Assembly: GCF_000504285.1 (NCBI RefSeq)
Contig: NZ_KI632511.1
Location: 9,654,154 to 9,718,153 of the forward strand
Length of the DNA stretch: 64,000 nt
Direction of reading: 5' to 3'
From: Actinospica robiniae DSM 44927
GTDB lineage: Bacteria; Actinomycetota; Actinomycetes; Streptomycetales; Catenulisporaceae
Position 1 is the stretch's first letter, and every line of letters begins with the position of its first letter. This document shows, piece after piece, positions 1 through 64,000 of the stretch. Below the pieces are notes generated by a model. That model was not told the DNA's origin. It was given only the letters and a program-made list of their open reading frames with translations, and made no database searches. The translations under genes were made by a program, and so were the position numbers.

Positions 1-499
1 TGTTCCCGGGGTAGCCGTCCGGGTGCCACCCCTCCATGACGCAGTTCTCGATGATGATCTTCACGCCGCGCTCGCCCGCGTACTCCACCAGCGGCGGCAG
101 TTCCTTCTCGGCCAGCGTGACGTTCTCCTTCACCGACAGGCCGGGGTGGCGGCCGATGAAGGTGCCCACGGTCTCCACGCCCAGCAGCGCGGCCGCGTCC
201 ACGGCCCGCTTGACGTGCGCGGCGATCTCGGCGCGGCGCTGCTCGTCCGGGTGCAGGTTGTTCTCGTAGTAGGCCAGCGACGAGAGCGTCAGGCCGTGCC
301 GGTCGAACAGGCCGGTGATCTGCTCGGCCTCGGCGCCGCCGAAGTTCGCCACGTCGATGTGGCTGGCCTCGAAGTCACGGCTGCCGGTGGACGGCCACAC
401 GGCCACCTCGAGCGCTTCGTAGCCGCGGGCCGAGGCCCAGCCGGCGATGTCGGCGAGGGGCAGTTCGGGCAGGCAGGCGGTGAGGAATCCCAGCTTCAA
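1..499 (-). CDS. Sugar phosphate isomerase/epimerase-like TIM-barrel protein (3' end outside window)
   Basis: The reverse strand reads KLGFLTACLPELPLADIAGW, then motifs typical of the xylose-isomerase-like TIM-barrel family (IolE/IolH/YcjR type): EALEVAVWP, a metal-ligand-type IIENCVMEGWHP and an HPDEQRRAEI helix. 166 codons are present; the C-terminal part lies outside the window. The likely start is a TTG at 499, one base after the TGA of the upstream Gfo/Idh gene (TGAGTTG), so the two are probably translationally coupled. Family members isomerise or epimerise keto-sugars or inositol derivatives and often sit with Gfo/Idh dehydrogenases, as here. The substrate cannot be told. Confidence 0.82.
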   Translation of the reverse strand, partial: MKLGFLTACLPELPLADIAGWASARGYEALEVAVWPSTGSRDFEASHIDVANFGGAEAEQITGLFDRHGLTLSSLAYYENNLHPDEQRRAEIAAHVKRAVDAAALLGVETVGTFIGRHPGLSVKENVTLAEKELPPLVEYAGERGVKIIIENCVMEGWHPDGYPGN

Positions 500-500
500 C

Positions 501-1607
501 TCAGTGCACTTCCATCCAGGTCCGGGTGGCGGCGGAGCGCAGCACGGCCTCGGTGATCCGGGCGGTGCGTGCGGCGTCGGCGAAGGTCGGGTAGAGCGGC
601 TCGGCGGGAGCGCCGGCACCGGAGCGGCGGACCGCGTCGTAGACGTCCGCGACGAAGGTGGCGAAGCAGTCGCGGTAGCCGAGCGGGTGCCCGGCCGGCA
701 CCGGGCTCAGCCGCGCGGCCTCGGGGCTGAGCGCGGCGGGGTCGCGCACCAGCGTCTCGGTGCGCGCGCGGCCGCCGAGGGTGAGCGTCTCCGGGTTCTC
801 CTGGTCGAAGCTGACGCTGTGCTCGGCGCCGTCGATCTCGAACCACAGCCGGTTCTTCCGGCCCGGCGAGACCTGCGAGATCACCGCGCTGCCGGCCGCG
901 CCGCGGTCGGTGCGCAGCAGCATCTGCACGGAGTCCTCGGTGGCCACCGCGTGCGCGCCGGAGCCGGGGGCGGCGCGCTCGGGCACCATCGTCTGCACGC
1001 TCGCGGCCAGCTCCACGATCTTGTGCCCGGTCACCCACTCGACCAGGTCGCACCAGTGCGAGCCGATGTCGGCGAAGGCGCGCGAGGCGCCGCCGGCCAC
1101 CGGGTCCACCCGCCAGTTGTCGTCGGTGGGCTGGGAGAGCCAGTCCTGCAGGTAGTGGCCGTGGATCAGCCGCACCGCGCCGATCGAGCCGGACCGCACC
1201 CGATGGCGCGCCTCGGCCGCCATCGCGTGGTAGCGGTAGACGAACGGAACGGCCGTGACCAGGCCGGATTCCTCGGCCAGGGCGGCGAGTTCGGCCGCGT
1301 CGGCGGCGTCGGTGGACAGCGGCTTCTCGCAGACCACGTGCTTGCCCGCGGCCAGCGCGAGCCGGGTGAGCGGGCCGTGCGAGGCGTTCGGCGTGCAGAT
1401 GTGCACGACGTCGACGTCCTCGGCCGTCACCAGTTCCTCGGCCGAGGCGAAGGAACGTGGCACGCCCAGCCGCTCGGCCGCGGCCTTCGCGCTTTCCGGG
1501 GTCGACGCGGCCACGCCCGTGATCTGGGCGCCCGCCCGACGCGCGGCGTCGGCGTGCACCGCTCCGATCATGCCGGTGCCCGCGATGGCGATCCGTACCG
1601 GGTGCAT
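501..1607 (-). CDS. Gfo/Idh/MocA family NAD(P)-dependent oxidoreductase
   Basis: 368 aa. It begins with a Rossmann fold (IAIAGTGMIGAVHADAA, residues ~5-21), has the family EKPLS signature near residue 95 (VVCEKPLS), and a C-terminal substrate domain with the DIGSHWCDLVEW helix that carries the usual catalytic-face histidine. Length fits the family. Start: ATG at 1607 behind a strong AAAGGAGGG site. It is the first gene of a two-gene operon with the downstream isomerase (1-bp spacing) and is divergent from the ROK regulator at 1719. Family enzymes oxidise sugars, inositols or amino sugars; the pairing suggests catabolism of one such compound. The specific substrate is not inferable. Confidence 0.9.
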   Translation of the reverse strand: MHPVRIAIAGTGMIGAVHADAARRAGAQITGVAASTPESAKAAAERLGVPRSFASAEELVTAEDVDVVHICTPNASHGPLTRLALAAGKHVVCEKPLSTDAADAAELAALAEESGLVTAVPFVYRYHAMAAEARHRVRSGSIGAVRLIHGHYLQDWLSQPTDDNWRVDPVAGGASRAFADIGSHWCDLVEWVTGHKIVELAASVQTMVPERAAPGSGAHAVATEDSVQMLLRTDRGAAGSAVISQVSPGRKNRLWFEIDGAEHSVSFDQENPETLTLGGRARTETLVRDPAALSPEAARLSPVPAGHPLGYRDCFATFVADVYDAVRRSGAGAPAEPLYPTFADAARTARITEAVLRSAATRTWMEVH

Positions 1608-1718
1608 ACATCCCTCCTTTACGTGCTTCGCGTTGAAGGTAATGCGGCCCCTTTACGTCTGACAAGAGGCATGATTAGGCTAACTTCTGTCATAAATCCT
1701 CGACCCGGGAGGGGTCCC
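1608..1718. promoter_or_regulatory. Divergent promoter region between Gfo/Idh operon and ROK regulator
   Basis: This 111-bp region must hold both promoters. A TGACA (1660-1664) and a TGTCA (1688-1692) form a short inverted repeat centred near 1676 and could be the operator of the adjacent ROK protein; ROK repressors commonly bind palindromes near their own gene. This is inference from one short repeat. Confidence 0.35.
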
Positions 1719-2897
1719 TTGCCGACCTCAGCGGCCGCGCGCCGGCTCGCCTCGCTCAGCGAACTCGCCTGTCTCGTCGCCGACGGCGCGGCCACCACCC
1801 GCAGCACCCTGATGAACGCCACCGGCCTGTCCCGGGCGGCGATCGCGCAACGGGTGGACCTGCTGATCGAGCGGGGCGTGCTGGTGGAATCCGGCCCGGC
1901 CGCGGTCGAACGCGGCCGCCCGCCGTTCACCCTGGACCTGGCCTCGGATCAGGTGCTGGCGGCCGGAGTCGACCTCGGCGCCACCCACGGACGCCTCGCG
2001 CTGACCACCCTGGGCGGCCGGGTGCTGGCCGAGAGCGCCCGGGAACTCGACATCAACGCCGGCCCGGACCGCATCCTGGCACTGGTGCGCGAGGACCTCG
2101 CCCGGCTGTGCGCGGAGGCCGGCCGCCCCACCGACTCCCTGCGGGCCATCGGCATCGGCGTGCCCGGGCCGGTCGAGGCGGTCACCGGGACGGTGGTGCG
2201 CCCGCCGATCATGCAGGGCTGGGACGGCAGCCGGATCCCGGCCTTCTTCGAGGACGGATTCACCGCCACGGTCCTGGTGGACAACGACGTGAACATGATG
2301 GCGTTCGGCGAGTACGTGCACCGGCGCGAATCAGAGCACTTGCTCTACATCAAGGTGGGAACCGGCATCGGCTGCGGGATAGTCTCCGGCGGCGTGCCGC
2401 ACCGCGGGGCGTCCGGCGCGGCCGGGGACATCGGGCACATCCGGCTGCCCGGGCACGACGAAGTGCCCTGCCACTGCGGCAACACCGGCTGCGTGGAGGC
2501 GGTCGCCTCCGGCTCCGCGCTGGCCGCCGCGCTGCGGGCGGAGGGCCTCGACGCCCATGGCGCCGGCGACGTGGTGCGCCTGGTCTCCGAGGGCCACCCG
2601 GTGGCCCGGCGCCAGGTCCGGCTGGCCGGGCAGCGGATCGGCGAGGTGCTGGCCTCGCTGGTCTCCTTCCACAACCCGGACACCATCGTCATCGGCGGGG
2701 TCCTCGCCCAGCTGCACGAGGACCTGCTCGCCGACATCAGGGGCGTGATCTATCGCAGGGCTCTGCCGTTGGCCACGCGCAGCCTGCGGATCGAGACCTC
2801 GGTGCTCGGCGAGCACGCGGGCGTGGTCGGCTCGGCCCGGCTGGCCGCGCGCCACCTGCTCTCGCCCGCCGGCATCGGAGACTTCATCGATCGCTGA
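1719..2897 (+). CDS. ROK family transcriptional regulator
   Basis: 392 aa. The N-terminal winged helix-turn-helix (about residues 10-65, STLMNATGLSRAAIAQRVDLL) is followed by a sugar-kinase-like ROK domain: GVDLGATHGRLAL phosphate-binding loop, NDVNMMAFGEY, TGIGCGIVSGG, and the zinc site CHCGNTGCVEAVASG. Open reading continues far upstream, but the TTG at 1719 lies just behind GGGAGGGG and gives the normal ROK length. Transcribed away from the Gfo/Idh-isomerase operon, it is the obvious candidate regulator, with a sugar (phosphate) as effector. Its 3' end overlaps the convergent DUF89 gene by 14 bp. Confidence 0.9.
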   Translation: MPTSAAARRLASLSELACLVADGAATTRSTLMNATGLSRAAIAQRVDLLIERGVLVESGPAAVERGRPPFTLDLASDQVLAAGVDLGATHGRLALTTLGGRVLAESARELDINAGPDRILALVREDLARLCAEAGRPTDSLRAIGIGVPGPVEAVTGTVVRPPIMQGWDGSRIPAFFEDGFTATVLVDNDVNMMAFGEYVHRRESEHLLYIKVGTGIGCGIVSGGVPHRGASGAAGDIGHIRLPGHDEVPCHCGNTGCVEAVASGSALAAALRAEGLDAHGAGDVVRLVSEGHPVARRQVRLAGQRIGEVLASLVSFHNPDTIVIGGVLAQLHEDLLADIRGVIYRRALPLATRSLRIETSVLGEHAGVVGSARLAARHLLSPAGIGDFIDR

Positions 2898-4056
2898 TAC
2901 CGGCGCCGCTGAACTGGATCACCGCGTGGCGCCCGCCGAATCGCCATCCGGGCTCGGCCTCGTCCAGTGTGCGCACCGTCGCGGGGTCCATCCCCACCGA
3001 CACGTCGGACTTGTACGTGCGCAGCGCGGCCACCGGGCCCGGCAGGTAGGAGGTCAGGGCACTGAAAGGCGTGTCCTCCGGCCAGAGCCGGTCGCCGACC
3101 AGGCGGCGGTAGTTCAGGTCGCCCTTGAAGATCGTCAGCCGGGCGGTGGCCACGGCGTCGAGCAGATCCTTGGGCAGCTCGTCGAAACCGAAGGGGGCGC
3201 AGAAGAACTCGGGTGCCAGGACCGTGAGTCGCCCACGCGCGCAGACGGACCGCAGCCGCGAGGCGGCGTCCGCTGCCGGGCCGGGCACGGTGCCGAGGAG
3301 CTGGAGCGCGTCCGCGAAGTCCTGGGCCGTGGCGTCGGAGACGTAGTAAGGACGAGGCTTGAGATACAGCGTCACCTCCGTGGCCCGGCCGGTGGTGAGC
3401 AGATGGTCGATGAGCAAGAGGTCGTACACGAGTTCCTCGGCCGCGTTGTCGGCGACGAGGTTGACCCGGCCCGCCTGCGCGTCGAGATGGGCGAAGAGCG
3501 CCGCGCCGTCGTCGGCGAGCACTTCCGGCACCACCGGTGCCCCGGCCACCAGCTGGAAACCGAGGTCGGCCCGGTTGCCCCACAGGCTCGCGTGCAAGGC
3601 GGCGGTGTCCCGCTCGGCCGGCGCCAGCGCCGCCGTGGAGCCGAGCCCGGCGAGCTCTTCGGCGAGCCCGGCGCCGGCCAGGCTCGCCGACTTCATCGGC
3701 CCGAACGGGTCGACGCCGCGCCAGGTCCCGGCGAAGTAGCCCGTTGCCGACAGAAGCCTGCGATGGAAGTAGCTCTCCGCCCACAGGAACGGCGCCTCGG
3801 TCCACTTGAGCCCCTGACCGAAGTACGGCGCGCCCCAGCTGTCCCACTGCGCCCGGTCCCCGGCGTCGTCCTCCGGCAGCGGGCCGAGCGTGCTGTACAG
3901 CGTCTCGTCCAGGAACGCGTCGAGCGCGGCCAACCGGTCGGGCCCGTACGGCAGCGCGGCCTTCACCTGGGCGATGACCTTCGGGTGCCGGACGTGGAAG
4001 ACGGAGTGCGGGAACGCGGCGGAGTCGGCCGCGGTGATCACGGGCGGAGTGGTCAT
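2884..4056 (-). CDS. DUF89/ARMT1-like damage-control phosphatase or methyltransferase family protein
   Basis: 390 aa. Recognised by the DUF89 motif set: LWGNRADLGF, the metal-binding LVADNAAEELVYDLLLIDHLL, and FKGDLNYRRLVGD near the C-terminus with a later TYKSDV. Family members are metal-dependent phosphatases that remove damaged sugar phosphates; the eukaryotic ARMT1 subgroup has also been described as a carboxyl methyltransferase. Length and N-terminal helical region match the ARMT1-like subgroup. It is cytoplasmic, with no signal peptide. It converges on the ROK gene with a 14-bp overlap of the two 3' ends, so no terminator can lie between them. The substrate is unknown. Confidence 0.85.
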   Translation of the reverse strand: MTTPPVITAADSAAFPHSVFHVRHPKVIAQVKAALPYGPDRLAALDAFLDETLYSTLGPLPEDDAGDRAQWDSWGAPYFGQGLKWTEAPFLWAESYFHRRLLSATGYFAGTWRGVDPFGPMKSASLAGAGLAEELAGLGSTAALAPAERDTAALHASLWGNRADLGFQLVAGAPVVPEVLADDGAALFAHLDAQAGRVNLVADNAAEELVYDLLLIDHLLTTGRATEVTLYLKPRPYYVSDATAQDFADALQLLGTVPGPAADAASRLRSVCARGRLTVLAPEFFCAPFGFDELPKDLLDAVATARLTIFKGDLNYRRLVGDRLWPEDTPFSALTSYLPGPVAALRTYKSDVSVGMDPATVRTLDEAEPGWRFGGRHAVIQFSGAGISDR

Positions 4057-4093
4057 GCCCTCGACCGTACCCCGTCGCCTGGCGCTATCCGCG

Positions 4094-4969
4094 TCAGAGC
4101 CCTCCGGCGCGCTGCGCGTTCGCCACGATCGTGTCGACGTAGGTGTCCCACAGCTCCTCGGGCAGGTCGTGGCCCATGCCGGGCAGGAGCAGCAGCCGCG
4201 CGTCCGGGATCGCCGCTGCGGTGGCGCGGCCGCCGCTGACGTCGATGAGCGGGTCGGCCTCGCCGTGGATCACCTGCGCCGGCACCGCGAGGGCGCGCAG
4301 CCGCTCGGTCCGGTCGGGGGAGCACAGGATCGCGGCGAGCTGGCGCGCCGAGCCCGCCGGCCGGTTGGCCCGGTCGTACGCGGCGGCCGTCGTCTCGCGC
4401 AGCTGATCGTCCGTGTGCGGATACGCCGGGGACTCGAGCACCCGCCAGGTGCGCAGCCCGCGCTCGATCGCGCTCTCGCGGTCGGCCCCGGGCGGGGCGG
4501 TCAGCGCGGCGAGGGCCGCCGGGGTGGGCTGGCCGACCTCGTGCGCGCCGGTCGTCGACATGATCGAGCACAGCGACAGCACCGCCTCGGGGTGGCGGAT
4601 CGCCAGTTCCTGCACGATCATGCCGCCCATCGACACGCCGACCACGTGCGCGGCCCGGATCCCGAGCGCGGCGAGCAGGCCGGCCGCGTCCTCGGCCATG
4701 TCCTCGAGCAGGTAGGGCGCGGCGCCGGGGTCGGTGAACAGCGCGGCGAGGTCCGGCAAACCGGCTTCGTCGAAGCCGGTCGAGAGGCCGATGTCCCGGT
4801 TGTCGTAGCGGATCACGTGGAAGCCGCGGTCGGCCAGCCGCCGGCACAGCTCCGGGTCCCAGCCCAGCAGCTGCATCCCGAGGCCCATCACCAGCAGCAG
4901 GGTGGGTGCGGCCGGGTCGCCGAAGGTCTCGTATTCGAGCTCGATCCCGTTGGCCTTGCAGCGTGGCAT
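4094..4969 (-). CDS. Alpha/beta hydrolase
   Basis: 291 aa, starting MPRCKANGIELEYETFGDP. It shows the canonical order: LLLVMGLGMQ oxyanion strand, RYDNRDIGLS, nucleophile elbow GVSMGGM, acid-region PAQVIHGEADPLIDV and catalytic histidine in LPGMGHDLPEE. This is the TAP/aclacinomycin-methylesterase-like branch of the hydrolase superfamily. The ATG at 4969 gives the normal family length; a longer in-frame extension upstream is chance reading frame. It is divergent from the GNAT gene at 5111 with a 141-bp gap. Substrate unknown. Confidence 0.88.
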   Translation of the reverse strand: MPRCKANGIELEYETFGDPAAPTLLLVMGLGMQLLGWDPELCRRLADRGFHVIRYDNRDIGLSTGFDEAGLPDLAALFTDPGAAPYLLEDMAEDAAGLLAALGIRAAHVVGVSMGGMIVQELAIRHPEAVLSLCSIMSTTGAHEVGQPTPAALAALTAPPGADRESAIERGLRTWRVLESPAYPHTDDQLRETTAAAYDRANRPAGSARQLAAILCSPDRTERLRALAVPAQVIHGEADPLIDVSGGRATAAAIPDARLLLLPGMGHDLPEELWDTYVDTIVANAQRAGGL

Positions 4970-5110
4970 AGGTGTGCTCCCGGTTCTCACTCCCGGCCCG
5001 CCGCCGGGCTGCGACGGACGCAGAGCACGGAGGATACCCCCCGCCGGGCCGGGTGGCGAGGGTGGCGGGCACGGTCGGGTACGCACGCGGCCGTCTGCGA
5101 GGATGTCCCC

Positions 5111-5698
5111 ATGCCCTCGCTCGTCACCCCGGTCATCCCCGCGGGCCGGCTCGCCCGCACCGCGCAGCCCGAGCTTCCCGTCGACGCCGATCTCCGGCTG
5201 CGGCCGTGGGCGCCCGGCGACGCCGCCGCGGTGGTGGCCGCGTACGCCGACCCGGACATCGAACGCTGGCACGCGCGCCGGGTGAAGGACGAGGCCGAGG
5301 CCGCGGGCCTGATCGACTTCTGGCGCGGCACCTGGGTCGAGGAGTCCGGCGCCAGCTGGGCGATCTCCCCGGTCGAGGGCGGCGGCGTGTTCGGCCGGAT
5401 CGCGCTGCGCGAGATATCCCTGCACGAGGGCCGGGCCGAGGTCGCGTACTGGACCGTGCCGTCCGCCCGGGGCCGGCGCGTCGCCTCCCGCGCGCTGGAC
5501 GCCGTGGTCGCCTGGGCCTTCGACGAGATCGGCTTCCACCGGCTGCGGCTGCTGCACTCGATGTCGAACGAGGCCTCCTGCCGCGTGGCCGTGGCCTCCG
5601 GCTTCGAGGCCGAGGGCGTCGAACGCAGCGCGGTGCTGCACCAGGACGGCTGGCACGACATGCACCTCCACGCCAAAATCAATACACGCATACCGTAA
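5111..5698 (+). CDS. GNAT family N-acetyltransferase (RimJ/RimL-like)
   Basis: 195 aa. It contains LRLRPWAPGDAAAVVAAYAD at the N-terminus, WAISPVEGGGVFGRIALREI, EVAYWTVPSARGRRVASRALDAVVAWAF (the acetyl-CoA pyrophosphate loop; the usual Q/R-G-x-G is partly changed to ARGRRV) and FHRLRLLHSMSNEASCRVAVASGFEAEG, a typical RimJ/RimL C-terminal half. ATG at 5111 is chosen because homology starts soon after. It ends 19 bp before fold-back element A. Such enzymes acetylate protein N-termini or small amines; the target is unknown. Confidence 0.87.
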   Translation: MPSLVTPVIPAGRLARTAQPELPVDADLRLRPWAPGDAAAVVAAYADPDIERWHARRVKDEAEAAGLIDFWRGTWVEESGASWAISPVEGGGVFGRIALREISLHEGRAEVAYWTVPSARGRRVASRALDAVVAWAFDEIGFHRLRLLHSMSNEASCRVAVASGFEAEGVERSAVLHQDGWHDMHLHAKINTRIP

Positions 5699-5717
5699 CC
5701 GGCCCGCGCGGCCTACT

Positions 5718-6130
5718 GCGGGATGACGATCGGCTGGGTGTTGGTGGGGTGTAGTGGCTTGTCGGCGGTTTGCTGGGGTTTTTCGCCTCCGGCGGGGGCC
5801 CTTCTCTCGGAGAGAGATGCCGGAGTCTATGGGGTGGTGTGGTTAGTGGGGCGGGCTGTGGTTGGGGGTGGTCGGGTGTCGGGTGTGTGCTCTCTCCTCG
5901 GTCGGTCCCCGGAGGCAATCAGGAACCTGCCGGGAGGTCAAGCGGCGGAGGTTTCCGTTGATGGTGAATCATGCATCGCGCCGCTTGACCTCCCGGCAGA
6001 ACCCTGATCGGGCTTCGCCTGCCCGACCGAGGAGAGAGCCCACCCCCTGGGGGAGTGGTGCGAGCTGCGCTCAGGCCGGGTCCCGTGCTGTGGCCCGGTC
6101 GCGCTTGATGCACGATCGTGCATCGCCGTT
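5718..6130 (+). repeat. Left inverted arm of element A (shortened)
   Basis: Complementary to 6660-7166. The block 5907-5952 (starting TCCCCGGAGGCAATCAGG) is an exact reverse complement of 6847-6892. Relative to the other three arms of the two copies, it lacks roughly 85-90 bp after about 5755, the stretch that elsewhere contains CGCTTCGCGTCGCCC and CCACCCGTTGCG. Confidence 0.75.
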
Positions 6131-6259
6131 CTGGGCTGCGCTTGTCTTCTCTACCCCTTTCAACGTCGGGGAGCGCGCCCGAGTTCCCCGGAAATATCCT
6201 GGATTTTCTTTAACCGGCAAAGGCCGGATATACGGCTTTTGTCGGTGGTTGTGTCTAGC

Positions 6260-6436
6260 ATGGAAATGTACGGGGGATCGGGACTTGCGACGGGAGGGGT
6301 GGTGGACGCGGTGGCTGGGCAGGTGGCGGCGGGGGTATGGCCGAAAACGGTGCAGGAATTGTCCTCGGCGTGCGACCGAGCCACGCGATCCTGCGCGTTG
6401 CGTGAGCTCCGGAACGAACGGACGAGGGTGATGGAG
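6260..6436 (+). pseudogene. DUF222/HNH-endonuclease-like N-terminal fragment in element A
   Basis: From ATG 6260 (or 6266) the frame reads MEMYGGSG, then DAVAGQVAAGVWPKT and ELSSACDRATRSCALREL. That pattern (Ala-rich helix, VWP, then an ELxxACDRA helix) resembles the N-terminus of actinobacterial DUF222 proteins, which normally continue for 350 or more residues to an HNH nuclease; here the similarity stops near 6436. A TTGTCGGTGG block at 6239 followed by TAGCAT at 6256 precedes it, as I recall for DUF222 genes. No SD is visible. Assignment is by eye and weak. Confidence 0.4.
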
Positions 6437-6559
6437 AATCCTTCCGCATCGTGCACGGCCGGCTTGCGGGATTCTGCTGCGAGGTCTGGGATCGGGGTCG
6501 ATCGCGCCGAGGCCGTGCAGGATCTGACATCAAGTGCGACCCGGGCACTGACCCTTCGG

Positions 6560-6692
6560 GCGGATCGAGGATCGGGATGGCCGGGTGAAGGTGATGCAGA
6601 ATCCTTCCGCATCGACCGCGACACGGGACTCGACCGTGCGGATCGCGAGTCGGGATGGCCGGATTGCGGCGATGCAGGATTCTTCCGGATCG
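6560..6692 (+). repeat. 78-bp direct repeats in the core of element A
   Basis: Two copies start at 6560 and 6638 (GCGGATCG, then TCGGGATGGCCGG) and both end in a GATGCAG(A/G)AT(C/T)CTTCCG(C/G)ATCG block. A third copy of that block lies at 6430-6451. The 78-bp period equals 26 codons, so the plus-strand frame would repeat ADRxSGWPxxGDAxxFRI. The same arrangement occurs in copy B. Confidence 0.7.
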
Positions 6693-7166
6693 AGCGCGGC
6701 CGGGCCGCGGTCCGGGACTGGGCCCGAGTGCAGCTCGCACCACTCCCTCAGGGGGTGGGTTCTCTCCTCGGTCGGGCAGGCGAAGCCCGGTCAGGGTTCT
6801 GTCGGGAGGTCAAGCGGCGCGATGCAAGATCGAGCATGAGCGGAAGCCTCCGCCGCTTGACCTCCCGGCAGGTTCCTGATTGCCTCCGGGGACCGGCCGA
6901 GGAGAGAGCACACCCCCGCAACCTCACCATCCCGAACCCCAGCCCGCCCCGCCGGCGCCAGCACCCACGCGAACCCGGCACTCTCTCCGAGGGAAGGGCC
7001 CGCGCCGGAGGCGAGATCTTGAAACCGCAGGCCGCCCCGCCAACGCAACGGGTGGGCGGGTGGTCAGACGAACCGGGCGACGCGAAGCGGCCGCCCAAAC
7101 CCCGACGACCACCCCGACCCGACAAGACACCACATCCCACCAACACCCAGCCGATCATCAATTCGC
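6660..7166 (-). repeat. Right inverted arm of element A (full length)
   Basis: Reverse complement of the left arm. It keeps the segment missing on the left (about 7005-7100) and ends with the 20-bp terminal motif and CAATTCGC at 7166. The inner part (6745-6915) can fold on itself: TCTCTCCTCGGTCGG near 6760 pairs with the CCGGCCGAGGAGAGA block ending near 6908. Confidence 0.75.
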
Positions 7167-7221
7167 GTTAGACTCTGCGCCGAATCAGTGCTCTTGTCCC
7201 GCAATGGAGCGGAGGCGGACG

Positions 7222-7971
7222 GTGCGGATCGTCGTGCTGGTCAAGCATGTCCCCGGGGACGGGCTGAACGCGGCGGACGGCTGCGCCGTCGAGCAGGCGG
7301 TGCGGATCGCCCGGCTGCGTATCGACGTCCGGATCACGGTCCTGACGATGGGCCCGCCGCAGGCCTCGCGCTCCCTGTCGGCCGCGCTGGCGCTTGGCGC
7401 CGATGACGCCGTCCAAGTGTGTGACGAGGCGTTGCACGGCAGCGACGCGCTCGCCACGTCCCTCGTGCTCGCCGCAGCTGCGCGCCGGATCGGGTTCGAC
7501 CTGCTGCTGTGTGGCGCCCTCTCGTCCGGCTCGGGCACTGCCGTCATCCCGCTGATGCTTGCCGAACGGCTTGGTGTGCCAGCGGTCTGTGGGGCAGACG
7601 CGTTGCGTGCCAGGGAGAATTCGATCATCGCGTTCTGCCGCGGTGAATCAGTGGACGAGCTCGAGGAGTTGGCCTGCGAGCTGCCCGCACTGGCCGCGAT
7701 CACCGACCGCGGCATCCCGCCGCGCACACCTTCCTTCCCGGCTATCGCCGAGGCTCGAGGCAAGCTGCTCCGACGCTGGTCGCTGGCCGATCTCGGCATC
7801 GAGCCGGCACGCGTCGGACTACCCGGCGCCGTCTGCCGCGTCCGCGACGTCCAGGACCGGCGCTCGCGCGGCTGCGTGATCGACGGCGTGGAGGATCCCG
7901 AAGCCGCTGCCCGGGAATTGGCCGACTTCCTCGAAGCCGAACACTGCCTGGTCGAACATCGCTTCGCATGA
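7222..7971 (+). CDS. etfB: Electron transfer flavoprotein subunit beta (EtfB/FixA-like)
   Basis: 249 aa. MRIVVLVKHVPGDG is the classical EtfB N-terminus; ALALGADDAVQVCDEAL, LLLCGALSSGSGTAVIPLMLAERLGVP and LPALAAITDRGIPPRTPSFPAIAEAR complete the family pattern. The GTG at 7222 is chosen because GGAGG lies 6 nt upstream; an ATG at 7204 is possible. Together with EtfA it forms an FAD-containing heterodimer that carries electrons from acyl-CoA or other dehydrogenases. The gene begins 55 bp after fold-back element A, which therefore sits in the promoter region of this operon. Confidence 0.92.
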   Translation: MRIVVLVKHVPGDGLNAADGCAVEQAVRIARLRIDVRITVLTMGPPQASRSLSAALALGADDAVQVCDEALHGSDALATSLVLAAAARRIGFDLLLCGALSSGSGTAVIPLMLAERLGVPAVCGADALRARENSIIAFCRGESVDELEELACELPALAAITDRGIPPRTPSFPAIAEARGKLLRRWSLADLGIEPARVGLPGAVCRVRDVQDRRSRGCVIDGVEDPEAAARELADFLEAEHCLVEHRFA

Positions 7972-8008
7972 GCGAATGTTGGTCGAAAGTCTCGTTTGAA
8001 CGAGGCCG

Positions 8009-9049
8009 ATGACGGAGATGTGTTCGCGCATGCCCTCGACGGACGCGGTGCTGGTGCTCGCCGCGCGTTCCCGCGACGGCGGTCTCAGCCGCTCGAGCGC
8101 CGAGCTGCTCACCGCCGCCCGGCGCGTCGCCGCGCCCGTCGCGGTACTACCCGAACCGGTCGACGACCGGATCTGCGGCGAACTCGGCCGCTACGGCGCC
8201 GAGCGGGTCCTGTCGATCTGCGCTCCGGAGCTCGACGCCGTCGTCGGCGCGGCCTGCCATTTACGTCCCCCGCTGGTGCTGCTGCCCGCGACCACTGCCG
8301 CGTCTCGCGAGATCGCCGGCCGGCTGGCCGTGCGACTCGAGGCGGGCATCGTGACGGACGTGGTCGGAATCGATCGCGGACCGGAGGGCATCAGCGTTCT
8401 GCAGGAGACGTGCGGCGGCAGGGTGCGCGTCGCCAGCACGATCGTGAAAACCCCAGCCATCCTCACGATCCGGCCCGGCGCCGTCGTGGCCGAACCTGAA
8501 GCAGGAAGCTGCCGGAGCCCAGCGGTCGAAGATCTCTGCGTCACGCCGGCATCCGCAGTCCGCGCCCCACGCCTGGTTCGCCGCGTACCCGTGCATCCGC
8601 TCGACGGCAGACTCCTCACCGAGGCCGACGTCGTCGTGGCCGGCGGTCGCGGCGTCGGCTCGGCCGAGGGGTTCGCGCTGCTCGCCGAGGTCGCCAGGGC
8701 GCTCGGCGGCTGCCTCGGCGCCACGCACACCGCCGGCGAACTCGGCTGGGCGCCCGACCACGCCCGGATCAGCTTGCCAGGCAACCAGATCCGGCCCAGG
8801 CTCTACCTCGCCGTCGGCGTCTCCGGCTCGCTGCGGCACCGTGCCGCGATCCGCGGCGCCCGCACGGTCGTGGCCGTGGACCGCGACCGGAATGCGCCGA
8901 TCCTGCGCGAGGCCGACCTCGCCGTCGTCGGCGACCTGCACGCCGTACTGCCGGCGCTGCTCGCCGAGCTGCGACGACGCGACCGCGCCCGCTCCACGTC
9001 GACTGAACCGTCCGAACCGTCCGAACCGTCCGAACCCGCGGAGGCGTAA
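8009..9049 (+). CDS. etfA: Electron transfer flavoprotein subunit alpha (EtfA/FixB-like)
   Basis: 346 aa. The C-terminal FAD domain is clear: VVVAGGRGVGSAEGFALLAEVARALGG, then GELGWAPDH, PRLYLAVGVSGSLRH and VAVDRDRNAPILREADLAVVGDL. The usual QTGK element is replaced by SLPGNQ, so FAD contacts may differ slightly. The tail contains a run of SEP tripeptides encoded by a 9-bp GAACCGTCC tandem repeat near 9005-9035. Start ATG 8009 has GAGG upstream; a second ATG at 8018 is possible. It follows etfB by 37 bp and its TAA abuts the next gene's GTG. Confidence 0.92.
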   Translation: MTEMCSRMPSTDAVLVLAARSRDGGLSRSSAELLTAARRVAAPVAVLPEPVDDRICGELGRYGAERVLSICAPELDAVVGAACHLRPPLVLLPATTAASREIAGRLAVRLEAGIVTDVVGIDRGPEGISVLQETCGGRVRVASTIVKTPAILTIRPGAVVAEPEAGSCRSPAVEDLCVTPASAVRAPRLVRRVPVHPLDGRLLTEADVVVAGGRGVGSAEGFALLAEVARALGGCLGATHTAGELGWAPDHARISLPGNQIRPRLYLAVGVSGSLRHRAAIRGARTVVAVDRDRNAPILREADLAVVGDLHAVLPALLAELRRRDRARSTSTEPSEPSEPSEPAEA

Positions 9050-11194
9050 GTGCTCGTACGACTCATCCTCGGCCTGGTCCTGACCGTGGCCGCCTTCGGT
9101 CTGGCCGCCCGCCGGGTGCTCACGCTCTACCGGCTGGGCCGGACCGGGCAGCCGGCCGACCCGGGGCGCACCGCGGACGCCGGCCGGCGATTGTGGGCCG
9201 TGGTCACCGAGGTCTTCGGGCAACGCGAACTGCTGAAATGGACCGGCGCGGGCGCGGCGCACTTCGCCGTGTTCTGGGGGTTCGTCATCCTCGGCGCCAC
9301 CATCGTGGAGGGCTACGGCGCGCTGTTCCAACGGGATTTCCACATCCCGCTGATCGGGACGGACACCTGGCTCGGCTTCCTCGAGGACTTCTTCATCGTG
9401 GCGGTGCTGGCGGGCCTGGTCGCCTTCGCCGCGATCCGGCTGCGCCAGTCCCCGCGCCGGGAGGGCCGCTCGTCCCGTTTCTCCGGCTCGCACCTCGGCG
9501 CGGCCTGGCTGGTGCTGTTCATGATCTTCAACGTGATGTGGACGCTGCTGCTCTACCGCGGCGCCCAGATCAACACCGGCTACTTCCCCTACCGCCACGG
9601 CGCCTTCGCCTCCGAACTCGCCGCCGACGTGCTGCGCCCGGCCGGCCGCACGGCGAACGACGTGCTCGAGACCACGGGCATCCTGCTCTCCCTCGGCGTC
9701 GTGCTCGCGTTCCTGGTGCTGGTGGTCAACTCCAAGCACCTGCACATCTTCCTCGCGCCGTTCAACATCGCCTTCTCCCGGCGCCCCCGCGCGCTCGGTC
9801 CGCTGCTGCCGGTCTACTCGGCCGGCAAGGAGGTCGACTTCGAGGACCCGGGGGAGGAGGACAAGATCGGTCGCGGCGCGATCGAGGACTTCACCTGGAA
9901 GGGCCTGCTCGACTTCGCCACCTGCACCGAATGCGGGCGCTGCCAGTCCCAGTGCCCGGCCTGGAACACGGACAAGCCACTGAGTCCCAAGCTGTTGATT
10001 ATGGGTCTGCGCGACCATGCCCTGGCCAAGGCGCCGTACCTGCTCGCCTCCTCGGACGAGGAGCGCGCCGCGCTGCCGGAAGCCGTCCGAGCCGAGGCCG
10101 AACGTCCGCTCGTCGGCTCCGCGGACGTGAACGGCGTGATCGATCCGGACGTGCTCTGGTCGTGCGTGACCTGCGGAGCCTGCGTGGAGCAGTGCCCGGT
10201 CGACATCGAGCACGTGGACCACATCGTCGACATGCGCCGCTACCAGGTCATGATCGAGTCCGAGTTCCCGCACGAGGCGCAGGGCATGCTGCGCAACCTC
10301 GAACGCAAGGGCGACCCGTGGGGCCGCGGTGCGAAGGCGCGGCTCGAGTGGGCCCAGGGCCTGCCGTTCGAGGTGCGCGTGTTCGGCGACGGCGGCGAGG
10401 AGCGGCTGCCCGACGACGTCGAGTACCTGTTCTGGGTCGGCTGCGCCGGCGCCCTCGACGACAACGCCAAGAAGACCAGCCGCACCGTCGCCGAGCTGCT
10501 GCACGAAGCCGGGGTCGGATTCATGGTGCTCGGCACCGGCGAGACCTGCACCGGCGACGCGGCCCGCCGGCTCGGCCAGGAGCTGCTGTTCCAGGAGCTG
10601 GCGAAGCAGAACGTGGAGACGCTCAACGAGGTCGGCGCGCGCAAGATCGTGGTCACCTGCGCCCACTGTTTCAATACCCTGGCGAACGAGTACCCGAAGC
10701 TGGGCGGCGTGTACGAGGTCGTGCACCACACCGAGCTGCTGGCGAAGCTGGTGGCCGAAGGCAGACTCACCCCGGTCGAGCCGGTGGAGCTGAACGTGAC
10801 CTACCACGACCCGTGCTACCTCGGCCGGCACAACCGCGTGTTCAGCCCGCCCCGGGAGATCCTCGGCGCCGTCCCCGGCCTGCGGCTGACCGAGATGCCG
10901 CGCAACCGCGAGCGGTCCTTCTGCTGCGGCGCCGGCGGCGCCCGGATGTGGATGGAGGAGACGATCGGCAGCCGGATCAACGAGACCCGCACCGACGAGG
11001 CGCTCGGCACCGACCCGGACCTGGTGACGGCCGCCTGCCCCTACTGCATCGTGATGCTGACCGACGGCGTCGCCTCCCGCAAGCAGCAGGGCAAGGCGAA
11101 CGAGGAGCTGCGGGTGACGGACGTGTCGGAGGTGCTGCTGCGCTCCGTGCGGAAGAGCACGGATGCGCAGCAGCCCGCCGAGCCGAACGAGTAG
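9050..11194 (+). CDS. Membrane Fe-S oxidoreductase of the EtfD/HdrD-like family (putative ETF:quinone oxidoreductase)
   Basis: 714 aa. Several N-terminal membrane helices (about residues 1-25, 65-90, 110-130, 148-170, 208-228) resemble the NarI-like cytochrome part. Two ferredoxin-type 4Fe-4S motifs follow (CTECGRCQSQCP at 292-303; CVTCGACVEQCP at about 379-390), then two CCG modules (CAHCFNTLANEYPKLGG with YHDPCYLGRHN; SFCCGAGGARMWMEE with CPYC). This layout is that of proteins thought to pass ETF electrons to quinone. GTG at 9050 directly follows the etfA stop, so the three genes are one operon linking acyl-CoA oxidation to respiration. Confidence 0.9.
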   Translation: MLVRLILGLVLTVAAFGLAARRVLTLYRLGRTGQPADPGRTADAGRRLWAVVTEVFGQRELLKWTGAGAAHFAVFWGFVILGATIVEGYGALFQRDFHIPLIGTDTWLGFLEDFFIVAVLAGLVAFAAIRLRQSPRREGRSSRFSGSHLGAAWLVLFMIFNVMWTLLLYRGAQINTGYFPYRHGAFASELAADVLRPAGRTANDVLETTGILLSLGVVLAFLVLVVNSKHLHIFLAPFNIAFSRRPRALGPLLPVYSAGKEVDFEDPGEEDKIGRGAIEDFTWKGLLDFATCTECGRCQSQCPAWNTDKPLSPKLLIMGLRDHALAKAPYLLASSDEERAALPEAVRAEAERPLVGSADVNGVIDPDVLWSCVTCGACVEQCPVDIEHVDHIVDMRRYQVMIESEFPHEAQGMLRNLERKGDPWGRGAKARLEWAQGLPFEVRVFGDGGEERLPDDVEYLFWVGCAGALDDNAKKTSRTVAELLHEAGVGFMVLGTGETCTGDAARRLGQELLFQELAKQNVETLNEVGARKIVVTCAHCFNTLANEYPKLGGVYEVVHHTELLAKLVAEGRLTPVEPVELNVTYHDPCYLGRHNRVFSPPREILGAVPGLRLTEMPRNRERSFCCGAGGARMWMEETIGSRINETRTDEALGTDPDLVTAACPYCIVMLTDGVASRKQQGKANEELRVTDVSEVLLRSVRKSTDAQQPAEPNE

Positions 11195-11222
11195 ATCAAG
11201 CAGCTGTCGTCGAGAAGGCCCG

Positions 11223-13379
11223 TCAGCTGCCGGACTGGGCGTAGAAGTAGCCCAGGATGCTCTCCAGCGTGACTTCCGCGTTGCCGGACAGATGCCCGGA
11301 GTTCTTCAGCGACCTGATCAGCGAGGTGAGGCTGGAGAGCGAGCTCGAGGACGAGTGCGTCCCGAGTGAGCTCTTCAGCGTGCCGACGGCGGTGGTGAGC
11401 TGTCCGGCGGTGCTTCCGCTGATCTGGCCGGAGCCCTGCAGGTACTGGATCTCCTGAGTGAGCTCGCTGATCGCCTCGCCGGACGAACTCGGCGCCGGCA
11501 GGGCCGGAGACGAGACCGTGCTCGGACTCGAGCTCGCTCCCGCGGCGGCCGACGCCGACCCCGAAGCAGCGGACGAGGCGGACGACGAAGCGGAGGCAGA
11601 AGGCGAAGCCGAAGGCGATGCGGCGCCCGCCTCGGTGACCGTCACCGTGACGGTGACCGTGACGGTCGGCGCCGGCGCCGCGACCGCGCTGCTCGAAGCG
11701 CTCGGGATCGGACCGGCCGCGTTCGTGCCGACCGCCGTGAGCGTGGTCGAGTTGCCGCTGTGCCCGATGGAGTACCCGACCGCGACGCCGACGCCGAGCG
11801 CGACCACGGCCGCAGCCGTGCCGCCGATGGTGGCGAGCCGGGCACGGTGGGAGAGCCGTTCGACTTCCTTCTCCCGCTCGGCGCTGGAGCTGACGGAGCT
11901 GCCGGCGCCAGCGGAATTGCTGGAACCAGCCAGGCCCTCCGCGCCGAACGCCGCGACGCCCAAGGTCTCGGCGCGGGCGGCAGCCGCCAGCACGACGGTC
12001 TCCGCCTCGGCGACGACCGCGCCGGCTGCCGCCTCCTCGGAGAGGGACGAAGCCCCGGACGCGACGCCCGACGCCTCAGTGCTCGTATCCGAGACGTCTG
12101 CGACCTCGGCGACCTCGGAGAACTCGGCGGCCTGCCCGGCCTCCGCGATTCCGCTGCCGGCTTCGATTCCGCTGCCGGTTTCGATTCCGGTCCCGGCACC
12201 TGAGACACCCTCAGCCGCCAAGGCCTCCCCCGCCAGCACTCCGGCCCCGACGACGGCAGCCGCCGCCGCGACCTCGGCCGCTGCGATGCCCGCCTCCGCC
12301 GCTTCCGCGACCTCGGCGCCTTCCACGGCCGCTGCGGCGGCCGCGACAGCAGCGACCTCCGCCACTGCCGCCGCGCGCGTGCGGGCCACCGGCACCACCA
12401 GCGGTGCGACGCCGGCCAGCCCCTTCGCGGCGCCGCGGGCGCGCTCGCCGAAGGCGGCGAGGTTCGGCCGCGCGGCCGCGTTCTCCGCCAGGCACGCGAG
12501 CACCAGCACCGCGAGCGCCGAGTCGGCCTCGACGAGCTCGGTCAGGTGCACCCGGGCCCGGGCGCGCCACAGCGCCAGCAGTTCGACCGTGGTCACCGCG
12601 CCGGCGCCCGCCACCAGGCGCTCGTACTCGGCCACCAGCTCGGCGTGGCCGACGAGCATCTCGTAGACCATCCAGCCCAGCGCGTACACGTCGGCCGCCT
12701 CAGTGGCCTTCGATCCGCTGCCGACCGCGGTCCCGGCGGCTCCGCCGGTGGCCGCCGCGCCCGCGACGGCGAAACGCTCCGGCGCGAAGTAGCCGGTGAC
12801 CTGCTGCTCCAGCTCGATCACCGAGCCGTCCGGGAAGGCGAGGCCGAGGGCCAGGTCCAGCACGCAGCCACCTCTGCGTACCAGCCAGACCGACCAGGAG
12901 CCGAGCCAGCCGTGCGAGCCGCCCGCGGGCAGCGCCGCGTCCAGCGCGCCGGCCAGCGTGGCCGCGATCGCCAGCGCCTCGGCCGGCGGCAGCGCCTTGC
13001 GCTGGATCTTGGCCGGCAGGCCGCGGCCCGCCAGCGGCTTGATCACCACGAACTCGATGACGATCTCGACGTGCGTGGCATAGGCCTCCGCGCCGCCGCG
13101 AACGGCGGCGATGGCGCGCGAGTCCACGATCATCCTCAGCTCGCCGGTGTCGAGCACGCTCGGCAGCGCGGCCGCAACGGAGGATGTACTGTTACTGATA
13201 AGACCACGGATGGTATCGGCCGCCTGAGCGAGCCCCCCGTGGTCGGCGAATTGAACCCAGACGTCCGAACCTGTCTCCAGGTCCACCGCGATCCAGGACG
13301 CCCCGGTCTCGCGCTCGCTCTGCCGCCGGGTGAGCCGGTACCGGTCCGCGAGGACGATGCCTTCTGATATGCCGATCAC
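11223..13379 (-). CDS. Membrane-anchored protein-kinase-like protein (probable pseudokinase)
   Basis: About 719 aa from GTG 13379 (an ATG at 13463 would add 28). It starts VLADRYRLTRRQ, like the first strand of a Ser/Thr kinase, and later has ADVYALGWMVYEMLVGH (kinase helix F) and ARPNLAAFGERAR (helix I). I see no glycine-rich loop, HRD or DFG, so catalysis is unlikely. An Ala/Glu-rich linker, one TM helix (TAAAVVALGVGVAVGYSIG), a VTVTVTV strand, a Ser/Ala-rich wall-type stretch and a small helical C-terminal domain follow. Topology: kinase-like part inside, tail outside. It converges on the EtfD-like gene with 28 bp between stops. Confidence 0.72.
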   Translation of the reverse strand: MIGISEGIVLADRYRLTRRQSERETGASWIAVDLETGSDVWVQFADHGGLAQAADTIRGLISNSTSSVAAALPSVLDTGELRMIVDSRAIAAVRGGAEAYATHVEIVIEFVVIKPLAGRGLPAKIQRKALPPAEALAIAATLAGALDAALPAGGSHGWLGSWSVWLVRRGGCVLDLALGLAFPDGSVIELEQQVTGYFAPERFAVAGAAATGGAAGTAVGSGSKATEAADVYALGWMVYEMLVGHAELVAEYERLVAGAGAVTTVELLALWRARARVHLTELVEADSALAVLVLACLAENAAARPNLAAFGERARGAAKGLAGVAPLVVPVARTRAAAVAEVAAVAAAAAAVEGAEVAEAAEAGIAAAEVAAAAAVVGAGVLAGEALAAEGVSGAGTGIETGSGIEAGSGIAEAGQAAEFSEVAEVADVSDTSTEASGVASGASSLSEEAAAGAVVAEAETVVLAAAARAETLGVAAFGAEGLAGSSNSAGAGSSVSSSAEREKEVERLSHRARLATIGGTAAAVVALGVGVAVGYSIGHSGNSTTLTAVGTNAAGPIPSASSSAVAAPAPTVTVTVTVTVTEAGAASPSASPSASASSSASSAASGSASAAAGASSSPSTVSSPALPAPSSSGEAISELTQEIQYLQGSGQISGSTAGQLTTAVGTLKSSLGTHSSSSSLSSLTSLIRSLKNSGHLSGNAEVTLESILGYFYAQSGS

Positions 13380-13533
13380 AAGCGCGCATTCTGCCGCCTT
13401 TCGCGGCCCGCGCGAAATGGGCGTCTCCCAATCGATACCGTCGCGTGTGTCACGGTCTTGCATCGCGGGGTGACCTGGCGCATCACCGCTCCCGCAGACC
13501 TCACCCAAATCGGTATTCGATCATCGGCTGACG

Positions 13534-14730
13534 CTACGCCAGACGCCGGACCGCCGCCCCGGCCGCGTCCCGCACGCAGGCCACTGCGTCCTCGATCGCG
13601 ACCTCACGCAGCCGCGGCAGCGCGGCCTTCGTCCCGACTGAGGCGAGTGCGGCGCCAGCGGCGGCCCGGACCCGGTACGACGGGTCGGCGAGCAGGCCGG
13701 AGAGCAGTCCGGGGATCGGCCGACGCTGCTCGAGGTGCGGCACCGAGTGCTCTGACCTGCCGAGCCGCGTGAGCGAGCGGGCGGCCTGTGCCCGGACCAG
13801 CGGGTCGTCGTGTTCGAGCAACTCCGCACACAGCAGTCTCGCCTGGTACTTCGCATCCCGATGCCATTGGGAATCGGTGCGGACGACCTGGCCGAGCAGC
13901 CAGGCGATGTCGCGCCAGAGCAGCGCATCGGAGTCACGGTCGTGCCTGCGCGGACCGTTCCGCACCATGATCAGCTCGTGCTCGGCGCAACTGTGCGCGA
14001 TGGCGGCCGCGACCACGCGCCGTTCCCGGCGGTCGGGCGTGGTGAAGAAGATATGGCCCAGCGGCTCCATGGCGCGCTCGCTTGCCGCCCGGCCGAGTCC
14101 GGCCAGCGCGATGTGCCGATGCGGGCCGACGCAGGCCTCTAGCAGGAACGGGGTGAAGCGCTCATCGGCGATCTTCGCCACCGCGGCCAGCGTGTTCGAG
14201 CCCCACATGAGGCGGGTCGTCGCGCTCAGCCGCAGGACCTCGTCGACCGCCTCCGGTGTGCCGACGCGGCACACCGCTTCGACGGCGAGCTCGTAGGTGG
14301 ACCGCGGGTCCGTGAGTCGCACCGCGGCGAGCAGCGCGGCGTGGGCCACCGGTGTGCCGATACGCTCCAGCGCCCAATAGGCCTCGGGCCGCCCAGCAGA
14401 GCCGACGCGCGCGCCGCCCGCGACGTGCGCGGCCAGTACGGGCACGGCACGTTCGGCCCGGGCCAGACCCAGCAGCCGGGCCGCGTACCCGGCGCGATGA
14501 CGCTCGGTGCTTTCCAGATATGCGAGGGCGATGTCAACGGCCTGTGGGTCGGCGAGATGGCCCAGATGCCGCACCGCGAGGTCGAGCACCCAGCCGTAAT
14601 GGGGGAACCGGAGTGAATCGGTCAGCACCTCGCACGCGGTCTCGCGCGACTGGTTCAGCAGGCTGTGCACATGATCGTGCTTCGCCTGCCGGTCGGGCAG
14701 CCGGTCGAGCTCTTCGAGAGTCCGCGCCAT
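13534..14730 (-). CDS. HEAT-repeat protein
   Basis: 398 aa built of about ten ~30-residue helical repeats, each with Ala/Leu-rich helices and a conserved Asp/Pro turn (for example DLAVRHLGHLADPQAVDIALAYL, DPLVRAQAARSLTRLG and DPSYRVRAAAGAALASVGTKAALPRLREVA). No catalytic motif, signal peptide or TM is seen. Such proteins act as scaffolds or lyase-like chaperones; the partner is unknown. It lies upstream of the pseudokinase in the same direction with a 154-bp gap; a link is possible but not shown. Confidence 0.75.
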   Translation of the reverse strand: MARTLEELDRLPDRQAKHDHVHSLLNQSRETACEVLTDSLRFPHYGWVLDLAVRHLGHLADPQAVDIALAYLESTERHRAGYAARLLGLARAERAVPVLAAHVAGGARVGSAGRPEAYWALERIGTPVAHAALLAAVRLTDPRSTYELAVEAVCRVGTPEAVDEVLRLSATTRLMWGSNTLAAVAKIADERFTPFLLEACVGPHRHIALAGLGRAASERAMEPLGHIFFTTPDRRERRVVAAAIAHSCAEHELIMVRNGPRRHDRDSDALLWRDIAWLLGQVVRTDSQWHRDAKYQARLLCAELLEHDDPLVRAQAARSLTRLGRSEHSVPHLEQRRPIPGLLSGLLADPSYRVRAAAGAALASVGTKAALPRLREVAIEDAVACVRDAAGAAVRRLA

Positions 14731-14790
14731 ATACGGGAGCGTATTCCCGTGCAGCCTGCCGCGGCGTGCCGCACGGGAACGCCCGCCGGC

Positions 14791-16026
14791 TCACTGCTCG
14801 CGCAGGCCCCACGGGGATCCGTACTCGACCAGCAGATCGAGGAACGGCTTCGGCGCGAACGCCTCGGGCCCGAGCACGCCGGCGCCCTGCCACAACCCGC
14901 GCGCGACGAGTTCGAGGGCGACGACGGGGTTGATCGCGGTCTGCCACACCACCGCCTGCGAGCCGTACTCCTTCATCGACCACTGATTGTCGACCACGTG
15001 GTACAGGTAGACCTCGCGGTGCGCGCCGTCCTTGGTACCGGACACCCAGGTGCCCGCGCAGGTCTTGCCGTGCATCAGCTCGCCCAGCGCGGCCGGGTCG
15101 GGCAGGGCGGCGGCGACGACGTCGCGCGGGGAGACGCGCGCGGTGCCGCCGTCGGCGGTGCGCACGGTCAGCGGCTCGGTGCGGTCGAGGCCGAGCGCGC
15201 GCAGGGTCTTGAGCTTGCTGATGAAGTCCTCGCCGAGGCCGTACTTGAAGGTCACCCGCTTCGCCTCGACCCAGCGCGGGACCAGCAGCACCTCCTCGTG
15301 CTCGACGTTCACGCACTCCACCGGGCCGATGCCCTCGGGGAAGTCGAAGACCTCGGGCTCGCTGAACGGCGGCGTGGTGAACCAGCCGCGGTCGCGCTCG
15401 TAGACGACCGGCGGGTTCAGGCACTCCTCGATCGTGGTCCAGATACTGAAGGAGGGGGCGAACTCGTACCCGTCGACGGTCAGGTTCGCGCCGTCGCGCA
15501 CGCCGACCTCGTCGATCTCGTCGAACAGCTCGTCCGCGGCGTACCGGGCGAAGACGTCGGACAGGCCCGGCTCGACGCCCATGCCCACCAGCGCCAGCCG
15601 GCCGGCCCGGGCCCACTCCTCGGCCTGCTCGAACTGCTCGTCGCCGAGTTTGACGCCGCATTCGTCATACGGACGGTCCGGGTGCGGGCGCGAGAGCGAC
15701 ATGGCCATGTCGAGGTAGTGCGCGCCGGCCTTGGCGGCGGCCCCGAACAGCGGCAGCACGAACCGCGGGTCGGTGGCGTTGAGCAGCACGTCGCAGCGGT
15801 GCTCGGCCAGCAGCGCGGCCACCGCGGCCTCGTCGGACGCGTCGACGCGGGCGGCGGCGAAACGGCCGGCGTGCGCGGAGTCGGCGGCGTTGCCCGCGGC
15901 GGCGGCCGCCTCGGCCCGGGCCGGGTCGTAGTCGGCGACGGTCATCTGCTCGAAGTAGTCGCGCCGGGCCGCGATCCGCACGATCGCGCCGCCGACGCCG
16001 CCCGCTCCCACCAACAGAATGCGCAT
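14791..16026 (-). CDS. Saccharopine dehydrogenase family protein
   Basis: 411 aa from MRILLVGAGGVGGAIVRIAARR, an NAD(P)-binding Rossmann fold, followed by DVLLNATDPRFVLPLFGAAAKAGAHYLDMA, GMGVEPGLSDVFARYAAD and the central dimerisation/catalytic domain, all typical of the saccharopine dehydrogenase-like group. The ATG at 16026 is preferred over one at 16089 because the Rossmann strand begins immediately after it. It is divergent from a TetR regulator with a 127-bp shared promoter region. It could act in lysine degradation or opine-like metabolism; the exact substrate is not visible. Confidence 0.88.
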   Translation of the reverse strand: MRILLVGAGGVGGAIVRIAARRDYFEQMTVADYDPARAEAAAAAGNAADSAHAGRFAAARVDASDEAAVAALLAEHRCDVLLNATDPRFVLPLFGAAAKAGAHYLDMAMSLSRPHPDRPYDECGVKLGDEQFEQAEEWARAGRLALVGMGVEPGLSDVFARYAADELFDEIDEVGVRDGANLTVDGYEFAPSFSIWTTIEECLNPPVVYERDRGWFTTPPFSEPEVFDFPEGIGPVECVNVEHEEVLLVPRWVEAKRVTFKYGLGEDFISKLKTLRALGLDRTEPLTVRTADGGTARVSPRDVVAAALPDPAALGELMHGKTCAGTWVSGTKDGAHREVYLYHVVDNQWSMKEYGSQAVVWQTAINPVVALELVARGLWQGAGVLGPEAFAPKPFLDLLVEYGSPWGLREQ

Positions 16027-16153
16027 GGTTTTTCTCAGCCCTCTTCTTCGTTTCGACTCGCTGGAACTCTTCGGTGCCGGCGTCTCCATCAGAACGCGGG
16101 CGGCTGGCTCAGGTCAATGGTGTTGGCATAAGCTCGGCCATGGAGGTGCGCAA

Positions 16154-16855
16154 ATGGCGAAAACGGTGGTCGCGGAGGCCGACAGGCGGCGGCGCCGGCC
16201 GACCAAGCAGGGCGTCGTGCTCTCGGAGCAGCTGATCGTGGACACCGCGCTGCGCATGGTGCGCGAGCACGGCGCGGCCGGACTGAGCGCGCGGCGGCTC
16301 GGGCTCGCGCTCGGGGCCGACGCCAGCGCGGTCTACCGCTACTTCCGCGGCATGGACGACCTCACCCTCGCGCTCGGCAACGAGCTGATCCGGCGCGCGC
16401 TGGCCGGCTGGAGCGCGCAGGGGGACTGGATGGAGGACCTCTACCGGCTCGGCCTGAGCATCCACGCCGCCTACCTCGCCCACCCGCAGGTGGCGGCGCT
16501 CACCGCGAGCCGGGTCAGCGGCCGTGCGCACGAACTCGCCGCCGACGAGGCGATCCTCGGCGCGCTGCGGCAGGCGGGCTTCCCGGACCGGGAGGCGGTC
16601 CGGGTCTACCACGTCTTCATCGACCAGTGCCTGGCCTTCGCCGCCCTCGACGCCGCCTCGCTCGCGCTGCCCGAGCCGGCGCTCGCCTCGGACCGCGGCA
16701 TCTGGCACTCCACCTACGCACGGCTGCCGGAGAGCACCCACCCGCACCTCGCCGCGACCGCGCCGCTGCTGGCCGAGCGGATGAATGACAGCGCCTACCC
16801 GGCTGCCGCTCGGATGGTGCTCGAGAGCGCCGCCGCGCAGCTGGCGGCCGGGTAG
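16154..16855 (+). CDS. TetR/AcrR family transcriptional regulator
   Basis: 233 aa. An Arg-rich N-terminus is followed by the HTH: LIVDTALRMVREHGAAGLSARRLGLALGADASAVYRYFRGMDDL (residues ~24-68), the standard TetR arrangement, and an all-helical ligand domain. GGAGG at 16142-16146 supports ATG 16154. Divergent from the saccharopine-dehydrogenase-like gene, it is the likely local repressor of that gene. The ligand is unknown. Confidence 0.9.
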   Translation: MAKTVVAEADRRRRRPTKQGVVLSEQLIVDTALRMVREHGAAGLSARRLGLALGADASAVYRYFRGMDDLTLALGNELIRRALAGWSAQGDWMEDLYRLGLSIHAAYLAHPQVAALTASRVSGRAHELAADEAILGALRQAGFPDREAVRVYHVFIDQCLAFAALDAASLALPEPALASDRGIWHSTYARLPESTHPHLAATAPLLAERMNDSAYPAAARMVLESAAAQLAAG

Positions 16856-16898
16856 GCGTCGATACCGGATCAGGCCCTTGAGATCTTTGCCGGAGATC

Positions 16899-19469
<2,571 letters not shown>

Positions 19470-19631
19470 GGCCGGGCCTTTCGGATCTTTCCGATGCGCG
19501 ACGGGGGCGCGGGCGCGCTGAGCTCACTCAACTCCTGCGCGAGGCGCGCCGCCCGGCGGCTTGCGCCATCCGGGGACGGGGCGGCCCGGCCCCGGATGGC
19601 GAAGGCCGCGGACCGGCCGCAAGCTGGGTCC

Positions 19632-20231
19632 ATGGACGGCATGACGAGCAAGAGCGGGACCGGCCCGATGCCCGGTCCGTTGCAGCAGTTGGCGCACAGC
19701 GCCTGGCAGATCGTGCTGGCGATCGCGGTGGCTTCGTTCGTGCTCGGCCTGATCGTGCTGACCTGGCCGCACGCGACCCTGCACGTGGTCGGCGTGATCT
19801 TCGGCCTCTACCTGCTGATCAGCGGGATCGCGCAGGTGGCCGCCTCCTTCGGCACGCACGCGGAGACCTCGATGCGGGTGCTCGCCTTCGTCAGCGGCGC
19901 GCTCTCGATCCTGCTGGGCATCTTCTGCCTGCGCGGGCCGCTGGAGTCGATCCTGCTGCTGGCGCTGTGGATCGGGATCAGCTGGCTCTTCCGCGGCTTC
20001 TCGCTGCTGATCTCCTCGACCTCCGACCCGGCCATGCCGGCGAGCGGCTGGCAGATCTTCGCCGGCCTGATCATCATCATCGCGGGCATCGTGGTGCTGG
20101 TGGCGCCGCTCACCTCGATCTGGGCGCTCGCGCTGCTGGTCGGCATCTGGCTGCTGTTCATGGGCGCGGTCGAGGGGTGGACGGCGCTGCGGCTGCGGTC
20201 CGAGGCGAAGCACCTGCCCGCCGGCGTGTGA
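19632..20231 (+). CDS. HdeD/DUF308-family membrane protein
   Basis: 199 aa with about six hydrophobic helices (for example IVLAIAVASFVLGLIVLTWP, VVGVIFGLYLLISGIAQVAAS, VLAFVSGALSILLGIFCL and ALALLVGIWLLFMGAVEGW), the repeated small-residue DUF308 pattern. The E. coli namesake is linked to acid-stress tolerance; actinobacterial members are uncharacterised. ATG 19632 is used, with 19641 also possible. It is divergent from the Clp ATPase across 162 bp. Confidence 0.82.
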   Translation: MDGMTSKSGTGPMPGPLQQLAHSAWQIVLAIAVASFVLGLIVLTWPHATLHVVGVIFGLYLLISGIAQVAASFGTHAETSMRVLAFVSGALSILLGIFCLRGPLESILLLALWIGISWLFRGFSLLISSTSDPAMPASGWQIFAGLIIIIAGIVVLVAPLTSIWALALLVGIWLLFMGAVEGWTALRLRSEAKHLPAGV

Positions 20232-20302
20232 CCCGCACTCCCGCGTACGGGAGGCCTTCGGGCGCGGCCTAAGATGGTCGCGGATCACCCGAAGGAGTCA
20301 GC

Positions 20303-20881
20303 TTGAGCCCCGCCGTACCCGAGTCCGCGTCGCCCGCCTCGACCACCTCGCAGCCGGCGCACGCCGGCGGGCCGCCCCCGGTGATCCTGGTGATGGGGGT
20401 CTCCGGCAGCGGCAAGACCACGGTGGGCAACCTGCTCGCCCAGCGCCTCGGCTGGCGCTACGCCGAGGCCGACGACTTCCACCCCGCCGCGAACGTGGCC
20501 AAGATGGCCGCGGGCCACCCGCTCGACGACGCCGACCGCGAGCCCTGGCTGGAGGCCATCGGCGCGTGGATCGACGAGGTCTCGGCCGCGGGCGAGCCGG
20601 CCGTGGTCACCTGCTCGGCGCTCAAGCACACCTACCGCGAGATACTGCGCACCGGCCGCCCGCAGGTGCGCGTGGTCTACCTCGACGTCCCCTTCGACGT
20701 GGTCGCCGCCCGGCTGAGCCACCGGGAGGGGCACTTCTTCCCGGCCCGGCTCCTAGAGACCCAGTACCGCGACCTCGAGCCGCCCGCCGCCGAGGACGGC
20801 GTGCTGAGCATCCCGGTCGACGCGGCCACCACGCCCGAGCGGATCGTCGATCTCGCCCTGGCGCTGGGCGCGGCACGCTGA
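20303..20881 (+). CDS. gntK: Gluconokinase
   Basis: 192 aa. A flexible 25-residue leader precedes VILVMGVSGSGKTTVGNLLA (Walker A), then AEADDFHPAANVAKMAAGHPLDDADREPWLEAI, which is diagnostic for GntK, VTCSALKHTYREILR, and YLDVPFDVVAARLSHREGHFFPARLLETQYRDLE. It phosphorylates gluconate to 6-phosphogluconate for the pentose phosphate pathway. The TTG start at 20303 is supported by AAGGAG 6-7 nt upstream. There is no gluconate permease next to it. Confidence 0.95.
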   Translation: MSPAVPESASPASTTSQPAHAGGPPPVILVMGVSGSGKTTVGNLLAQRLGWRYAEADDFHPAANVAKMAAGHPLDDADREPWLEAIGAWIDEVSAAGEPAVVTCSALKHTYREILRTGRPQVRVVYLDVPFDVVAARLSHREGHFFPARLLETQYRDLEPPAAEDGVLSIPVDAATTPERIVDLALALGAAR

Positions 20882-20927
20882 TCCGCGCCGTCCGTCCTGC
20901 GCCCGCGCGGGCCAAGAGTCTGACATC

Positions 20928-23294
20928 GTGGTGCGGGTGACCGCAGCGCCGCCTCGAGAACCGGCCCCGGCGCCGGCCGAACGGACCCGCGCCGACGCCT
21001 ACGCGCTCCTCGCCGACGGCCGAGCCGTGCGGCTGCGGGCCGCCACGCCCGAGGACTGGCAGCTCGTGCACGACTTCGTCGAGAGCCTGGGCCCGGACAG
21101 CCTCTACCGCCGCTTCTTCGGCGCGCCCAGCGATCCGGGCCGCCGGCTGGCCGACGCGGTGTGCGCCCCGGTCCGGGACCACGGCGCCGGGCCGACGCAC
21201 GGAGCCCTGCTCGCGCTGCTCGAGGGCGAGGTCGTCGGGCTGGCGGACTGGTACCGGGTCAAGCGCTCGCCGGACGCGGAGGTCGCCTTCGCCGTCGCCG
21301 ACCGGCTGCACGGGCGCGGCGTGGCCACGCTGCTCGCCGAGCACCTGCTGCTGGCCGCCGAGCGCGCCGGACTGCGCCGGCTGGTCGCGGTCACCCAGGG
21401 GGACAACCGGACCATGCTCGGGGTCTTCGTCGCCCTCGGCGTGCCGGTCACCCGGGACTGGGAGGGCGGGGACTGCGTGCTGACCATCGACCTCGATCTC
21501 GACTCGGCGGCCCGGGCCTTCCTGGCCGACGCCGCGGCCGGGCGGGAGCGGGTCGCCGACGAGGCGAGTCTGCGGGCCCTGCTCGAACCGCGCGCGGTGG
21601 TCGTGGTCGGAGACGCGAACGACGGTCCGACCCGGCGGCTGCTGCGCGACCTCGAACCCTTCCCCGGGCCGGTCTACCACGCCGCCCCGGGCGACGAGCG
21701 CGATCCGCGGGCCCGCAACGCGCCGCATCCCGCGCTGATCACCGCGCCGCCGGAGCTCGCCGTGGTCACCACCCCGCCCGAGCAGGCGCTCGACGCGGCC
21801 CGGCGCTGCGCCGCCTGGGGCGTCAAGGCCCTGATCGTGACCGCGGTCGGGTTCGAACCGGCGGTCGGGCGGGAGCTGCTCGAGGTCTGCCACGAGGCCG
21901 GGATGCGGCTGGTCGGGCCGGGCAGCCTGGGCGTGGCCAACCCGCGCGGGGCCCGGCGCCTCAGCGCCCTGCTCTCGGCGAAGGCGCCGCTGCCGGGGCC
22001 GGCCGGGGTGGCCGTGCAGTCCGGCGGGGTCGGGCTCGCGCTGCTCAGCCACCTCGACCGGCTCGGCATCGGCGTGAGCTGCTTCGCCGCGGTGGGGGAG
22101 AAGTACGACGTCAGCGCGAACGACCTGCTGCTGCTGTGGGAGCAGGACCCGCAGACCCGGTTCGGGCTGCTGCACGTGCAGTCCTTCGGCAATCCGCGCA
22201 AGTTCGCCCGCACCGCCCGGCGGCTCTCCCGCCGGATCCCGCTGCTCGCGGTCGATCCGGAGCAGTCGGCCAGCGCGGCGCGCACCGCGCTCTACGCCCA
22301 GGCCGGGATCATCGCGGTGCCCTCGCTCGGCGCGCTGGTGTGCGCGGCCGCGCTGGCCGCGCAACAGCCGCGGCCGGCCGGGCGCCGGGTGGCGGTGCTG
22401 GGTAACACCCAGGGCATGGTCAGCCTGGCCGCGCAGGCCTGCCTGAAGGCGGGGCTGGACGTGATCGAGGCGCGCGACCTGACGCCGAAGGCCGACGGCG
22501 CGATGCTGGCCGAGGCCGTCGCCGCGCTCCGGCCCGCGCCGGAGGCGGTGCTGGTCGCGCTCGCGCCCACCCTGCCGGAGCCGGTCGGGCTGAGCGAGGT
22601 GGCCGATCTGCTGCCGCCGGAGGCCGTCCTGCTCGCGGTGTACGTGGACCAGCCCGAGTCGGTCGCGGTGCGGCGGGCCGGCTCCGGCCCGGAGACCTTC
22701 CGACCCGTGCCGAGCTACAACGACGCCGCCACCGCCGCGAACGCGCTGGCCGCGCTGGTGCGCGCGGCGGAATCGGCCGGCCGCGCCGAGGAGTACGCAC
22801 AGGTGCCCGCCGGGGTGGATCTCGTCAGCGTCAGGACGCTGATCGAGCAGCGGCTGGCGCTCGACCCCGACGGTGCGGAGTTGGCGCAGGACGAGAGCTC
22901 CGCGTTGCTCGCCGCGCTCGGTGTCAGTGGCCTGAGCGTCGAAGAAGGCGTTGCGGCGCAAGGAAGTATGGCTCGGCTCACGGCGTGGCAGGACCCGATC
23001 TTCGGGCCCGTACTCACCCTCGCCGGGGACCGCGACCGCACCGGCCGGATCCTGCTGGTCCCGGCCGGCGCCCGGGAGGTGGCGGAGCTGGCCGAACGGG
23101 TCGCCGGGCGGCCCGGCCCGCAGCTGGCCGACCTGGTCGGGCGGATCGCGACGCTGGTGGACCGCTGCCCGGAGGCCGCCTCGGTCCGGATCGACACCGA
23201 CGGCCTGCGCGTGTGCGCGGTGCAGCTGGCGCTCGCGCCGCTGGAGGCCGGAAACCCGCACCTGCGGCGGCTGCGGCCCGCGCCGGTGGAATGA
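20928..23294 (+). CDS. GNAT / NDP-forming acyl-CoA synthetase fusion (Pat-type protein lysine acetyltransferase)
   Basis: 788 aa. An N-terminal GNAT domain (~30-190; HGRGVATLLAEHLL acetyl-CoA loop) is followed by a CoA-binding-like region, a succinyl-CoA-ligase-like region (VAVQSGGVGLALL, VGEKYDVSANDLLLLWEQDP, LHVQSFGNPRKFARTARRLSRR) and a short C-terminal remnant of the ATP-grasp part. The loop that normally carries the phospho-histidine (S-H-T/S-G) reads QSASAARTALYAQAG, without His, so the ligase half is probably regulatory. GNAT-first order matches Streptomyces PatA-like enzymes, which acetylate acyl-CoA synthetases. The next gene is the deacetylase. Confidence 0.85.
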   Translation: MVRVTAAPPREPAPAPAERTRADAYALLADGRAVRLRAATPEDWQLVHDFVESLGPDSLYRRFFGAPSDPGRRLADAVCAPVRDHGAGPTHGALLALLEGEVVGLADWYRVKRSPDAEVAFAVADRLHGRGVATLLAEHLLLAAERAGLRRLVAVTQGDNRTMLGVFVALGVPVTRDWEGGDCVLTIDLDLDSAARAFLADAAAGRERVADEASLRALLEPRAVVVVGDANDGPTRRLLRDLEPFPGPVYHAAPGDERDPRARNAPHPALITAPPELAVVTTPPEQALDAARRCAAWGVKALIVTAVGFEPAVGRELLEVCHEAGMRLVGPGSLGVANPRGARRLSALLSAKAPLPGPAGVAVQSGGVGLALLSHLDRLGIGVSCFAAVGEKYDVSANDLLLLWEQDPQTRFGLLHVQSFGNPRKFARTARRLSRRIPLLAVDPEQSASAARTALYAQAGIIAVPSLGALVCAAALAAQQPRPAGRRVAVLGNTQGMVSLAAQACLKAGLDVIEARDLTPKADGAMLAEAVAALRPAPEAVLVALAPTLPEPVGLSEVADLLPPEAVLLAVYVDQPESVAVRRAGSGPETFRPVPSYNDAATAANALAALVRAAESAGRAEEYAQVPAGVDLVSVRTLIEQRLALDPDGAELAQDESSALLAALGVSGLSVEEGVAAQGSMARLTAWQDPIFGPVLTLAGDRDRTGRILLVPAGAREVAELAERVAGRPGPQLADLVGRIATLVDRCPEAASVRIDTDGLRVCAVQLALAPLEAGNPHLRRLRPAPVE

Positions 23295-23317
23295 ACCCGT
23301 GGAACGAGGGAGATGAG

Positions 23318-24511
23318 ATGACGACGGCACCGACCCGGTTGCTCGTGCCCTGGGACGAGTCGATGCTGCGCTACGACTTCGGGCCCGAGCATCCGCTCGC
23401 CCCGATCCGGGTCGAGCTCACCATGGCGCTCGCCCGCGAGCTCGGCGTGCTCGACGCCGAGGGCGTGCGCCTGGTCCCGGTGCCTCCGGCGAGCGACGAA
23501 GACCTCGAACTCGTCCACGATCCCGGTTACATCGCCGTGGTCCGCGACGCGCTGCAGACCGATCCGGCGCGATTGGCCCGGTTCGGCCTGGGGACGCCCG
23601 ACAATCCCGTCTTCACCCACATGCACGAGGCCTCCGCGCTCATCGCCGGGGCCAGCGCGCGGGCGGCCGAGGCAGTGTGGACCGGCGAGGCGGAACACGC
23701 CGCGAACATGGCCGGCGGCCTGCACCACGCGATGCGCGCGAAGGCATCAGGCTTCTGCGTCTACAACGACGCCGCCTACGCCATCGCCCACCTGCTCCGG
23801 CTCGGCGCCGAGCGCGTGGCCTACGTCGACGTGGACGTCCACCACGGCGACGGTGTGCAAGCGGCTTTCTACGACGATCCTCGGGTGCTGACGATCAGTG
23901 TGCACGAGAGCCCGCGCAGCCTGTTCCCCGGCACCGGCCATCCCGCCGAGTCCGGCGGCCCCGACGCGCTCGGCATGAGCGTCAACGTGGCGCTGCCCGC
24001 CTACACCGAGGACGCCGGGTGGCTGCGGGCGTTCGACGCGGTGGTGCCGCCGCTGATCGAGGCGTTCGCGCCGCAGGTGCTGGTGACCCAGCTCGGCTGC
24101 GACAGCCACCGGCTCGACCCGCTCGCGCACCTCGAACTCTCCCTCGACGCCCAGCGCGCGGCGATGGCCGAGCTGCACGGCCTCGCCCACCGGCACGCGG
24201 GCGGCAGATGGCTGCTGCTCGGCGGGGGCGGCTACGCGCTGGTCCAGGTCGTGCCGCGGATCTGGGCCTCGGCGCTGGCCGAGGCCGCGCACCGGCCGGT
24301 GCCCGCCGAGACGCCCACCCCGGTCGGCTGGCGCGGCTACGTCGCCCGGCGGACCGGCGACGCGCACGCGCCGGAGTTCATCGGGGACGACGCCGAGATC
24401 GGCTTCCGCCGCTGGTTGGAGGGCTACGACCCGGCGAACGAGGTCGACCGCGCGATCATGGCCACCCGAAAGGCGGTCTTCCCGGAACACGGCCTCGATC
24501 CCCAGCCCTGA
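23318..24511 (+). CDS. acuC: AcuC-family (histone-deacetylase-like) lysine deacetylase
   Basis: 397 aa. Zinc-hydrolase signatures are present: GGLHHAMRAKASGFCVYNDAAYAI (catalytic His-His), YVDVDVHHGDGVQ (metal Asp/His), FPGTGHPAESGG and VTQLGCDSHRLDPLAHLELS, with the AcuC-type WDESMLRYDFGPEHPLAPIR N-terminus. ATG 23318 follows GAGGGAG; an ATG at 23291 would overlap the upstream stop as ATGA. AcuC removes acetyl groups from acetyl-CoA synthetase. Its position directly behind the Pat-type acetyltransferase gives a writer/eraser pair in one transcription unit. Confidence 0.93.
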   Translation: MTTAPTRLLVPWDESMLRYDFGPEHPLAPIRVELTMALARELGVLDAEGVRLVPVPPASDEDLELVHDPGYIAVVRDALQTDPARLARFGLGTPDNPVFTHMHEASALIAGASARAAEAVWTGEAEHAANMAGGLHHAMRAKASGFCVYNDAAYAIAHLLRLGAERVAYVDVDVHHGDGVQAAFYDDPRVLTISVHESPRSLFPGTGHPAESGGPDALGMSVNVALPAYTEDAGWLRAFDAVVPPLIEAFAPQVLVTQLGCDSHRLDPLAHLELSLDAQRAAMAELHGLAHRHAGGRWLLLGGGGYALVQVVPRIWASALAEAAHRPVPAETPTPVGWRGYVARRTGDAHAPEFIGDDAEIGFRRWLEGYDPANEVDRAIMATRKAVFPEHGLDPQP

Positions 24512-24567
24512 CCCCGCGTCGGCGGCCGCTTGCGCGCCGTCCGAGCGCGAGCCATGCTGGAATGAGA

Positions 24568-24591
24568 ACCGTATTCATCCCCGAATACGGT
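24568..24591. repeat. Inverted repeat downstream of acuC
   Basis: ACCGTATTC, 6-nt loop, GAATACGGT: a perfect 9-bp inverted repeat 57 bp after the acuC stop. There is no T-run, so it may be an operator or an RNA hairpin rather than a standard terminator. Confidence 0.5.
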
Positions 24592-24711
24592 CGGCGGCCA
24601 CGGCCGCAGCGCCGCGCGCCGCCGCCTGATCGAGCGCGATCCGGCGCATGAGGCGGCCATTCGGGTCGCTCTCCACTGGCAGAGCCCGGCGCGCCGCCGG
24701 ACGATGTGGGC

Positions 24712-25080
24712 ATGGCAACGAACCATTTCTCAGGGGATTGGGCCCTCGCGCTCGGCACGGCCACCGCCTCGGGCACCTGGGAGGGCTTCCGGCTCAGTCC
24801 GGTGCGGCCGACCGCCGAGCTCCGCGTGGACGGAGCGCTCCAGGTGGGCGAGGTCGACCGCGAGCATTACGCCATCGTCGTGCACACCGGCTACGGCCGG
24901 GAACGCGTGCTGGTCGCCGGCAACGGCGGGACCGTCGAGTTCGGACACGACCTGATCGAGCTGCTCCACCTCGAACCGGCCGACGGCGCGCTCGCCGCGA
25001 TGTGGCTGACCGACCTGTCCACCGGCCAGGAGAGCGATCGCTGCGCACTGCCGCGCTTCGCCGCCTACAACCCCCGGTAG
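24712..25080 (+). CDS. Hypothetical protein
   Basis: 122 aa starting MATNHFSGDWALALGTATASGTWEGFRL. Mostly beta-strand-like with two acidic helices (HDLIELLHLEPADGALAAMW), no signal peptide, no TM and no motif I recognise. The ATG at 24712 is chosen; GTG 24706 is in frame just upstream and no strong SD is visible. It may be monocistronic; the neighbours give no clue to its role. The reading is supported by coding-like codon use, not by homology. Confidence 0.5.
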   Translation: MATNHFSGDWALALGTATASGTWEGFRLSPVRPTAELRVDGALQVGEVDREHYAIVVHTGYGRERVLVAGNGGTVEFGHDLIELLHLEPADGALAAMWLTDLSTGQESDRCALPRFAAYNPR

Positions 25081-25178
25081 CACTCCGACCGCCCATCGTT
25101 CCTGCGAATCAGTACTCGTACCACCGCGGCTCCGGCGCACCCGCCTCGCGGACCTCGGGCCGAGGAAGCGAAACAGCC

Positions 25179-25376
25179 ATGTTGCTCACCCTCCCGATCA
25201 TCCTTCTCCTCGCCTGGTCGCTCTATCTGTTCATCCACAAGGACGGGCTGAAGTTCTTCCACGCGTTCATCGCGATGATCCTGGGCTTCGAACTGTCCAC
25301 GACCGTGCTGGCCGGCGAGATCAGCTCGTTCGTCCACTCCACGAGCCACTTCCTCGGGGCGGTGTTCCGGATGTAG
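25179..25376 (+). CDS. Small two-helix membrane protein
   Basis: 65 aa. Helix 1 is LLTLPIILLLAWSLYLFI, then a basic HKDGLKFFH turn, helix 2 FIAMILGFELSTTVLA and a short polar tail. GAGGAAG at 25162 supports ATG 25179. It resembles the small membrane proteins often seen on actinomycete chromosomes and integrated elements, but I cannot name a family. A strong terminator follows 17 bp after the stop. Confidence 0.6.
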   Translation: MLLTLPIILLLAWSLYLFIHKDGLKFFHAFIAMILGFELSTTVLAGEISSFVHSTSHFLGAVFRM

Positions 25377-25392
25377 CCGATGCGGCAACGAA

Positions 25393-25433
25393 GGACAGGG
25401 CGCTCCCCGCCGCGTGCGGGGAGCGCCCTGTCC
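25393..25433. terminator. Bidirectional terminator hairpin
   Basis: A 17-bp perfect stem, GGACAGGGCGCTCCCCG with its complement CGGGGAGCGCCCTGTCC, and a 7-nt loop, between two convergent genes (stops at 25376 and 25456). There is no long T-run, as usual for actinomycete I-shaped terminators. Confidence 0.9.
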
Positions 25434-25455
25434 TGCTGTGAAGATGCTCAGCCGA

Positions 25456-28400
25456 TCAGCTGAAAATCTGCACCTCCGAGGCCTGAGCCCCGTTCTGCAC
25501 GCTGTTCGCGGTGAAGCTCAGCTCGACGTACCGGGCCGAGGACCCCGCGGGCAGGTTGATCGTCACGGTGTTGCCGGTGCTCGGGTTCCAGGTGTAGGTC
25601 GCCGAGCCGACCAGCGTGGTCCAGGTGGAGCCGTTGGCCGAGCCCAGCACCGAGAGCGTCTGGGTCCGGGTCTGCCAGGCCGAGGACGGCGGCAGGTCCA
25701 CCACGACGCGGCCGACCGTGGTGCTCGAGCCCAGGTCCACCGAGAGCGTGGCCGGCCAGCTGCCGTTGACGGACTCCCAGTAGGTGCTGGTGTTGCCGTC
25801 CACGGTGTTCGCCCCGACGTAGGTCTGGGTGTAGCTCGAGACCGTGACCGGGCGGCCCTGCGCCAGGTTCGTGTTCGAGCTCGCCCCGGTGCCGGACAGC
25901 GCGACCGTCAAGGTGCTGTCGGTCGCGTTGCTCGTCACCGTCAGGTTGCCGGACGCCGCGCCCGCGCTGGTGGGCGCGAAGGTCACGGTCGCGCTGCAGC
26001 TCGCACCGGCGGCCAGGGATGCGCCGCAGGTGTTGGTCTGGCCGAACGGCGAGGTCGCCGAGACCGAGGAGATCGAGGCCGCCGCAGAGCCGGTGTTGGT
26101 GAGCGTCACCGTCTGGGACGGGCTGGTCGTGCCGGTGTTGACGTTGCCGAAGCTCAGCGAGGTCGGCGAGGCGGTGAGGGTGGCGCTGCCGGGGCTGGTG
26201 CCGCCGCCGCCGACGGCCGGGAAGACCTCGAACTCGGAGACCTGGGCCGCGCTCCAGCCGGTGTTGCCGGTGAAGCTGAGCTGGAGGTACTGGTAGTTCG
26301 AGTTGGCCGGCAGGTTGAACGAGACGGTGTTGCCGGTGGACGGGTTGAAGGTGTAGCCGGCCGAGCCCAGCAGCGTGGTCCAGCTGCTGCCGTTGTTCGA
26401 CCCGAGCACGCTGAGCGTCTCGGTGCGCGTCGCCCACGCGGAGGACGGCGGCAGTGTGAGGGTCACGCTGGCCAGCGGCATCGCCTGGGACCACTTGGCG
26501 GTCAGGGTCTGTGGGTAGGCCGAGCCGTCCTGCGACTCCCAGTAGGTGCTGGTGTCGTTGTCGTTCGCGTTGGTGGCCGGGAAGCCGGACGCGGTCGAGC
26601 TGCCGGTCATGGTGGCCTGCAGCGCGATGTTGGTGTTGGCGCCGATCCCGCTGCCGGACAGGCCGACGCTCAGGGGGCTGTTGTTCGCGTTGCTCGTCAC
26701 GGTCAGGCTGCCGGTGGCGCTACCGCCCGCGGTCGGCTTGAAGGTGACGGTCACAGTGCACGAGCCGCCCACCGCGATGGACGAGCAGTTGTTGCTCTGC
26801 GTGAACGGCCCGGAGACCGAGACGCCGGAGACCGTCGCCGCGGAGGTGCCCGAGTTGGTGACGGTCACCGCCTGGGACGAACTGGTCGATCCCTGCACGG
26901 TCGCGGGGAAGGTCAGGCTCGCCGGGTTGGCGTTCAGCACCGGGCCGGGGGCGGTGCCGGTGCCGCTGAGTGCGACGGTGTTGGTCACCCCGCCCGCGTT
27001 CACGGTCAGCGAACCCGTCGCGTTGCCGGCGGCGGTCGGCGAGAAGGTCACGTTGACGGTGCACGAGCCGCCGGCCGCGATCGACGAGCCGCAGCCGTTG
27101 GTCTGCGCGAACGGCCCGGAGATCGAGATCGAGGAGACCGAGGCGGCCGAGCCGGTCGGGTTGGCCACGGTCACGGTCTGCGCGGAGCTGGTGGTCCCGG
27201 TGGCCTGGGAGCCGAAGCTGAGCGCGGACGGGCTGGCCGTGACCGAGGACGGCGGGTACGGCGGATAGACCGGGGTCGGGTTGTCGCTGAGGCACTGCGT
27301 CGGCGAGATCCCGGAGTTGCCGCCGTTGTCGGTGATGGCGAACGAGTTGCCCTCGCAGCTGTAGCTGGGCGCGTTGCCCGCGTTGGCCTGGGCCACGCCG
27401 GTGGCGGTGACGTTCTGGAACGTCGCGGTGCCCCCGGTCTGCTCCTGCATGGCGAAGGTGCCGGTGCCGACGATGCTGACGTTGTTCAGGTTGACCCCGC
27501 TGACCGTGCCCTCGACCCACTGGATCGCTTCATAGGGGCTCTGCTCGATCAGGGCGTTGGTGACGTTGATCGGGCCGGTGACGGCACCCTGGCTGCCGTC
27601 GAACCAGAGCGCGCCGACGCCGAACTGCCAGTTCGGGTCGAGCGAGCCGTCGCGGATCAGGGTGTTGTTGGAGATGGTGGTCAGGCCTACCGGGGTGGAG
27701 CTGAAGCGCTGGCCGACCTGGATGCCGCCGCCCTGGGTGATGCCGGTGTCCCGGACCAGGTTGCCCGACACGGTGTTGTTGTTGCCGCCGTAGATCGCGA
27801 TGCCGTTCGCGAGCTGCTGGTCGGAGACGGTGTTGTTGGAGAAGGTGTCGAAGGCGTCCGCGCCGATGCCGGAGTCGGCCCAGGTGGCCAGGCCGTCGTC
27901 ACCGGTGTTGCGGATGTCGCTGTTGGTCACGGTGGAGTCGGTCACGCCGCCGTGGAAGTTGACGCCGTCCGCGGTGGTGTCGCGGATCCGCATGCCGCTG
28001 AAGGTCAGGTTCGTCATCGGCCCGTCCATCCAGGCGCCGACCTTCTCGTGGTCGATCCAGATGTTCGAGACGGTGGAGTTGCTCATCGCGCCGCCGATGC
28101 CGTTGACCTGGGCGCTGTCGTCGCGCTCCTGCACGTTGCCGAAGATGGCGAAGTTCTGCAGGTGCACGTTCGTGCTCGGGTTCGGCGCGGAGTTGCCGTA
28201 GAACCCGGGCGCGGTGCCGGTGACGGTCGAGTACCACATGCCGGCGCCGGCGATGGTGACGTTGTTGACGGCGATGTGGCCGGGGACGTTGTAGGTGCCG
28301 GCCGGGATCCACACCGTGCCGCCGGAGCCGGCCGCGGCGATCGCGGCGTTGAAGGCGTTGGTCGAGTCGGCCGCGCCGCTCGGGTCGGCGCCCTCGCCGG

Positions 28401-29043
28401 TGACCGAGACCGAGCCGGACGGCTGGGTCAGCGCCGCGCCGACGTTCTCGAAGTCGGCCAGGTCGATGGTGTAGGAGGACGCGGTGTCCTCCGAGTCGAC
28501 CTGCAGCTTGAAGGTGGTGCCGGCCGGATACGTGGTGGTGAAGAGCCGGTGCACCTCGTCGTAGAAGTGGTGCGGGTTGCCCGAACCCGGAGTGTTGGTG
28601 AACGGATAGCTGCCGTAGTACCAGCTGTACGCGTTGGTCAGGGTGAAGTCGGTCTGCTTGGTCCCGTTGACGTACAGCGAGAGCGGCGCGGTGTAGACCG
28701 AGCCGTTGGAGGTGTCCGGGATGCTGTAGCGGAAGTCGATGGAGTTGGTGGCGACCGGGGTGGTGAAGGTGACGTACTGCCCCGAGCCCTGCAGGGTCAC
28801 GGCCTTGCGGCCGGACGCTTCGTCGGCGAGCTGGCCCTGGGTGTAGCTGGGGCCGATCACCGTCGCGTTGGTGGCGGAACTCTCCGCCTGTACCTCCACA
28901 TACGGCAGCGTGGCGCCACTGCCGCCGGTGGCGGTGGACGCAGCCGCGGCGGGGGCAGCGCCCGCCGCGACCGCGAGTCCCGAGGCCAGGAGCGCTCCGG
29001 CTCCCGCCCAGGCGGCGCGGCGCCTGAGTCCTTGAATCGACAC
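25456..29043 (-). CDS. Secreted GH87-type alpha-1,3-glucanase (mycodextranase/mutanase) with Ig-like and discoidin modules
   Basis: 1195 aa from GTG 29043. Signal peptide (RRRAAWAGAGALLASGLAVAAGA), a CBM35-like module (~35-210), a right-handed beta-helix domain (~225-610), three choice-of-anchor-D Ig-like repeats (SLSFGNVNTGTTSPSQTVTLTN type) and two F5/8-type C (discoidin) domains. In the helix, TADGVNFHGG and NTGDDGLATWA place one Asp and an Asp pair 23 and 24 residues apart, the spacing I recall for the GH87 catalytic triad. It likely cuts fungal-wall or bacterial alpha-1,3-glucan outside the cell. An operator-like palindrome lies at 29148. Confidence 0.85.
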   Translation of the reverse strand: MSIQGLRRRAAWAGAGALLASGLAVAAGAAPAAAASTATGGSGATLPYVEVQAESSATNATVIGPSYTQGQLADEASGRKAVTLQGSGQYVTFTTPVATNSIDFRYSIPDTSNGSVYTAPLSLYVNGTKQTDFTLTNAYSWYYGSYPFTNTPGSGNPHHFYDEVHRLFTTTYPAGTTFKLQVDSEDTASSYTIDLADFENVGAALTQPSGSVSVTGEGADPSGAADSTNAFNAAIAAAGSGGTVWIPAGTYNVPGHIAVNNVTIAGAGMWYSTVTGTAPGFYGNSAPNPSTNVHLQNFAIFGNVQERDDSAQVNGIGGAMSNSTVSNIWIDHEKVGAWMDGPMTNLTFSGMRIRDTTADGVNFHGGVTDSTVTNSDIRNTGDDGLATWADSGIGADAFDTFSNNTVSDQQLANGIAIYGGNNNTVSGNLVRDTGITQGGGIQVGQRFSSTPVGLTTISNNTLIRDGSLDPNWQFGVGALWFDGSQGAVTGPINVTNALIEQSPYEAIQWVEGTVSGVNLNNVSIVGTGTFAMQEQTGGTATFQNVTATGVAQANAGNAPSYSCEGNSFAITDNGGNSGISPTQCLSDNPTPVYPPYPPSSVTASPSALSFGSQATGTTSSAQTVTVANPTGSAASVSSISISGPFAQTNGCGSSIAAGGSCTVNVTFSPTAAGNATGSLTVNAGGVTNTVALSGTGTAPGPVLNANPASLTFPATVQGSTSSSQAVTVTNSGTSAATVSGVSVSGPFTQSNNCSSIAVGGSCTVTVTFKPTAGGSATGSLTVTSNANNSPLSVGLSGSGIGANTNIALQATMTGSSTASGFPATNANDNDTSTYWESQDGSAYPQTLTAKWSQAMPLASVTLTLPPSSAWATRTETLSVLGSNNGSSWTTLLGSAGYTFNPSTGNTVSFNLPANSNYQYLQLSFTGNTGWSAAQVSEFEVFPAVGGGGTSPGSATLTASPTSLSFGNVNTGTTSPSQTVTLTNTGSAAASISSVSATSPFGQTNTCGASLAAGASCSATVTFAPTSAGAASGNLTVTSNATDSTLTVALSGTGASSNTNLAQGRPVTVSSYTQTYVGANTVDGNTSTYWESVNGSWPATLSVDLGSSTTVGRVVVDLPPSSAWQTRTQTLSVLGSANGSTWTTLVGSATYTWNPSTGNTVTINLPAGSSARYVELSFTANSVQNGAQASEVQIFS

Positions 29044-29360
29044 TTCGGTGTGTGTTCCTTCCGTGGACTGTGCGTGACCGGCGCGGTGGGTCCGACCGGT
29101 TCGAGCACGGGAGAAGGTAACGCGACTGACATCGATGTGCAATATCTCCACGAAACTTTGTGGAATCATTGCTGTCAACCGCAAGATCGATAGACATGAC
29201 CGAGACAGGATGTGCGCGCGCACTGCAAAGACCGGACCGTTCCGCCGGACGGCGCAGCGGGACGGCGCCGGGCCGGTCAGCGGGCCTAGGCTGGGTGGCG
29301 CCGCGCCCGCGTCCGGCGCCCGCCGCCGACCGGAACCCCCCTGCGACCGGAACAGATCTG
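29044..29360. promoter_or_regulatory. Divergent intergenic region GH87 / SpoIIE phosphatase with operator-like palindrome
   Basis: No gene is seen in this 317-bp region. CCACGAAACTTTGTGG at 29148-29163 is an imperfect 16-bp palindrome with a GAAA-C-TTTG centre, related to the GAAA-N-TTTC palindromes before the GH5 and CE1 genes. It lies 105 bp upstream of the GH87 start and is a good candidate for a sugar-responsive repressor site. Confidence 0.45.
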
Positions 29361-31100
29361 ATGGAGCCCACCGACTTCCCCACGATCCGGCCCGAGCCGG
29401 CGCGGGAGCCCGACCTCGCCTCCGTCACCGGAGCCGAGGACCTGCTCGGCGCCGTCTTCGACCAGATGCCGGTCGGCGTGGTCGCGGTCAAGCCGGACGG
29501 GGTGACCACCCTGGTCAACCAGTGGGCCACCGACTTCTTCGAGCCCTTCGAACAGGACGCGGAGTCCGGCGGCATGCGGATGGACTGGAGCCGCATCGCG
29601 CATCCGGACGGCCGCTCGGTGCGCCCCGGCACGCTCCCGCTGGAACGCTGCATGGCCGCGGGCGAGGTGGTCGAGCCGGAGGAGTACGTCTACCACGGCC
29701 GCCGCGGCGACAAGACCATCTCGGTGGACGCCTTCGCCGTGCGCGGCGAGGACGGGCAGGCGCTCGCCTACGTCTCCACCGTCATCGACCTCACCCAGAC
29801 CAGGGCCTTCCTCGACCAGCTCGGCGAGATCCAGCAGGAGCTCGACACCCACGTCAGCGAGCTCAACCGGGTGCACGGCCTGATCGAGCGGCTCTCCAGC
29901 CGCTCCGATCTCAACTCGCTGCTGGCCGAGACCGTGGACGTGGTGGCCGAGCTCGACGGCGCCGACGCGGTGCTGATCGTGCTGGCCGAGCCGGACACCG
30001 GCGACCTGCAGATGGTCGCCTCGCACGGGCTGCTCGACGAGCACGTCGCCCGGGTCAACGCGCTCGACCCGCAGTTCCTCTACACCTCGCAGCGGGCCAT
30101 GCTGGGCCTGCCGACCAACATCGTCGACGTCAGCGGCGAACCGGGGCTGCCGGAGAGCTACCGCGAAGTCGCGCTCGCCCTCGGCGCGGTCTCCCTGCAC
30201 AGCCTGCCGCTGCGCTCCACCGACGGCGCCGTGCTCGGCTCGGTGGTCTCGCTCTTCCGCCGGGTGCGCATGCCCAGCCCGCACACCCTCCAGCTGATCG
30301 AGACCTGCGGGCGCATCATCGCCCAGCTGATCGTCAACGCCCGGATCCGGGCCCGGGACCGGGACGTGGCCTCCGCACTGCAGCGCGGCATGATGCAGAC
30401 CCGGCTGCCGCAGCCGCCCGGGTTCGAGATCGCCGCCTGCTACCGGGCCGGATCCACCGGCATGTACGCCGGCGGCGACTGGTACCAGGTGTCCGTGCTC
30501 GGCGACGGCCGGCTCAGCCTCGTCATCGGCGACGTGGTCGGCCACGGCATCGAGGCGGTCGGCACGATGGGCCAGATGCGCTCGGCTGTGCGCGCCTACA
30601 CCCTGCCGGCCGAGGGCACCGTCCCGCCCGGCCCGCTCGAGCTCGTGGACCTGCTCGACCACTGGTGCGTGGCCACCGGCCTCGGCGAGTCCTCGACCAT
30701 GTGCGTGGCCGAGATCCAGCCGTCCAGCCGCCGTTGCGTGCTGGCCGGGGCCGGGCACCCGCCGCCGCTGCTGCTCGGACCGGACGGGCCGAAGTACGTG
30801 TACGAAGAAGCCCTCGGCGCGCCGCTCGGCCTGCTCGCGCTGACCGGCCAGGCCCGCGCGCTGAGCCTGGATCTGGCGCCCGGCTCGATGCTGCTCTTCT
30901 ACACCGACGGCCTGATCGAGCGGCGGGGCGAGGACATCGACACCGGCCTCGCCCGGCTCGCCGAAGGCGCCCACCGGATCCTCGGCGATCCCTCCGGCGC
31001 CGATCTGTCGGCGCTGTGCGAACGGATCGTGGCCGAGTGCGCGCCGGAGGACATCACCTCCGACGACGCCGCGCTGCTCATCCTGCGCGTGTACGACTGA
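29361..31100 (+). CDS. PAS-GAF-SpoIIE (PP2C-type) phosphatase
   Basis: 579 aa. A PAS domain (~25-150; GAVFDQMPVGVVAVKPDG), then a helix, a GAF domain (~175-335; DLNSLLAETVDVVAELDGADAVLIV), and a C-terminal SpoIIE phosphatase domain (~360-579) with the metal motifs YAGGDWYQV, VIGDVVGHGIEAV, GAGHPPPLLL and FYTDGLIERRG. Such proteins dephosphorylate anti-sigma-antagonists in partner-switching pathways; the PAS and GAF parts sense small ligands. ATG 29361 is chosen; the upstream extension is low-complexity Arg/Pro reading. It is convergent with the EAL protein, with a 40-bp gap. Confidence 0.9.
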   Translation: MEPTDFPTIRPEPAREPDLASVTGAEDLLGAVFDQMPVGVVAVKPDGVTTLVNQWATDFFEPFEQDAESGGMRMDWSRIAHPDGRSVRPGTLPLERCMAAGEVVEPEEYVYHGRRGDKTISVDAFAVRGEDGQALAYVSTVIDLTQTRAFLDQLGEIQQELDTHVSELNRVHGLIERLSSRSDLNSLLAETVDVVAELDGADAVLIVLAEPDTGDLQMVASHGLLDEHVARVNALDPQFLYTSQRAMLGLPTNIVDVSGEPGLPESYREVALALGAVSLHSLPLRSTDGAVLGSVVSLFRRVRMPSPHTLQLIETCGRIIAQLIVNARIRARDRDVASALQRGMMQTRLPQPPGFEIAACYRAGSTGMYAGGDWYQVSVLGDGRLSLVIGDVVGHGIEAVGTMGQMRSAVRAYTLPAEGTVPPGPLELVDLLDHWCVATGLGESSTMCVAEIQPSSRRCVLAGAGHPPPLLLGPDGPKYVYEEALGAPLGLLALTGQARALSLDLAPGSMLLFYTDGLIERRGEDIDTGLARLAEGAHRILGDPSGADLSALCERIVAECAPEDITSDDAALLILRVYD

Positions 31101-31140
31101 CCTCGGCCAGGTTCGCAGGCAGGCCCCGCCCGACGCGGCG

Positions 31141-34100
31141 TCAGGTCCGTTCGTACTCCGCGCTCCCGCTCTGGCGCAGGTACTCGCGCGCCTGGGCCAG
31201 CGGCAGCGCGGGGGAGAAGAGGTAGCCCTGTCCGTAGTGGCAGCCCGCGTCGGTCAGCATGCTTCGCTGCCGCTCGGTCTCCACGCCCTCGGCCACGACG
31301 TGCAGGCCGACGGTGTGGGCGATGCCGATGATGCCGTGGATGAGGTCGGCGCGCAGCTGCGAGGTCTCGATCGCCTCCACGAAGGACCGGTCGATCTTCA
31401 GGGTGTGGAACGGGAGCTGGTGCAGGTAGCTCAGCGACGAGTATCCGGTGCCGAAGTCGTCGATGGCCAGGCGCACGCCGAGCGAGTTGATCTCCTCCAG
31501 CACCGCGCCGCCGTCCTCCCGGCCGAGCACCGCGCTCTCGGTCAGTTCCACCACCAGAGCGTCCGCCGGCAGCCCCGCGTCCTCGAGCGCGCCGGTCACG
31601 TCCGCGGCCAGACCCGGCACGGCGAACTGGCGGGCCGAGATGTTCACCGACATGCGCACGTGCTCGGCTCCCGGCTCGCCGCGCAGCAGGGCCGCGTCGT
31701 GGGTGGCCTGGCGCAGGATCCACCGGCCCAGCGGCACGATCAGCCCGGTCTCCTCGGCCAGCGGGATGAACTTGTCCGGCGGCACCACCCCGCCGTCGTC
31801 CTTCGGCCAGCGCACCAGCGCCTCGAAGTAGACGATCCCGCCGGTGCTCAGGTCCACCACCGGCTGGTAGTAGAGGACGAACGCGTTCTGCTCGATCGCC
31901 GTCTCCAGGTCGCGGTGCAGCCGCGCGTGCTCCAGCCGCAGCTCGAGCATCTCCGGCTCGAACCGGTGCCAGGAGTTGCGCCCCGGCATCCGCGCCGCCT
32001 CCAGCGCCAGGCGCGCGTCCCGGATCAGGTCCTCCGAACGCCGGTCGTCCCGGGCGGTGGCGATCCCGACGCTGGAGGTCACCGCGAGCTGGCCGACCGG
32101 CAGGTCGAAGGGCTCCGAGACCAGCCGGGTCAGCTCCTCGGCCGCCTGCACGCACTCCTCGGGCGAGCCGGTCGCCGTGGTGCGCAGCACGGCGAAGGTG
32201 TCCGCGTCGAACCGGGCCACCTCGAGGTGGCCCGGCTGCTCGGCCAGCCGGCGCGCGAGCGTGATCAGGATGACGTCGCCGATGTCGCGCCCGTGCACCT
32301 CGTTGAGCTCGCGGAAGTCGTCCACGTCCAGCTGCAGCACGGTCGGCACCGGCCCGTTCGCGGTGACCCGGGCGACCTCGAGCTCGACCCGGCGGTGGAA
32401 CTTCAGCCGGTTGCCGAGTCCGGTGAGCGTGTCGTAGTAGGCGTGGTACTTCAGGTCGCGCTCGAGCCGGCGCTGGGTGGTCACGTCCCGCACGGTCAGC
32501 ACCAGCCCGCGCACGGTCGGGTTGTCGCGCAGGTCCGAGCAGACCGCCTCGAGCTCGAGCCGGCCCAGCCCGGGCCGGTCCAGCGCCCAGTCCGTGCGCA
32601 CGGTGGACTCGTTGCCGGGGCTGACCGGCTCGGCCAGCTCCCTGGCCACCCAGGCCGCGTTGTCCGGGCCGAACAGCTCGGCCGGGGTGGCCGACGCGGG
32701 GTCGTCGGTGCCGAACAGCTCCGCGGCCGAGGGACTGGCGTAACGCACCCGGCCGGACTGCTCGATGATCAGGATCGCGTCCGAGGCGTTGTCCACCAGC
32801 GCGCGGAAGTAGGCCTCGTTGTCCCGGCGGCTGATCTCCCGGGTCAGCCCGAGCCGGCTGAGCGCGAGCGAGCCCTGCGACACCAGCACCCGCAGGGCGT
32901 TGGCGTACTCGCCGAGCCTGACCCGCTCGTCGGCCACGCCGAGGGTGAGCCGGCCCGTGTCGTCGCCGTCGGCGTCCGGGGCCTTGATCACCGCGTGCCG
33001 CCGCGCCCCGAAGTAGGCCGCGACCCAGGCCGAGGGCGAGCGCGCGGTCACCGCGTGCGGCGGCTCGCCGGGCGCCCGGTTCGTGGCCACCAGCACGTCC
33101 GAGCCGTCCGACGCGGCGACCGCGACCGCGCCGGGACCGGCGCCGGACAGCTGCCCGGCGGTGTCCAGCACGGTGCTCACGATCTGGTCCGGCCCGTTCG
33201 CGGCCACCAGCCGGTCCCCGGCCCGGCTCAGGTTGCGCGAGTTGCGCATCCGCGCGTTCGCCTGGGCCAGCGTTACGGTCAGCCGGGCCACCAGCAGCAG
33301 TGCGATCACCGCGCCGAACACCACCAGGGTCAGGCCGTCGTAGTGGCGGTGGGTGAGCTGGTCCACCACGCCGACCACCGGCGCGGCCAGTACGGCGCCG
33401 CTGAGCACGATCGCGCTGCGCAGAGCCGGGGCGGTGTCGGTCGTGCTGATCGGGCGGGAGATCTCGCCGGCCGACGCGCTCAGCGCCGCCGCACCCCAGG
33501 CGCCGAGGCCGAAGAGCCAGACCACGCCCTGCAGCGTGTCGCGCACCGACCCGCGGGCCGCCTGCACCGCGCCGAGCTGCACCAGGCTGTAGACGATGTC
33601 CGCGCCCAGCATCATCGCCGTGCCGATCACGAGCAGCCACACGACGCTGGGCCGGGAGCGCGGCGCGGGGTAGAGCAGGCGGCTGAGCACCACCAGGATG
33701 AAGGCGTCGCCGAGCGCGTAGACGATCGCGATGGCCCGGACCGTGGTGGACGGCAGCGAGCTCGCGGCCAGCGGCACCACCAGCAGCTGCCAGGTGAACA
33801 GGCTGATCGCGGCCAGCACGATCATGGCGTCGAGCAGCCGCGCCCACATCGCCAGCGGGCTGCCGCGCATGGCCATGATCAGCACGGCGAACGCGGCCAG
33901 CGGGTAGGCCACGCAGATCACGAAGTCGAAGACGTTGGGCACCCGGCCGGCCAGGTTCGCCGAGACCGCCTCGGCCAGCAGGTCGTAGCTACTGGCCAGC
34001 AGCAGCAGCCCGGCCAGGCTGAGCAGCCGCCAGGCCCGGCGCTCGGCCAAGCGGTTGAGGTTCGGCCCCAGCCAGATCGCCGCCACGATGCTCAGCCCCG

Positions 34101-34263
34101 CCAGGCCCCACAGCCAGGACCGGGCCGTCCCGCCGCCGACCGCCGCGCCGGTCGCGACGAGCACCGCGACCAGGGCGAGGTAGCCCGCCCGGACGAGATC
34201 GGGGCCCGTCCAGCGGGCGGACGGGCCTCGACCGTTCGTATGCGCGGGCAGCTGCTCAGCCAC
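31141..34263 (-). CDS. Membrane PAS-GGDEF-EAL protein (c-di-GMP phosphodiesterase with degenerate cyclase)
   Basis: About 1040 aa from GTG 34263 (ATG 34326 is the alternative). The N-terminus has 9-10 TM helices (MASE-like sensor), then a GAF-like segment, a PAS domain (RDNEAYFRALVDNASDAILII), a GGDEF domain (HAYYDTLTGLGNRLKFHRR) and an EAL domain. The GGDEF signature reads FDADTF, so cyclase activity is unlikely. The EAL domain keeps YFEALVRW, NISARQF, ELTES, IDDFGTGYSSLSYL, KIDRSFV and EGVE, so phosphodiesterase activity is likely. It should lower c-di-GMP in response to a membrane signal. The upstream DNA is a minisatellite. Confidence 0.9.
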   Translation of the reverse strand: MAEQLPAHTNGRGPSARWTGPDLVRAGYLALVAVLVATGAAVGGGTARSWLWGLAGLSIVAAIWLGPNLNRLAERRAWRLLSLAGLLLLASSYDLLAEAVSANLAGRVPNVFDFVICVAYPLAAFAVLIMAMRGSPLAMWARLLDAMIVLAAISLFTWQLLVVPLAASSLPSTTVRAIAIVYALGDAFILVVLSRLLYPAPRSRPSVVWLLVIGTAMMLGADIVYSLVQLGAVQAARGSVRDTLQGVVWLFGLGAWGAAALSASAGEISRPISTTDTAPALRSAIVLSGAVLAAPVVGVVDQLTHRHYDGLTLVVFGAVIALLLVARLTVTLAQANARMRNSRNLSRAGDRLVAANGPDQIVSTVLDTAGQLSGAGPGAVAVAASDGSDVLVATNRAPGEPPHAVTARSPSAWVAAYFGARRHAVIKAPDADGDDTGRLTLGVADERVRLGEYANALRVLVSQGSLALSRLGLTREISRRDNEAYFRALVDNASDAILIIEQSGRVRYASPSAAELFGTDDPASATPAELFGPDNAAWVARELAEPVSPGNESTVRTDWALDRPGLGRLELEAVCSDLRDNPTVRGLVLTVRDVTTQRRLERDLKYHAYYDTLTGLGNRLKFHRRVELEVARVTANGPVPTVLQLDVDDFRELNEVHGRDIGDVILITLARRLAEQPGHLEVARFDADTFAVLRTTATGSPEECVQAAEELTRLVSEPFDLPVGQLAVTSSVGIATARDDRRSEDLIRDARLALEAARMPGRNSWHRFEPEMLELRLEHARLHRDLETAIEQNAFVLYYQPVVDLSTGGIVYFEALVRWPKDDGGVVPPDKFIPLAEETGLIVPLGRWILRQATHDAALLRGEPGAEHVRMSVNISARQFAVPGLAADVTGALEDAGLPADALVVELTESAVLGREDGGAVLEEINSLGVRLAIDDFGTGYSSLSYLHQLPFHTLKIDRSFVEAIETSQLRADLIHGIIGIAHTVGLHVVAEGVETERQRSMLTDAGCHYGQGYLFSPALPLAQAREYLRQSGSAEYERT

Positions 34264-34342
34264 CGCGGACCGCCCGCCTCTCGCGGGCTCGGCTGCGCAG
34301 GCTCGGGCACAGGGGCATAGCCCCATCTTCGGCGCCGGGCGA

Positions 34343-34562
34343 GGGGGCGGACGATCCGGCCGACCCGTTAGAGGGAAGGCAGGTGGGGGCGGACGATCCG
34401 GCCGACGCCCCCAGTTGGAGAGGGAAGGCAGGTGGGGCGGACGATCCGGCCGACCCGTTAGAGGGAAGGCAGGTGGGGGCGGACGATCCGGCCGACCCGT
34501 TAGAGGGAAGGCAGGTGGGGGCGGACGATCCGGCCGACGCCCCCAGTTGGAGAGGGAGGGCG
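34343..34562. repeat. Minisatellite of five 41-49-bp units upstream of the EAL gene
   Basis: Units begin GGGGGCGGACGATCCGGCCG and end GAAGGCAGGT. Two types alternate: a 42-bp type containing CCCGTTAGAG (34343, 34434 with one base lost, 34475) and a 49-bp type containing CCCCCAGTTGGAG (34385, 34517). Together with flanks this fills the 317 bp between the EAL start and the GH5 stop. GGCGGACCGTCCGCC at 34559-34573, close behind the GH5 stop, can form a hairpin. No spacers of CRISPR type are present. Confidence 0.9.
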
Positions 34563-34580
34563 GACCGTCCGCCACGATCG

Positions 34581-36290
34581 TCAGGCGGAGCAGGCGGCCC
34601 CGTTCAGGGTGAACGAGGTCGGCGAGGTGTCGCTGGAGGTGTACGTGCCGGTGAAGCCGATCGTCGCCGAGGAGCCGGCCGGGATGTCGGCGGTGTAGGA
34701 GGCGGGCGTGACGCTGACCGCCTCACCGCTCTGGGTGTAAGTGCCGCCCCACATGTTGTTGATCTTCTGGTCGCCCGGGAAGGTCCAGGCCAGCGTGTAG
34801 CCGTTGATCGGCGCGGTGCCGGTGTCGGCGACCACGACTTGCGCCTGGAACCCGCCCGACCACGAGTTCGTGACCGAGTAGGTGCAGGTGGCCGAGGACT
34901 TGCCGGTCGGCGCCGCGGAGGCCGAGGCGCCGGTGGAGCCCGAAGCCGAGGCCGAGGCCGAGGCCGAGGCCGAGCCGCTGGGCGGGGCGGTGCCGTTCTG
35001 CGCGCCGGGCAGCGGGAACTCGATCGAGGCCAGCAGCGACTGTTTCGCCGCGCTCACCGGCGTCGGATCGTAGCTGCCGTCCAGCAGGCTGAAGGAGTCC
35101 TCGCCGTTCAGGGCCCAGTAGGTCCAGCCCATCCACTTGTTGCTCGCGATGTAGGAGACCAGCGACGAGAACCACTGGCCCTGTGAGCCCGCGGCGCTGC
35201 TCGAGACGTCGCTCGCGGTGTTGTCGGTGCCGAACTCGCCCACCCACACCGGCGCGATGCCCTGGGTGTAGATGTAGCCCCAGTTCTGGTTCCACACCGC
35301 GTCCAGGCTGGCCGAGGTGGTGGAGGAGTTGAACCAGGTCTGCTGGAACAGGCTCGGGCCGTAGTCGTGCGCGGAGTAGACCACGTGGCCGGCCGAGCTC
35401 AGCGTGACAGGGTACTGAGCCACGCCCTCGAGCTCGCCGCCCCACCAGGTGGAGTCGTAGCCGCCGGAGGCGGCGCTGTCCGGGTACTCGCTGATGCCCT
35501 CGCAGAAGATCAGGGCATTGGGATCGACCTTGAGGATGGCGTTGCCCGCGGCCTCATAGGCCAGCCGGATGTCCGTGCTGGTGTTGCCGCTGCCCCAGGT
35601 GGCGCCGTTCGCGTACGCCACTCCGGTCGGCGTGTGCGGCTCGTTGCGCAGGTCGAAGCCGATCACGGTCGGGTTGCCCGCGAACATGGTGGCGATGGTG
35701 GTCCAGTCGTTGAGCCAGTCCTGGTTGGTATACGTGCTCGTATACCAGAGGCCGTTGTCCTCCGCCGACTCGCCGGCCTCGGACCGGTGGTCGTCCAGGA
35801 TGACCTTGAGGCCGTCCTGCCCGGCGTAGGTGACGATCTTCTGCAGGTCCTGCAACGCGGTCAGGCCCTTGAGATCCAGGTTGATCGGCCCGGTGTTGTA
35901 GAACCCGATGTTCTGCGGCACGATCGGGGTCTGCACCATCTGGTTGGAGAACGGGATCCGGATGGTGTTGTATCCCAGCTTCTTGATATCGTCGATGACG
36001 GTGTGGTAGTCCTGCACCCACAGGCCGTGCGCGATCTCGTCCGGGGTCTCGAAGCCGTACCAGTTGATCCCGGCGATGCGCACCGGGGTGCCGTTCGCGT
36101 CCAGGATCTGGTTGCCCGAGGTGTGCCAGTAGCCAGCCCCGGCGCCGGTGGCCGCGGAGGTGGCGGCCGAGGCCGAGGGCAGGGTGACGAACAGCAGCGT
36201 GCCGAGCAGCGCCAGCACGGCGCCGACGGCGAGCGAGCACAGCGCGGCCGGGCGGGCACGGCCGCGAGGGGTCCCGTCGGAGAAGGTCAT
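34581..36290 (-). CDS. Secreted GH5 endoglucanase with C-terminal CBM2
   Basis: 569 aa. Signal peptide (~1-42, ending SASAA), GH5 catalytic domain (~50-400) with NWYGFETP, DLRNEPHTP (acid/base Glu), HDYGPSLF and WVGEFGTD (nucleophile Glu), an Ala/Ser-repeat linker (GCCGAG hexanucleotide repeats) and a CBM2 (~470-569; CTYSVTNSWSGGFQAQVVVADTG, ending GAACSA). It hydrolyses beta-1,4-glucan outside the cell and binds crystalline cellulose. A perfect palindrome at 36460 lies 170 bp upstream. Confidence 0.93.
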   Translation of the reverse strand: MTFSDGTPRGRARPAALCSLAVGAVLALLGTLLFVTLPSASAATSAATGAGAGYWHTSGNQILDANGTPVRIAGINWYGFETPDEIAHGLWVQDYHTVIDDIKKLGYNTIRIPFSNQMVQTPIVPQNIGFYNTGPINLDLKGLTALQDLQKIVTYAGQDGLKVILDDHRSEAGESAEDNGLWYTSTYTNQDWLNDWTTIATMFAGNPTVIGFDLRNEPHTPTGVAYANGATWGSGNTSTDIRLAYEAAGNAILKVDPNALIFCEGISEYPDSAASGGYDSTWWGGELEGVAQYPVTLSSAGHVVYSAHDYGPSLFQQTWFNSSTTSASLDAVWNQNWGYIYTQGIAPVWVGEFGTDNTASDVSSSAAGSQGQWFSSLVSYIASNKWMGWTYWALNGEDSFSLLDGSYDPTPVSAAKQSLLASIEFPLPGAQNGTAPPSGSASASASASASGSTGASASAAPTGKSSATCTYSVTNSWSGGFQAQVVVADTGTAPINGYTLAWTFPGDQKINNMWGGTYTQSGEAVSVTPASYTADIPAGSSATIGFTGTYTSSDTSPTSFTLNGAACSA

Positions 36291-36459
36291 CGCATCACTC
36301 CCGGGGTAGGGTTCGCCGTCCGGCCGGGCGGCCGGTCTCGGCCGAGACGGAAGCTACCCGGCGCGCGCCGCCCGCTTACGCGGTGCGCGCCCCGGCGATC
36401 TCCGGCGGCCGCCGGCACCCGGCTGAGCTGCGCCGAAAGCCTCGGGAGCGGATCGTCGC

Positions 36460-36476
36460 AGGTGAAAATTTCACCT
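36460..36476. promoter_or_regulatory. Palindromic operator candidate upstream of GH5 gene
   Basis: AGGTGAAAATTTCACCT is a perfect 17-bp palindrome in the 295-bp gap between divergent genes. Its TGAAA-N-TTTCA core recurs exactly before the CE1/LacI pair (49335-49345), so the neighbouring LacI protein or a relative may control both. Confidence 0.6.
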
Positions 36477-36585
36477 CTTCCCCCGTCACCGGCACCGCGC
36501 CCCCGGCCCGGTTCGTCCCTGTCCCGGGCCGGGCGCATCGGCCGGGCACCGCCCTGCAACAACAGGCCCCTGATAATCTCGGCAC

Positions 36586-37716
36586 ATGCCCTACGGCTAT
36601 CTGATCACCGCGGTCCTCGCCACCCTGTGCACCCTGGTCGGCTATTTCGGCCGGCGCCGCCCGTTCGTCCTCGGCCTGCTCAGCCTCGTGCTCGGCGTGG
36701 TCTACAACGAGGCGCCGCTCGCGGTCTTCGCGGTGCTGGCCGGTTCGGTGCTCGCCAGCCTCGGCGAACCGGGGCTCGGCTCGGCGATCGGCTGGGTCGG
36801 CTCGGCGCTGTTCCTGGTGACGGCCGTGGGCCTGCTCGCCCTGGCGCTGCGCGGGGCGCGCACCGACCGGGTGATCGAGGCCGCGCTCGACGAGGGGTTC
36901 GGCGCCGATCGCCCGGTCGTGGCAGCCGGCCGGTCGCGCGTGCCCGCCTGGCTCGGCGCTTTCCGCTTCCCGTGGGTCTTCGGCCGACGGGGAGTGCGGC
37001 GCATCGCCGACCTCTCCTACGGCGAAGCCGGCCGGCGCAACCGCCTCGACGTCTACCGGCGCCGCGAGCCGGTCGAGAACGCGCCGGTGCTCATCCACCT
37101 GCACGGCGGCGCCTTCTTCCGCGGCAGCAAGAACATCGAGGCGCGCGCCCTGCTCTACCGCCTCGCGGCCGAGGGCTGGGTCTGCATCAGTGCGAACTAC
37201 CGGCTGCGGCCGAAGGTCGGCTTCCCCGAGCACCTGATCGACGTGAAGAAGGTGCTGGGCTGGGTGCGTACGCACGGAACGGAGTACGGCGCGGACCCGG
37301 ACACCGTGTACCTGGCCGGCACCTCGGCCGGCGGCCTGCTGGCCGCGCTGGCCGGGCTCACCCCGAACGAGCCGGTCTACCAGCCCGGGTTCGAGCACGT
37401 CGATACCTCGGTGACCGCGGTCATCTGCCTCGCCGGCTACTTCGGTAGGCCGGACGGAGACGAGTACTCCCCGTACCGGCACCTGACGCCGGACGCGCCG
37501 CCCTTCTTCATCGCTCACGGCAGCCACGACACGCTGGTGCCGCTGGCGGACGCCCGCCGTTTCGCCGACGCGCTGCACGCGGTGTCCGACCGGCCGGTCG
37601 TCTTCGCAAAGCTCCCCGGCGGCCAGCACTCCTTCGACCGCTTCAACTCGGCCCGCTTCAACGCCGTGGTCGACGGTGTGCGCGAGTTCGCCGCCCGGCT
37701 CGCCGCGCGGGGCTGA
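36586..37716 (+). CDS. Membrane-anchored HSL-type alpha/beta hydrolase
   Basis: 376 aa. The first ~90 residues form about three TM helices, then an esterase domain: LIHLHGGAFFRGSK (HGGxF oxyanion motif), ISANYRLRPKVGFPEHLIDVKKVLGWV, nucleophile GTSAGGLLAA, acid AHGSHDTLVPLADA and catalytic His in LPGGQHSFDRF. This is the HSL/acetyl-esterase layout with a membrane anchor. Its stop is 2 bp from the stop of the convergent hydrolase. Substrate unknown. Confidence 0.85.
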   Translation: MPYGYLITAVLATLCTLVGYFGRRRPFVLGLLSLVLGVVYNEAPLAVFAVLAGSVLASLGEPGLGSAIGWVGSALFLVTAVGLLALALRGARTDRVIEAALDEGFGADRPVVAAGRSRVPAWLGAFRFPWVFGRRGVRRIADLSYGEAGRRNRLDVYRRREPVENAPVLIHLHGGAFFRGSKNIEARALLYRLAAEGWVCISANYRLRPKVGFPEHLIDVKKVLGWVRTHGTEYGADPDTVYLAGTSAGGLLAALAGLTPNEPVYQPGFEHVDTSVTAVICLAGYFGRPDGDEYSPYRHLTPDAPPFFIAHGSHDTLVPLADARRFADALHAVSDRPVVFAKLPGGQHSFDRFNSARFNAVVDGVREFAARLAARG

Positions 37717-37718
37717 GC

Positions 37719-38408
37719 TCAGGCTTCCGGCAGCTTCGCGAGGAACGCCTCGAGCCGGTCGGCCAACTCGGCCGGCCGGCTCAGCGCCAGCAGATGCCCG
37801 CCGTCGATCGCCTCGGGCTCGATGCCCAGGCGCTCCCGGATCACCCGCTGCTGGAACTCCAGCGGGAAGAGCCGGTCGTCGCGTCCGACGATCGCCTTGA
37901 TCGGGATCGAGGGCCACGCGATGAACTCGGCCGACTGGTCGAACGGGGTGGTGGCGGGGGTGCGCCCGCCCTTGGCCGCCTCCTCGCGCAGCGCGTCGGG
38001 CAGATCGTGGAAGAAGTGCGTCTCCACCGTGAACTCCGGGTCGCGCCCGGCGGCGCGGTCCGCCGCCACCCGGGCCTGCGGCTGGCCGGTCTGCGCCCAC
38101 CACTCGCCCGGGGTCTCGCCCGGGATCGGGGTCATCGGGTTGAGCAGCACGAGCGCGCGCAAGGGCGTGCGGCTCGCCACGACCGGCGCGGTGAAGGCGC
38201 CCATGGACTGCGCGAGCAGCACCGTCTCCGGGTGGCCGGCCGCGTCCGCGAGCACCTGCCGGGCGTAGTCCTCGAGCCCGAGCCGGGGGTCGTCCTCGGC
38301 GATGTCCACCGCGATCGCTTCGTGGCCGCGGCCCTCGAGTTGTTCGACGAGCAGGTGGAAGTACCACGCCTCGCCGCCGGCTCCCGGAATGAGTACGAAC
38401 CGTGCCAT
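37719..38408 (-). CDS. Small alpha/beta hydrolase
   Basis: 229 aa starting MARFVLIPGAGGEAWYFHLLVEQLEGRGHEAIAVD. Nucleophile elbow AQSMGAF, KAIVGRDDRLFPLEFQQRV acid region and IDGGHLLALSRPAELADRLEAFL histidine. No signal peptide is present; it is a short esterase of the EstC/MenH-like type. Adjacent convergent stops leave no room for a terminator. Confidence 0.85.
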   Translation of the reverse strand: MARFVLIPGAGGEAWYFHLLVEQLEGRGHEAIAVDIAEDDPRLGLEDYARQVLADAAGHPETVLLAQSMGAFTAPVVASRTPLRALVLLNPMTPIPGETPGEWWAQTGQPQARVAADRAAGRDPEFTVETHFFHDLPDALREEAAKGGRTPATTPFDQSAEFIAWPSIPIKAIVGRDDRLFPLEFQQRVIRERLGIEPEAIDGGHLLALSRPAELADRLEAFLAKLPEA

Positions 38409-38494
38409 CCGCCCGCTCCCGTCGATGATCAGCTCCCTGGCACGGCCACGCTACCGCCCGGTTCGGACATTTCTCCGCAACCGCCGCTCCGTGC

Positions 38495-38549
38495 TTGACG
38501 GCGGTGCGCCGGGTCGGCATAGTCTGATTCTACTAGGAACCTAGTGGAA
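38495..38549 (+). promoter_or_regulatory. Promoter and GntR operator
   Basis: TTGACG (38495-38500), 17 bp, then CATAGT (38518-38523), followed by a 22-bp palindrome at 38528-38549 (arms TTCTACTAGG and CCTAGTGGAA around AA, one mismatch). The palindrome covers the probable transcription start, so the GntR-type protein encoded 12 bp downstream would block its own operon. Confidence 0.7.
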
Positions 38550-38560
38550 TAGGAGTTGAG

Positions 38561-38950
38561 GTGATCGAGTTCCATCTCGACACACGCTCCGGCCTCGCCC
38601 CGTACCTGCAGATCGTCGGGCAGGTACGCCAGGCGCTGCTGCTGGGGCTGCTGGCGGAGGGCGACAAGCTGCCCACGGTCAAAGAGGTGGTCGCCAAGGT
38701 GGCGATCAACCCGAACACGGTGAGCAAGGCGTACCGCGAACTCGAGCATCTGGGCCTGGCCGCGGCCAAGCCCGGCGTCGGCACCTTCATCACCCGATCC
38801 CTGGGCCAGGCCTCGCTCGCCGAGCACGGCCCGCTGCAGCAGGAGCTGCGCGCGTGGCTGGGCAGGGCCCGCGCGGCCGGCCTGACCGAACCGGGCATCG
38901 AGGCGATGTTCCAGAGCACCTTCCGCGAGAACCCCGAAGAGGAGTCATGA
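38561..38950 (+). CDS. GntR family regulator (YtrA-like)
   Basis: 129 aa. It starts MIEFHLDTRSGLAPYLQIVGQVRQALLLGLLAEGDKLPTVKEVVAKVAINPNTVSKAYRELEHLGL, a GntR winged helix, with only a short C-terminal tail, as in the YtrA subfamily that controls ABC transporters. The GTG start at 38561 follows AGGAG. It shares an ATGA overlap with the ATPase gene, so regulator and transporter are co-translated and probably autoregulated through the palindrome just upstream. Confidence 0.93.
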   Translation: MIEFHLDTRSGLAPYLQIVGQVRQALLLGLLAEGDKLPTVKEVVAKVAINPNTVSKAYRELEHLGLAAAKPGVGTFITRSLGQASLAEHGPLQQELRAWLGRARAAGLTEPGIEAMFQSTFRENPEEES

Positions 38951-39849
38951 CCGCGGTACTTTCGGCCCACGCGGTGGGCAAGAGATACGGCCGGCGCCAG
39001 GCGCTGGCCGAGTGCACCCTGGAGATACCCCCCGGGCACGTCGTCGGCCTGGTCGGGCCCAACGGCGCGGGCAAGACCACCCTGCTCAAGCTCGCCTGCG
39101 GGATGCTCGCGCCGAGCAGCGGCCGGATCGAGGTGCTCGGCGCCTCGCCCGCGGCCGGTCCCGCGCAGCTGGCCCGGGTGGGCTACGTCGCGCAGGACAC
39201 GCCCACCTACCGCGCGCTGAGCGTCGGCGACCATCTCAAGCTCGGCGCCAAGCTCAACCCGCGCTGGGACGCGAAGGCCGCCCACGACCGGATCCAGCAG
39301 CTCGGCCTCGACCCGAAGCAGAAGGCGGGCAAGCTCTCCGGCGGTCAGCGCGCCCAGCTCGCGCTGACCCTCGCCGTGGCCAAGCGGCCGGAGCTTCTGC
39401 TGCTGGACGAGCCGGTCGCCAGCCTCGACCCGCTCGCCCGCCGCGGCTTCCTCGCCCAGCTGATGGAGTCGGTGGCGGAGCACGAGACCAGCGTCATCCT
39501 CTCCTCGCACCTGGTCTCCGACCTCGAACGCGTCTGCGACTACCTGGTCCTGCTGGTCGCCTCGAGGGTCCTGCTCGCCGGGGAGACCGACGATCTGATC
39601 GCGCGTCACCACCGGATCGTGTGCACGCGGCGCGAACAGGCGGATCTGCCCCCGGGCCTGCGCGTCGTCTCGGCCACGCACACGGAGCGGCAGAGCACGT
39701 TCATCGTGCGCGGAGAGACCGAGCCGCCGGTCGGCGACTGGGCCGCCGAGCGCCTCGACCTCGAGGACTTGGTGCTGGCCTACATGGAGCGCGCCGCCCA
39801 GCCGGCCCTGAGAAGCGAGCCGACCGATCTGACAGGAGTCGCACGATGA
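38947..39849 (+). CDS. ABC transporter ATP-binding protein
   Basis: 300 aa. Walker A VGPNGAGKTTLLK, Q-loop VAQD, signature LSGGQRAQLAL, Walker B LLLLDEPVASLD and H-loop SSHLVSDLERVCDY: a complete nucleotide-binding domain. The C-terminal 80 residues form a small accessory domain. Start and stop both overlap neighbours by ATGA. It powers the membrane protein encoded next. Exporters of this type often deal with antibiotics or cell-envelope stress; the substrate is unknown. Confidence 0.94.
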   Translation: MTAVLSAHAVGKRYGRRQALAECTLEIPPGHVVGLVGPNGAGKTTLLKLACGMLAPSSGRIEVLGASPAAGPAQLARVGYVAQDTPTYRALSVGDHLKLGAKLNPRWDAKAAHDRIQQLGLDPKQKAGKLSGGQRAQLALTLAVAKRPELLLLDEPVASLDPLARRGFLAQLMESVAEHETSVILSSHLVSDLERVCDYLVLLVASRVLLAGETDDLIARHHRIVCTRREQADLPPGLRVVSATHTERQSTFIVRGETEPPVGDWAAERLDLEDLVLAYMERAAQPALRSEPTDLTGVAR

Positions 39850-40883
39850 TCTGGCTGACCTGGCGTCAGTTCCGCGGCCAGGCGGCGACCGGTCTCGCCG
39901 TCCTCGCCGCGATGGTGCTCTACCTGGTGATCAGCGGCCTGGCGATACGCCACGCGGTCTTGATCGGTCACATCGCCTGCGTCTCGCAGGACGACTGCGG
40001 CGATTCGGGCTGGTCGTTCTTCTTCGCCCACACCGCGATATTCAACTTCACCCAGGTGCTGTTCCTCGCCGTGGTGGGCCTCGCCGGGATCTTCTGGGGA
40101 TCCCCGCTGATCGCCCACGAGTTCGAGGCCGGCACGCATCAGCTCGCCTGGAACCAGAGCGTCACGCGCGGCCGCTGGCTCGTCGCCAAGCTCCTGGTCC
40201 TCGGTGCCGTCTCGATCGCGGTCGTCGGGCTTCTCGACGTGCTGATGGCGTGGTGGTCCCGGCCGCTCGACCCGATCGCGAAGACCCGGTACTGGGCCCA
40301 GGTCTTCCCCACCCACGGTTTCGTGGCGATCGGTTACGGCCTGTTCGCCTTCGCCACCGGCGTCACCGCGGGCCTCGTGCTGCGGCGCACGGTTCCCGCG
40401 ATCGCGGTCGCGCTCGCACTCTTCGCCGGTATGCAGATCCTGATGCCGACGGTCGTGCGAGCGCACCTGGTGCCGCCGGCGACGCTCACCTATCCGATCG
40501 ACCAGTCGATGGGGGACTTCACCAGTTGGGACTACGCGACCATGGGTCCGCAGCACTACATGCACTTCGGCGGGCTGCCGACACCGCAGGGTTCGTGGAA
40601 GCTGAGCGAGTCTCCGGTCGAGACCGCCGACGGCCGTCCGGTCGAGATGGCCGCCTACGCGAAGTGCTTCGTCGATCCGGCGGAGGGCACCGCGCAGGAG
40701 AAGGGCGGCGGCTTGGACCTGGGGCAGATCGGCACCTGCCTGGCCGGCTACCACCTGCACGAGAGCGTCACCTTCCAGCCCGCGGACAACTACTGGCCGA
40801 TGCAGTGGGCTGAGACGGGGGTCTTCACCGGGCTCGCGCTGCTGATGTCAGGCTTCTGCTTCCTGTGGGTCCGGCGCCGCTGA
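39846..40883 (+). CDS. ABC transporter permease (ABC-2-like)
   Basis: 345 aa, starting MIWLTWRQFRGQAATGLAVLAAMVLY. Six TM helices with a long extracellular segment between helices 5 and 6 (~220-315, containing three Cys). AHEFEAGTHQLAWNQSVTRGRWLVAKL is the cytoplasmic coupling region typical of these two-component exporters. Overlaps the ATPase by ATGA and the convergent reductase by 36 bp at the 3' end. Confidence 0.88.
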   Translation: MIWLTWRQFRGQAATGLAVLAAMVLYLVISGLAIRHAVLIGHIACVSQDDCGDSGWSFFFAHTAIFNFTQVLFLAVVGLAGIFWGSPLIAHEFEAGTHQLAWNQSVTRGRWLVAKLLVLGAVSIAVVGLLDVLMAWWSRPLDPIAKTRYWAQVFPTHGFVAIGYGLFAFATGVTAGLVLRRTVPAIAVALALFAGMQILMPTVVRAHLVPPATLTYPIDQSMGDFTSWDYATMGPQHYMHFGGLPTPQGSWKLSESPVETADGRPVEMAAYAKCFVDPAEGTAQEKGGGLDLGQIGTCLAGYHLHESVTFQPADNYWPMQWAETGVFTGLALLMSGFCFLWVRRR

Positions 40884-41534
40884 AGCGCCCGTCGGGGCGG
40901 TCCGGCGCGGCTTGAGGGCGGCGAAGCGCTGCTCGGTCTCGCGCAGCAGCCGCTGCCGGTCCGCCGAGTCGCGTTCGGTCACCCGGTCGTAGTTGACCCA
41001 GGTCAGATCCTTGACGCCGATCTTGGCGAAGGTGCCCTTGAACAGGATCTTCGTCAGCGGGTCGCGGTACCACCAGCGGTAGGCGGCGTGCGGTGTGGTC
41101 ATGATGGAGAGCACCGTGACGCCGCCGAGCCGCGGCATCAGGTTGCGGAACGGATTGCCCTTGGCCGCGGGCAGTTCGTCGAAGACGACGCCCTTGGTCA
41201 GCACCCGGTCGAGGAAGCCCTTGGTGGCCGCCGGCATCGCCTCCCACCACACCGGGAACGCGAACACGAGGTGGTCGGCCGCGAGCAGCCGCTGCTGGTA
41301 GTCGAGGACCTGCGGGTCCACCACCCGGCCCTGGCGCCAGGCGGCGAGGTCCTGCGCGTTCATCGCCGGGGAGAAGTCGTCGGCGGCCAGGTCGATCAGG
41401 TCGACCTGGTGCCCGGCCCGAGCGGCCCCGCCCATCGCGGCCGCGGCCACGGCAGCGGTGAAGCTGCGGCGGTGCGGGATGTTCTCGGCCGAGGTCAGCG
41501 TGTAGGGGTGGTCGAGGATCAGCAAGATGCGCAT
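40848..41534 (-). CDS. NAD(P)H-dependent FMN reductase / quinone oxidoreductase, flavodoxin fold
   Basis: 228 aa. MRILLILDHPYTLTSAENIPHRRSFTAAVAAAAMGGA, LVFAFPVWWEAMPAATKGFLDRVLTKGVVF and an AAYRWWYRDPL segment are the WrbA/NQO1-type FMN and quinone-site motifs. It should reduce quinones or electrophiles by two electrons. A MarR gene is divergent, with a large palindrome between, matching the usual MarR-controlled quinone defence. The last 36 bp overlap the ABC permease. Confidence 0.9.
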   Translation of the reverse strand: MRILLILDHPYTLTSAENIPHRRSFTAAVAAAAMGGAARAGHQVDLIDLAADDFSPAMNAQDLAAWRQGRVVDPQVLDYQQRLLAADHLVFAFPVWWEAMPAATKGFLDRVLTKGVVFDELPAAKGNPFRNLMPRLGGVTVLSIMTTPHAAYRWWYRDPLTKILFKGTFAKIGVKDLTWVNYDRVTERDSADRQRLLRETEQRFAALKPRRTAPTGASAAPDPQEAEA

Positions 41535-41565
41535 GGCGACGCTCCCGTGGTCAGGATCGGGGTGG

Positions 41566-41615
41566 ACGGTTTCTCGTGCAACTGTTTCCTCTGCAACAGT
41601 TGCACTCGAAACCGT
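41566..41615. promoter_or_regulatory. 50-bp palindrome between quinone reductase and MarR genes
   Basis: Arms of 21 bp with two mismatches around TCCTCTGC. The inner arms GTGCAACTGTT and AACAGTTGCAC are perfect and the outer arms ACGGTTTC and GAAACCGT are perfect. Its size would fit two MarR dimers. It lies between divergent starts 41534 and 41647. Confidence 0.85.
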
Positions 41616-41646
41616 TGCTTGTCAAACAGGTGGGTATCCTGGCGGC

Positions 41647-42096
41647 ATGGAGAGCACGCCGCTGCCCGACGACCTGGCCACGCTGTGGTTCCTCATCCGC
41701 CGTGTCGCGGGACTGATGGACCGGGGCGGGGAGGCGCTGTTCCAGCAGGAACTCGGCATCTCGCTGGCCCAGTTCCTGGTCCTGTCCGTGGTCGACGCCC
41801 ACCCCGGGCCGCTCAACCAGCAGGGCATCGCCGACCGGCTCGGGCTGACCAAGGGCACGGTCAGCCGGCAGATCGACCAGGCGGTCGCGGCCGGCCTGAT
41901 GAACGTCGAGACCTCCCCGCGCAACCGGCGGGAGAACACCGTCACCCTCACCCCGGCCGGCACCGACCTGGTCCGGCGCGGCGACACGGCCTTCACCCGT
42001 CAGCGTTCGGCGATCGTGTCCGCGGTCGATCCGGACGAGATGAAGGCCGCGATCAAGGTGCTCGGCTCGATGCACGACACGCTCAGCGGCGAATAG
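41647..42096 (+). CDS. MarR family regulator
   Basis: 149 aa. Helix LATLWFLIRRVAGLMDRGGEALFQQELGISLAQFLVLSVVDAHPGPLNQQGIADRLGLTKGTVSRQIDQAVAAGLM, then a wing (RRENTVTLTPAG) and a dimerisation helix: the MarR fold. It contains no cysteine, so a redox switch is unlikely and ligand sensing is more plausible. It most likely represses the divergent reductase and itself through the palindrome at 41566. Confidence 0.93.
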   Translation: MESTPLPDDLATLWFLIRRVAGLMDRGGEALFQQELGISLAQFLVLSVVDAHPGPLNQQGIADRLGLTKGTVSRQIDQAVAAGLMNVETSPRNRRENTVTLTPAGTDLVRRGDTAFTRQRSAIVSAVDPDEMKAAIKVLGSMHDTLSGE

Positions 42097-42210
42097 GGCC
42101 TGTCCGGCCGAGGTCAGCCTGTTGACGACCTGGCTCATCGAGGCGGGGGAGACCCGGTTAGGATCTTTCGCATACCTGAAGAGTCCGTTCGGCCAGAAGG
42201 ATGCGAAGCC

Positions 42211-42777
42211 ATGCCCGCAAACCCCCTCGGTGTCGCGCTGCGCAACCGGCGTGCCGGCCAGCACACCCTCGTCTGGGCCCGCCCCGAGCTGGCGGCCTCG
42301 GAGAACTTCGCCCTGACCAGCCCCGTGTTCGAGCACGGAGGCCCGATCCCGGCGGCTTACCGCGGCCGGCTGTTCGGCGCGAACGTCTCGCCCGCCCTGG
42401 CCTGGACGCCGCCGCCGTCCGGCACGGCCGAACTCGTGCTGATCGCGCAGGACCCGGACGTCCCCTTCGGCAAGCCGGCGACCCACGCGCTCACCCTCGG
42501 CATCGACCCGGCGCTCGGCGGCCTGCCGGACAACGCGTTCGCCCACCCCAGCGACGTTCCCGGCCTGCGGCACGGCAAGGGTCCGCTGGGGCGCCGCGGC
42601 TGGGCCGGCCCCATGCCGATCAAGTCGCACGGGCCGCACGCCTACGTCTTCCAGCTCTTCGCCGTCGATCAGGCCCTTGAGTTGCCCGCCTCGTTCACCC
42701 TGGACCAGGTGGTCGCCGCCATCGCCGGGCATGTGCTGGGCCGCGCGCGGCTCGACGGCACCTACGAGATCCGCTGA
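42211..42777 (+). CDS. YbhB/YbcL family (PEBP-like) protein
   Basis: 188 aa. FALTSPVFEHGGPIPAAYRGRLFGANVSPALAWTPPPSGTAELVLIAQDPDVP and SHGPHAYVFQLFAVD are the phosphatidylethanolamine-binding-protein signatures. No signal peptide is seen. ATG 42211 follows AAGGATGCGAAGCC, with a poor SD. Bacterial members are of unclear function, sometimes described as kinase or protease inhibitors by analogy. Confidence 0.9.
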   Translation: MPANPLGVALRNRRAGQHTLVWARPELAASENFALTSPVFEHGGPIPAAYRGRLFGANVSPALAWTPPPSGTAELVLIAQDPDVPFGKPATHALTLGIDPALGGLPDNAFAHPSDVPGLRHGKGPLGRRGWAGPMPIKSHGPHAYVFQLFAVDQALELPASFTLDQVVAAIAGHVLGRARLDGTYEIR

Positions 42778-42786
42778 GCTGCCTGC

Positions 42787-43626
42787 TTAGCGCAAGGCTC
42801 CGGCGCGCTCGGCGGCGTAGTCCGCGAGCGAGCGCGGGTCATGACCGGTGATCTGCCGGACGGCGTCGGTCACCGGCGTGTTGAGTCCATCGCGGATGAG
42901 CGTGTGCAGTCCCTGCTGCCAGATGACGAACCGTTCGTTCAGACCGGCCGCGCGCAGTTGATCAGAGTGCTGCTGCGGGTCGAGGGCGACGTAGGCCAGC
43001 TCGCGGTCGGCGGCGGAACCGAGCACGGCGAGCGCTTCGGTGTAGGTGAGCGACTGCGGGCCGGTCAGGTCGTAGGTGCGGCCTCCGTGCCCGCCGCGGA
43101 CGAGGGCTATCGCGGCGACCTCGGCGATGTCGCGGGTGTCGATGAAGCTGAGCGCGGCGTCTCCGTCGGGCAACTCCAGCACGCCCTTGTCCCGCAGTGG
43201 CGAGGTGAAGGCACCGTCGCCGAAGTTCTGCTGGAACCAGTTGGGCCGCAGGATGGTCCACTCCTTCCCGGAGTTCCGCACGTCCTGCTCCCAGCCGGCC
43301 ATGGGGACGACCTCGGGCAGCCGGTCGGCGCCGAGCACCGAGAGCAGCACGACCCGGCGGACCCCGGCCGGCTCGGCCAGCAGCTCGCGCACCAGGACGT
43401 CGGCGTCGGGCTGAGCGGTCGGGCCGACGATGTAGAGCCCTTCCGCGTCGCCGAGCGCGTCGGCCCAGGTGCCGCGGTCGGTCCAGTCGAAGCGCACCGG
43501 CACGACGCCGTCGGCCGGGGCTCCGGGGGTGCGCCCGCCGGCGCGGACCGTCGCGCCGAGAGAACGCAGCGCGCCGGTCACCTGAGTGCCGGTCTTTCCG
43601 CTGGCACCGATCACCAGGACTTCCAT
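42787..43626 (-). CDS. NmrA-like NAD(P)-binding protein
   Basis: 279 aa. MEVLVIGASGKTGTQVTGALRSLGATVRAGGR is the NmrA/QOR2-type dinucleotide fold, followed by VVLLSVLGAD, WTILRPNWFQQNF and GGRTYDLTGPQSLTYTEALAVL. It lacks the classical YxxxK, so it may be a redox sensor or a quinone/azo reductase. Divergent from an AraC regulator, probably its controller; stops are 9 bp from the PEBP gene. Confidence 0.9.
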   Translation of the reverse strand: MEVLVIGASGKTGTQVTGALRSLGATVRAGGRTPGAPADGVVPVRFDWTDRGTWADALGDAEGLYIVGPTAQPDADVLVRELLAEPAGVRRVVLLSVLGADRLPEVVPMAGWEQDVRNSGKEWTILRPNWFQQNFGDGAFTSPLRDKGVLELPDGDAALSFIDTRDIAEVAAIALVRGGHGGRTYDLTGPQSLTYTEALAVLGSAADRELAYVALDPQQHSDQLRAAGLNERFVIWQQGLHTLIRDGLNTPVTDAVRQITGHDPRSLADYAAERAGALR

Positions 43627-43767
43627 GTCATCGCTCCCTGATTCGTAGTCTCGCAGGACTCTTCGTTTCCGACGTCTCCTACGCTACGTCCCTATGGCCG
43701 GACGATGAATGTCCTGAGATCCGTGAAACATGTCTGATCGTCCGGCATCCGGCGCTAGCATGAGCGC

Positions 43768-44739
43768 ATGGATGTGCTCGCCGGCGCCCTCGCGGCGATG
43801 AGCGTCGGGCCGGCCCGCTCCGCCCGCACCGAGGTGCACGCCCCGTGGGGTCTTCGCTTCCGCGAGGTCGGCGGCTCGACCTTCCACGTCGTGCTGGCCG
43901 GCGGCTGCTGGCTGCTGCCCGACGCGGCCGGCGCCCCGCTGCGCCTCGAAACCGGCGACGTGGTGTTCCTGCGGCACGGCAGCGCCCACGGCCTGGCCGA
44001 CGATCCGGCCACGCCGTTGCGGGATTTCGCACCCGCCGGCTGGCAGCCCGGCACGATGATCGGCAGCGTCGAGATCGCCGGCTCCGGTCCTCGCGCGCTG
44101 TTGCTCTGCGGCGCCTACCAGCTCGGCCGAGCCCGTCCGCATCCGCTGCTGCGGGATCTGCCCGAGCTCCTGCACCTGCCGGCGGCGCAGGTGCGCAGCC
44201 GCGGACTCCCGGGAGCCGTCGAACTCCTCGGATCAGAACTCGAACAGCAGCGCCCGGGCCGGGACGGCATCGTCCCGGCCCTCGTCGACGCGATGCTGCT
44301 GCTGATCCTGCGCACCTGGTTCGAGGTGCGCGCCGGAGACGAGCGCCCGACCGGCTGGGCCGCCGCGATCGACGACCCGGCCGTCTTCGGTGCGCTGGCC
44401 GACCTGCACGAGCGGTGTGAGCGGCCCTGGACCGTCGCGGAACTCGCCGACCGGGCCGGAATGTCCCGGTCGGCCTTCGCGCACCGTTTCACCGCCTTGG
44501 TCGGCATCCCTCCGCTGGCGTACCTGACCTGGTGGCGGATGACCGCTGCCGGGCGGCTGCTGCAGGAGTCCGACGTCCCGCTGAGCGCGGTCGCCCGGCA
44601 GGTCGGCTACACCTCGGAGTTCGCCTTCGCCAAGGCGTTCAGGCGCGAGTACGGACTCGCGCCGGGACGTTTTCGGCGTTCAGCGGGGGAAGGTCAGGGC
44701 GCGGGCGTGGCGGCCGGGAAGTCGGCTATGGGGCAGTAG
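43768..44739 (+). CDS. AraC family regulator with N-terminal cupin
   Basis: 323 aa. The N-terminal AraC-binding/cupin_6 domain (GGCWLLP, GDVVFLRHGSAHGLADDP) is followed by a two-HTH AraC domain (~215-310; WTVAELADRAGMSRSAFAHRFTALVGIPPLAYLTWWRMTAAGRLLQ, then LSAVARQVGYTSEFAFAKAFRREYG). Divergent from the NmrA-like gene, 141 bp apart: a common pair in actinobacteria. Its 3' end overlaps the convergent secreted-protein gene by 46 bp. Confidence 0.93.
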   Translation: MDVLAGALAAMSVGPARSARTEVHAPWGLRFREVGGSTFHVVLAGGCWLLPDAAGAPLRLETGDVVFLRHGSAHGLADDPATPLRDFAPAGWQPGTMIGSVEIAGSGPRALLLCGAYQLGRARPHPLLRDLPELLHLPAAQVRSRGLPGAVELLGSELEQQRPGRDGIVPALVDAMLLLILRTWFEVRAGDERPTGWAAAIDDPAVFGALADLHERCERPWTVAELADRAGMSRSAFAHRFTALVGIPPLAYLTWWRMTAAGRLLQESDVPLSAVARQVGYTSEFAFAKAFRREYGLAPGRFRRSAGEGQGAGVAAGKSAMGQ

Positions 44740-45509
44740 TTCGGCTGCGTCGGATCGTACGCGTGCAGGCCGATGGCAATGCCCTGCTGCGGACTCGTGT
44801 TCACCGGCTGCGCGTCGTCGACGAGGACGAGGGCGTGCCAGCCGGTGATCGACGCGGTGTAGAGCGTGCAGTTGTCGATCACCTTGGTGTGCTGGCGGAT
44901 CGTCGCGATCGCCCGGCTCTGGACCCAGGTGGAGGAGTAGCTCGGGTCCGCCTCGAGCAGGTACAGCTCGTTCGCGTCGCTCGGGCTCACCGCCCAGAAG
45001 GACTCGCCGGCGGTCAGGTAGACGTCCGAGATCGACACCACGTCGTCGCTGTCGAGCGCGATGAAGCTGATATCGGGATCGGAGAAACCCGTCGTCCCCT
45101 GATGCGTCGGAGTCTTGATCTGGACCTCGGACGTGCCGTAGTCGGCCTGGATCGAGTACTTGCCGGTCTTCGCGTCGGTGACTTCGGGATCGTAGGTCTG
45201 CGGCACGCTTTCCGTGCCCGTGTTCGAATCCACGGCCATGAAATCCGTGTATCCGGCCCCGTAGGTGCTGGCGCCGAGATAGGTGCCGGCGGAATTGTAG
45301 AGGTAGAGCTCGTAGTTCGAGGTCGTGGTCGGGATTATCGCCGTCACCGACCAGTAGTCCCAGGTCGCGGTGTACTGGTAGTTCTGGGCGGCCGTGCCGG
45401 TGCTCACCCCGCCGTTGGCCAGAGCCGTGTTCGCGCTCGCCGTCTGGGCGGTCGCGGCCACCAGCACGAGCGCCGCGCCGACGTATCTCAGCCTTCGACT
45501 GACTTTCAT
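44694..45509 (-). CDS. Secreted protein of unknown function
   Basis: 271 aa. Signal peptide MKVSRRLRYVGAALVLVAATAQTASA, then a beta-rich, Tyr/Thr/Asp-rich body (NYQYTATWDYWSVTAIIP, NYELYLYNSAGTYLGAS, ADYGTSEVQIKTPTHQG, DPTQPNYCPIADFP) that resembles a wall-surface beta-sandwich; I recognise no family. Two Cys near the C-terminus could form a disulfide. It lies upstream of a decayed glycosidase gene and may have belonged to the same secreted set. Confidence 0.72.
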   Translation of the reverse strand: MKVSRRLRYVGAALVLVAATAQTASANTALANGGVSTGTAAQNYQYTATWDYWSVTAIIPTTTSNYELYLYNSAGTYLGASTYGAGYTDFMAVDSNTGTESVPQTYDPEVTDAKTGKYSIQADYGTSEVQIKTPTHQGTTGFSDPDISFIALDSDDVVSISDVYLTAGESFWAVSPSDANELYLLEADPSYSSTWVQSRAIATIRQHTKVIDNCTLYTASITGWHALVLVDDAQPVNTSPQQGIAIGLHAYDPTQPNYCPIADFPAATPAP

Positions 45510-45701
45510 GGTACCCCCTTGACTTCAAGATCCTCGATCACCGCGTGTGTCGAGGAGCAGGCGGAGCGTACCACCGGGCGCCGACACCGGACACGGGTGC
45601 GGCCGGTCCGGTCCGAGCGGTCGCGGGCACTGATACCCAAGCCATGATCCGCAATTTCTTGCTGCATTGCTTGCAGATATTTCGAAAGTTCCAACGACTC
45701 G

Positions 45702-46615
45702 CGTTCGGGATATCTGAGCACGTACGCCGCCTTCAACATGATCTCGCCGTGGATGGTCGGACGCATCAGCACCGCAGCGGACTCGGGCAGCTTCTACAAC
45801 AACGTCAACGTAGGCGACCAGTCGTAGTGCAACTCCAACGGCATCGACTACCAGCCCTGCGTCCTGCCCGGCGACCTCTCGGCCAACCAGCGCGCCCACG
45901 GCGACTTCATGTGGGAGCAGTTCTACAACATGGTGCGCGTGGGAGCTCAGGGCATTTACATCTCGATGTTCGACGAGTTCGGCGAGGGTAACCAAATCGT
46001 CAACACCGCGCCCGACCAGTCGACCGTGCCCACCAACTCAGGCCTCTACGCCCTCAACGAAGACGGCACCGCCTGCTCCGCGGACTACTACATGCGTCTC
46101 ACAGGTGACGGCGGACGCATGCTCAAGGGCCAGATCGCGCTCACCAACGTCCGCCCGACACAGCCTGTCGTCGGCACGACCACTCCGCCGCCCGCGAACG
46201 CGAATCTCGCGCTGGGCAAGCCGACCAGCGCCAGCGGTTCCACACAGGGCTACGTCCCGGCGAACACCGTGGACGGGAATCCGAACACGTATTGGGAGTC
46301 CGCGGACAACGCGTTCCCGCAGTGGTTGCAGGTGGACCTCGGCTCAGCCGTCTCGATCGGCTCGATCACGTTGCGCTGCCGCCGTCTTCGTCTTGGGCGA
46401 CGCGTACGCAGACGATCCAGGTTCTCGGTAGCACGGACAACTCGACGTTCACCTCGATCGTCGGGGCGACGGGCTACACCTTCAATCCGTCCACCGGTAA
46501 CTCGGTGAGCATCACGCTGCCGTCGACCACGACGCGCTATGTGCGGCTGAGCTTCACCGCGAACACCGAGTGGCCGGCCGGGCAGATCTCCGAGTTCCAG
46601 GTCTACGCAGGGTGA
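45702..46615 (+). pseudogene. Decayed GH71/GH99-like glycosidase with discoidin domain
   Basis: Reading starts inside the catalytic domain (YLSTYAAFNMISPWMVGR), hits an in-frame TAG at 45825-45827, resumes as CNSNGIDYQPCVLPGD and MWEQFYNMVRVGAQGIYISMFDEFGEGN (GH99-like signature), runs into an F5/8-type C domain, then shifts frame near 46374 (one base lost; the following frame gives LPPSSSWATRTQTIQVLGS to the stop at 46615). So there are three lesions: 5' truncation, nonsense and frameshift. The discoidin part resembles the C-terminus of the GH87 protein in this window. Confidence 0.85.
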
Positions 46616-46647
46616 AAGGCGCGAGCGCGCCATGACAGACTGGTCGG

Positions 46648-47817
46648 ATGGAAGATCAGCTTTCCGGTAATGACCTCGTCACAGACCTGCGCACCGCGCT
46701 GCGCGGCTGTGCCCGACGCCTGTCAGGCGCGCCCGCCACGACCATGGGCGAGAGCCTGTCCGCCCTGGTGGCGCGCGCGGGCGAGCTTGTCGGCGGCGAC
46801 GGGGGAGCGTTGCTGGACGAGCGGCCCGACGTGTACGGCGACGGCGTCGTCGCCATGCTCGAACGCCGCGTCGCCGACCTGCTCGGCAAGCCGGCCGCCG
46901 CATACTTCCCCACCGGGACCATGGTCCAGCAGGTCGCCCTGCGCTGCTGGGCGCTGGAGACCGGCAGCGACGTCCTCGCCACGCACCCGCTCTCGCACCT
47001 CGAGGTGCACGAGCGGCACGCCTACCGCGACCTCACCGGGCTGCGAGGGGTCTGGCCGACGGCCGAGCCGCGCAACCCGACGGCCGCCGACCTGCGCTCC
47101 ATCGCCGAACCGTTCGGCACGCTCAGCGTCGAACTGCCGCTGCGCGACGCCGGGTTCCTGCTGCCGGAGTGGGACGAGCTGGCGGCTGTCGCCGACGCCG
47201 CCCACAAGCGCGGAGCCCGAGTCCACTTCGACGGCGCCCGGCTGTGGGAGTCCGCGGTCCACTACGCCCGCCCGCTGTCGGAGGTCGCCGATCTGGCCGA
47301 CTCCGTGTACGTGTCCTTCTACAAGTCGCTGGGCGGCGTCAGCGGCGCGGCCGTGGCCGGGCCGGAGGAATTCGTCGCCGGGCTCAAGGAGTGGCGCCAC
47401 CGCTACGGCGGCCAGGTCTTCCAGCAGTGGCCGACCGTGCTGAGCGCGCTGATCGGACTGGACCGGGAGCTGCCGCGGCTGCCCGAGTACGTCGCCCACG
47501 CCAAGACCGTGGCGGCCGCGCTCGCCGAGGTCGGCGCCGACGTCCGCGGCGTACGCGTCCACCCCGAGCCGCCGCACACCCACCAGTTCCGGCTGTGGGT
47601 CCCGTTCGACGCCCGTGCGATGCGCCGCGCCGGTATCGAGCAGATCGCGCAGACCGGCACCGGGCTGTTCGAACGCTGGGCCCCGGGGCAGGCGCCCGGA
47701 ACCGCGTACACCGAGGTCACCGCCGCCACGGCGGCGCTCGCCTGGAAACCGGCGGAGATCAGCGCCGCGCTCCGCGACCTCCTGGAGCGCGCGGAGCCCG
47801 GCGGGTCGGAGGCTTGA
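46648..47817 (+). CDS. Threonine aldolase / beta-eliminating lyase family PLP enzyme
   Basis: 389 aa. YGDGVVAMLERRVADLLGKPAAAYFPTGTMVQQVALR, HPLSHLEVHE, VHFDGARLWESAVHY (PLP-contact Asp/Arg) and the Schiff-base lysine in SFYKSLGGVSGAAVAG are the low-specificity L-threonine aldolase motifs. It would cleave threonine to glycine and acetaldehyde. ATG 46648 lies 32 bp after the pseudogene. It converges on the CE1 gene, 27 bp between stops. Confidence 0.92.
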   Translation: MEDQLSGNDLVTDLRTALRGCARRLSGAPATTMGESLSALVARAGELVGGDGGALLDERPDVYGDGVVAMLERRVADLLGKPAAAYFPTGTMVQQVALRCWALETGSDVLATHPLSHLEVHERHAYRDLTGLRGVWPTAEPRNPTAADLRSIAEPFGTLSVELPLRDAGFLLPEWDELAAVADAAHKRGARVHFDGARLWESAVHYARPLSEVADLADSVYVSFYKSLGGVSGAAVAGPEEFVAGLKEWRHRYGGQVFQQWPTVLSALIGLDRELPRLPEYVAHAKTVAAALAEVGADVRGVRVHPEPPHTHQFRLWVPFDARAMRRAGIEQIAQTGTGLFERWAPGQAPGTAYTEVTAATAALAWKPAEISAALRDLLERAEPGGSEA

Positions 47818-47844
47818 CCCGCCGGGCCGCGCACGGCTCGGTGC

Positions 47845-49209
47845 TCAGCCCACCGAGCAGGCCGCGCCGTTGAGCGTGAAGCCGGTCGGAGCCGCCGAGT
47901 TGCCGGTCTGGTTGGCGTTGAAGCCCAACGTGACCGTGCCGCCCGCCGGGATCGAGCCGTTGTAGCTCAGGTTGGTCGCCGACACGGCGCCGGACGTGCC
48001 GGTGAAGGTCGCGTTCCAGCCCTGGGTGATCACCTGGCCGGAGGCCAGGGTGAACTTCAGCGTCCAGCCGTTGATCGCGGCGCCGTTGTTGGTCACGGTG
48101 AGGTTCTCGGTCTCGCCGGTGTTCCAGGCGCTGATCGTGTCGGTCACCTTGCACGCGCCGGACCCGCCGCCGCCGGTGGTCGGGCCGGAGCTCGGCGAGG
48201 CCGAGGTCGCGGACGGCGACGGGCTCGCGCTGTGCGACGGGCTCGGGCTCGGGTTGCCGCCGGTGGAGGAGCCGTCGAGGCCGAAGAAGTGGATGGCGTC
48301 CTGCTCCATCCCCTGGCCCTCGATCGGCAGCACGTGGCCCTGGCCGGCGATGCTGTAGGCCTCGACCTCGATCGTGCCGGAGCCGTTGTCGTACCGGGTC
48401 CGGGTCCAGTTCGCGGCCGGGCTGTCAGTGGTGGTCGGCGTCGAGCTCACCCCGAGCACCGTCGTCCACTGCAGGATCTCCTGACCGAAGTTGTTGTAGT
48501 TCAGCGTGGTGTCGGCGGTGCCGTGCCACAGCTGCATCCGCGGCCGCGCGCCGGAGTAGCCCGGGTACGCGTTGTAGACCTGCTGGGCCCACTGCGCCCC
48601 GGTCATGGTGCTCTGGCCGTTGGCGCAGGCGGAGTTCCAGCCGTCCACGGTGCCGGTGTAGAAGCAGCCGAAGGGCACGCCCATGAACGCCGAGCCGGCC
48701 TGGAAGACGTTCGGGTAGTCGCCCAGCATGACGTTGGTCATCATCGCGCCCGAGGACGCGCCGGTGACGTAGACCCGGCTGGAGTCGCCGTTGTTGTGCT
48801 GCTCGACATAGGTGATCATCGACATAAGGCCGGCCGGGTCGCTGTTGCCGGTGTGCGACAGCGCCGCCGAGGACGAGACGTCCCAGCAGTTGCCGCTGCG
48901 GTTCGCGGTCGGGTAGATGACGATGAACCCGTACTGGTCCGCCAGCGAGGCGAACGCGGTGCCGGAGTAGAAGCCCGGCCCGGTCCCGGTGCACTGGTGC
49001 AGCGCGAGCAGGATGGCCGGGTGCGCCGAGACGTTGTTGGGTACGTACTCGTACATCAGCAGGTTGGTCGGGTTGGTGCCGAAGTTGGTGACCTGCACCA
49101 ACGAGGCCGCGGCGGCGGTGGGCGCGCTCGCCACGACCGCGGTGATCGTGGCCGCCGCCGTGACGGCGGCGGTGAGCGCTGCTCCCAGCGCCCGCAATCT
49201 GTGTTTCAT
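47845..49209 (-). CDS. Secreted CE1/PHB-depolymerase-type esterase with CBM2
   Basis: 454 aa. Signal peptide (~1-35), esterase domain (~36-320) with LALHQCTG oxyanion region, nucleophile VTGASSGAMMTNV and RPRMQLWHGTADTTLNYNN acid region, then a Ser/Pro linker and a CBM2 (ACKVTDTISAWNTGETENLTVTN to LNGAACSVG). This is the acetylxylan/feruloyl-esterase or PHB-depolymerase family; with a CBM2, acetylxylan esterase is most likely. ATG 49209 has AGGAG 9-13 nt upstream. A LacI regulator is divergent. Confidence 0.9.
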   Translation of the reverse strand: MKHRLRALGAALTAAVTAAATITAVVASAPTAAAASLVQVTNFGTNPTNLLMYEYVPNNVSAHPAILLALHQCTGTGPGFYSGTAFASLADQYGFIVIYPTANRSGNCWDVSSSAALSHTGNSDPAGLMSMITYVEQHNNGDSSRVYVTGASSGAMMTNVMLGDYPNVFQAGSAFMGVPFGCFYTGTVDGWNSACANGQSTMTGAQWAQQVYNAYPGYSGARPRMQLWHGTADTTLNYNNFGQEILQWTTVLGVSSTPTTTDSPAANWTRTRYDNGSGTIEVEAYSIAGQGHVLPIEGQGMEQDAIHFFGLDGSSTGGNPSPSPSHSASPSPSATSASPSSGPTTGGGGSGACKVTDTISAWNTGETENLTVTNNGAAINGWTLKFTLASGQVITQGWNATFTGTSGAVSATNLSYNGSIPAGGTVTLGFNANQTGNSAAPTGFTLNGAACSVG

Positions 49210-49224
49210 CCTGAGCTCCTGGTC

Positions 49225-49345
49225 CGAAAGATTTCGAACAGAACACTGATTCATCAGCCCTCGAGACGGTAGAACCACCGACCATCGGAGTCAAACACAC
49301 AGCTAGCGAGGTTGAAAGCTTCCATGACAGGCGATGAAATTTTCA
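49225..49345. promoter_or_regulatory. Two GAAA/TTTC palindromes between CE1 esterase and LacI genes
   Basis: CGAAAGATTTCG at 49225-49236 (16 bp before the CE1 start) and TGAAATTTTCA at 49335-49345. The second has the same TGAAA-N-TTTCA core as the palindrome before the GH5 gene. Both are likely sites for the adjacent LacI protein. Confidence 0.6.
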
Positions 49346-49394
49346 GTCATCCACGCCGTGATCGTCAGTCGGCCGTATGCTTATACTGAGCGCG

Positions 49395-50441
49395 ATGACT
49401 GATATGCCTGGCCCGAAGCCCGGCCGCGCGCGCGGCGATGCCGGGGTGACCACCGCCGCCGCGATCGCGCGGCTGGCCGGGGTCTCCGTGCCCACGGTCT
49501 CGCGCGTGCTCAACGGAAAGGCCGGCGTGGCCCTGGCCACCCGCGAGCGGGTCGAGGCGGTGATCCGCGAGCACGGCTACCGCAGGCCGGAGACCGAGGC
49601 GCCGGCCGCGATCGTCGAGCTCGTCTTCCACGCCCTGGAGAGCCTGTGGGCGCTGGAGATCATCCGCGGTGTGGAGCGGGTGGCGCGGGCGAACGAGCTG
49701 GCCGTGGTGCTCACCGAGATGGAGGGCCGGCTCACCCCGGGCCGGGCCTGGACCGAGCAGGTGCTCGCGCGCCGCCCGGCCGGGGTGATCGCGGTCTTCT
49801 CCGAGCTGACCGTGGCCCAGCAGTCCAAGCTGGCCTCCCGCGGCATTCCGCTGGTGGTGCTCGACCCGACCGGAGAACCGCTGCACGAGACCCCGTCCGT
49901 GGGCGCGGCGAACTGGAGCGGGGGCCTGAGCGCCACCCGCCACCTGATCGACCTCGGCCACCGCCGGATAGCCATGATCAACGGCCCGGTGGTCTGGCCC
50001 TGCTGCCGGGCCCGGCTCGGCGGCTACCGCGCCGCGCTGGAGATGGCCGGGATCCCGGTGGACCCGGAGCTGATCCGCGACTCCACCCTCTACGTCGAGG
50101 GCGGCCTGCAGGACGGCGCCGCGCTGCTCGCCCTGCCGGACCCGCCCACCGCCGTCTTCACCGCCAACGACCTGCAGGCCCACGGCGTGTACGAGGCCGC
50201 CCGCCGGGCCGGCGTGCGCATCCCGGAGGACCTGAGCGTCGTCGGGTTCGACGACCTCCCCTTCTCCCAGTGGGCCGGCCCGCCGATGACCACCGTCCGC
50301 CAGCCGCTGGAGGAGATGGGCGCGGCCGCCGCGGAGATGATGCTGGCCATCGGCCGCGGCGAGCAGCCCCGGTTCACCCGGCTCGAGCTGACCACGGAGC
50401 TGATGGTGCGCCAGAGCACCGCGCCGCCGCGGAGCAGCTGA
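49395..50441 (+). CDS. LacI family transcriptional regulator
   Basis: 348 aa. HTH TAAAIARLAGVSVPTVSRVLNGKAGVALATRERVEAVI (~16-55) is followed by a periplasmic-binding-protein-like sensor (LIDLGHRRIAMINGP, AVFTANDLQAHGVYEAARRAGVRIPEDLSVVGFDDLPFSQWAGPPMTTVRQP). TATACT at 49382-49387 is only 7 nt before ATG 49395 and no SD is seen, so the mRNA is probably leaderless. An upstream ATG (49377) lies within that promoter. It likely represses the divergent esterase in response to a plant-wall sugar. Confidence 0.92.
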   Translation: MTDMPGPKPGRARGDAGVTTAAAIARLAGVSVPTVSRVLNGKAGVALATRERVEAVIREHGYRRPETEAPAAIVELVFHALESLWALEIIRGVERVARANELAVVLTEMEGRLTPGRAWTEQVLARRPAGVIAVFSELTVAQQSKLASRGIPLVVLDPTGEPLHETPSVGAANWSGGLSATRHLIDLGHRRIAMINGPVVWPCCRARLGGYRAALEMAGIPVDPELIRDSTLYVEGGLQDGAALLALPDPPTAVFTANDLQAHGVYEAARRAGVRIPEDLSVVGFDDLPFSQWAGPPMTTVRQPLEEMGAAAAEMMLAIGRGEQPRFTRLELTTELMVRQSTAPPRSS

Positions 50442-50473
50442 CGGGAATCCACGTACTCGTATATGCTCGCGCG

Positions 50474-50908
50474 ATGCGTAGAAGCCTGTTGTCGGCCGGC
50501 GCGGTTCTCGGAGTCGTGGTCGTGCTTTCCGGGTGCAGCAAGGAGAAACCCACGGCGCTGCCGGTCAACCTGGTCACCGCGACCGTGGGCGTCGGCTCCG
50601 TGACCGATGCCACCGCCTGCTCCGAGTTCGCCACCGCGTACCACAGGTTCCAGGCAGGCACCCTGCCGAACAACGGCACCGAAGACCGCTGGAGCGAACT
50701 GTCGGACGCCCTGGACGCGATCTACAGCGGTGAGACGCAGTTGAAGGATCTGAGCATCGACATCTCCCTCGTGCTGACGGACGTGAAGATCCTCGGTCTC
50801 GAGGCCGCGCAGTCGTCCGATCCCAAGGACTACGGCTCGTTCGACAGCGACGTCGCGCAGGTGGGCAAGGACTGTGGAAAGACGTTCACACCCATGGGTG
50901 AGATCTAG
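50474..50908 (+). CDS. Small lipoprotein
   Basis: 144 aa. MRRSLLSAGAVLGVVVVLSGCSKEKP: signal peptide with lipobox LSGC (Cys 21). The remainder is a helical domain with two further Cys (DATACSEFATAYHRFQAG and VGKDCGKTF). TATGCT a few bases before ATG 50474 again suggests a leaderless transcript. Function unknown; it is a typical actinobacterial surface lipoprotein. Confidence 0.75.
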   Translation: MRRSLLSAGAVLGVVVVLSGCSKEKPTALPVNLVTATVGVGSVTDATACSEFATAYHRFQAGTLPNNGTEDRWSELSDALDAIYSGETQLKDLSIDISLVLTDVKILGLEAAQSSDPKDYGSFDSDVAQVGKDCGKTFTPMGEI

Positions 50909-50997
50909 AGGCTCTCCCGCCCGCGCGTAAACCCGGTGGAGATCGGCTCGCGGGCATGGCAGGCTGCTGGTCCGTGTCCTTAGACAGAGTCCCGCCC

Positions 50998-51885
50998 ATG
51001 CACGACGACGAAGCCGATATCGACGCGCAGCTGGTGGCGAAGCTCCTGGCCGGCCAGTTCCCGCAGTGGTCCGATCGGGTGCCGCGAGCGGTTCAGGAGT
51101 CGGGAACCGACCACGTCACCTTCCGGCTCGGCGACGACCTCGCGGCGCGGCTGCCGCGCACCGCGTACAACGCCGGGCAGTCGGAGCAGGATCTGCAGTG
51201 GCTGCCGAAGCTCGCCCCGCACCTGCCGCTGGCCGTGCCCGAGCCGATCGCCATCGGCGAGCCCGGCTGCGGATACCCGTACACCTGGGGCGTGTACCGG
51301 TGGCTGGAGGGCGCGTCCGTCTCGGCGGAGATGGCCTCGGACCGGCGGGCGGCCGCGGACCTCGCCGCGTTCATCTGGGCCCTGCGATCCCTGCACGTGG
51401 CCGGCGCCCCGCTGCCGCCGGAGACGCTCTACAGCCGGGGCAGGCCGCTGGCGCCGCGCGACGCGGCGACGCGCGAGGCGATCGACCAGCTGCGGGACGA
51501 GTTCGACCCGCACCGCGTGACAGAACTCTGGGAAGCCTGCCTCAGCGCGCCGGACTGGGCCGGTGAACCGGCTCTGATCCACTCCGACCTGATGCGCGGC
51601 AACATCCTGGCGCACGAGGGCCGGCTCAGCGCCGTCATCGACTTCGGCGGCCTGCGCGTCGGCGATCCAGCGGGCGACCTGCTGCCGGCCTGGTACGTCT
51701 TCGAGGGCGAGGCGCGGGCCGTCTTCCGCGCTGAAACAGATCTCGATGACGCTGCTTGGGCCCGCGGACTCGGCTGGGCGCTGTCGATCGAACTGCTCGC
51801 GATCCCCTACTACCGTGACCGGGCTCCGGAGCGCACTCGGCGTTCCTGCGCGCTGGTCGAGGCGCTGCTCGCCGAAAACCTGTGA
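50998..51885 (+). CDS. Aminoglycoside phosphotransferase (APH) family protein
   Basis: 295 aa. MHDDEADIDAQLVAKLLAGQFPQW is the usual start of this subgroup; FRLGDDLAARLPRTAYNAGQSEQDLQWLPKLAP, LIHSDLMRGNILAHEGRLSAVIDFGGLRVGDPAGDLLPAW (Brenner HxDxxxxN and DFG-like metal Asp) follow. ATG 50998 is preferred over 50956 for this reason. Such chromosomal APH homologues phosphorylate small molecules; aminoglycoside resistance cannot be assumed. Confidence 0.92.
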   Translation: MHDDEADIDAQLVAKLLAGQFPQWSDRVPRAVQESGTDHVTFRLGDDLAARLPRTAYNAGQSEQDLQWLPKLAPHLPLAVPEPIAIGEPGCGYPYTWGVYRWLEGASVSAEMASDRRAAADLAAFIWALRSLHVAGAPLPPETLYSRGRPLAPRDAATREAIDQLRDEFDPHRVTELWEACLSAPDWAGEPALIHSDLMRGNILAHEGRLSAVIDFGGLRVGDPAGDLLPAWYVFEGEARAVFRAETDLDDAAWARGLGWALSIELLAIPYYRDRAPERTRRSCALVEALLAENL

Positions 51886-51940
51886 GCGGCGGGCGGGGCG
51901 TGGGCCCCGCCCGCCGCCGTCGTGTCAGCGGATCAGGGCT

Positions 51941-53791
51941 TTACCAGCCCACCGCCACCACCATGTACTGCGGGTTCGTTATCGAGATGTCCGAGGACTG
52001 GCCGTTGTCGTCGTCGTACGGGAAGCCGTACTGCACGCCGTTGATGGCGTTCTGGTGCCAGAACTGCGCGTAGTAGTTCGCCGGAGCCGACTGGTAGTAC
52101 AGGCTCGGCGTGTTCTGCTGCGCCGTGGAGAGCCCGGCCACGTGTCGGTTCAGCGCGGAGCACAGGGTCGGGTTGGCGGCCAGGGTGCCGCCGCAGCCGA
52201 AGATCTGCGCCGTGGTGTCCGACGTGTCGCCGTTCGCCGCCGCGTAGCTGGTGAAGTAGTTCGCGTAGGCGCCGCCCGGCTGGAAGGCCGGGTCGTTGCC
52301 GGGCGACGGGATGCCGTAGGGCGCCTGGTCCGTGGCCAGTTCCTTGAACTCGGTCGGGACCGAGTTCTCGAACCGGTTGAAGGTGGCCGTGCGGCTCTCC
52401 TGGAACGTGGCGTAGTTCTCGCCGATGTCCTGGTTCGAGCCGTCGTGCCCGTGCAGCCGGATCGCCAGCTTCAGGCCGAACCGGTCCACCCGGGTGGTGT
52501 CCAGGTTGATCGAGGACGTGCCCACGGTGAACTCGATGAAGTCGTAGTACTGGCTGTTCGGGGAGCCCAGGTAGAAGTACATCCGCCCGGCCGAGTTGGC
52601 CGGCATGTCGATGTAAGGCTGCTGGGCGATGGACTCGGTCTGGCCGTTGAAGCTCCAGTACACCTCGCTGTCCGGGTACTGGCCGTTGGTCTGGTTGACC
52701 ACGGCGACCTCGAGCACCTTCGTGGCGGCCGGGATCGCGGCGGTGTTGCCCCAGAACGCGGCGGGCGGCTCGCCGTTGCCGGTGGGCCCGGTGCCGGTCG
52801 AGCTCGGCGACGGGGAGGCGGAGGCGGAGGCGGACGGGCTGGAGGAGGCCGTGCCGCCCTGGACGTAGACGTCGAACTCCCACAGCGAGTAGCCGTACTG
52901 CGTGGCCCGCGCCGTGCCGTACATCCGGACGTAGCGGCCGCTGCCGGACACGGTCAGGTTCTGCGTCCCGCCCGTCCCGGTGGTCGTGGAGTAGACGGAC
53001 GTCCAGGTGGAGTTGTCGTTCGAGACCTGGATCTGGAAGCCGGTCGCGTAGGCGGCCTCCCAGTCGAGGCTCACCCCGCAGATCGACTTCGTGCTGCCGA
53101 GGTCGACGTCCAGCCACTGCGGGTCGCTGAACGCGCTGGACCAGCGGGTGCCGGTGTTGCCGTCGGTCGCGGCCGCCGCGGTGAAGGTCGCGTTCTCCAG
53201 GGAGGACGAGGTGGTCGGCTGGTTGAGCGCCGCGTCGGCGGTGCCGCAGGACGAGCCCGAGCCGCCGGTGGAGCCGTAGACCTGGAACTCGAAGAGCGAG
53301 TAGCCGTACTGGGTGGCCCGCGCGGTGCCGTACATCCGGACGTAGCGGCCGGTGCCGGTCAGGGTCAGGGACTGGTCGCCGCCGGTCCCGGTCGTGGTGG
53401 AGTAGATCGTGGTCCAGGTGGAGTTGTTCGTGGAGGTCTGGATCTGGAAGGCCGTCGCGTAGGCCGCCTCCCAGTCCAGGGTCACCGAGCTGATGGTGTC
53501 GGTGGCGCCGAGGTCCACCTCCAGCCACTGCGGGTCGCTGAACGCGCTGGACCAGCGCGTCCCGGTGTTCCCGTCGGTGGCGTTGGAGGCGGGGAAGGTG
53601 GCGTTCTCCAGGGACGAGGCCGTGGTCGTCTTCCCCTGCGACAGCAGCGCGGGTGCCGCCTGGGCCGGCGAGGCCACCACGAACAGCGTGGCCGAGGACA
53701 GCGCCACCGCGACGGCGGTGGCGACCAGGGCCCTGATCCGGGTGGACCGTCTCGGGTCCGGATGTGCTCGATAGCGCGAGGATCGCGTCAT
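51941..53791 (-). CDS. Secreted GH64-type beta-1,3-glucanase with two discoidin domains
   Basis: 616 aa. Signal peptide (~1-46), two F5/8-type C domains (~47-185 and ~190-330; each with NATDGNTGTRWSSAFSDPQW-like motifs and strong internal duplication), a short Ser linker, then a catalytic domain starting PAAFWGNT. IDMPANSAGRMYFYLGSP, DFIEFTVG and TTRVDRFGLKLAIRL place Glu and Asp 16 residues apart, the spacing I recall for the GH64 catalytic pair. It likely cuts laminarin or fungal glucan. A CebR-like palindrome lies 42 bp upstream; AGGAG supports the ATG. Confidence 0.8.
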   Translation of the reverse strand: MTRSSRYRAHPDPRRSTRIRALVATAVAVALSSATLFVVASPAQAAPALLSQGKTTTASSLENATFPASNATDGNTGTRWSSAFSDPQWLEVDLGATDTISSVTLDWEAAYATAFQIQTSTNNSTWTTIYSTTTGTGGDQSLTLTGTGRYVRMYGTARATQYGYSLFEFQVYGSTGGSGSSCGTADAALNQPTTSSSLENATFTAAAATDGNTGTRWSSAFSDPQWLDVDLGSTKSICGVSLDWEAAYATGFQIQVSNDNSTWTSVYSTTTGTGGTQNLTVSGSGRYVRMYGTARATQYGYSLWEFDVYVQGGTASSSPSASASASPSPSSTGTGPTGNGEPPAAFWGNTAAIPAATKVLEVAVVNQTNGQYPDSEVYWSFNGQTESIAQQPYIDMPANSAGRMYFYLGSPNSQYYDFIEFTVGTSSINLDTTRVDRFGLKLAIRLHGHDGSNQDIGENYATFQESRTATFNRFENSVPTEFKELATDQAPYGIPSPGNDPAFQPGGAYANYFTSYAAANGDTSDTTAQIFGCGGTLAANPTLCSALNRHVAGLSTAQQNTPSLYYQSAPANYYAQFWHQNAINGVQYGFPYDDDNGQSSDISITNPQYMVVAVGW

Positions 53792-53832
53792 TGCTACTCC
53801 TGCGGAGAAAAAGGATGCCGGAGACGAAGGTG

Positions 53833-53846
53833 GGAGAGCGCTCTCC
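53833..53846. promoter_or_regulatory. LacI/CebR-type operator upstream of GH64 gene
   Basis: GGAGAGCGCTCTCC, a perfect 14-bp palindrome, 42 bp upstream of ATG 53791. It resembles the GGGAGCGCTCCC sites bound by the cellobiose repressor CebR in streptomycetes. Confidence 0.7.
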
Positions 53847-54060
53847 GACTAGGCCTTGTGTAATGCTCCGGTGCGGCGGTGTCAACAGCTCCGCACCCGG
53901 TTTCACCGGGGAAAACGGTTCCGGAACCGGCGCCGTGGCGGCGTGCGGGGTCGCTTCGCCGGGCCGTGCGCGCCTGGCGAGCACGTCAGAGTTCATATAG
54001 CCTGCGCAGGTTCGCAGGGTTCGATGGGGGCGGACCGTTTCGAGGCGAGGGGAGGCGGCC

Positions 54061-55137
54061 ATGGCGCTCGGAAGGCGAAGCGGCGGCGGGGGCTGGATCC
54101 GGATATCAGAGGCCGTCGCATGGGTGGCCGCCGGGGCGCTGCTGCTCGCCGGTTGCTCGAGCGGGAACTCCGGCGGCGGGTCGGGCGGCGGTTTCGGCGG
54201 ACTGTCGGGCGGGGGAGCGGGCGGGGTGCCGACGACGATCGCGCAGGCGCTGGCTCAGCTGCCCGCCACCTCCTGGGACACCGACTACGCCGAGTTCGGC
54301 GACGTCAAGCAGCTGGTCGCGCTCGACGGCGGCGAGAAGGCGAACGGGCCGCTCCTCGCCTACGTCGGCCTCGGCGAGTCCTCCTTCGCCGCGCAGACCT
54401 CCTTGTCGGACAGCCCCCTCGGCTTCGACCCGCTGGCGGTGACCGCCGCGGCCGCCGTCGGCAACGAGCCGCATCAGATCACCGTGGACTACAACGACTT
54501 CGACGCCTCCGCGGTCGGCTCGAAGCTCTCCAAGGAGGGCTTCAAGCAGCACGGCACGGCCGACGGCGGCGACCTGTGGAGCATCGGCGGCGACGACGAG
54601 GCGAATGTCGACAATCCGACCGGCTTGCCGAACCTCAATGTCCTGCTGGTCTCCTCGTCCCGGATCACGCTGGGCGGATCGAGCGCGGACGTGAAGGCGA
54701 TCGCTGGCCCGGTGAGCACGCCGCTGTCCGGCGGCGCCATGGGCGCGGTGGCCGACTGCCTCGGGCCCGCACTGGCCGCGATGATCGGACCGCGGACGGG
54801 CGGCACCGCGAACGCGTCACTGCTCGGCATCGGCCTGCTTGCCCCGAGCGCCGCGGACGCGAGCGAAGAGCTCTGCGTCCAGGTGCCCAGTGCCGCGCAG
54901 GCCGCCGCCATGGCGGCGACCTGGAAGACGCAGATCGGCACCGGCCTCTCCGAGCGGATCAAGGCCCCGTGGTCGACCCTGCTGACGGATCCCCAAGCCA
55001 CGGTTCTGAGCCCGGTCAACGGCGTCACCACGGTCCGGCTGACGGCCAAGCCCGCGTCCGGCGCGCACCTGGGCGCGCTGCTGCAGACCTACTTCTCCGC
55101 CTCCAGCGACATGGACGGACTCCTCGGCCAGTCATGA
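54061..55137 (+). CDS. Lipoprotein of unknown function
   Basis: 358 aa. Signal with lipobox LLLAGCSSGNSGGG, a Gly-rich stretch, then an alpha/beta body (AQALAQLPATSWDTDYAEFGDVKQLVALDGG, HQITVDYNDFDASAVGSKLSKEGFKQHG, GGAMGAVADCLGPALAAMIGP). No family recognised; layout fits a surface substrate-binding or wall lipoprotein. ATG 54061 has GGAGGCGGCC upstream. It ends 53 bp before fold-back element B. Confidence 0.75.
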   Translation: MALGRRSGGGGWIRISEAVAWVAAGALLLAGCSSGNSGGGSGGGFGGLSGGGAGGVPTTIAQALAQLPATSWDTDYAEFGDVKQLVALDGGEKANGPLLAYVGLGESSFAAQTSLSDSPLGFDPLAVTAAAAVGNEPHQITVDYNDFDASAVGSKLSKEGFKQHGTADGGDLWSIGGDDEANVDNPTGLPNLNVLLVSSSRITLGGSSADVKAIAGPVSTPLSGGAMGAVADCLGPALAAMIGPRTGGTANASLLGIGLLAPSAADASEELCVQVPSAAQAAAMAATWKTQIGTGLSERIKAPWSTLLTDPQATVLSPVNGVTTVRLTAKPASGAHLGALLQTYFSASSDMDGLLGQS

Positions 55138-55190
55138 CCCGCAGGGCCCGCCGCCTGCCAGCGGCGGGCCCCGCGTCCGCATAACCTATT

Positions 55191-56711
55191 GCGATTTGAT
55201 GATCGGCTGGGTGTTGGTGGGGCGTGGGATGACGTGTCGGGTCAGGGTGTGGGCTGCCGCTTCGCGTCGCCCTGTTTCGTCTGTCCACCCGCCCACCCGT
55301 TGCGTGGGTGGGGTGGGCTGGGGTTTCAAGATTTCGCCTCCGGCGGGGGCCCTTCTCTCGGAGAGAGTGCCGAGGCTCCGTGGTTGCCGGCGTGGCAGGG
55401 CGGCCTGGGGTTCGGGGTGGTCGGGTGCCGGGGGTGTGCTCTCTCCTCGGTCGGTCCCCGGAGGCAATCAGGAACCTGCCGGGAGCTCAAGCGGCGGTGG
55501 CCTGAGCTGATGGCCGATTTTGCATGGCGCCGCTTGACCTCCCGGCAGGTCCCTGATGGGGCTTCGCCTGCCCGACCGAGGAGAGAGCCCACCCCTTGAG
55601 GTCCGGTGCGAGCTGCGCTCCGGCCGAGTCCCGGCCTGTGGCCCGGTCGCGCTTGATGCACGATCATGCATCGCCGTTCTGGGCTGCGCTTCTCTTCTCT
55701 ACCCCTTTCAACGTCGGGGAGCGCGCCCGAGTTCCCCGGAAATATCCTGGATTTTCTTTAACCGGCAAAGGCCGGATACGCGGCTTTTGTCGGTGGTGGT
55801 GTCTAGCATGGAAATGTACGGGGGATCGGGACTTGCGACGGGAGGGGTGGTGGACGCGGTGGCTGGGCAGGCGGCGGCGGGGGTATGGCCGAAAACGGTG
55901 CAGGAATTGTCCTCGGCGTGCGACCGTGCCGCGCGATCTTGCGCGTTGCGTGAGCTCCGGGCCGATCGGACCAGGGTGATGGAGAATCCTTCCGCATCGT
56001 GCACGGCCGGCCTGCGGGATTCTGCCGCGAGATCCGGGATCGGGGTCGATCGCGCCGAGGCCGTGCAGGATCCGACATCAAGGGCGACCCGGGCGCCGAC
56101 CCTTCGGGCGGATCGAGGATCGGGATGGCCGGGTCAAGGTGATGCAGAATCCTTCCGCATCGACCGCGACACGGGACTCGACCGCGCGGATCGAGAGTCG
56201 GGATGGCCGGATTACGGCGATGCAGGATTCTTCCGGATCGAGCGCGGCCGGGCCACCGGCCGGGACCCGGGCCCGAGCGCAGCTCGCACCGGACCTCAGG
56301 GGGTGGGCTCTCTCCTCGGTCGGGCAGGCGAAGCCCGATCAGGGTTCTGCCGGGAGGTCAAGCGGCGCGATGCAGGATCGAGCATGAGCGGAAGCCTCCG
56401 CCGCTTGATCTCCCGGCAGGTTCCTGATTGCCTCCGGGGACCGGCCGAGGAGAGACCACACCCCCGCAACCTCACCATCCCGGACCTCAGCCCGCCCCGC
56501 TAACGCCAGCACCCCACAGACCCCGGCACTCTCCGAGGCAAAGGCCCCCGCCGGAGGCGAGATCTTGAAACCGCAGCTCGCCCGCGAACGCAACGGGTGG
56601 GTGGGTGGTCAGATGAGACGGGCGACGCGAAGCAGCCGCCCACACCCAGACAACCACCTCGACCCGACCGGCCACCACCTCCCACCAACACTCAGCCGAT
56701 CATCAAATCGC
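55191..56711 (+). mobile_element. Fold-back element copy B
   Basis: The same architecture and orientation as copy A, 49.5 kb away. Ends are inverted: GCGATTTGATGATCGGCTGG at 55191 and its complement ending at 56711. Arms of about 0.4-0.5 kb flank a core that differs from copy A by only scattered substitutions, with no indel over ~400 bp around 55800-56200. The 110 bp before the DUF222-like start is almost identical in both. It lies between a lipoprotein gene and leuA; its right end contains the last six codons and stop of leuA. No transposase. Confidence 0.8.
55808..55984 (+). pseudogene. DUF222/HNH-like N-terminal fragment in element B
   Basis: Same frame and motifs as 6260-6436 (DAVAGQAAAGVWPKT, ELSSACDRAARSCALREL). 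Between the copies, many differences fall in third codon positions and no frame is broken, weak support for past or present translation. Identification with DUF222 is by eye. Confidence 0.4.
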
Positions 56712-58500
56712 TCGACGCGCCCGCCCGGTTCACCGCGCTCAGCACCGCGCGCACCGAGGCCGCGAGCACGGAGGTGTCCAGCCCGACACCCCAGCCGACC
56801 ACGCCGTCGATGCGGCACTGGGCGTAGCACACCGCCGCGCTGTCCAGGCCGGAATCGACCGCGTGCTCGACGTACGCCAGCACGTCCACCTTCGGGCCGA
56901 AGTCGGCCAGGGCCCTGATGAACGCGGAGAGCGGACCATTGCCAGTGCCGCGGTATTCGAGCTCTTCCTCCGAATCAGCGTTCGACAGGAAGCAGACGCA
57001 CTCATGCGCGCCCGGCGCGATCTCGTTGCTGCTCCAGCGGTTCAGCTTCACCGCGCCGGCCGTGCCGGGGGCGATGTAGGTCGCGGTGAACAGCGCGTAC
57101 AGGTCCTCGGCCGTCGCCTCCGTGCCGCTGGCGTCAGTGGTCTGCTGTACCAGGGCCGAGAACTCCGGCTGCAGCGCCCGCGGCAGGTCCAGGCCGTACT
57201 CGGTCTGCAGCAGGTAGGCGACGCCGCCCTTGCCGGACTGGCTGTTGACGCGGATCACCGCCTCGTAGCCGCGGCCCACATCGGCCGGGTCGATCGGCAG
57301 GTACGGCACGTTCCACGGGTGCTCGTGCTCCGGCACTCCGGCCTGGGCGGCCTGTGCGGCGTGGTGCGCCATGCCCTTCTTGATCGCGTCCTGATGCGTG
57401 CCGGAGAACGCGGTGTAGACCAGGTCGCCGACGTACGGGTGGCGGATGTGCACCGGCAGCCGGTTGCAGTGCTCGACGACGCGGCGGATCTCGTCGATGT
57501 CGGAGAAGTCGATCATCGGGTCCACCCCCTGCGCATGCAGGTTCAGGCCCAGGGTGACCAGGTCCACGTTGCCGGTGCGCTCGCCGTTGCCGAACAGGCA
57601 GCCCTCCACCCGCTGCGCGCCCGCCAGCACGGCCAGTTCGGCGCAGGCCACGCCGGTGCCCCGATCGTTGTGCGGGTGCACGGACAGGATCACCGAGTCG
57701 CGCCGGGCCAGATGCCGGTGCATGTACTCGATCTGGTCGGCGTAGACGTTCGGGCTGGCGATCTCCACCGTGGCCGGCAGGTTGTGCACCACCGGGCGGT
57801 CCGGGCTCGCGTCCCACAGCTCGGTCAGAGCGTCGCAGACCTCGAGGACGTAGTCGGGCTCGGTCAGGTTGAAAACCTCGGGCGAGAACTGCAGGCGCAC
57901 CGGGCCGGCCTGGTGCCGGTCGGCCAGCTGGCCCACCAGTTCGGCGTTGCGCAGGATCAGCTGGTGCAGCCCCGCGCGGTCGTAACCGAGCACCACGTTC
58001 CGCCAGGTCGGCGCGGTCGCGGTGTACATGTGCACCATCGCGCGCGGCAGACCCTCGATCGAGGCGAAGGTGCGCTCGATCAGATCCGGCTTGGCCGGGG
58101 TGAAGACGACCACCGTGACGTCGTCGGGCAGGGTGCCGGAGGTGGCCAGGTGCCGGACGAAGTCGTAGTCGGTCTGGCTCGCGGACGGGTAGCCGACCTC
58201 GATCTCCTTGTAGCCCATGGCGAGCATCAGGTCGAACATGCGCCGCTTGCGCGGGGTGTCCATGGGTTCGGCCAGGGCCTGGTTGCCGTCGCGCAGGTCG
58301 ACCGGCACCCACAGCGGCGCGGCGGTCAGCCGCCGGGCGGGCCAGGCCCGGTCGGTCAGCGGTACGGAGACCTTGTCGTAGGCGGATCGGTAGCGGTGGC
58401 TCGGCATCGCGCCGGGGCGTTGCGGGTTCCAGGCGGGCGCGTCCGGCGGTACCGGACCGGACGGGGCGTGCAGCGTCGGGAACGAGGAGGGGGCAGACAT
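56692..58500 (-). CDS. leuA: 2-isopropylmalate synthase
   Basis: 602 aa. HMGL-like TIM barrel with [18 protein letters not shown] (metal/substrate Arg-Asp), [37 protein letters not shown] and [18 protein letters not shown], and a C-terminal leucine-sensing domain (~450-600). It catalyses the first committed step of leucine synthesis, acetyl-CoA plus 2-oxoisovalerate. The C-terminus SDLMIG and the TGA stop lie in the terminal repeat of element B. A leucine-rich leader peptide and attenuator lie upstream. Confidence 0.96.
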
Positions 58501-58533
58501 GGGTCGCGGTGTCCTTCGCTTCGGTCTTGGCGG

Positions 58534-58600
58534 GAAAACACGCAGACCGGCAGCACCGAACCCCGCGGCGGGGTGCCGGTCTTTTCAGACCCCGCCGCGG
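58534..58600 (-). promoter_or_regulatory. Transcription attenuator of leuA (terminator / antiterminator pair)
   Basis: Read on the minus strand: terminator stem AGACCGGCA / TGCCGGTCT (58582-58574 with 58552-58544) enclosing CCCCG-CCG-CGGGG, followed by TGTTTT. The competing hairpin uses CCGCGGCGGGGT (58600-58589, end of the leader ORF) with ACCCCGCCGCGG (58574-58563), 12 bp, and breaks the terminator. The leader ORF overlaps its first half, the classical layout. Confidence 0.8.
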
Positions 58601-58629
58601 CGCTCGAGAAGAAGACCGCGGAAGAACAT
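58585..58629 (-). CDS. leuL: leuA leader peptide
   Basis: 14 aa, MFFRGLLLERRGGV, with three consecutive Leu codons at positions 6-8. ATG 58629 has only a weak GGTGGG upstream, 85 bp before the leuA start. Ribosome stalling on the Leu codons would free the 58589-58600 segment to form the antiterminator; a ribosome reaching the stop covers that segment, so the terminator forms. Leucine attenuation before leuA has been predicted in actinobacteria. Confidence 0.82.
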   Translation of the reverse strand: MFFRGLLLERRGGV

Positions 58630-58696
58630 TGCGCCCACCGTAGCAGACCCCCGCGATGCGATCGCGTAGCGTCCGGACTCGGCAGGACGGTAATGT

Positions 58697-59173
58697 GTGA
58701 ATATGAAGAGGAAGCGGGCTGCCGCCTGCGCGCGCGTGCTCGCACTGATCGTCCTCGGTGCCCTGGTTTGGGCGGAGTGGTACGGGAAGGGGCCGAGCTT
58801 CGGGATCCCGGTGGCGCTCGGCTTCGGGTACTGGGCGGCGCGGGCTGCCGTGCCGCGCTCGCGTCGATGGGCCATTCGCCACCGGGCGCTCGCCGACATC
58901 GGCGTGTACGTCTCCGTCGTGACGGTGGTGCTGTGGTTCGGCGCCTGGCGGTCGCCGACCGTGTCCGCCGGCCCGGCGACGGCCGGCGCCGCGGGGGCCG
59001 TCACGGGAGTAGCGCTGCTGGACTGGTGGTCTCGCTTCAGGAAGGCGCGCGCCGCCCGCAGAGAGCTGTTGGCCACCTTGGCCTCGGATCTTCGGCTTCT
59101 GCAGGTGCGCGCAGCGGCGGCCGCCGCCGAAACCGCCCGGCCGGGCGAACCCGACCGGGCGGAAGCAGCCTGA
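58697..59173 (+). CDS. Membrane protein with three TM helices
   Basis: 158 aa from GTG 58697 (ATG 58703 also possible). Hydrophobic helices ARVLALIVLGALVWAEW, FGIPVALGFGYWAARAA and IGVYVSVVTVVLWFGAW, then a further Ala/Gly segment and a charged coiled-coil tail (FRKARAARRELLATLASDLRLLQVRAAAA). Unknown function. Divergent from the leuA leader across 67 bp; convergent with the phosphatase, stops 20 bp apart. Confidence 0.72.
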   Translation: MNMKRKRAAACARVLALIVLGALVWAEWYGKGPSFGIPVALGFGYWAARAAVPRSRRWAIRHRALADIGVYVSVVTVVLWFGAWRSPTVSAGPATAGAAGAVTGVALLDWWSRFRKARAARRELLATLASDLRLLQVRAAAAAAETARPGEPDRAEAA

Positions 59174-59193
59174 CGCGGAGTTGCCCGCGCGAC

Positions 59194-60780
59194 TCAGTGC
59201 TGTGAGTTGTGGCCCTGCGATCCGACCAGGTGGTGCGCGTCGCCGTGGCCCCAGCCGTCGCGGCGGCGGCGCACGGCCTTGAAAGTGTCGAAGACGACCG
59301 GCGCCGGGTACGGGTTCGCGGCCGTCGCGGCCGGCGTGTGGTAGTAGGTCATCGTGATCGAGGTCTCGTCGCCCGGGTGCCCGCCCGGATCGACGTCGAA
59401 CACGGCGATGCCCCACGGGTGCGTGGTGTCCGTGTCGCGCACGGCCGACCAGGTGGCGTCCTCGGTCTCGTCGGCGACGGCCTTGTACGTCGCCGGCTTG
59501 GTGTAGATCTGCCCGATCGGCACGTTGCCCGCGTTCGGGTCCGGGTCGCCGTAGGTGTCATCGTGCGAGGAGGTGCCGCCCCCGCCGAGCACGAGCTGCA
59601 CGAGGCCCTTCGAGGTGTCGATCACGCGGGTGTCGGTGGAGACCACCGTCGGGCGCAGGTAGGTGCCCGAGTCGGTGCCGTGCACAGCGTAGGTGCGCTC
59701 GTAGTCGTGGTCGTGGCCGGCCAGCACAAGGTCCACGTTATAGCGGTAGAACAGGCTCATGAACTGCTCGCGGATGCCCAGGTCGCTGCCGGAGCCCTCG
59801 GCCGAGGTGGACATGGCCGGCTGGTGCATGTACGCCACGATCCAGTCGACCGAGTCGTTGGAGCGGGCCTGGGCCAGCGTGCGCTCGAGCCACGCGGTCT
59901 GCGCGCCGTCGCTGTAGCCGCGCACGTAGATCGCCTGGCCGGTGGTCGCGTCGTAGCCGCCGCCGTTCTGGTAGACGACCTCGTTGTTGTCCAGCGAGAT
60001 GAACAGCACCGAGCCGACCTGGAACTTGTACCAGTTGTTCGGCCATGGGGTGCCGTTGTCCGGCAGCTCGAAGCGGGTGTTGTACGAGTCGTAGCCGAGG
60101 TCGCCGTTGCCGATCTCGGCCTCGTGGTTGCCCAGGGCCGGCATCCAGGGCCGGTTGGCCGCGGAGACCTGCTGGTTGTTCATGTAATCGGACCAGCAGC
60201 CCGGCTGGTTGCCCTGGTTGACGTTGGCGTAGGACAGGTCGCCGTTCATCAGGTGCACGACCGGGTCGAAGTGCTCGACCTGGGAGATCGCGGTCAGGCC
60301 GTTGGTCGAGGACTTCGACCAGACCGGGTTGCCGGTGGCCAGGTCGCCGAAGCTGGTGAAGCGGAAGGCCGCGCGCCCGGTCGGGGCGGTGCGGAAGGCG
60401 CCGCGCACCGGGGCGGCGCCGTCGTGGGTGACCTCGTACACGTAGGCGGTGTCCGGCCGCAGACCGGTGATCCGGGCGTGGTGGGTGATCGTCTCCACGC
60501 TGTTGAGACCGTCGGTGTAGGTGCGGGTCTCGGCCTCGATCGTGCGCCCGAAGCCCTCGCGGGCGGTGCCGAGGCGCAGCCGCGGATGGCTGACCGAGCC
60601 CGCAGTGGCCCAGGACGCGGTCATCTCGGTCGCCGCGTCCCGGCCGAACTGCAGGTGCAGTTGCTCGGGACCGACGGTACCGGCGACGGCGGGCTGCGAC
60701 CAGATTGTGGGTGCGGCCGCGACGACCAGTCCGCTGGCCGTGGCTCCGCGCAACAGCGAGCGACGGGAGATGGTTGGCAC
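59194..60780 (-). CDS. Purple acid phosphatase-type metallophosphoesterase, Tat-exported
   Basis: 528 aa. Tat signal SRRSLLRGATASGLVVAAAP (~5-24), N-terminal Fn3-like domain (~38-130), then the metallophosphatase core: FRFTSFGDLATG, VHLMNGDLSYANV, PWMPALGNHEAE, VAYMHQPAMS and VLAGHDHDYERTYAVHG, the purple acid phosphatase motif order. It should release phosphate from extracellular esters. GTG 60780 has GAAGGAG upstream. Tat export fits a cofactor-loaded enzyme. Confidence 0.93.
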   Translation of the reverse strand: MPTISRRSLLRGATASGLVVAAAPTIWSQPAVAGTVGPEQLHLQFGRDAATEMTASWATAGSVSHPRLRLGTAREGFGRTIEAETRTYTDGLNSVETITHHARITGLRPDTAYVYEVTHDGAAPVRGAFRTAPTGRAAFRFTSFGDLATGNPVWSKSSTNGLTAISQVEHFDPVVHLMNGDLSYANVNQGNQPGCWSDYMNNQQVSAANRPWMPALGNHEAEIGNGDLGYDSYNTRFELPDNGTPWPNNWYKFQVGSVLFISLDNNEVVYQNGGGYDATTGQAIYVRGYSDGAQTAWLERTLAQARSNDSVDWIVAYMHQPAMSTSAEGSGSDLGIREQFMSLFYRYNVDLVLAGHDHDYERTYAVHGTDSGTYLRPTVVSTDTRVIDTSKGLVQLVLGGGGTSSHDDTYGDPDPNAGNVPIGQIYTKPATYKAVADETEDATWSAVRDTDTTHPWGIAVFDVDPGGHPGDETSITMTYYHTPAATAANPYPAPVVFDTFKAVRRRRDGWGHGDAHHLVGSQGHNSQH

Positions 60781-60915
60781 TACGGCCTCCTTCGACTCTC
60801 GCCGGCGCTTCCGGCGAGCAGCCGATGCTTACATTCGCGCACTACCATTGCAGAACGCGGAGGTGGCCGAGAGGAGGACAGGGGGCTGACGTACGGTTAA
60901 CAAGCTGACACGCGG

Positions 60916-61518
60916 TCAACGCGAGAGCGCCACACCCAGGGCGTAGCAGGCCTCTGCCGCGATCATCATCGCCGGCAGCAGCCACAGGTCGGGCATCCGC
61001 ACCCGGGAGCGGTACTGCGGCCAGGAGTCGGCGCCGGCGTCCACCGGGAAGCGCTCCCGCAGGTCCCGGCGGGCCACGTCGATGTCCGCGAGCACCTGGC
61101 GGTGCCCGGCGAAGTCCGCCACGGCGGCGCCGGCCGAGAACGGGAAGGCCGAGCTGTGCACCGGCCACCGTCCGCCCGGCACGTTCAGTTCCAGGCCGCG
61201 ACCGAGCGTGAGCGTCGGTGCGGCCCACCAGGCGAACTCGTGCCGGACCGGGCCGTTCTCCAGCACCAGGCCGTGCGGGTTCAGCCGGATCGAGAGGTGC
61301 CGCCCGAAGGTGTGCATGGTGTAGCCGAACAGCCCGCACAACACCGGGATCGCCAGGAAGCCCGCGCCGACCGCCGCCGAGGAACTGGCGATTCCCGTGG
61401 CCAGCGCCACGATCGCGAGCAGCGCCACGCCGAGGCGCGAACCGAGCACATAGGCATGATTGCGCACGATGACTTCGTCGCCGCTGTGCGTGAAGGCGCC
61501 CCGAATGATGTTAGCCAT
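60916..61518 (-). CDS. Membrane protein with PH-like domain
   Basis: 200 aa. Two TM helices (GVALLAIVALATGIA and GAGFLAIPVLCGLFGYTMHTF, ~30-75), then a beta-rich segment (LSIRLNPHGLVLENGPVRHEFAWWAAPTLTLGRGLELNVPGGRW) like bacterial PH (DUF2550/PH_2) domains, and a C-terminal hydrophobic helix. Unknown function. It starts 105 bp from the ispH stop, same strand. Confidence 0.7.
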   Translation of the reverse strand: MANIIRGAFTHSGDEVIVRNHAYVLGSRLGVALLAIVALATGIASSSAAVGAGFLAIPVLCGLFGYTMHTFGRHLSIRLNPHGLVLENGPVRHEFAWWAAPTLTLGRGLELNVPGGRWPVHSSAFPFSAGAAVADFAGHRQVLADIDVARRDLRERFPVDAGADSWPQYRSRVRMPDLWLLPAMMIAAEACYALGVALSR

Positions 61519-61623
61519 GAGCCGAACCCGATTCCGCCGCCAAGGCGACGGCGGCCAAGGCGACGGTATCAAGTCGGCTCATTCACGAGCGAATCGGGCT
61601 GGTCGCACTGCGAATCGGGCCGA

Positions 61624-62565
61624 TCACGCCCGCGGCGGCCGCAGGCCGGCCGGCAGCTCGAAACTCACCGTCTCGTCGGCCGCCTTCACCTCCTCCACGT
61701 CGCCGAAACCGTGCGCGGCGAGCACCGCGAGCACGTCCTCCACCGCGAATTCGGGGGCTGACGCACCGGCCGTCACCCCGACCGTGCGCACCCCGGCCAG
61801 CCACTCCGCCCGCACTCCGCCGCCGTCGTCGAGCAGATACGCGGCGCCGGCCCCGGCCGCCAGCGCCACCTCGACCAGGCGCACCGAGTTCGACGAGTTC
61901 GCCGAGCCGACCACCAGCACCAGCTCGCACCGCGGCGCGATCGCCTTGACCGCGTTCTGCCGGTTCTGGCTGGCGTAGCAGATGTCCTCGCCGGGCGGAT
62001 CGGCCAGCTGCGGGAACCGTTCGCGCAGCGCCGCCGCGGTCCGCTGCACGTCGTCCACGGCCAGGGTGGTCTGGGAGAGCCAGACCAGCTTGTCCGACTC
62101 TCCCACCTTCACCTCCGCGACGGCCTGCGGCCCGTCGACGATCCGGATCGCGTCCTCGGGCACCTCGCCCCGGGTGCCCACCACCTCCTCGTGCTCCTCG
62201 TGTCCGATCAACGCGATGGTGTAGCCGTCGCGGGCGTAGCGCAGGGCCTCGGCGTGCACCTTGGCCACCAGCGGACACGTCGCGTCGTACACGTCCAGGC
62301 CGAGCTCCTCGGCCCGGACGCGCACCTCGGGGGAGACGCCGTGGGCGGAGAAGACGGCCACCGACCCGGGCGGGACCTGCTCCACCTCGTCCACGAACAC
62401 CGCGCCGCGCCGGGTCAGATCCGCCACCACGTGGACGTTGTGCACGATCTGCCGGCGGACGTAGACCGGCGGCCCGAGCCGCTGGAGCAGCGCCTCCACG
62501 ATCTCCACCGCCCGGTCCACCCCGGCGCAGAAGCCTCGCGGCGCGGCCAGCAGCACCCTGCCCAT
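61624..62565 (-). CDS. ispH: 4-hydroxy-3-methylbut-2-enyl diphosphate reductase
   Basis: 313 aa. [24 protein letters not shown] (first Fe-S Cys), [44 protein letters not shown] (second Cys), [27 protein letters not shown] (third Cys) and [14 protein letters not shown]. All ligands of the [4Fe-4S] cluster and substrate residues are present. It makes IPP and DMAPP, last step of the MEP pathway. It follows the GPP methyltransferase gene by 54 bp in the same direction, suggesting co-transcription for terpenoid supply. Confidence 0.96.
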
Positions 62566-62619
62566 CGGCGCTCCCTCGTTCTCGTCTCCCGTGCGAACCC
62601 GCCGCGGACGCGGCGGTCG

Positions 62620-63480
62620 TCAGATCTTGTCGGCCGCGATCAGCAGGTACTGGAAGCTGCGCTCCCGGTAGCCCTCGAGGAAGGCGGCCTCGATGCCGGT
62701 CGCGATCGAGGACTTCTCCCGCAGCTCCCAGTACGGGATCGTCGCGTCGGTCAGGTCGAAGACGTTCACCGGCACCAGGTTGTTCGCGGCCAGCGCGGCG
62801 AAGTACCGGCTGCGCGGGTGCACCCGGCAGGTGTAGTGCGCGTCGATCGTGTTGACCGCGTCGGACTTCTCGCCGAGCGAGTCGTTGTAGCACCCGGTGA
62901 TGCACACGTACCGGCCGCCGCGCGGCAGCATCCGGGAGAACTCGGCGAAGGCCTCGAACAAGTCCACGTACATCGTCGTCTCGTCGGTCCAGATGCCGCG
63001 CTTCGACCCGTCCGCGAAGCCGGAGTGCAGCATGTTGCGGAAGTAGAACGAGACCTGGTCCGACACGCCGCGTTCGGCGGCCTGCTGGGTGGCGAAGTCG
63101 ACCTGGTAGCGCGAGATCGAGATGCCGTCCACGCGGCAGCCGAAGCGCTGGTTGGCCAGGAAGCTCAGCCCGCCGCGGCCGCTGCCGGAGTCCAGCAGGC
63201 TGTCGTCCGGACCGATCGGGCCGAGGTGGTCGAGCAGCAGGTCGGCCTGGGCGTGCTCAAGCCGGTGCAGCTCCCGCAGGGTGCGTTCGTCCCGCGTCTC
63301 GGCCGGCCCCTCGAGCACCGACGGGTCGACCGCGCCCACCCCGTAGTGGTGATGGTAGAACCCGTCGATCTCGCCCAGCGCCAGGTTCACCCGGTCCGTG
63401 CGCCGGGTGTCCCACCAGTTGGCGACCGCGCGCTGGTAGTCGGTGGTCAGGACCTCGTCGCGGGCGTCGGTCATGGTCAT
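62620..63480 (-). CDS. Geranyl diphosphate 2-C-methyltransferase (2-methylisoborneol pathway)
   Basis: 286 aa. SAM-binding LLDSGSGRGGLSFLANQRFGCRVDGISISRYQVDFA, then TDETTMYVDLFEAFAEFSRMLPRGGRYVCITGCYN, INAH-like IDAHYTCRVHPRSRYFAALAANNLVPVNVFDLTDATIPYWELR and GIEAAFLEGYRERSFQYLLIAADKI: line-by-line the pattern of the Streptomyces GPP methyltransferase that makes 2-methyl-GPP. ATG 63480 follows GGAGGAGCC. The terpene synthase is expected beyond the window; the encapsulin start at 63873 fits the known locus. Confidence 0.92.
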   Translation of the reverse strand: MTMTDARDEVLTTDYQRAVANWWDTRRTDRVNLALGEIDGFYHHHYGVGAVDPSVLEGPAETRDERTLRELHRLEHAQADLLLDHLGPIGPDDSLLDSGSGRGGLSFLANQRFGCRVDGISISRYQVDFATQQAAERGVSDQVSFYFRNMLHSGFADGSKRGIWTDETTMYVDLFEAFAEFSRMLPRGGRYVCITGCYNDSLGEKSDAVNTIDAHYTCRVHPRSRYFAALAANNLVPVNVFDLTDATIPYWELREKSSIATGIEAAFLEGYRERSFQYLLIAADKI

Positions 63481-63872
63481 GTGCTGGCTCCTCCAAAGGC
63501 GCTGGGGGCTCGTTCGCGGCCGATCGGCCGGGCGGCGGGGCCGCGCGGCCGCCGGGGTCCGGCCCCGGGGGCGGCGCGCCCTGACTCCCATTCAGCGCCG
63601 CGGCGCGGCGATCGCCAAGGCGGACCGGGCCGCGGATGTGTCGCGCTTGCCCGTCCCCGCGCCGGCGCCCCGGCCCAGGTCGCGGCCGCGGATCCGGCCC
63701 CGGCGCACGGTGCGCGGGCACCGGACGGCGCGGTGAAGCGCGACAGGTCCGGCCGCGCGCCGACCTTGTCGAAAGCGGCCCGCGGCGGCGGAAATGAAGA
63801 GGTAGCCCGACGGATCCCTGCAACCTGGCGCCCCGAGCGGAGCGCCGAGCGTGAGAAGAGACGGAGACGAGC
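63481..63872. promoter_or_regulatory. Divergent promoter region of the methyltransferase and encapsulin genes
   Basis: This 392-bp, very GC-rich region lies between divergent starts. GGAG at 63863 serves the encapsulin ATG. I see no convincing gene or palindrome in it; long open frames on both strands are low-complexity Arg/Pro/Ala and look like composition effects. Confidence 0.6.
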
Positions 63873-64000
63873 ATGCCGAGCACCGACGAGACCACGGCAC
63901 CGAGCGCGGCCGAGCAGCCCGCGCCGGAACGGGCCGCCAGCAGCCTGAGCACCCAGGCCGCGCGGAATCTGGCCACCACCACCAAGACCGTCCCGCAGAT
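63873..64000 (+). CDS. Family 2B-type encapsulin shell protein (5' end only)
   Basis: 42 codons are in the window: MPSTDETTAPSAAEQPAPER, then SLSTQAARNLATTTKTVPQ. The second segment is the conserved N-terminal arm I recall from actinobacterial family 2 encapsulins (EshA-like, with an inserted cyclic-nucleotide-binding domain). In streptomycetes these genes sit with 2-methylisoborneol synthase and GPP methyltransferase, which may be cargo, exactly the neighbourhood here. The capsid and nucleotide-binding domains lie outside the window, so the call rests on this motif plus context. Confidence 0.72.
   Translation, partial: MPSTDETTAPSAAEQPAPERAASSLSTQAARNLATTTKTVPQ

Follow-up and report, generated by a model that had tools for sequence, protein, structure and literature searches.

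A repeat family often found in stop codons and the repeat-derived end of leuA in Actinospica robiniae

The 3' end of leuA and element B

How did a gene of primary metabolism come to end inside a repeated element? The window analyzed here, a stretch of 64,000 nucleotides of Actinospica robiniae DSM 44927 (contig NZ_KI632511.1, positions 9,654,154 to 9,718,153), contains leuA (56692-58500, minus strand), assigned to 2-isopropylmalate synthase by similarity to LeuA relatives. On its own strand, the gene ends GGC GCG TCG AGC GAT TTG ATG ATC GGC TGA. Its present stop codon, TGA (56692-56694, minus strand), lies 21 nt inside the frame of an element designated B, and the codons SDLMIG before it (AGC to GGC, 56695-56712, minus strand) are derived from the right terminal repeat of that element. 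A preliminary description of this locus had placed these codons and the stop in the repeat, and reading the minus-strand codons bore this out; the new part of leuA, however, begins one codon earlier than described, at TCG (56713-56715, minus strand). Ends of the repeat family show TAG or TAA where leuA has this TCG, and joining the flanks of the element gives TAG, so that the codon probably occupies the old stop position. The earlier estimate that leuA would gain about 64 residues if the TGA were TGG was also accurate, with the frame open for 63 residues past the TGA.

Element B (55189-56713) is a family copy of ∼1.5 kb with terminal inverted repeat (TIR) arms at 55191-55677 and 56214-56711. 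The terminal repeat had been recognized in the preliminary description, but the family consensus sets the outer limit farther out, at a TA dinucleotide. The left TA (55187-55188, plus strand, in the context C-TA-TT-GCGA) is intact as target duplication; the place of the right TA (56714-56715, minus strand) now reads GA on the plus strand and TC on the leuA strand. B has the features of a nonautonomous TIR element (miniature inverted-repeat transposable element [MITE]), namely TIRs, a target duplication, many copies, and no transposase gene: its one open reading frame tested matched no family, and no gene was recognized in it. A typical MITE is shorter than the ∼1.5 kb of B. The left TIR includes a hairpin region (55415-55587) that is common to other subfamilies. 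On the far side of B lies a convergent, lipoprotein-like gene (54061-55137, plus strand), which also adjoins leuA in Actinospica durhamensis. Between the stop of this gene and B, by eye, is a perfect-looking GC-rich hairpin (55144-55171), perhaps a terminator. The window holds a second family copy, element A (5716-7168), which is intergenic at C-TA-G. Tandem-like repeats with units of ∼42 to 87 nt (GGGGGCGGACGATCCGGCCGACC...) were seen elsewhere in the window, at 34343-34561.

Termini and target sites across the family

Copies were found by DNA search with the elements of the window against their own 9.92-Mb, one-contig genome. The terminus pattern, allowing at most 3 mismatches, gave 51 forward and 51 reverse matches, versus 0 for the reversed control. 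Eighty loci were selected from the match lists and fetched, leaving out chance-looking matches, and family termini were present at 73 of them, though some weaker single ends may be chance. We anchored 122 termini, with the consensus Y-TA-NN-GCGANTTGATGATCGGCTG[A/G]GTG; 116 scored at least 21 of 28, and the 6 below 21 were dropped. The variable base [A/G] of this consensus is the one that makes the TGA of leuA. Among the four termini of the window, three read CTGGGTG and only the right end of B reads CTGAGTG, as had been described, but this singularity does not extend to the genome, where 70 of the 116 termini carry the A. By end type, the A and G counts were 29 and 17 for purine-type ends, 24 and 18 for pyrimidine-type ends, and 17 and 11 for the remaining termini. 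Termini beside the stop of a gene showed no excess (13 A and 11 G, or 13/24 A, versus 57 A and 35 G for the remainder). The TGA-making A is a common family variant that did not originate at leuA. Selection of the repeat TGA as a fallback stop was also considered; the terminus base counts show no sign of it.

The target was read from the 43 of the 73 terminus-bearing loci that were two-ended, setting aside 30 with one usable end. With TA accepted within 2 nt of its expected place, 32 of the 43 copies had TA at both ends; the other 11, which include B and copy L213, lacked it at one end and were excluded from the 32. On joining the flanks at one TA, YTAR was rebuilt in 32/32 cases (CTAG in 22, CTAA in 6, TTAG in 3, and TTAA in 1). 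The family inserts at YTAR and duplicates TA. A longer duplication, of TAR or YTAR, was ruled out by 8 copies in which the purine end starts with A where the target has G, and the duplication is therefore TA alone.

Of the 32 rebuilt sites, half (16) coincide with the in-frame stop codon of an adjacent gene; 14 are intergenic and 2 lie inside a predicted gene. Genes were called with our own simple codon-usage finder, whose training set was 400 kb drawn from 20 locations in this genome, and the stop-codon test and its control used one finder setting and the same 800-nt flanks. In the 400 kb, by comparison, stop codons made up 19 of 119 CTAG sites and 33 of 288 YTAR sites (Fisher P = 1.4 × 10^-4 and 8.8 × 10^-7, respectively; 2.6 × 10^-4 and 2.4 × 10^-6 with intragenic sites left out). 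Pfam domains were present in 13 of the 16 stop-hit genes, those at L168, L176, and L196 being without a Pfam match. In all 16 stop-codon copies, the purine-type end faces the gene, so that TA plus the first base of the element reads TAG or TAA; under an even split, such uniformity has a chance of ∼1.5 × 10^-5. Since sites were classified from the joined flanks, without the element, the orientation finding involves no circularity. Four of the 16 genes now have a stop other than the rebuilt original, and the last stop base therefore comes from the element. Selection against other sites and against the stop-losing orientation may account for both patterns, in part or in full. We consider this family-wide habit of sitting in stop codons more interesting than the leuA observation that led to it.

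History of the leuA end

At leuA, the joined flanks plus TA read GTG AAC CGG GCG GGC GCG TAG, in frame. The right TA of B is lost, and this site therefore rests on one intact TA. It is GTAG rather than YTAG, unlike all 32 copies with TA at both ends, and reflects either an atypical target or a later synonymous change. We propose that leuA most likely once ended ...NRAGA-TAG and that the element would have struck this stop at its TA. The purine-starting end together with TA would have rebuilt the stop and left the host protein unchanged. The rebuilt TAG would later have become TCG, perhaps with a change of the preceding base as well, and translation would then have entered the repeat and ended at the TGA of GGCTGA 21 nt in, adding SSDLMIG. 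With TCG at the probable old stop position, translation continues as far as a TGA that the repeat already contained; the insertion point fixes the frame TAN-NGC-GAN-TTG-ATG-ATC-GGC-TGR, so that decay of the first stop leads to a TGA at +21 in copies with the A variant. The decisive change at leuA would be the loss of the rebuilt stop, exposing this TGA. We give a probability of about three in four to this reading as a whole: that B is a nonautonomous copy of a YTAR-targeting, TA-duplicating family which hit the leuA stop, that the rebuilt TAG decayed to TCG, and that the repeat TGA is now used.

Among the best 80 of 570 LeuA homologues (named genomes; L111 to L130 were left out, many being read on the wrong strand), C termini end from −2 to +17 residues around NRAGA, so the 7-residue tail of leuA falls within natural variation. 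The tail is presumably tolerated rather than useful. None of these 80 ends in SDLMIG, which answers the comparison of C termini proposed in the preliminary description. The downstream DNA, also proposed for comparison, gave a partial answer: the A. durhamensis locus lacks the element, and ∼11 nt (by eye) separate leuA from the convergent gene, but no exact empty site was found in that comparison, because leuA there ends NRAAVVASS-TAA, four codons beyond the proposed NRAGA, and the intergenic sequence is unmatched.

A parallel comes from copy L179, where a 2OG-Fe(II) oxygenase gene (PF03171) ends ...AASVAL-GAA-ACC-GAG-TCG-ATG-ACC-GGC-TGA (ETESMTG-TGA), at the same repeat position as the leuA stop. 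Its A. durhamensis ortholog (88% identical) ends ...AASVAL-TGA, where the element starts. L179 has the same history as leuA, with the old stop position seen directly through the ortholog. A third candidate user of the repeat TGA, L157-minus, was dropped since the gene adjoining that end is oriented away from the element. At the right ends of L195 and L213 and the left end of L181, predicted genes in another frame stop 10 nt inside the repeat, so the element may supply the ends of further genes as well.

The preliminary description had explained the leuA end by insertion of the element at the 3' end of the gene, followed by a G-to-A change that arose or was selected there. The insertion is supported, and the stop and last residues are repeat derived. 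A stop-creating change at leuA itself is quite improbable: the right end of B is the sole A-bearing terminus of the window, but A is the majority base of the family (70/116) and shows no excess beside gene stops (13 A, 11 G). The observation at leuA was right and its cause misplaced. Alternatively, the insertion may have truncated the leuA coding sequence, the in-frame TAG being fortuitous and the repeat TGA being taken at once. The four additional codons of the A. durhamensis gene and the departure of the rebuilt site from YTAR would fit such an event; we nevertheless regard it as unlikely given that the site is a stop codon in 16/32 copies, that the frame is as expected for insertion into a stop codon, and that L179 and its ortholog document the stop-codon route.

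Two further explanations were weighed. In one, the leuA end is older and the element simply abuts it, in line with the variability of LeuA tails (−2 to +17 residues around NRAGA); this is scarcely credible when 0 of the best 80 of 570 homologues end in SDLMIG and the letters of the tail are those of the repeat consensus. In the other, a sequencing error conceals a true stop at 56713-56715 and leuA is unchanged. TCG and TAG differ by one base, but the genome is a single contig, ends that lack TA are frequent (11 of 43 two-ended copies), and L179 would require a second error of the same kind, all of which makes such an error very improbable. The reading we retain is insertion into the leuA stop followed by decay of the rebuilt TAG.

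Longer copies, DUF222-HNH genes, and known systems

The copies of the family have no DDE transposase gene in common. Instead, an open HNH endonuclease gene, 87 to 94% identical to P0001, occurs between family-type repeats at five places, in copies of 2.6 kb (8327806, 9629576, 263678, 8807408, and 1106017). The repeats are TIRs of 489 to 571 nt at four of these places and a 196-nt match at the fifth. Pairwise dN/dS of the HNH genes ranges from 0.15 to 0.28, and three further copies are broken. A predicted gene with TAG or TAA at the left junction was found at three of the five 2.6-kb copies (L213, L288, and L290) and not at L289 or L291. More divergent HNH proteins (40 to 45% identical) have inverted repeats of their own, of 181 to 375 nt, at L324, L325, L327, and L328 and, in a sister species, at L281; L284 had none within its fetched stretch, which begins at a contig end. 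The repeats of L325 (G000:C1:8729000-8734500) are 97.7% identical to each other and those of L327 are 98.3% identical, and these copies may therefore be recent. For L328, the rebuilt site is T-TA-G, where a predicted gene has its in-frame TAG. The repeats of the divergent subfamilies share with B the hairpin region, which in B, as single-stranded DNA, folds far better than its shuffles (z = −8.15).

All 11 aligned proteins matched HNH and 7 of the 11 matched DUF222, with P0001 matching HNH only. When P0001 was searched against 396 genomes of the phylum, 130 had matches, most of them confined to the HNH end. The modeled structure of the HNH protein (mean pLDDT, 71) matched no PDB entry at an E value of ≤0.001. 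Co-occurrence and purifying selection suggest that the HNH protein moves these elements, and because the longer copies carry DUF222-HNH genes and share no DDE transposase, the mechanism of mobility may be undescribed. We tentatively raise the possibility, which we hold at less than even odds, that a class of transposable elements without DDE enzymes is mobilized by DUF222-HNH proteins. Such elements would have long TIRs that each hold a ∼170-nt hairpin, would insert at YTAR and duplicate TA, and would truly prefer stop codons, with an end base that rebuilds the stop and an in-frame TGA seven codons in as a possible fallback. The divergent HNH subfamilies (the L213 type, L325, L327/L328, L324, and L281) appear to have this layout in common, and the site of L328 is likewise a stop codon.

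Other transposases were considered as the mother enzyme. Family copies of 3 to 7 kb (L152 to L162) hold other insertion sequences (IS), of the IS110, Mutator, IS3, IS4, and DUF772 types; these are mutually unrelated, none is common to all of these copies, and they are read as later insertions. Other IS thus seem to use the family element as a landing site. Within L161, positions 2556-3656 and 4111-5201 form an inverted repeat of 1.1 kb, 98% identical, with a 160-amino-acid open frame without a Pfam match in each arm. IS630 elements prefer CTAG, and an IS630 of this genome also sits in C-TA-G. The family resembles IS630/Tc1-mariner elements in its TA target and TA duplication, found in 32/32 copies with TA at both ends, but its TIRs are ∼490 nt and its ends are unrelated to the one IS630 type of this genome compared end to end; since the ends do not match, IS630 was rejected as the mother element. 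Full-length copies had no DDE_3-type transposase, the 2.6-kb copies carrying HNH instead. PF13358 occurs at five places in the genome, only one of them (L224) inside a family copy, where it belongs to a separate IS with an identical copy elsewhere; the other four loci were unmatched to A or B.

TA targeting and duplication are shared with MITEs such as RUP, a TA-targeting MITE according to the Delihas review (PMC2229807). MITEs fused to genes, as described there, likewise bring repeat sequence into protein-coding genes. In the Actinospica family, unlike those fusions, insertion occurs in the stop codon, which the element ends rebuild. Nothing on insertion of such elements into stop codons appeared in the titles and abstract openings of the papers listed in literature searches. 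Some integrative elements also restore the 3' end of the gene they target; these rely on a recombinase and, as a rule, on a single fixed gene. They resemble the present family in that the gene end is rebuilt from element DNA, but the Actinospica elements hit many unrelated genes at a 4-nt site. Multicopy actinobacterial repeats tied to DUF222-HNH genes include the REP13E12 repeats of mycobacteria, REP13E12/HNH/DUF222 being named as a repetitive sequence in PMC10589994. The Actinospica proteins resemble that group in their matches to HNH (11/11) and DUF222 (7/11). To our knowledge, neither long TIRs nor TA duplication nor stop-codon sites have been reported for REP13E12.

By landing in stop codons and rebuilding them, a mobile element has a simple means of multiplying with little harm where genes are dense and GC content is high. 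Decay of a rebuilt stop then adds a few element-derived codons to an enzyme of primary metabolism. These observations also tie DUF222-HNH genes, which are common in actinobacteria but have an unclear role, to an element whose ends, target, and duplication are defined, and such a defined element makes their part in mobility testable.
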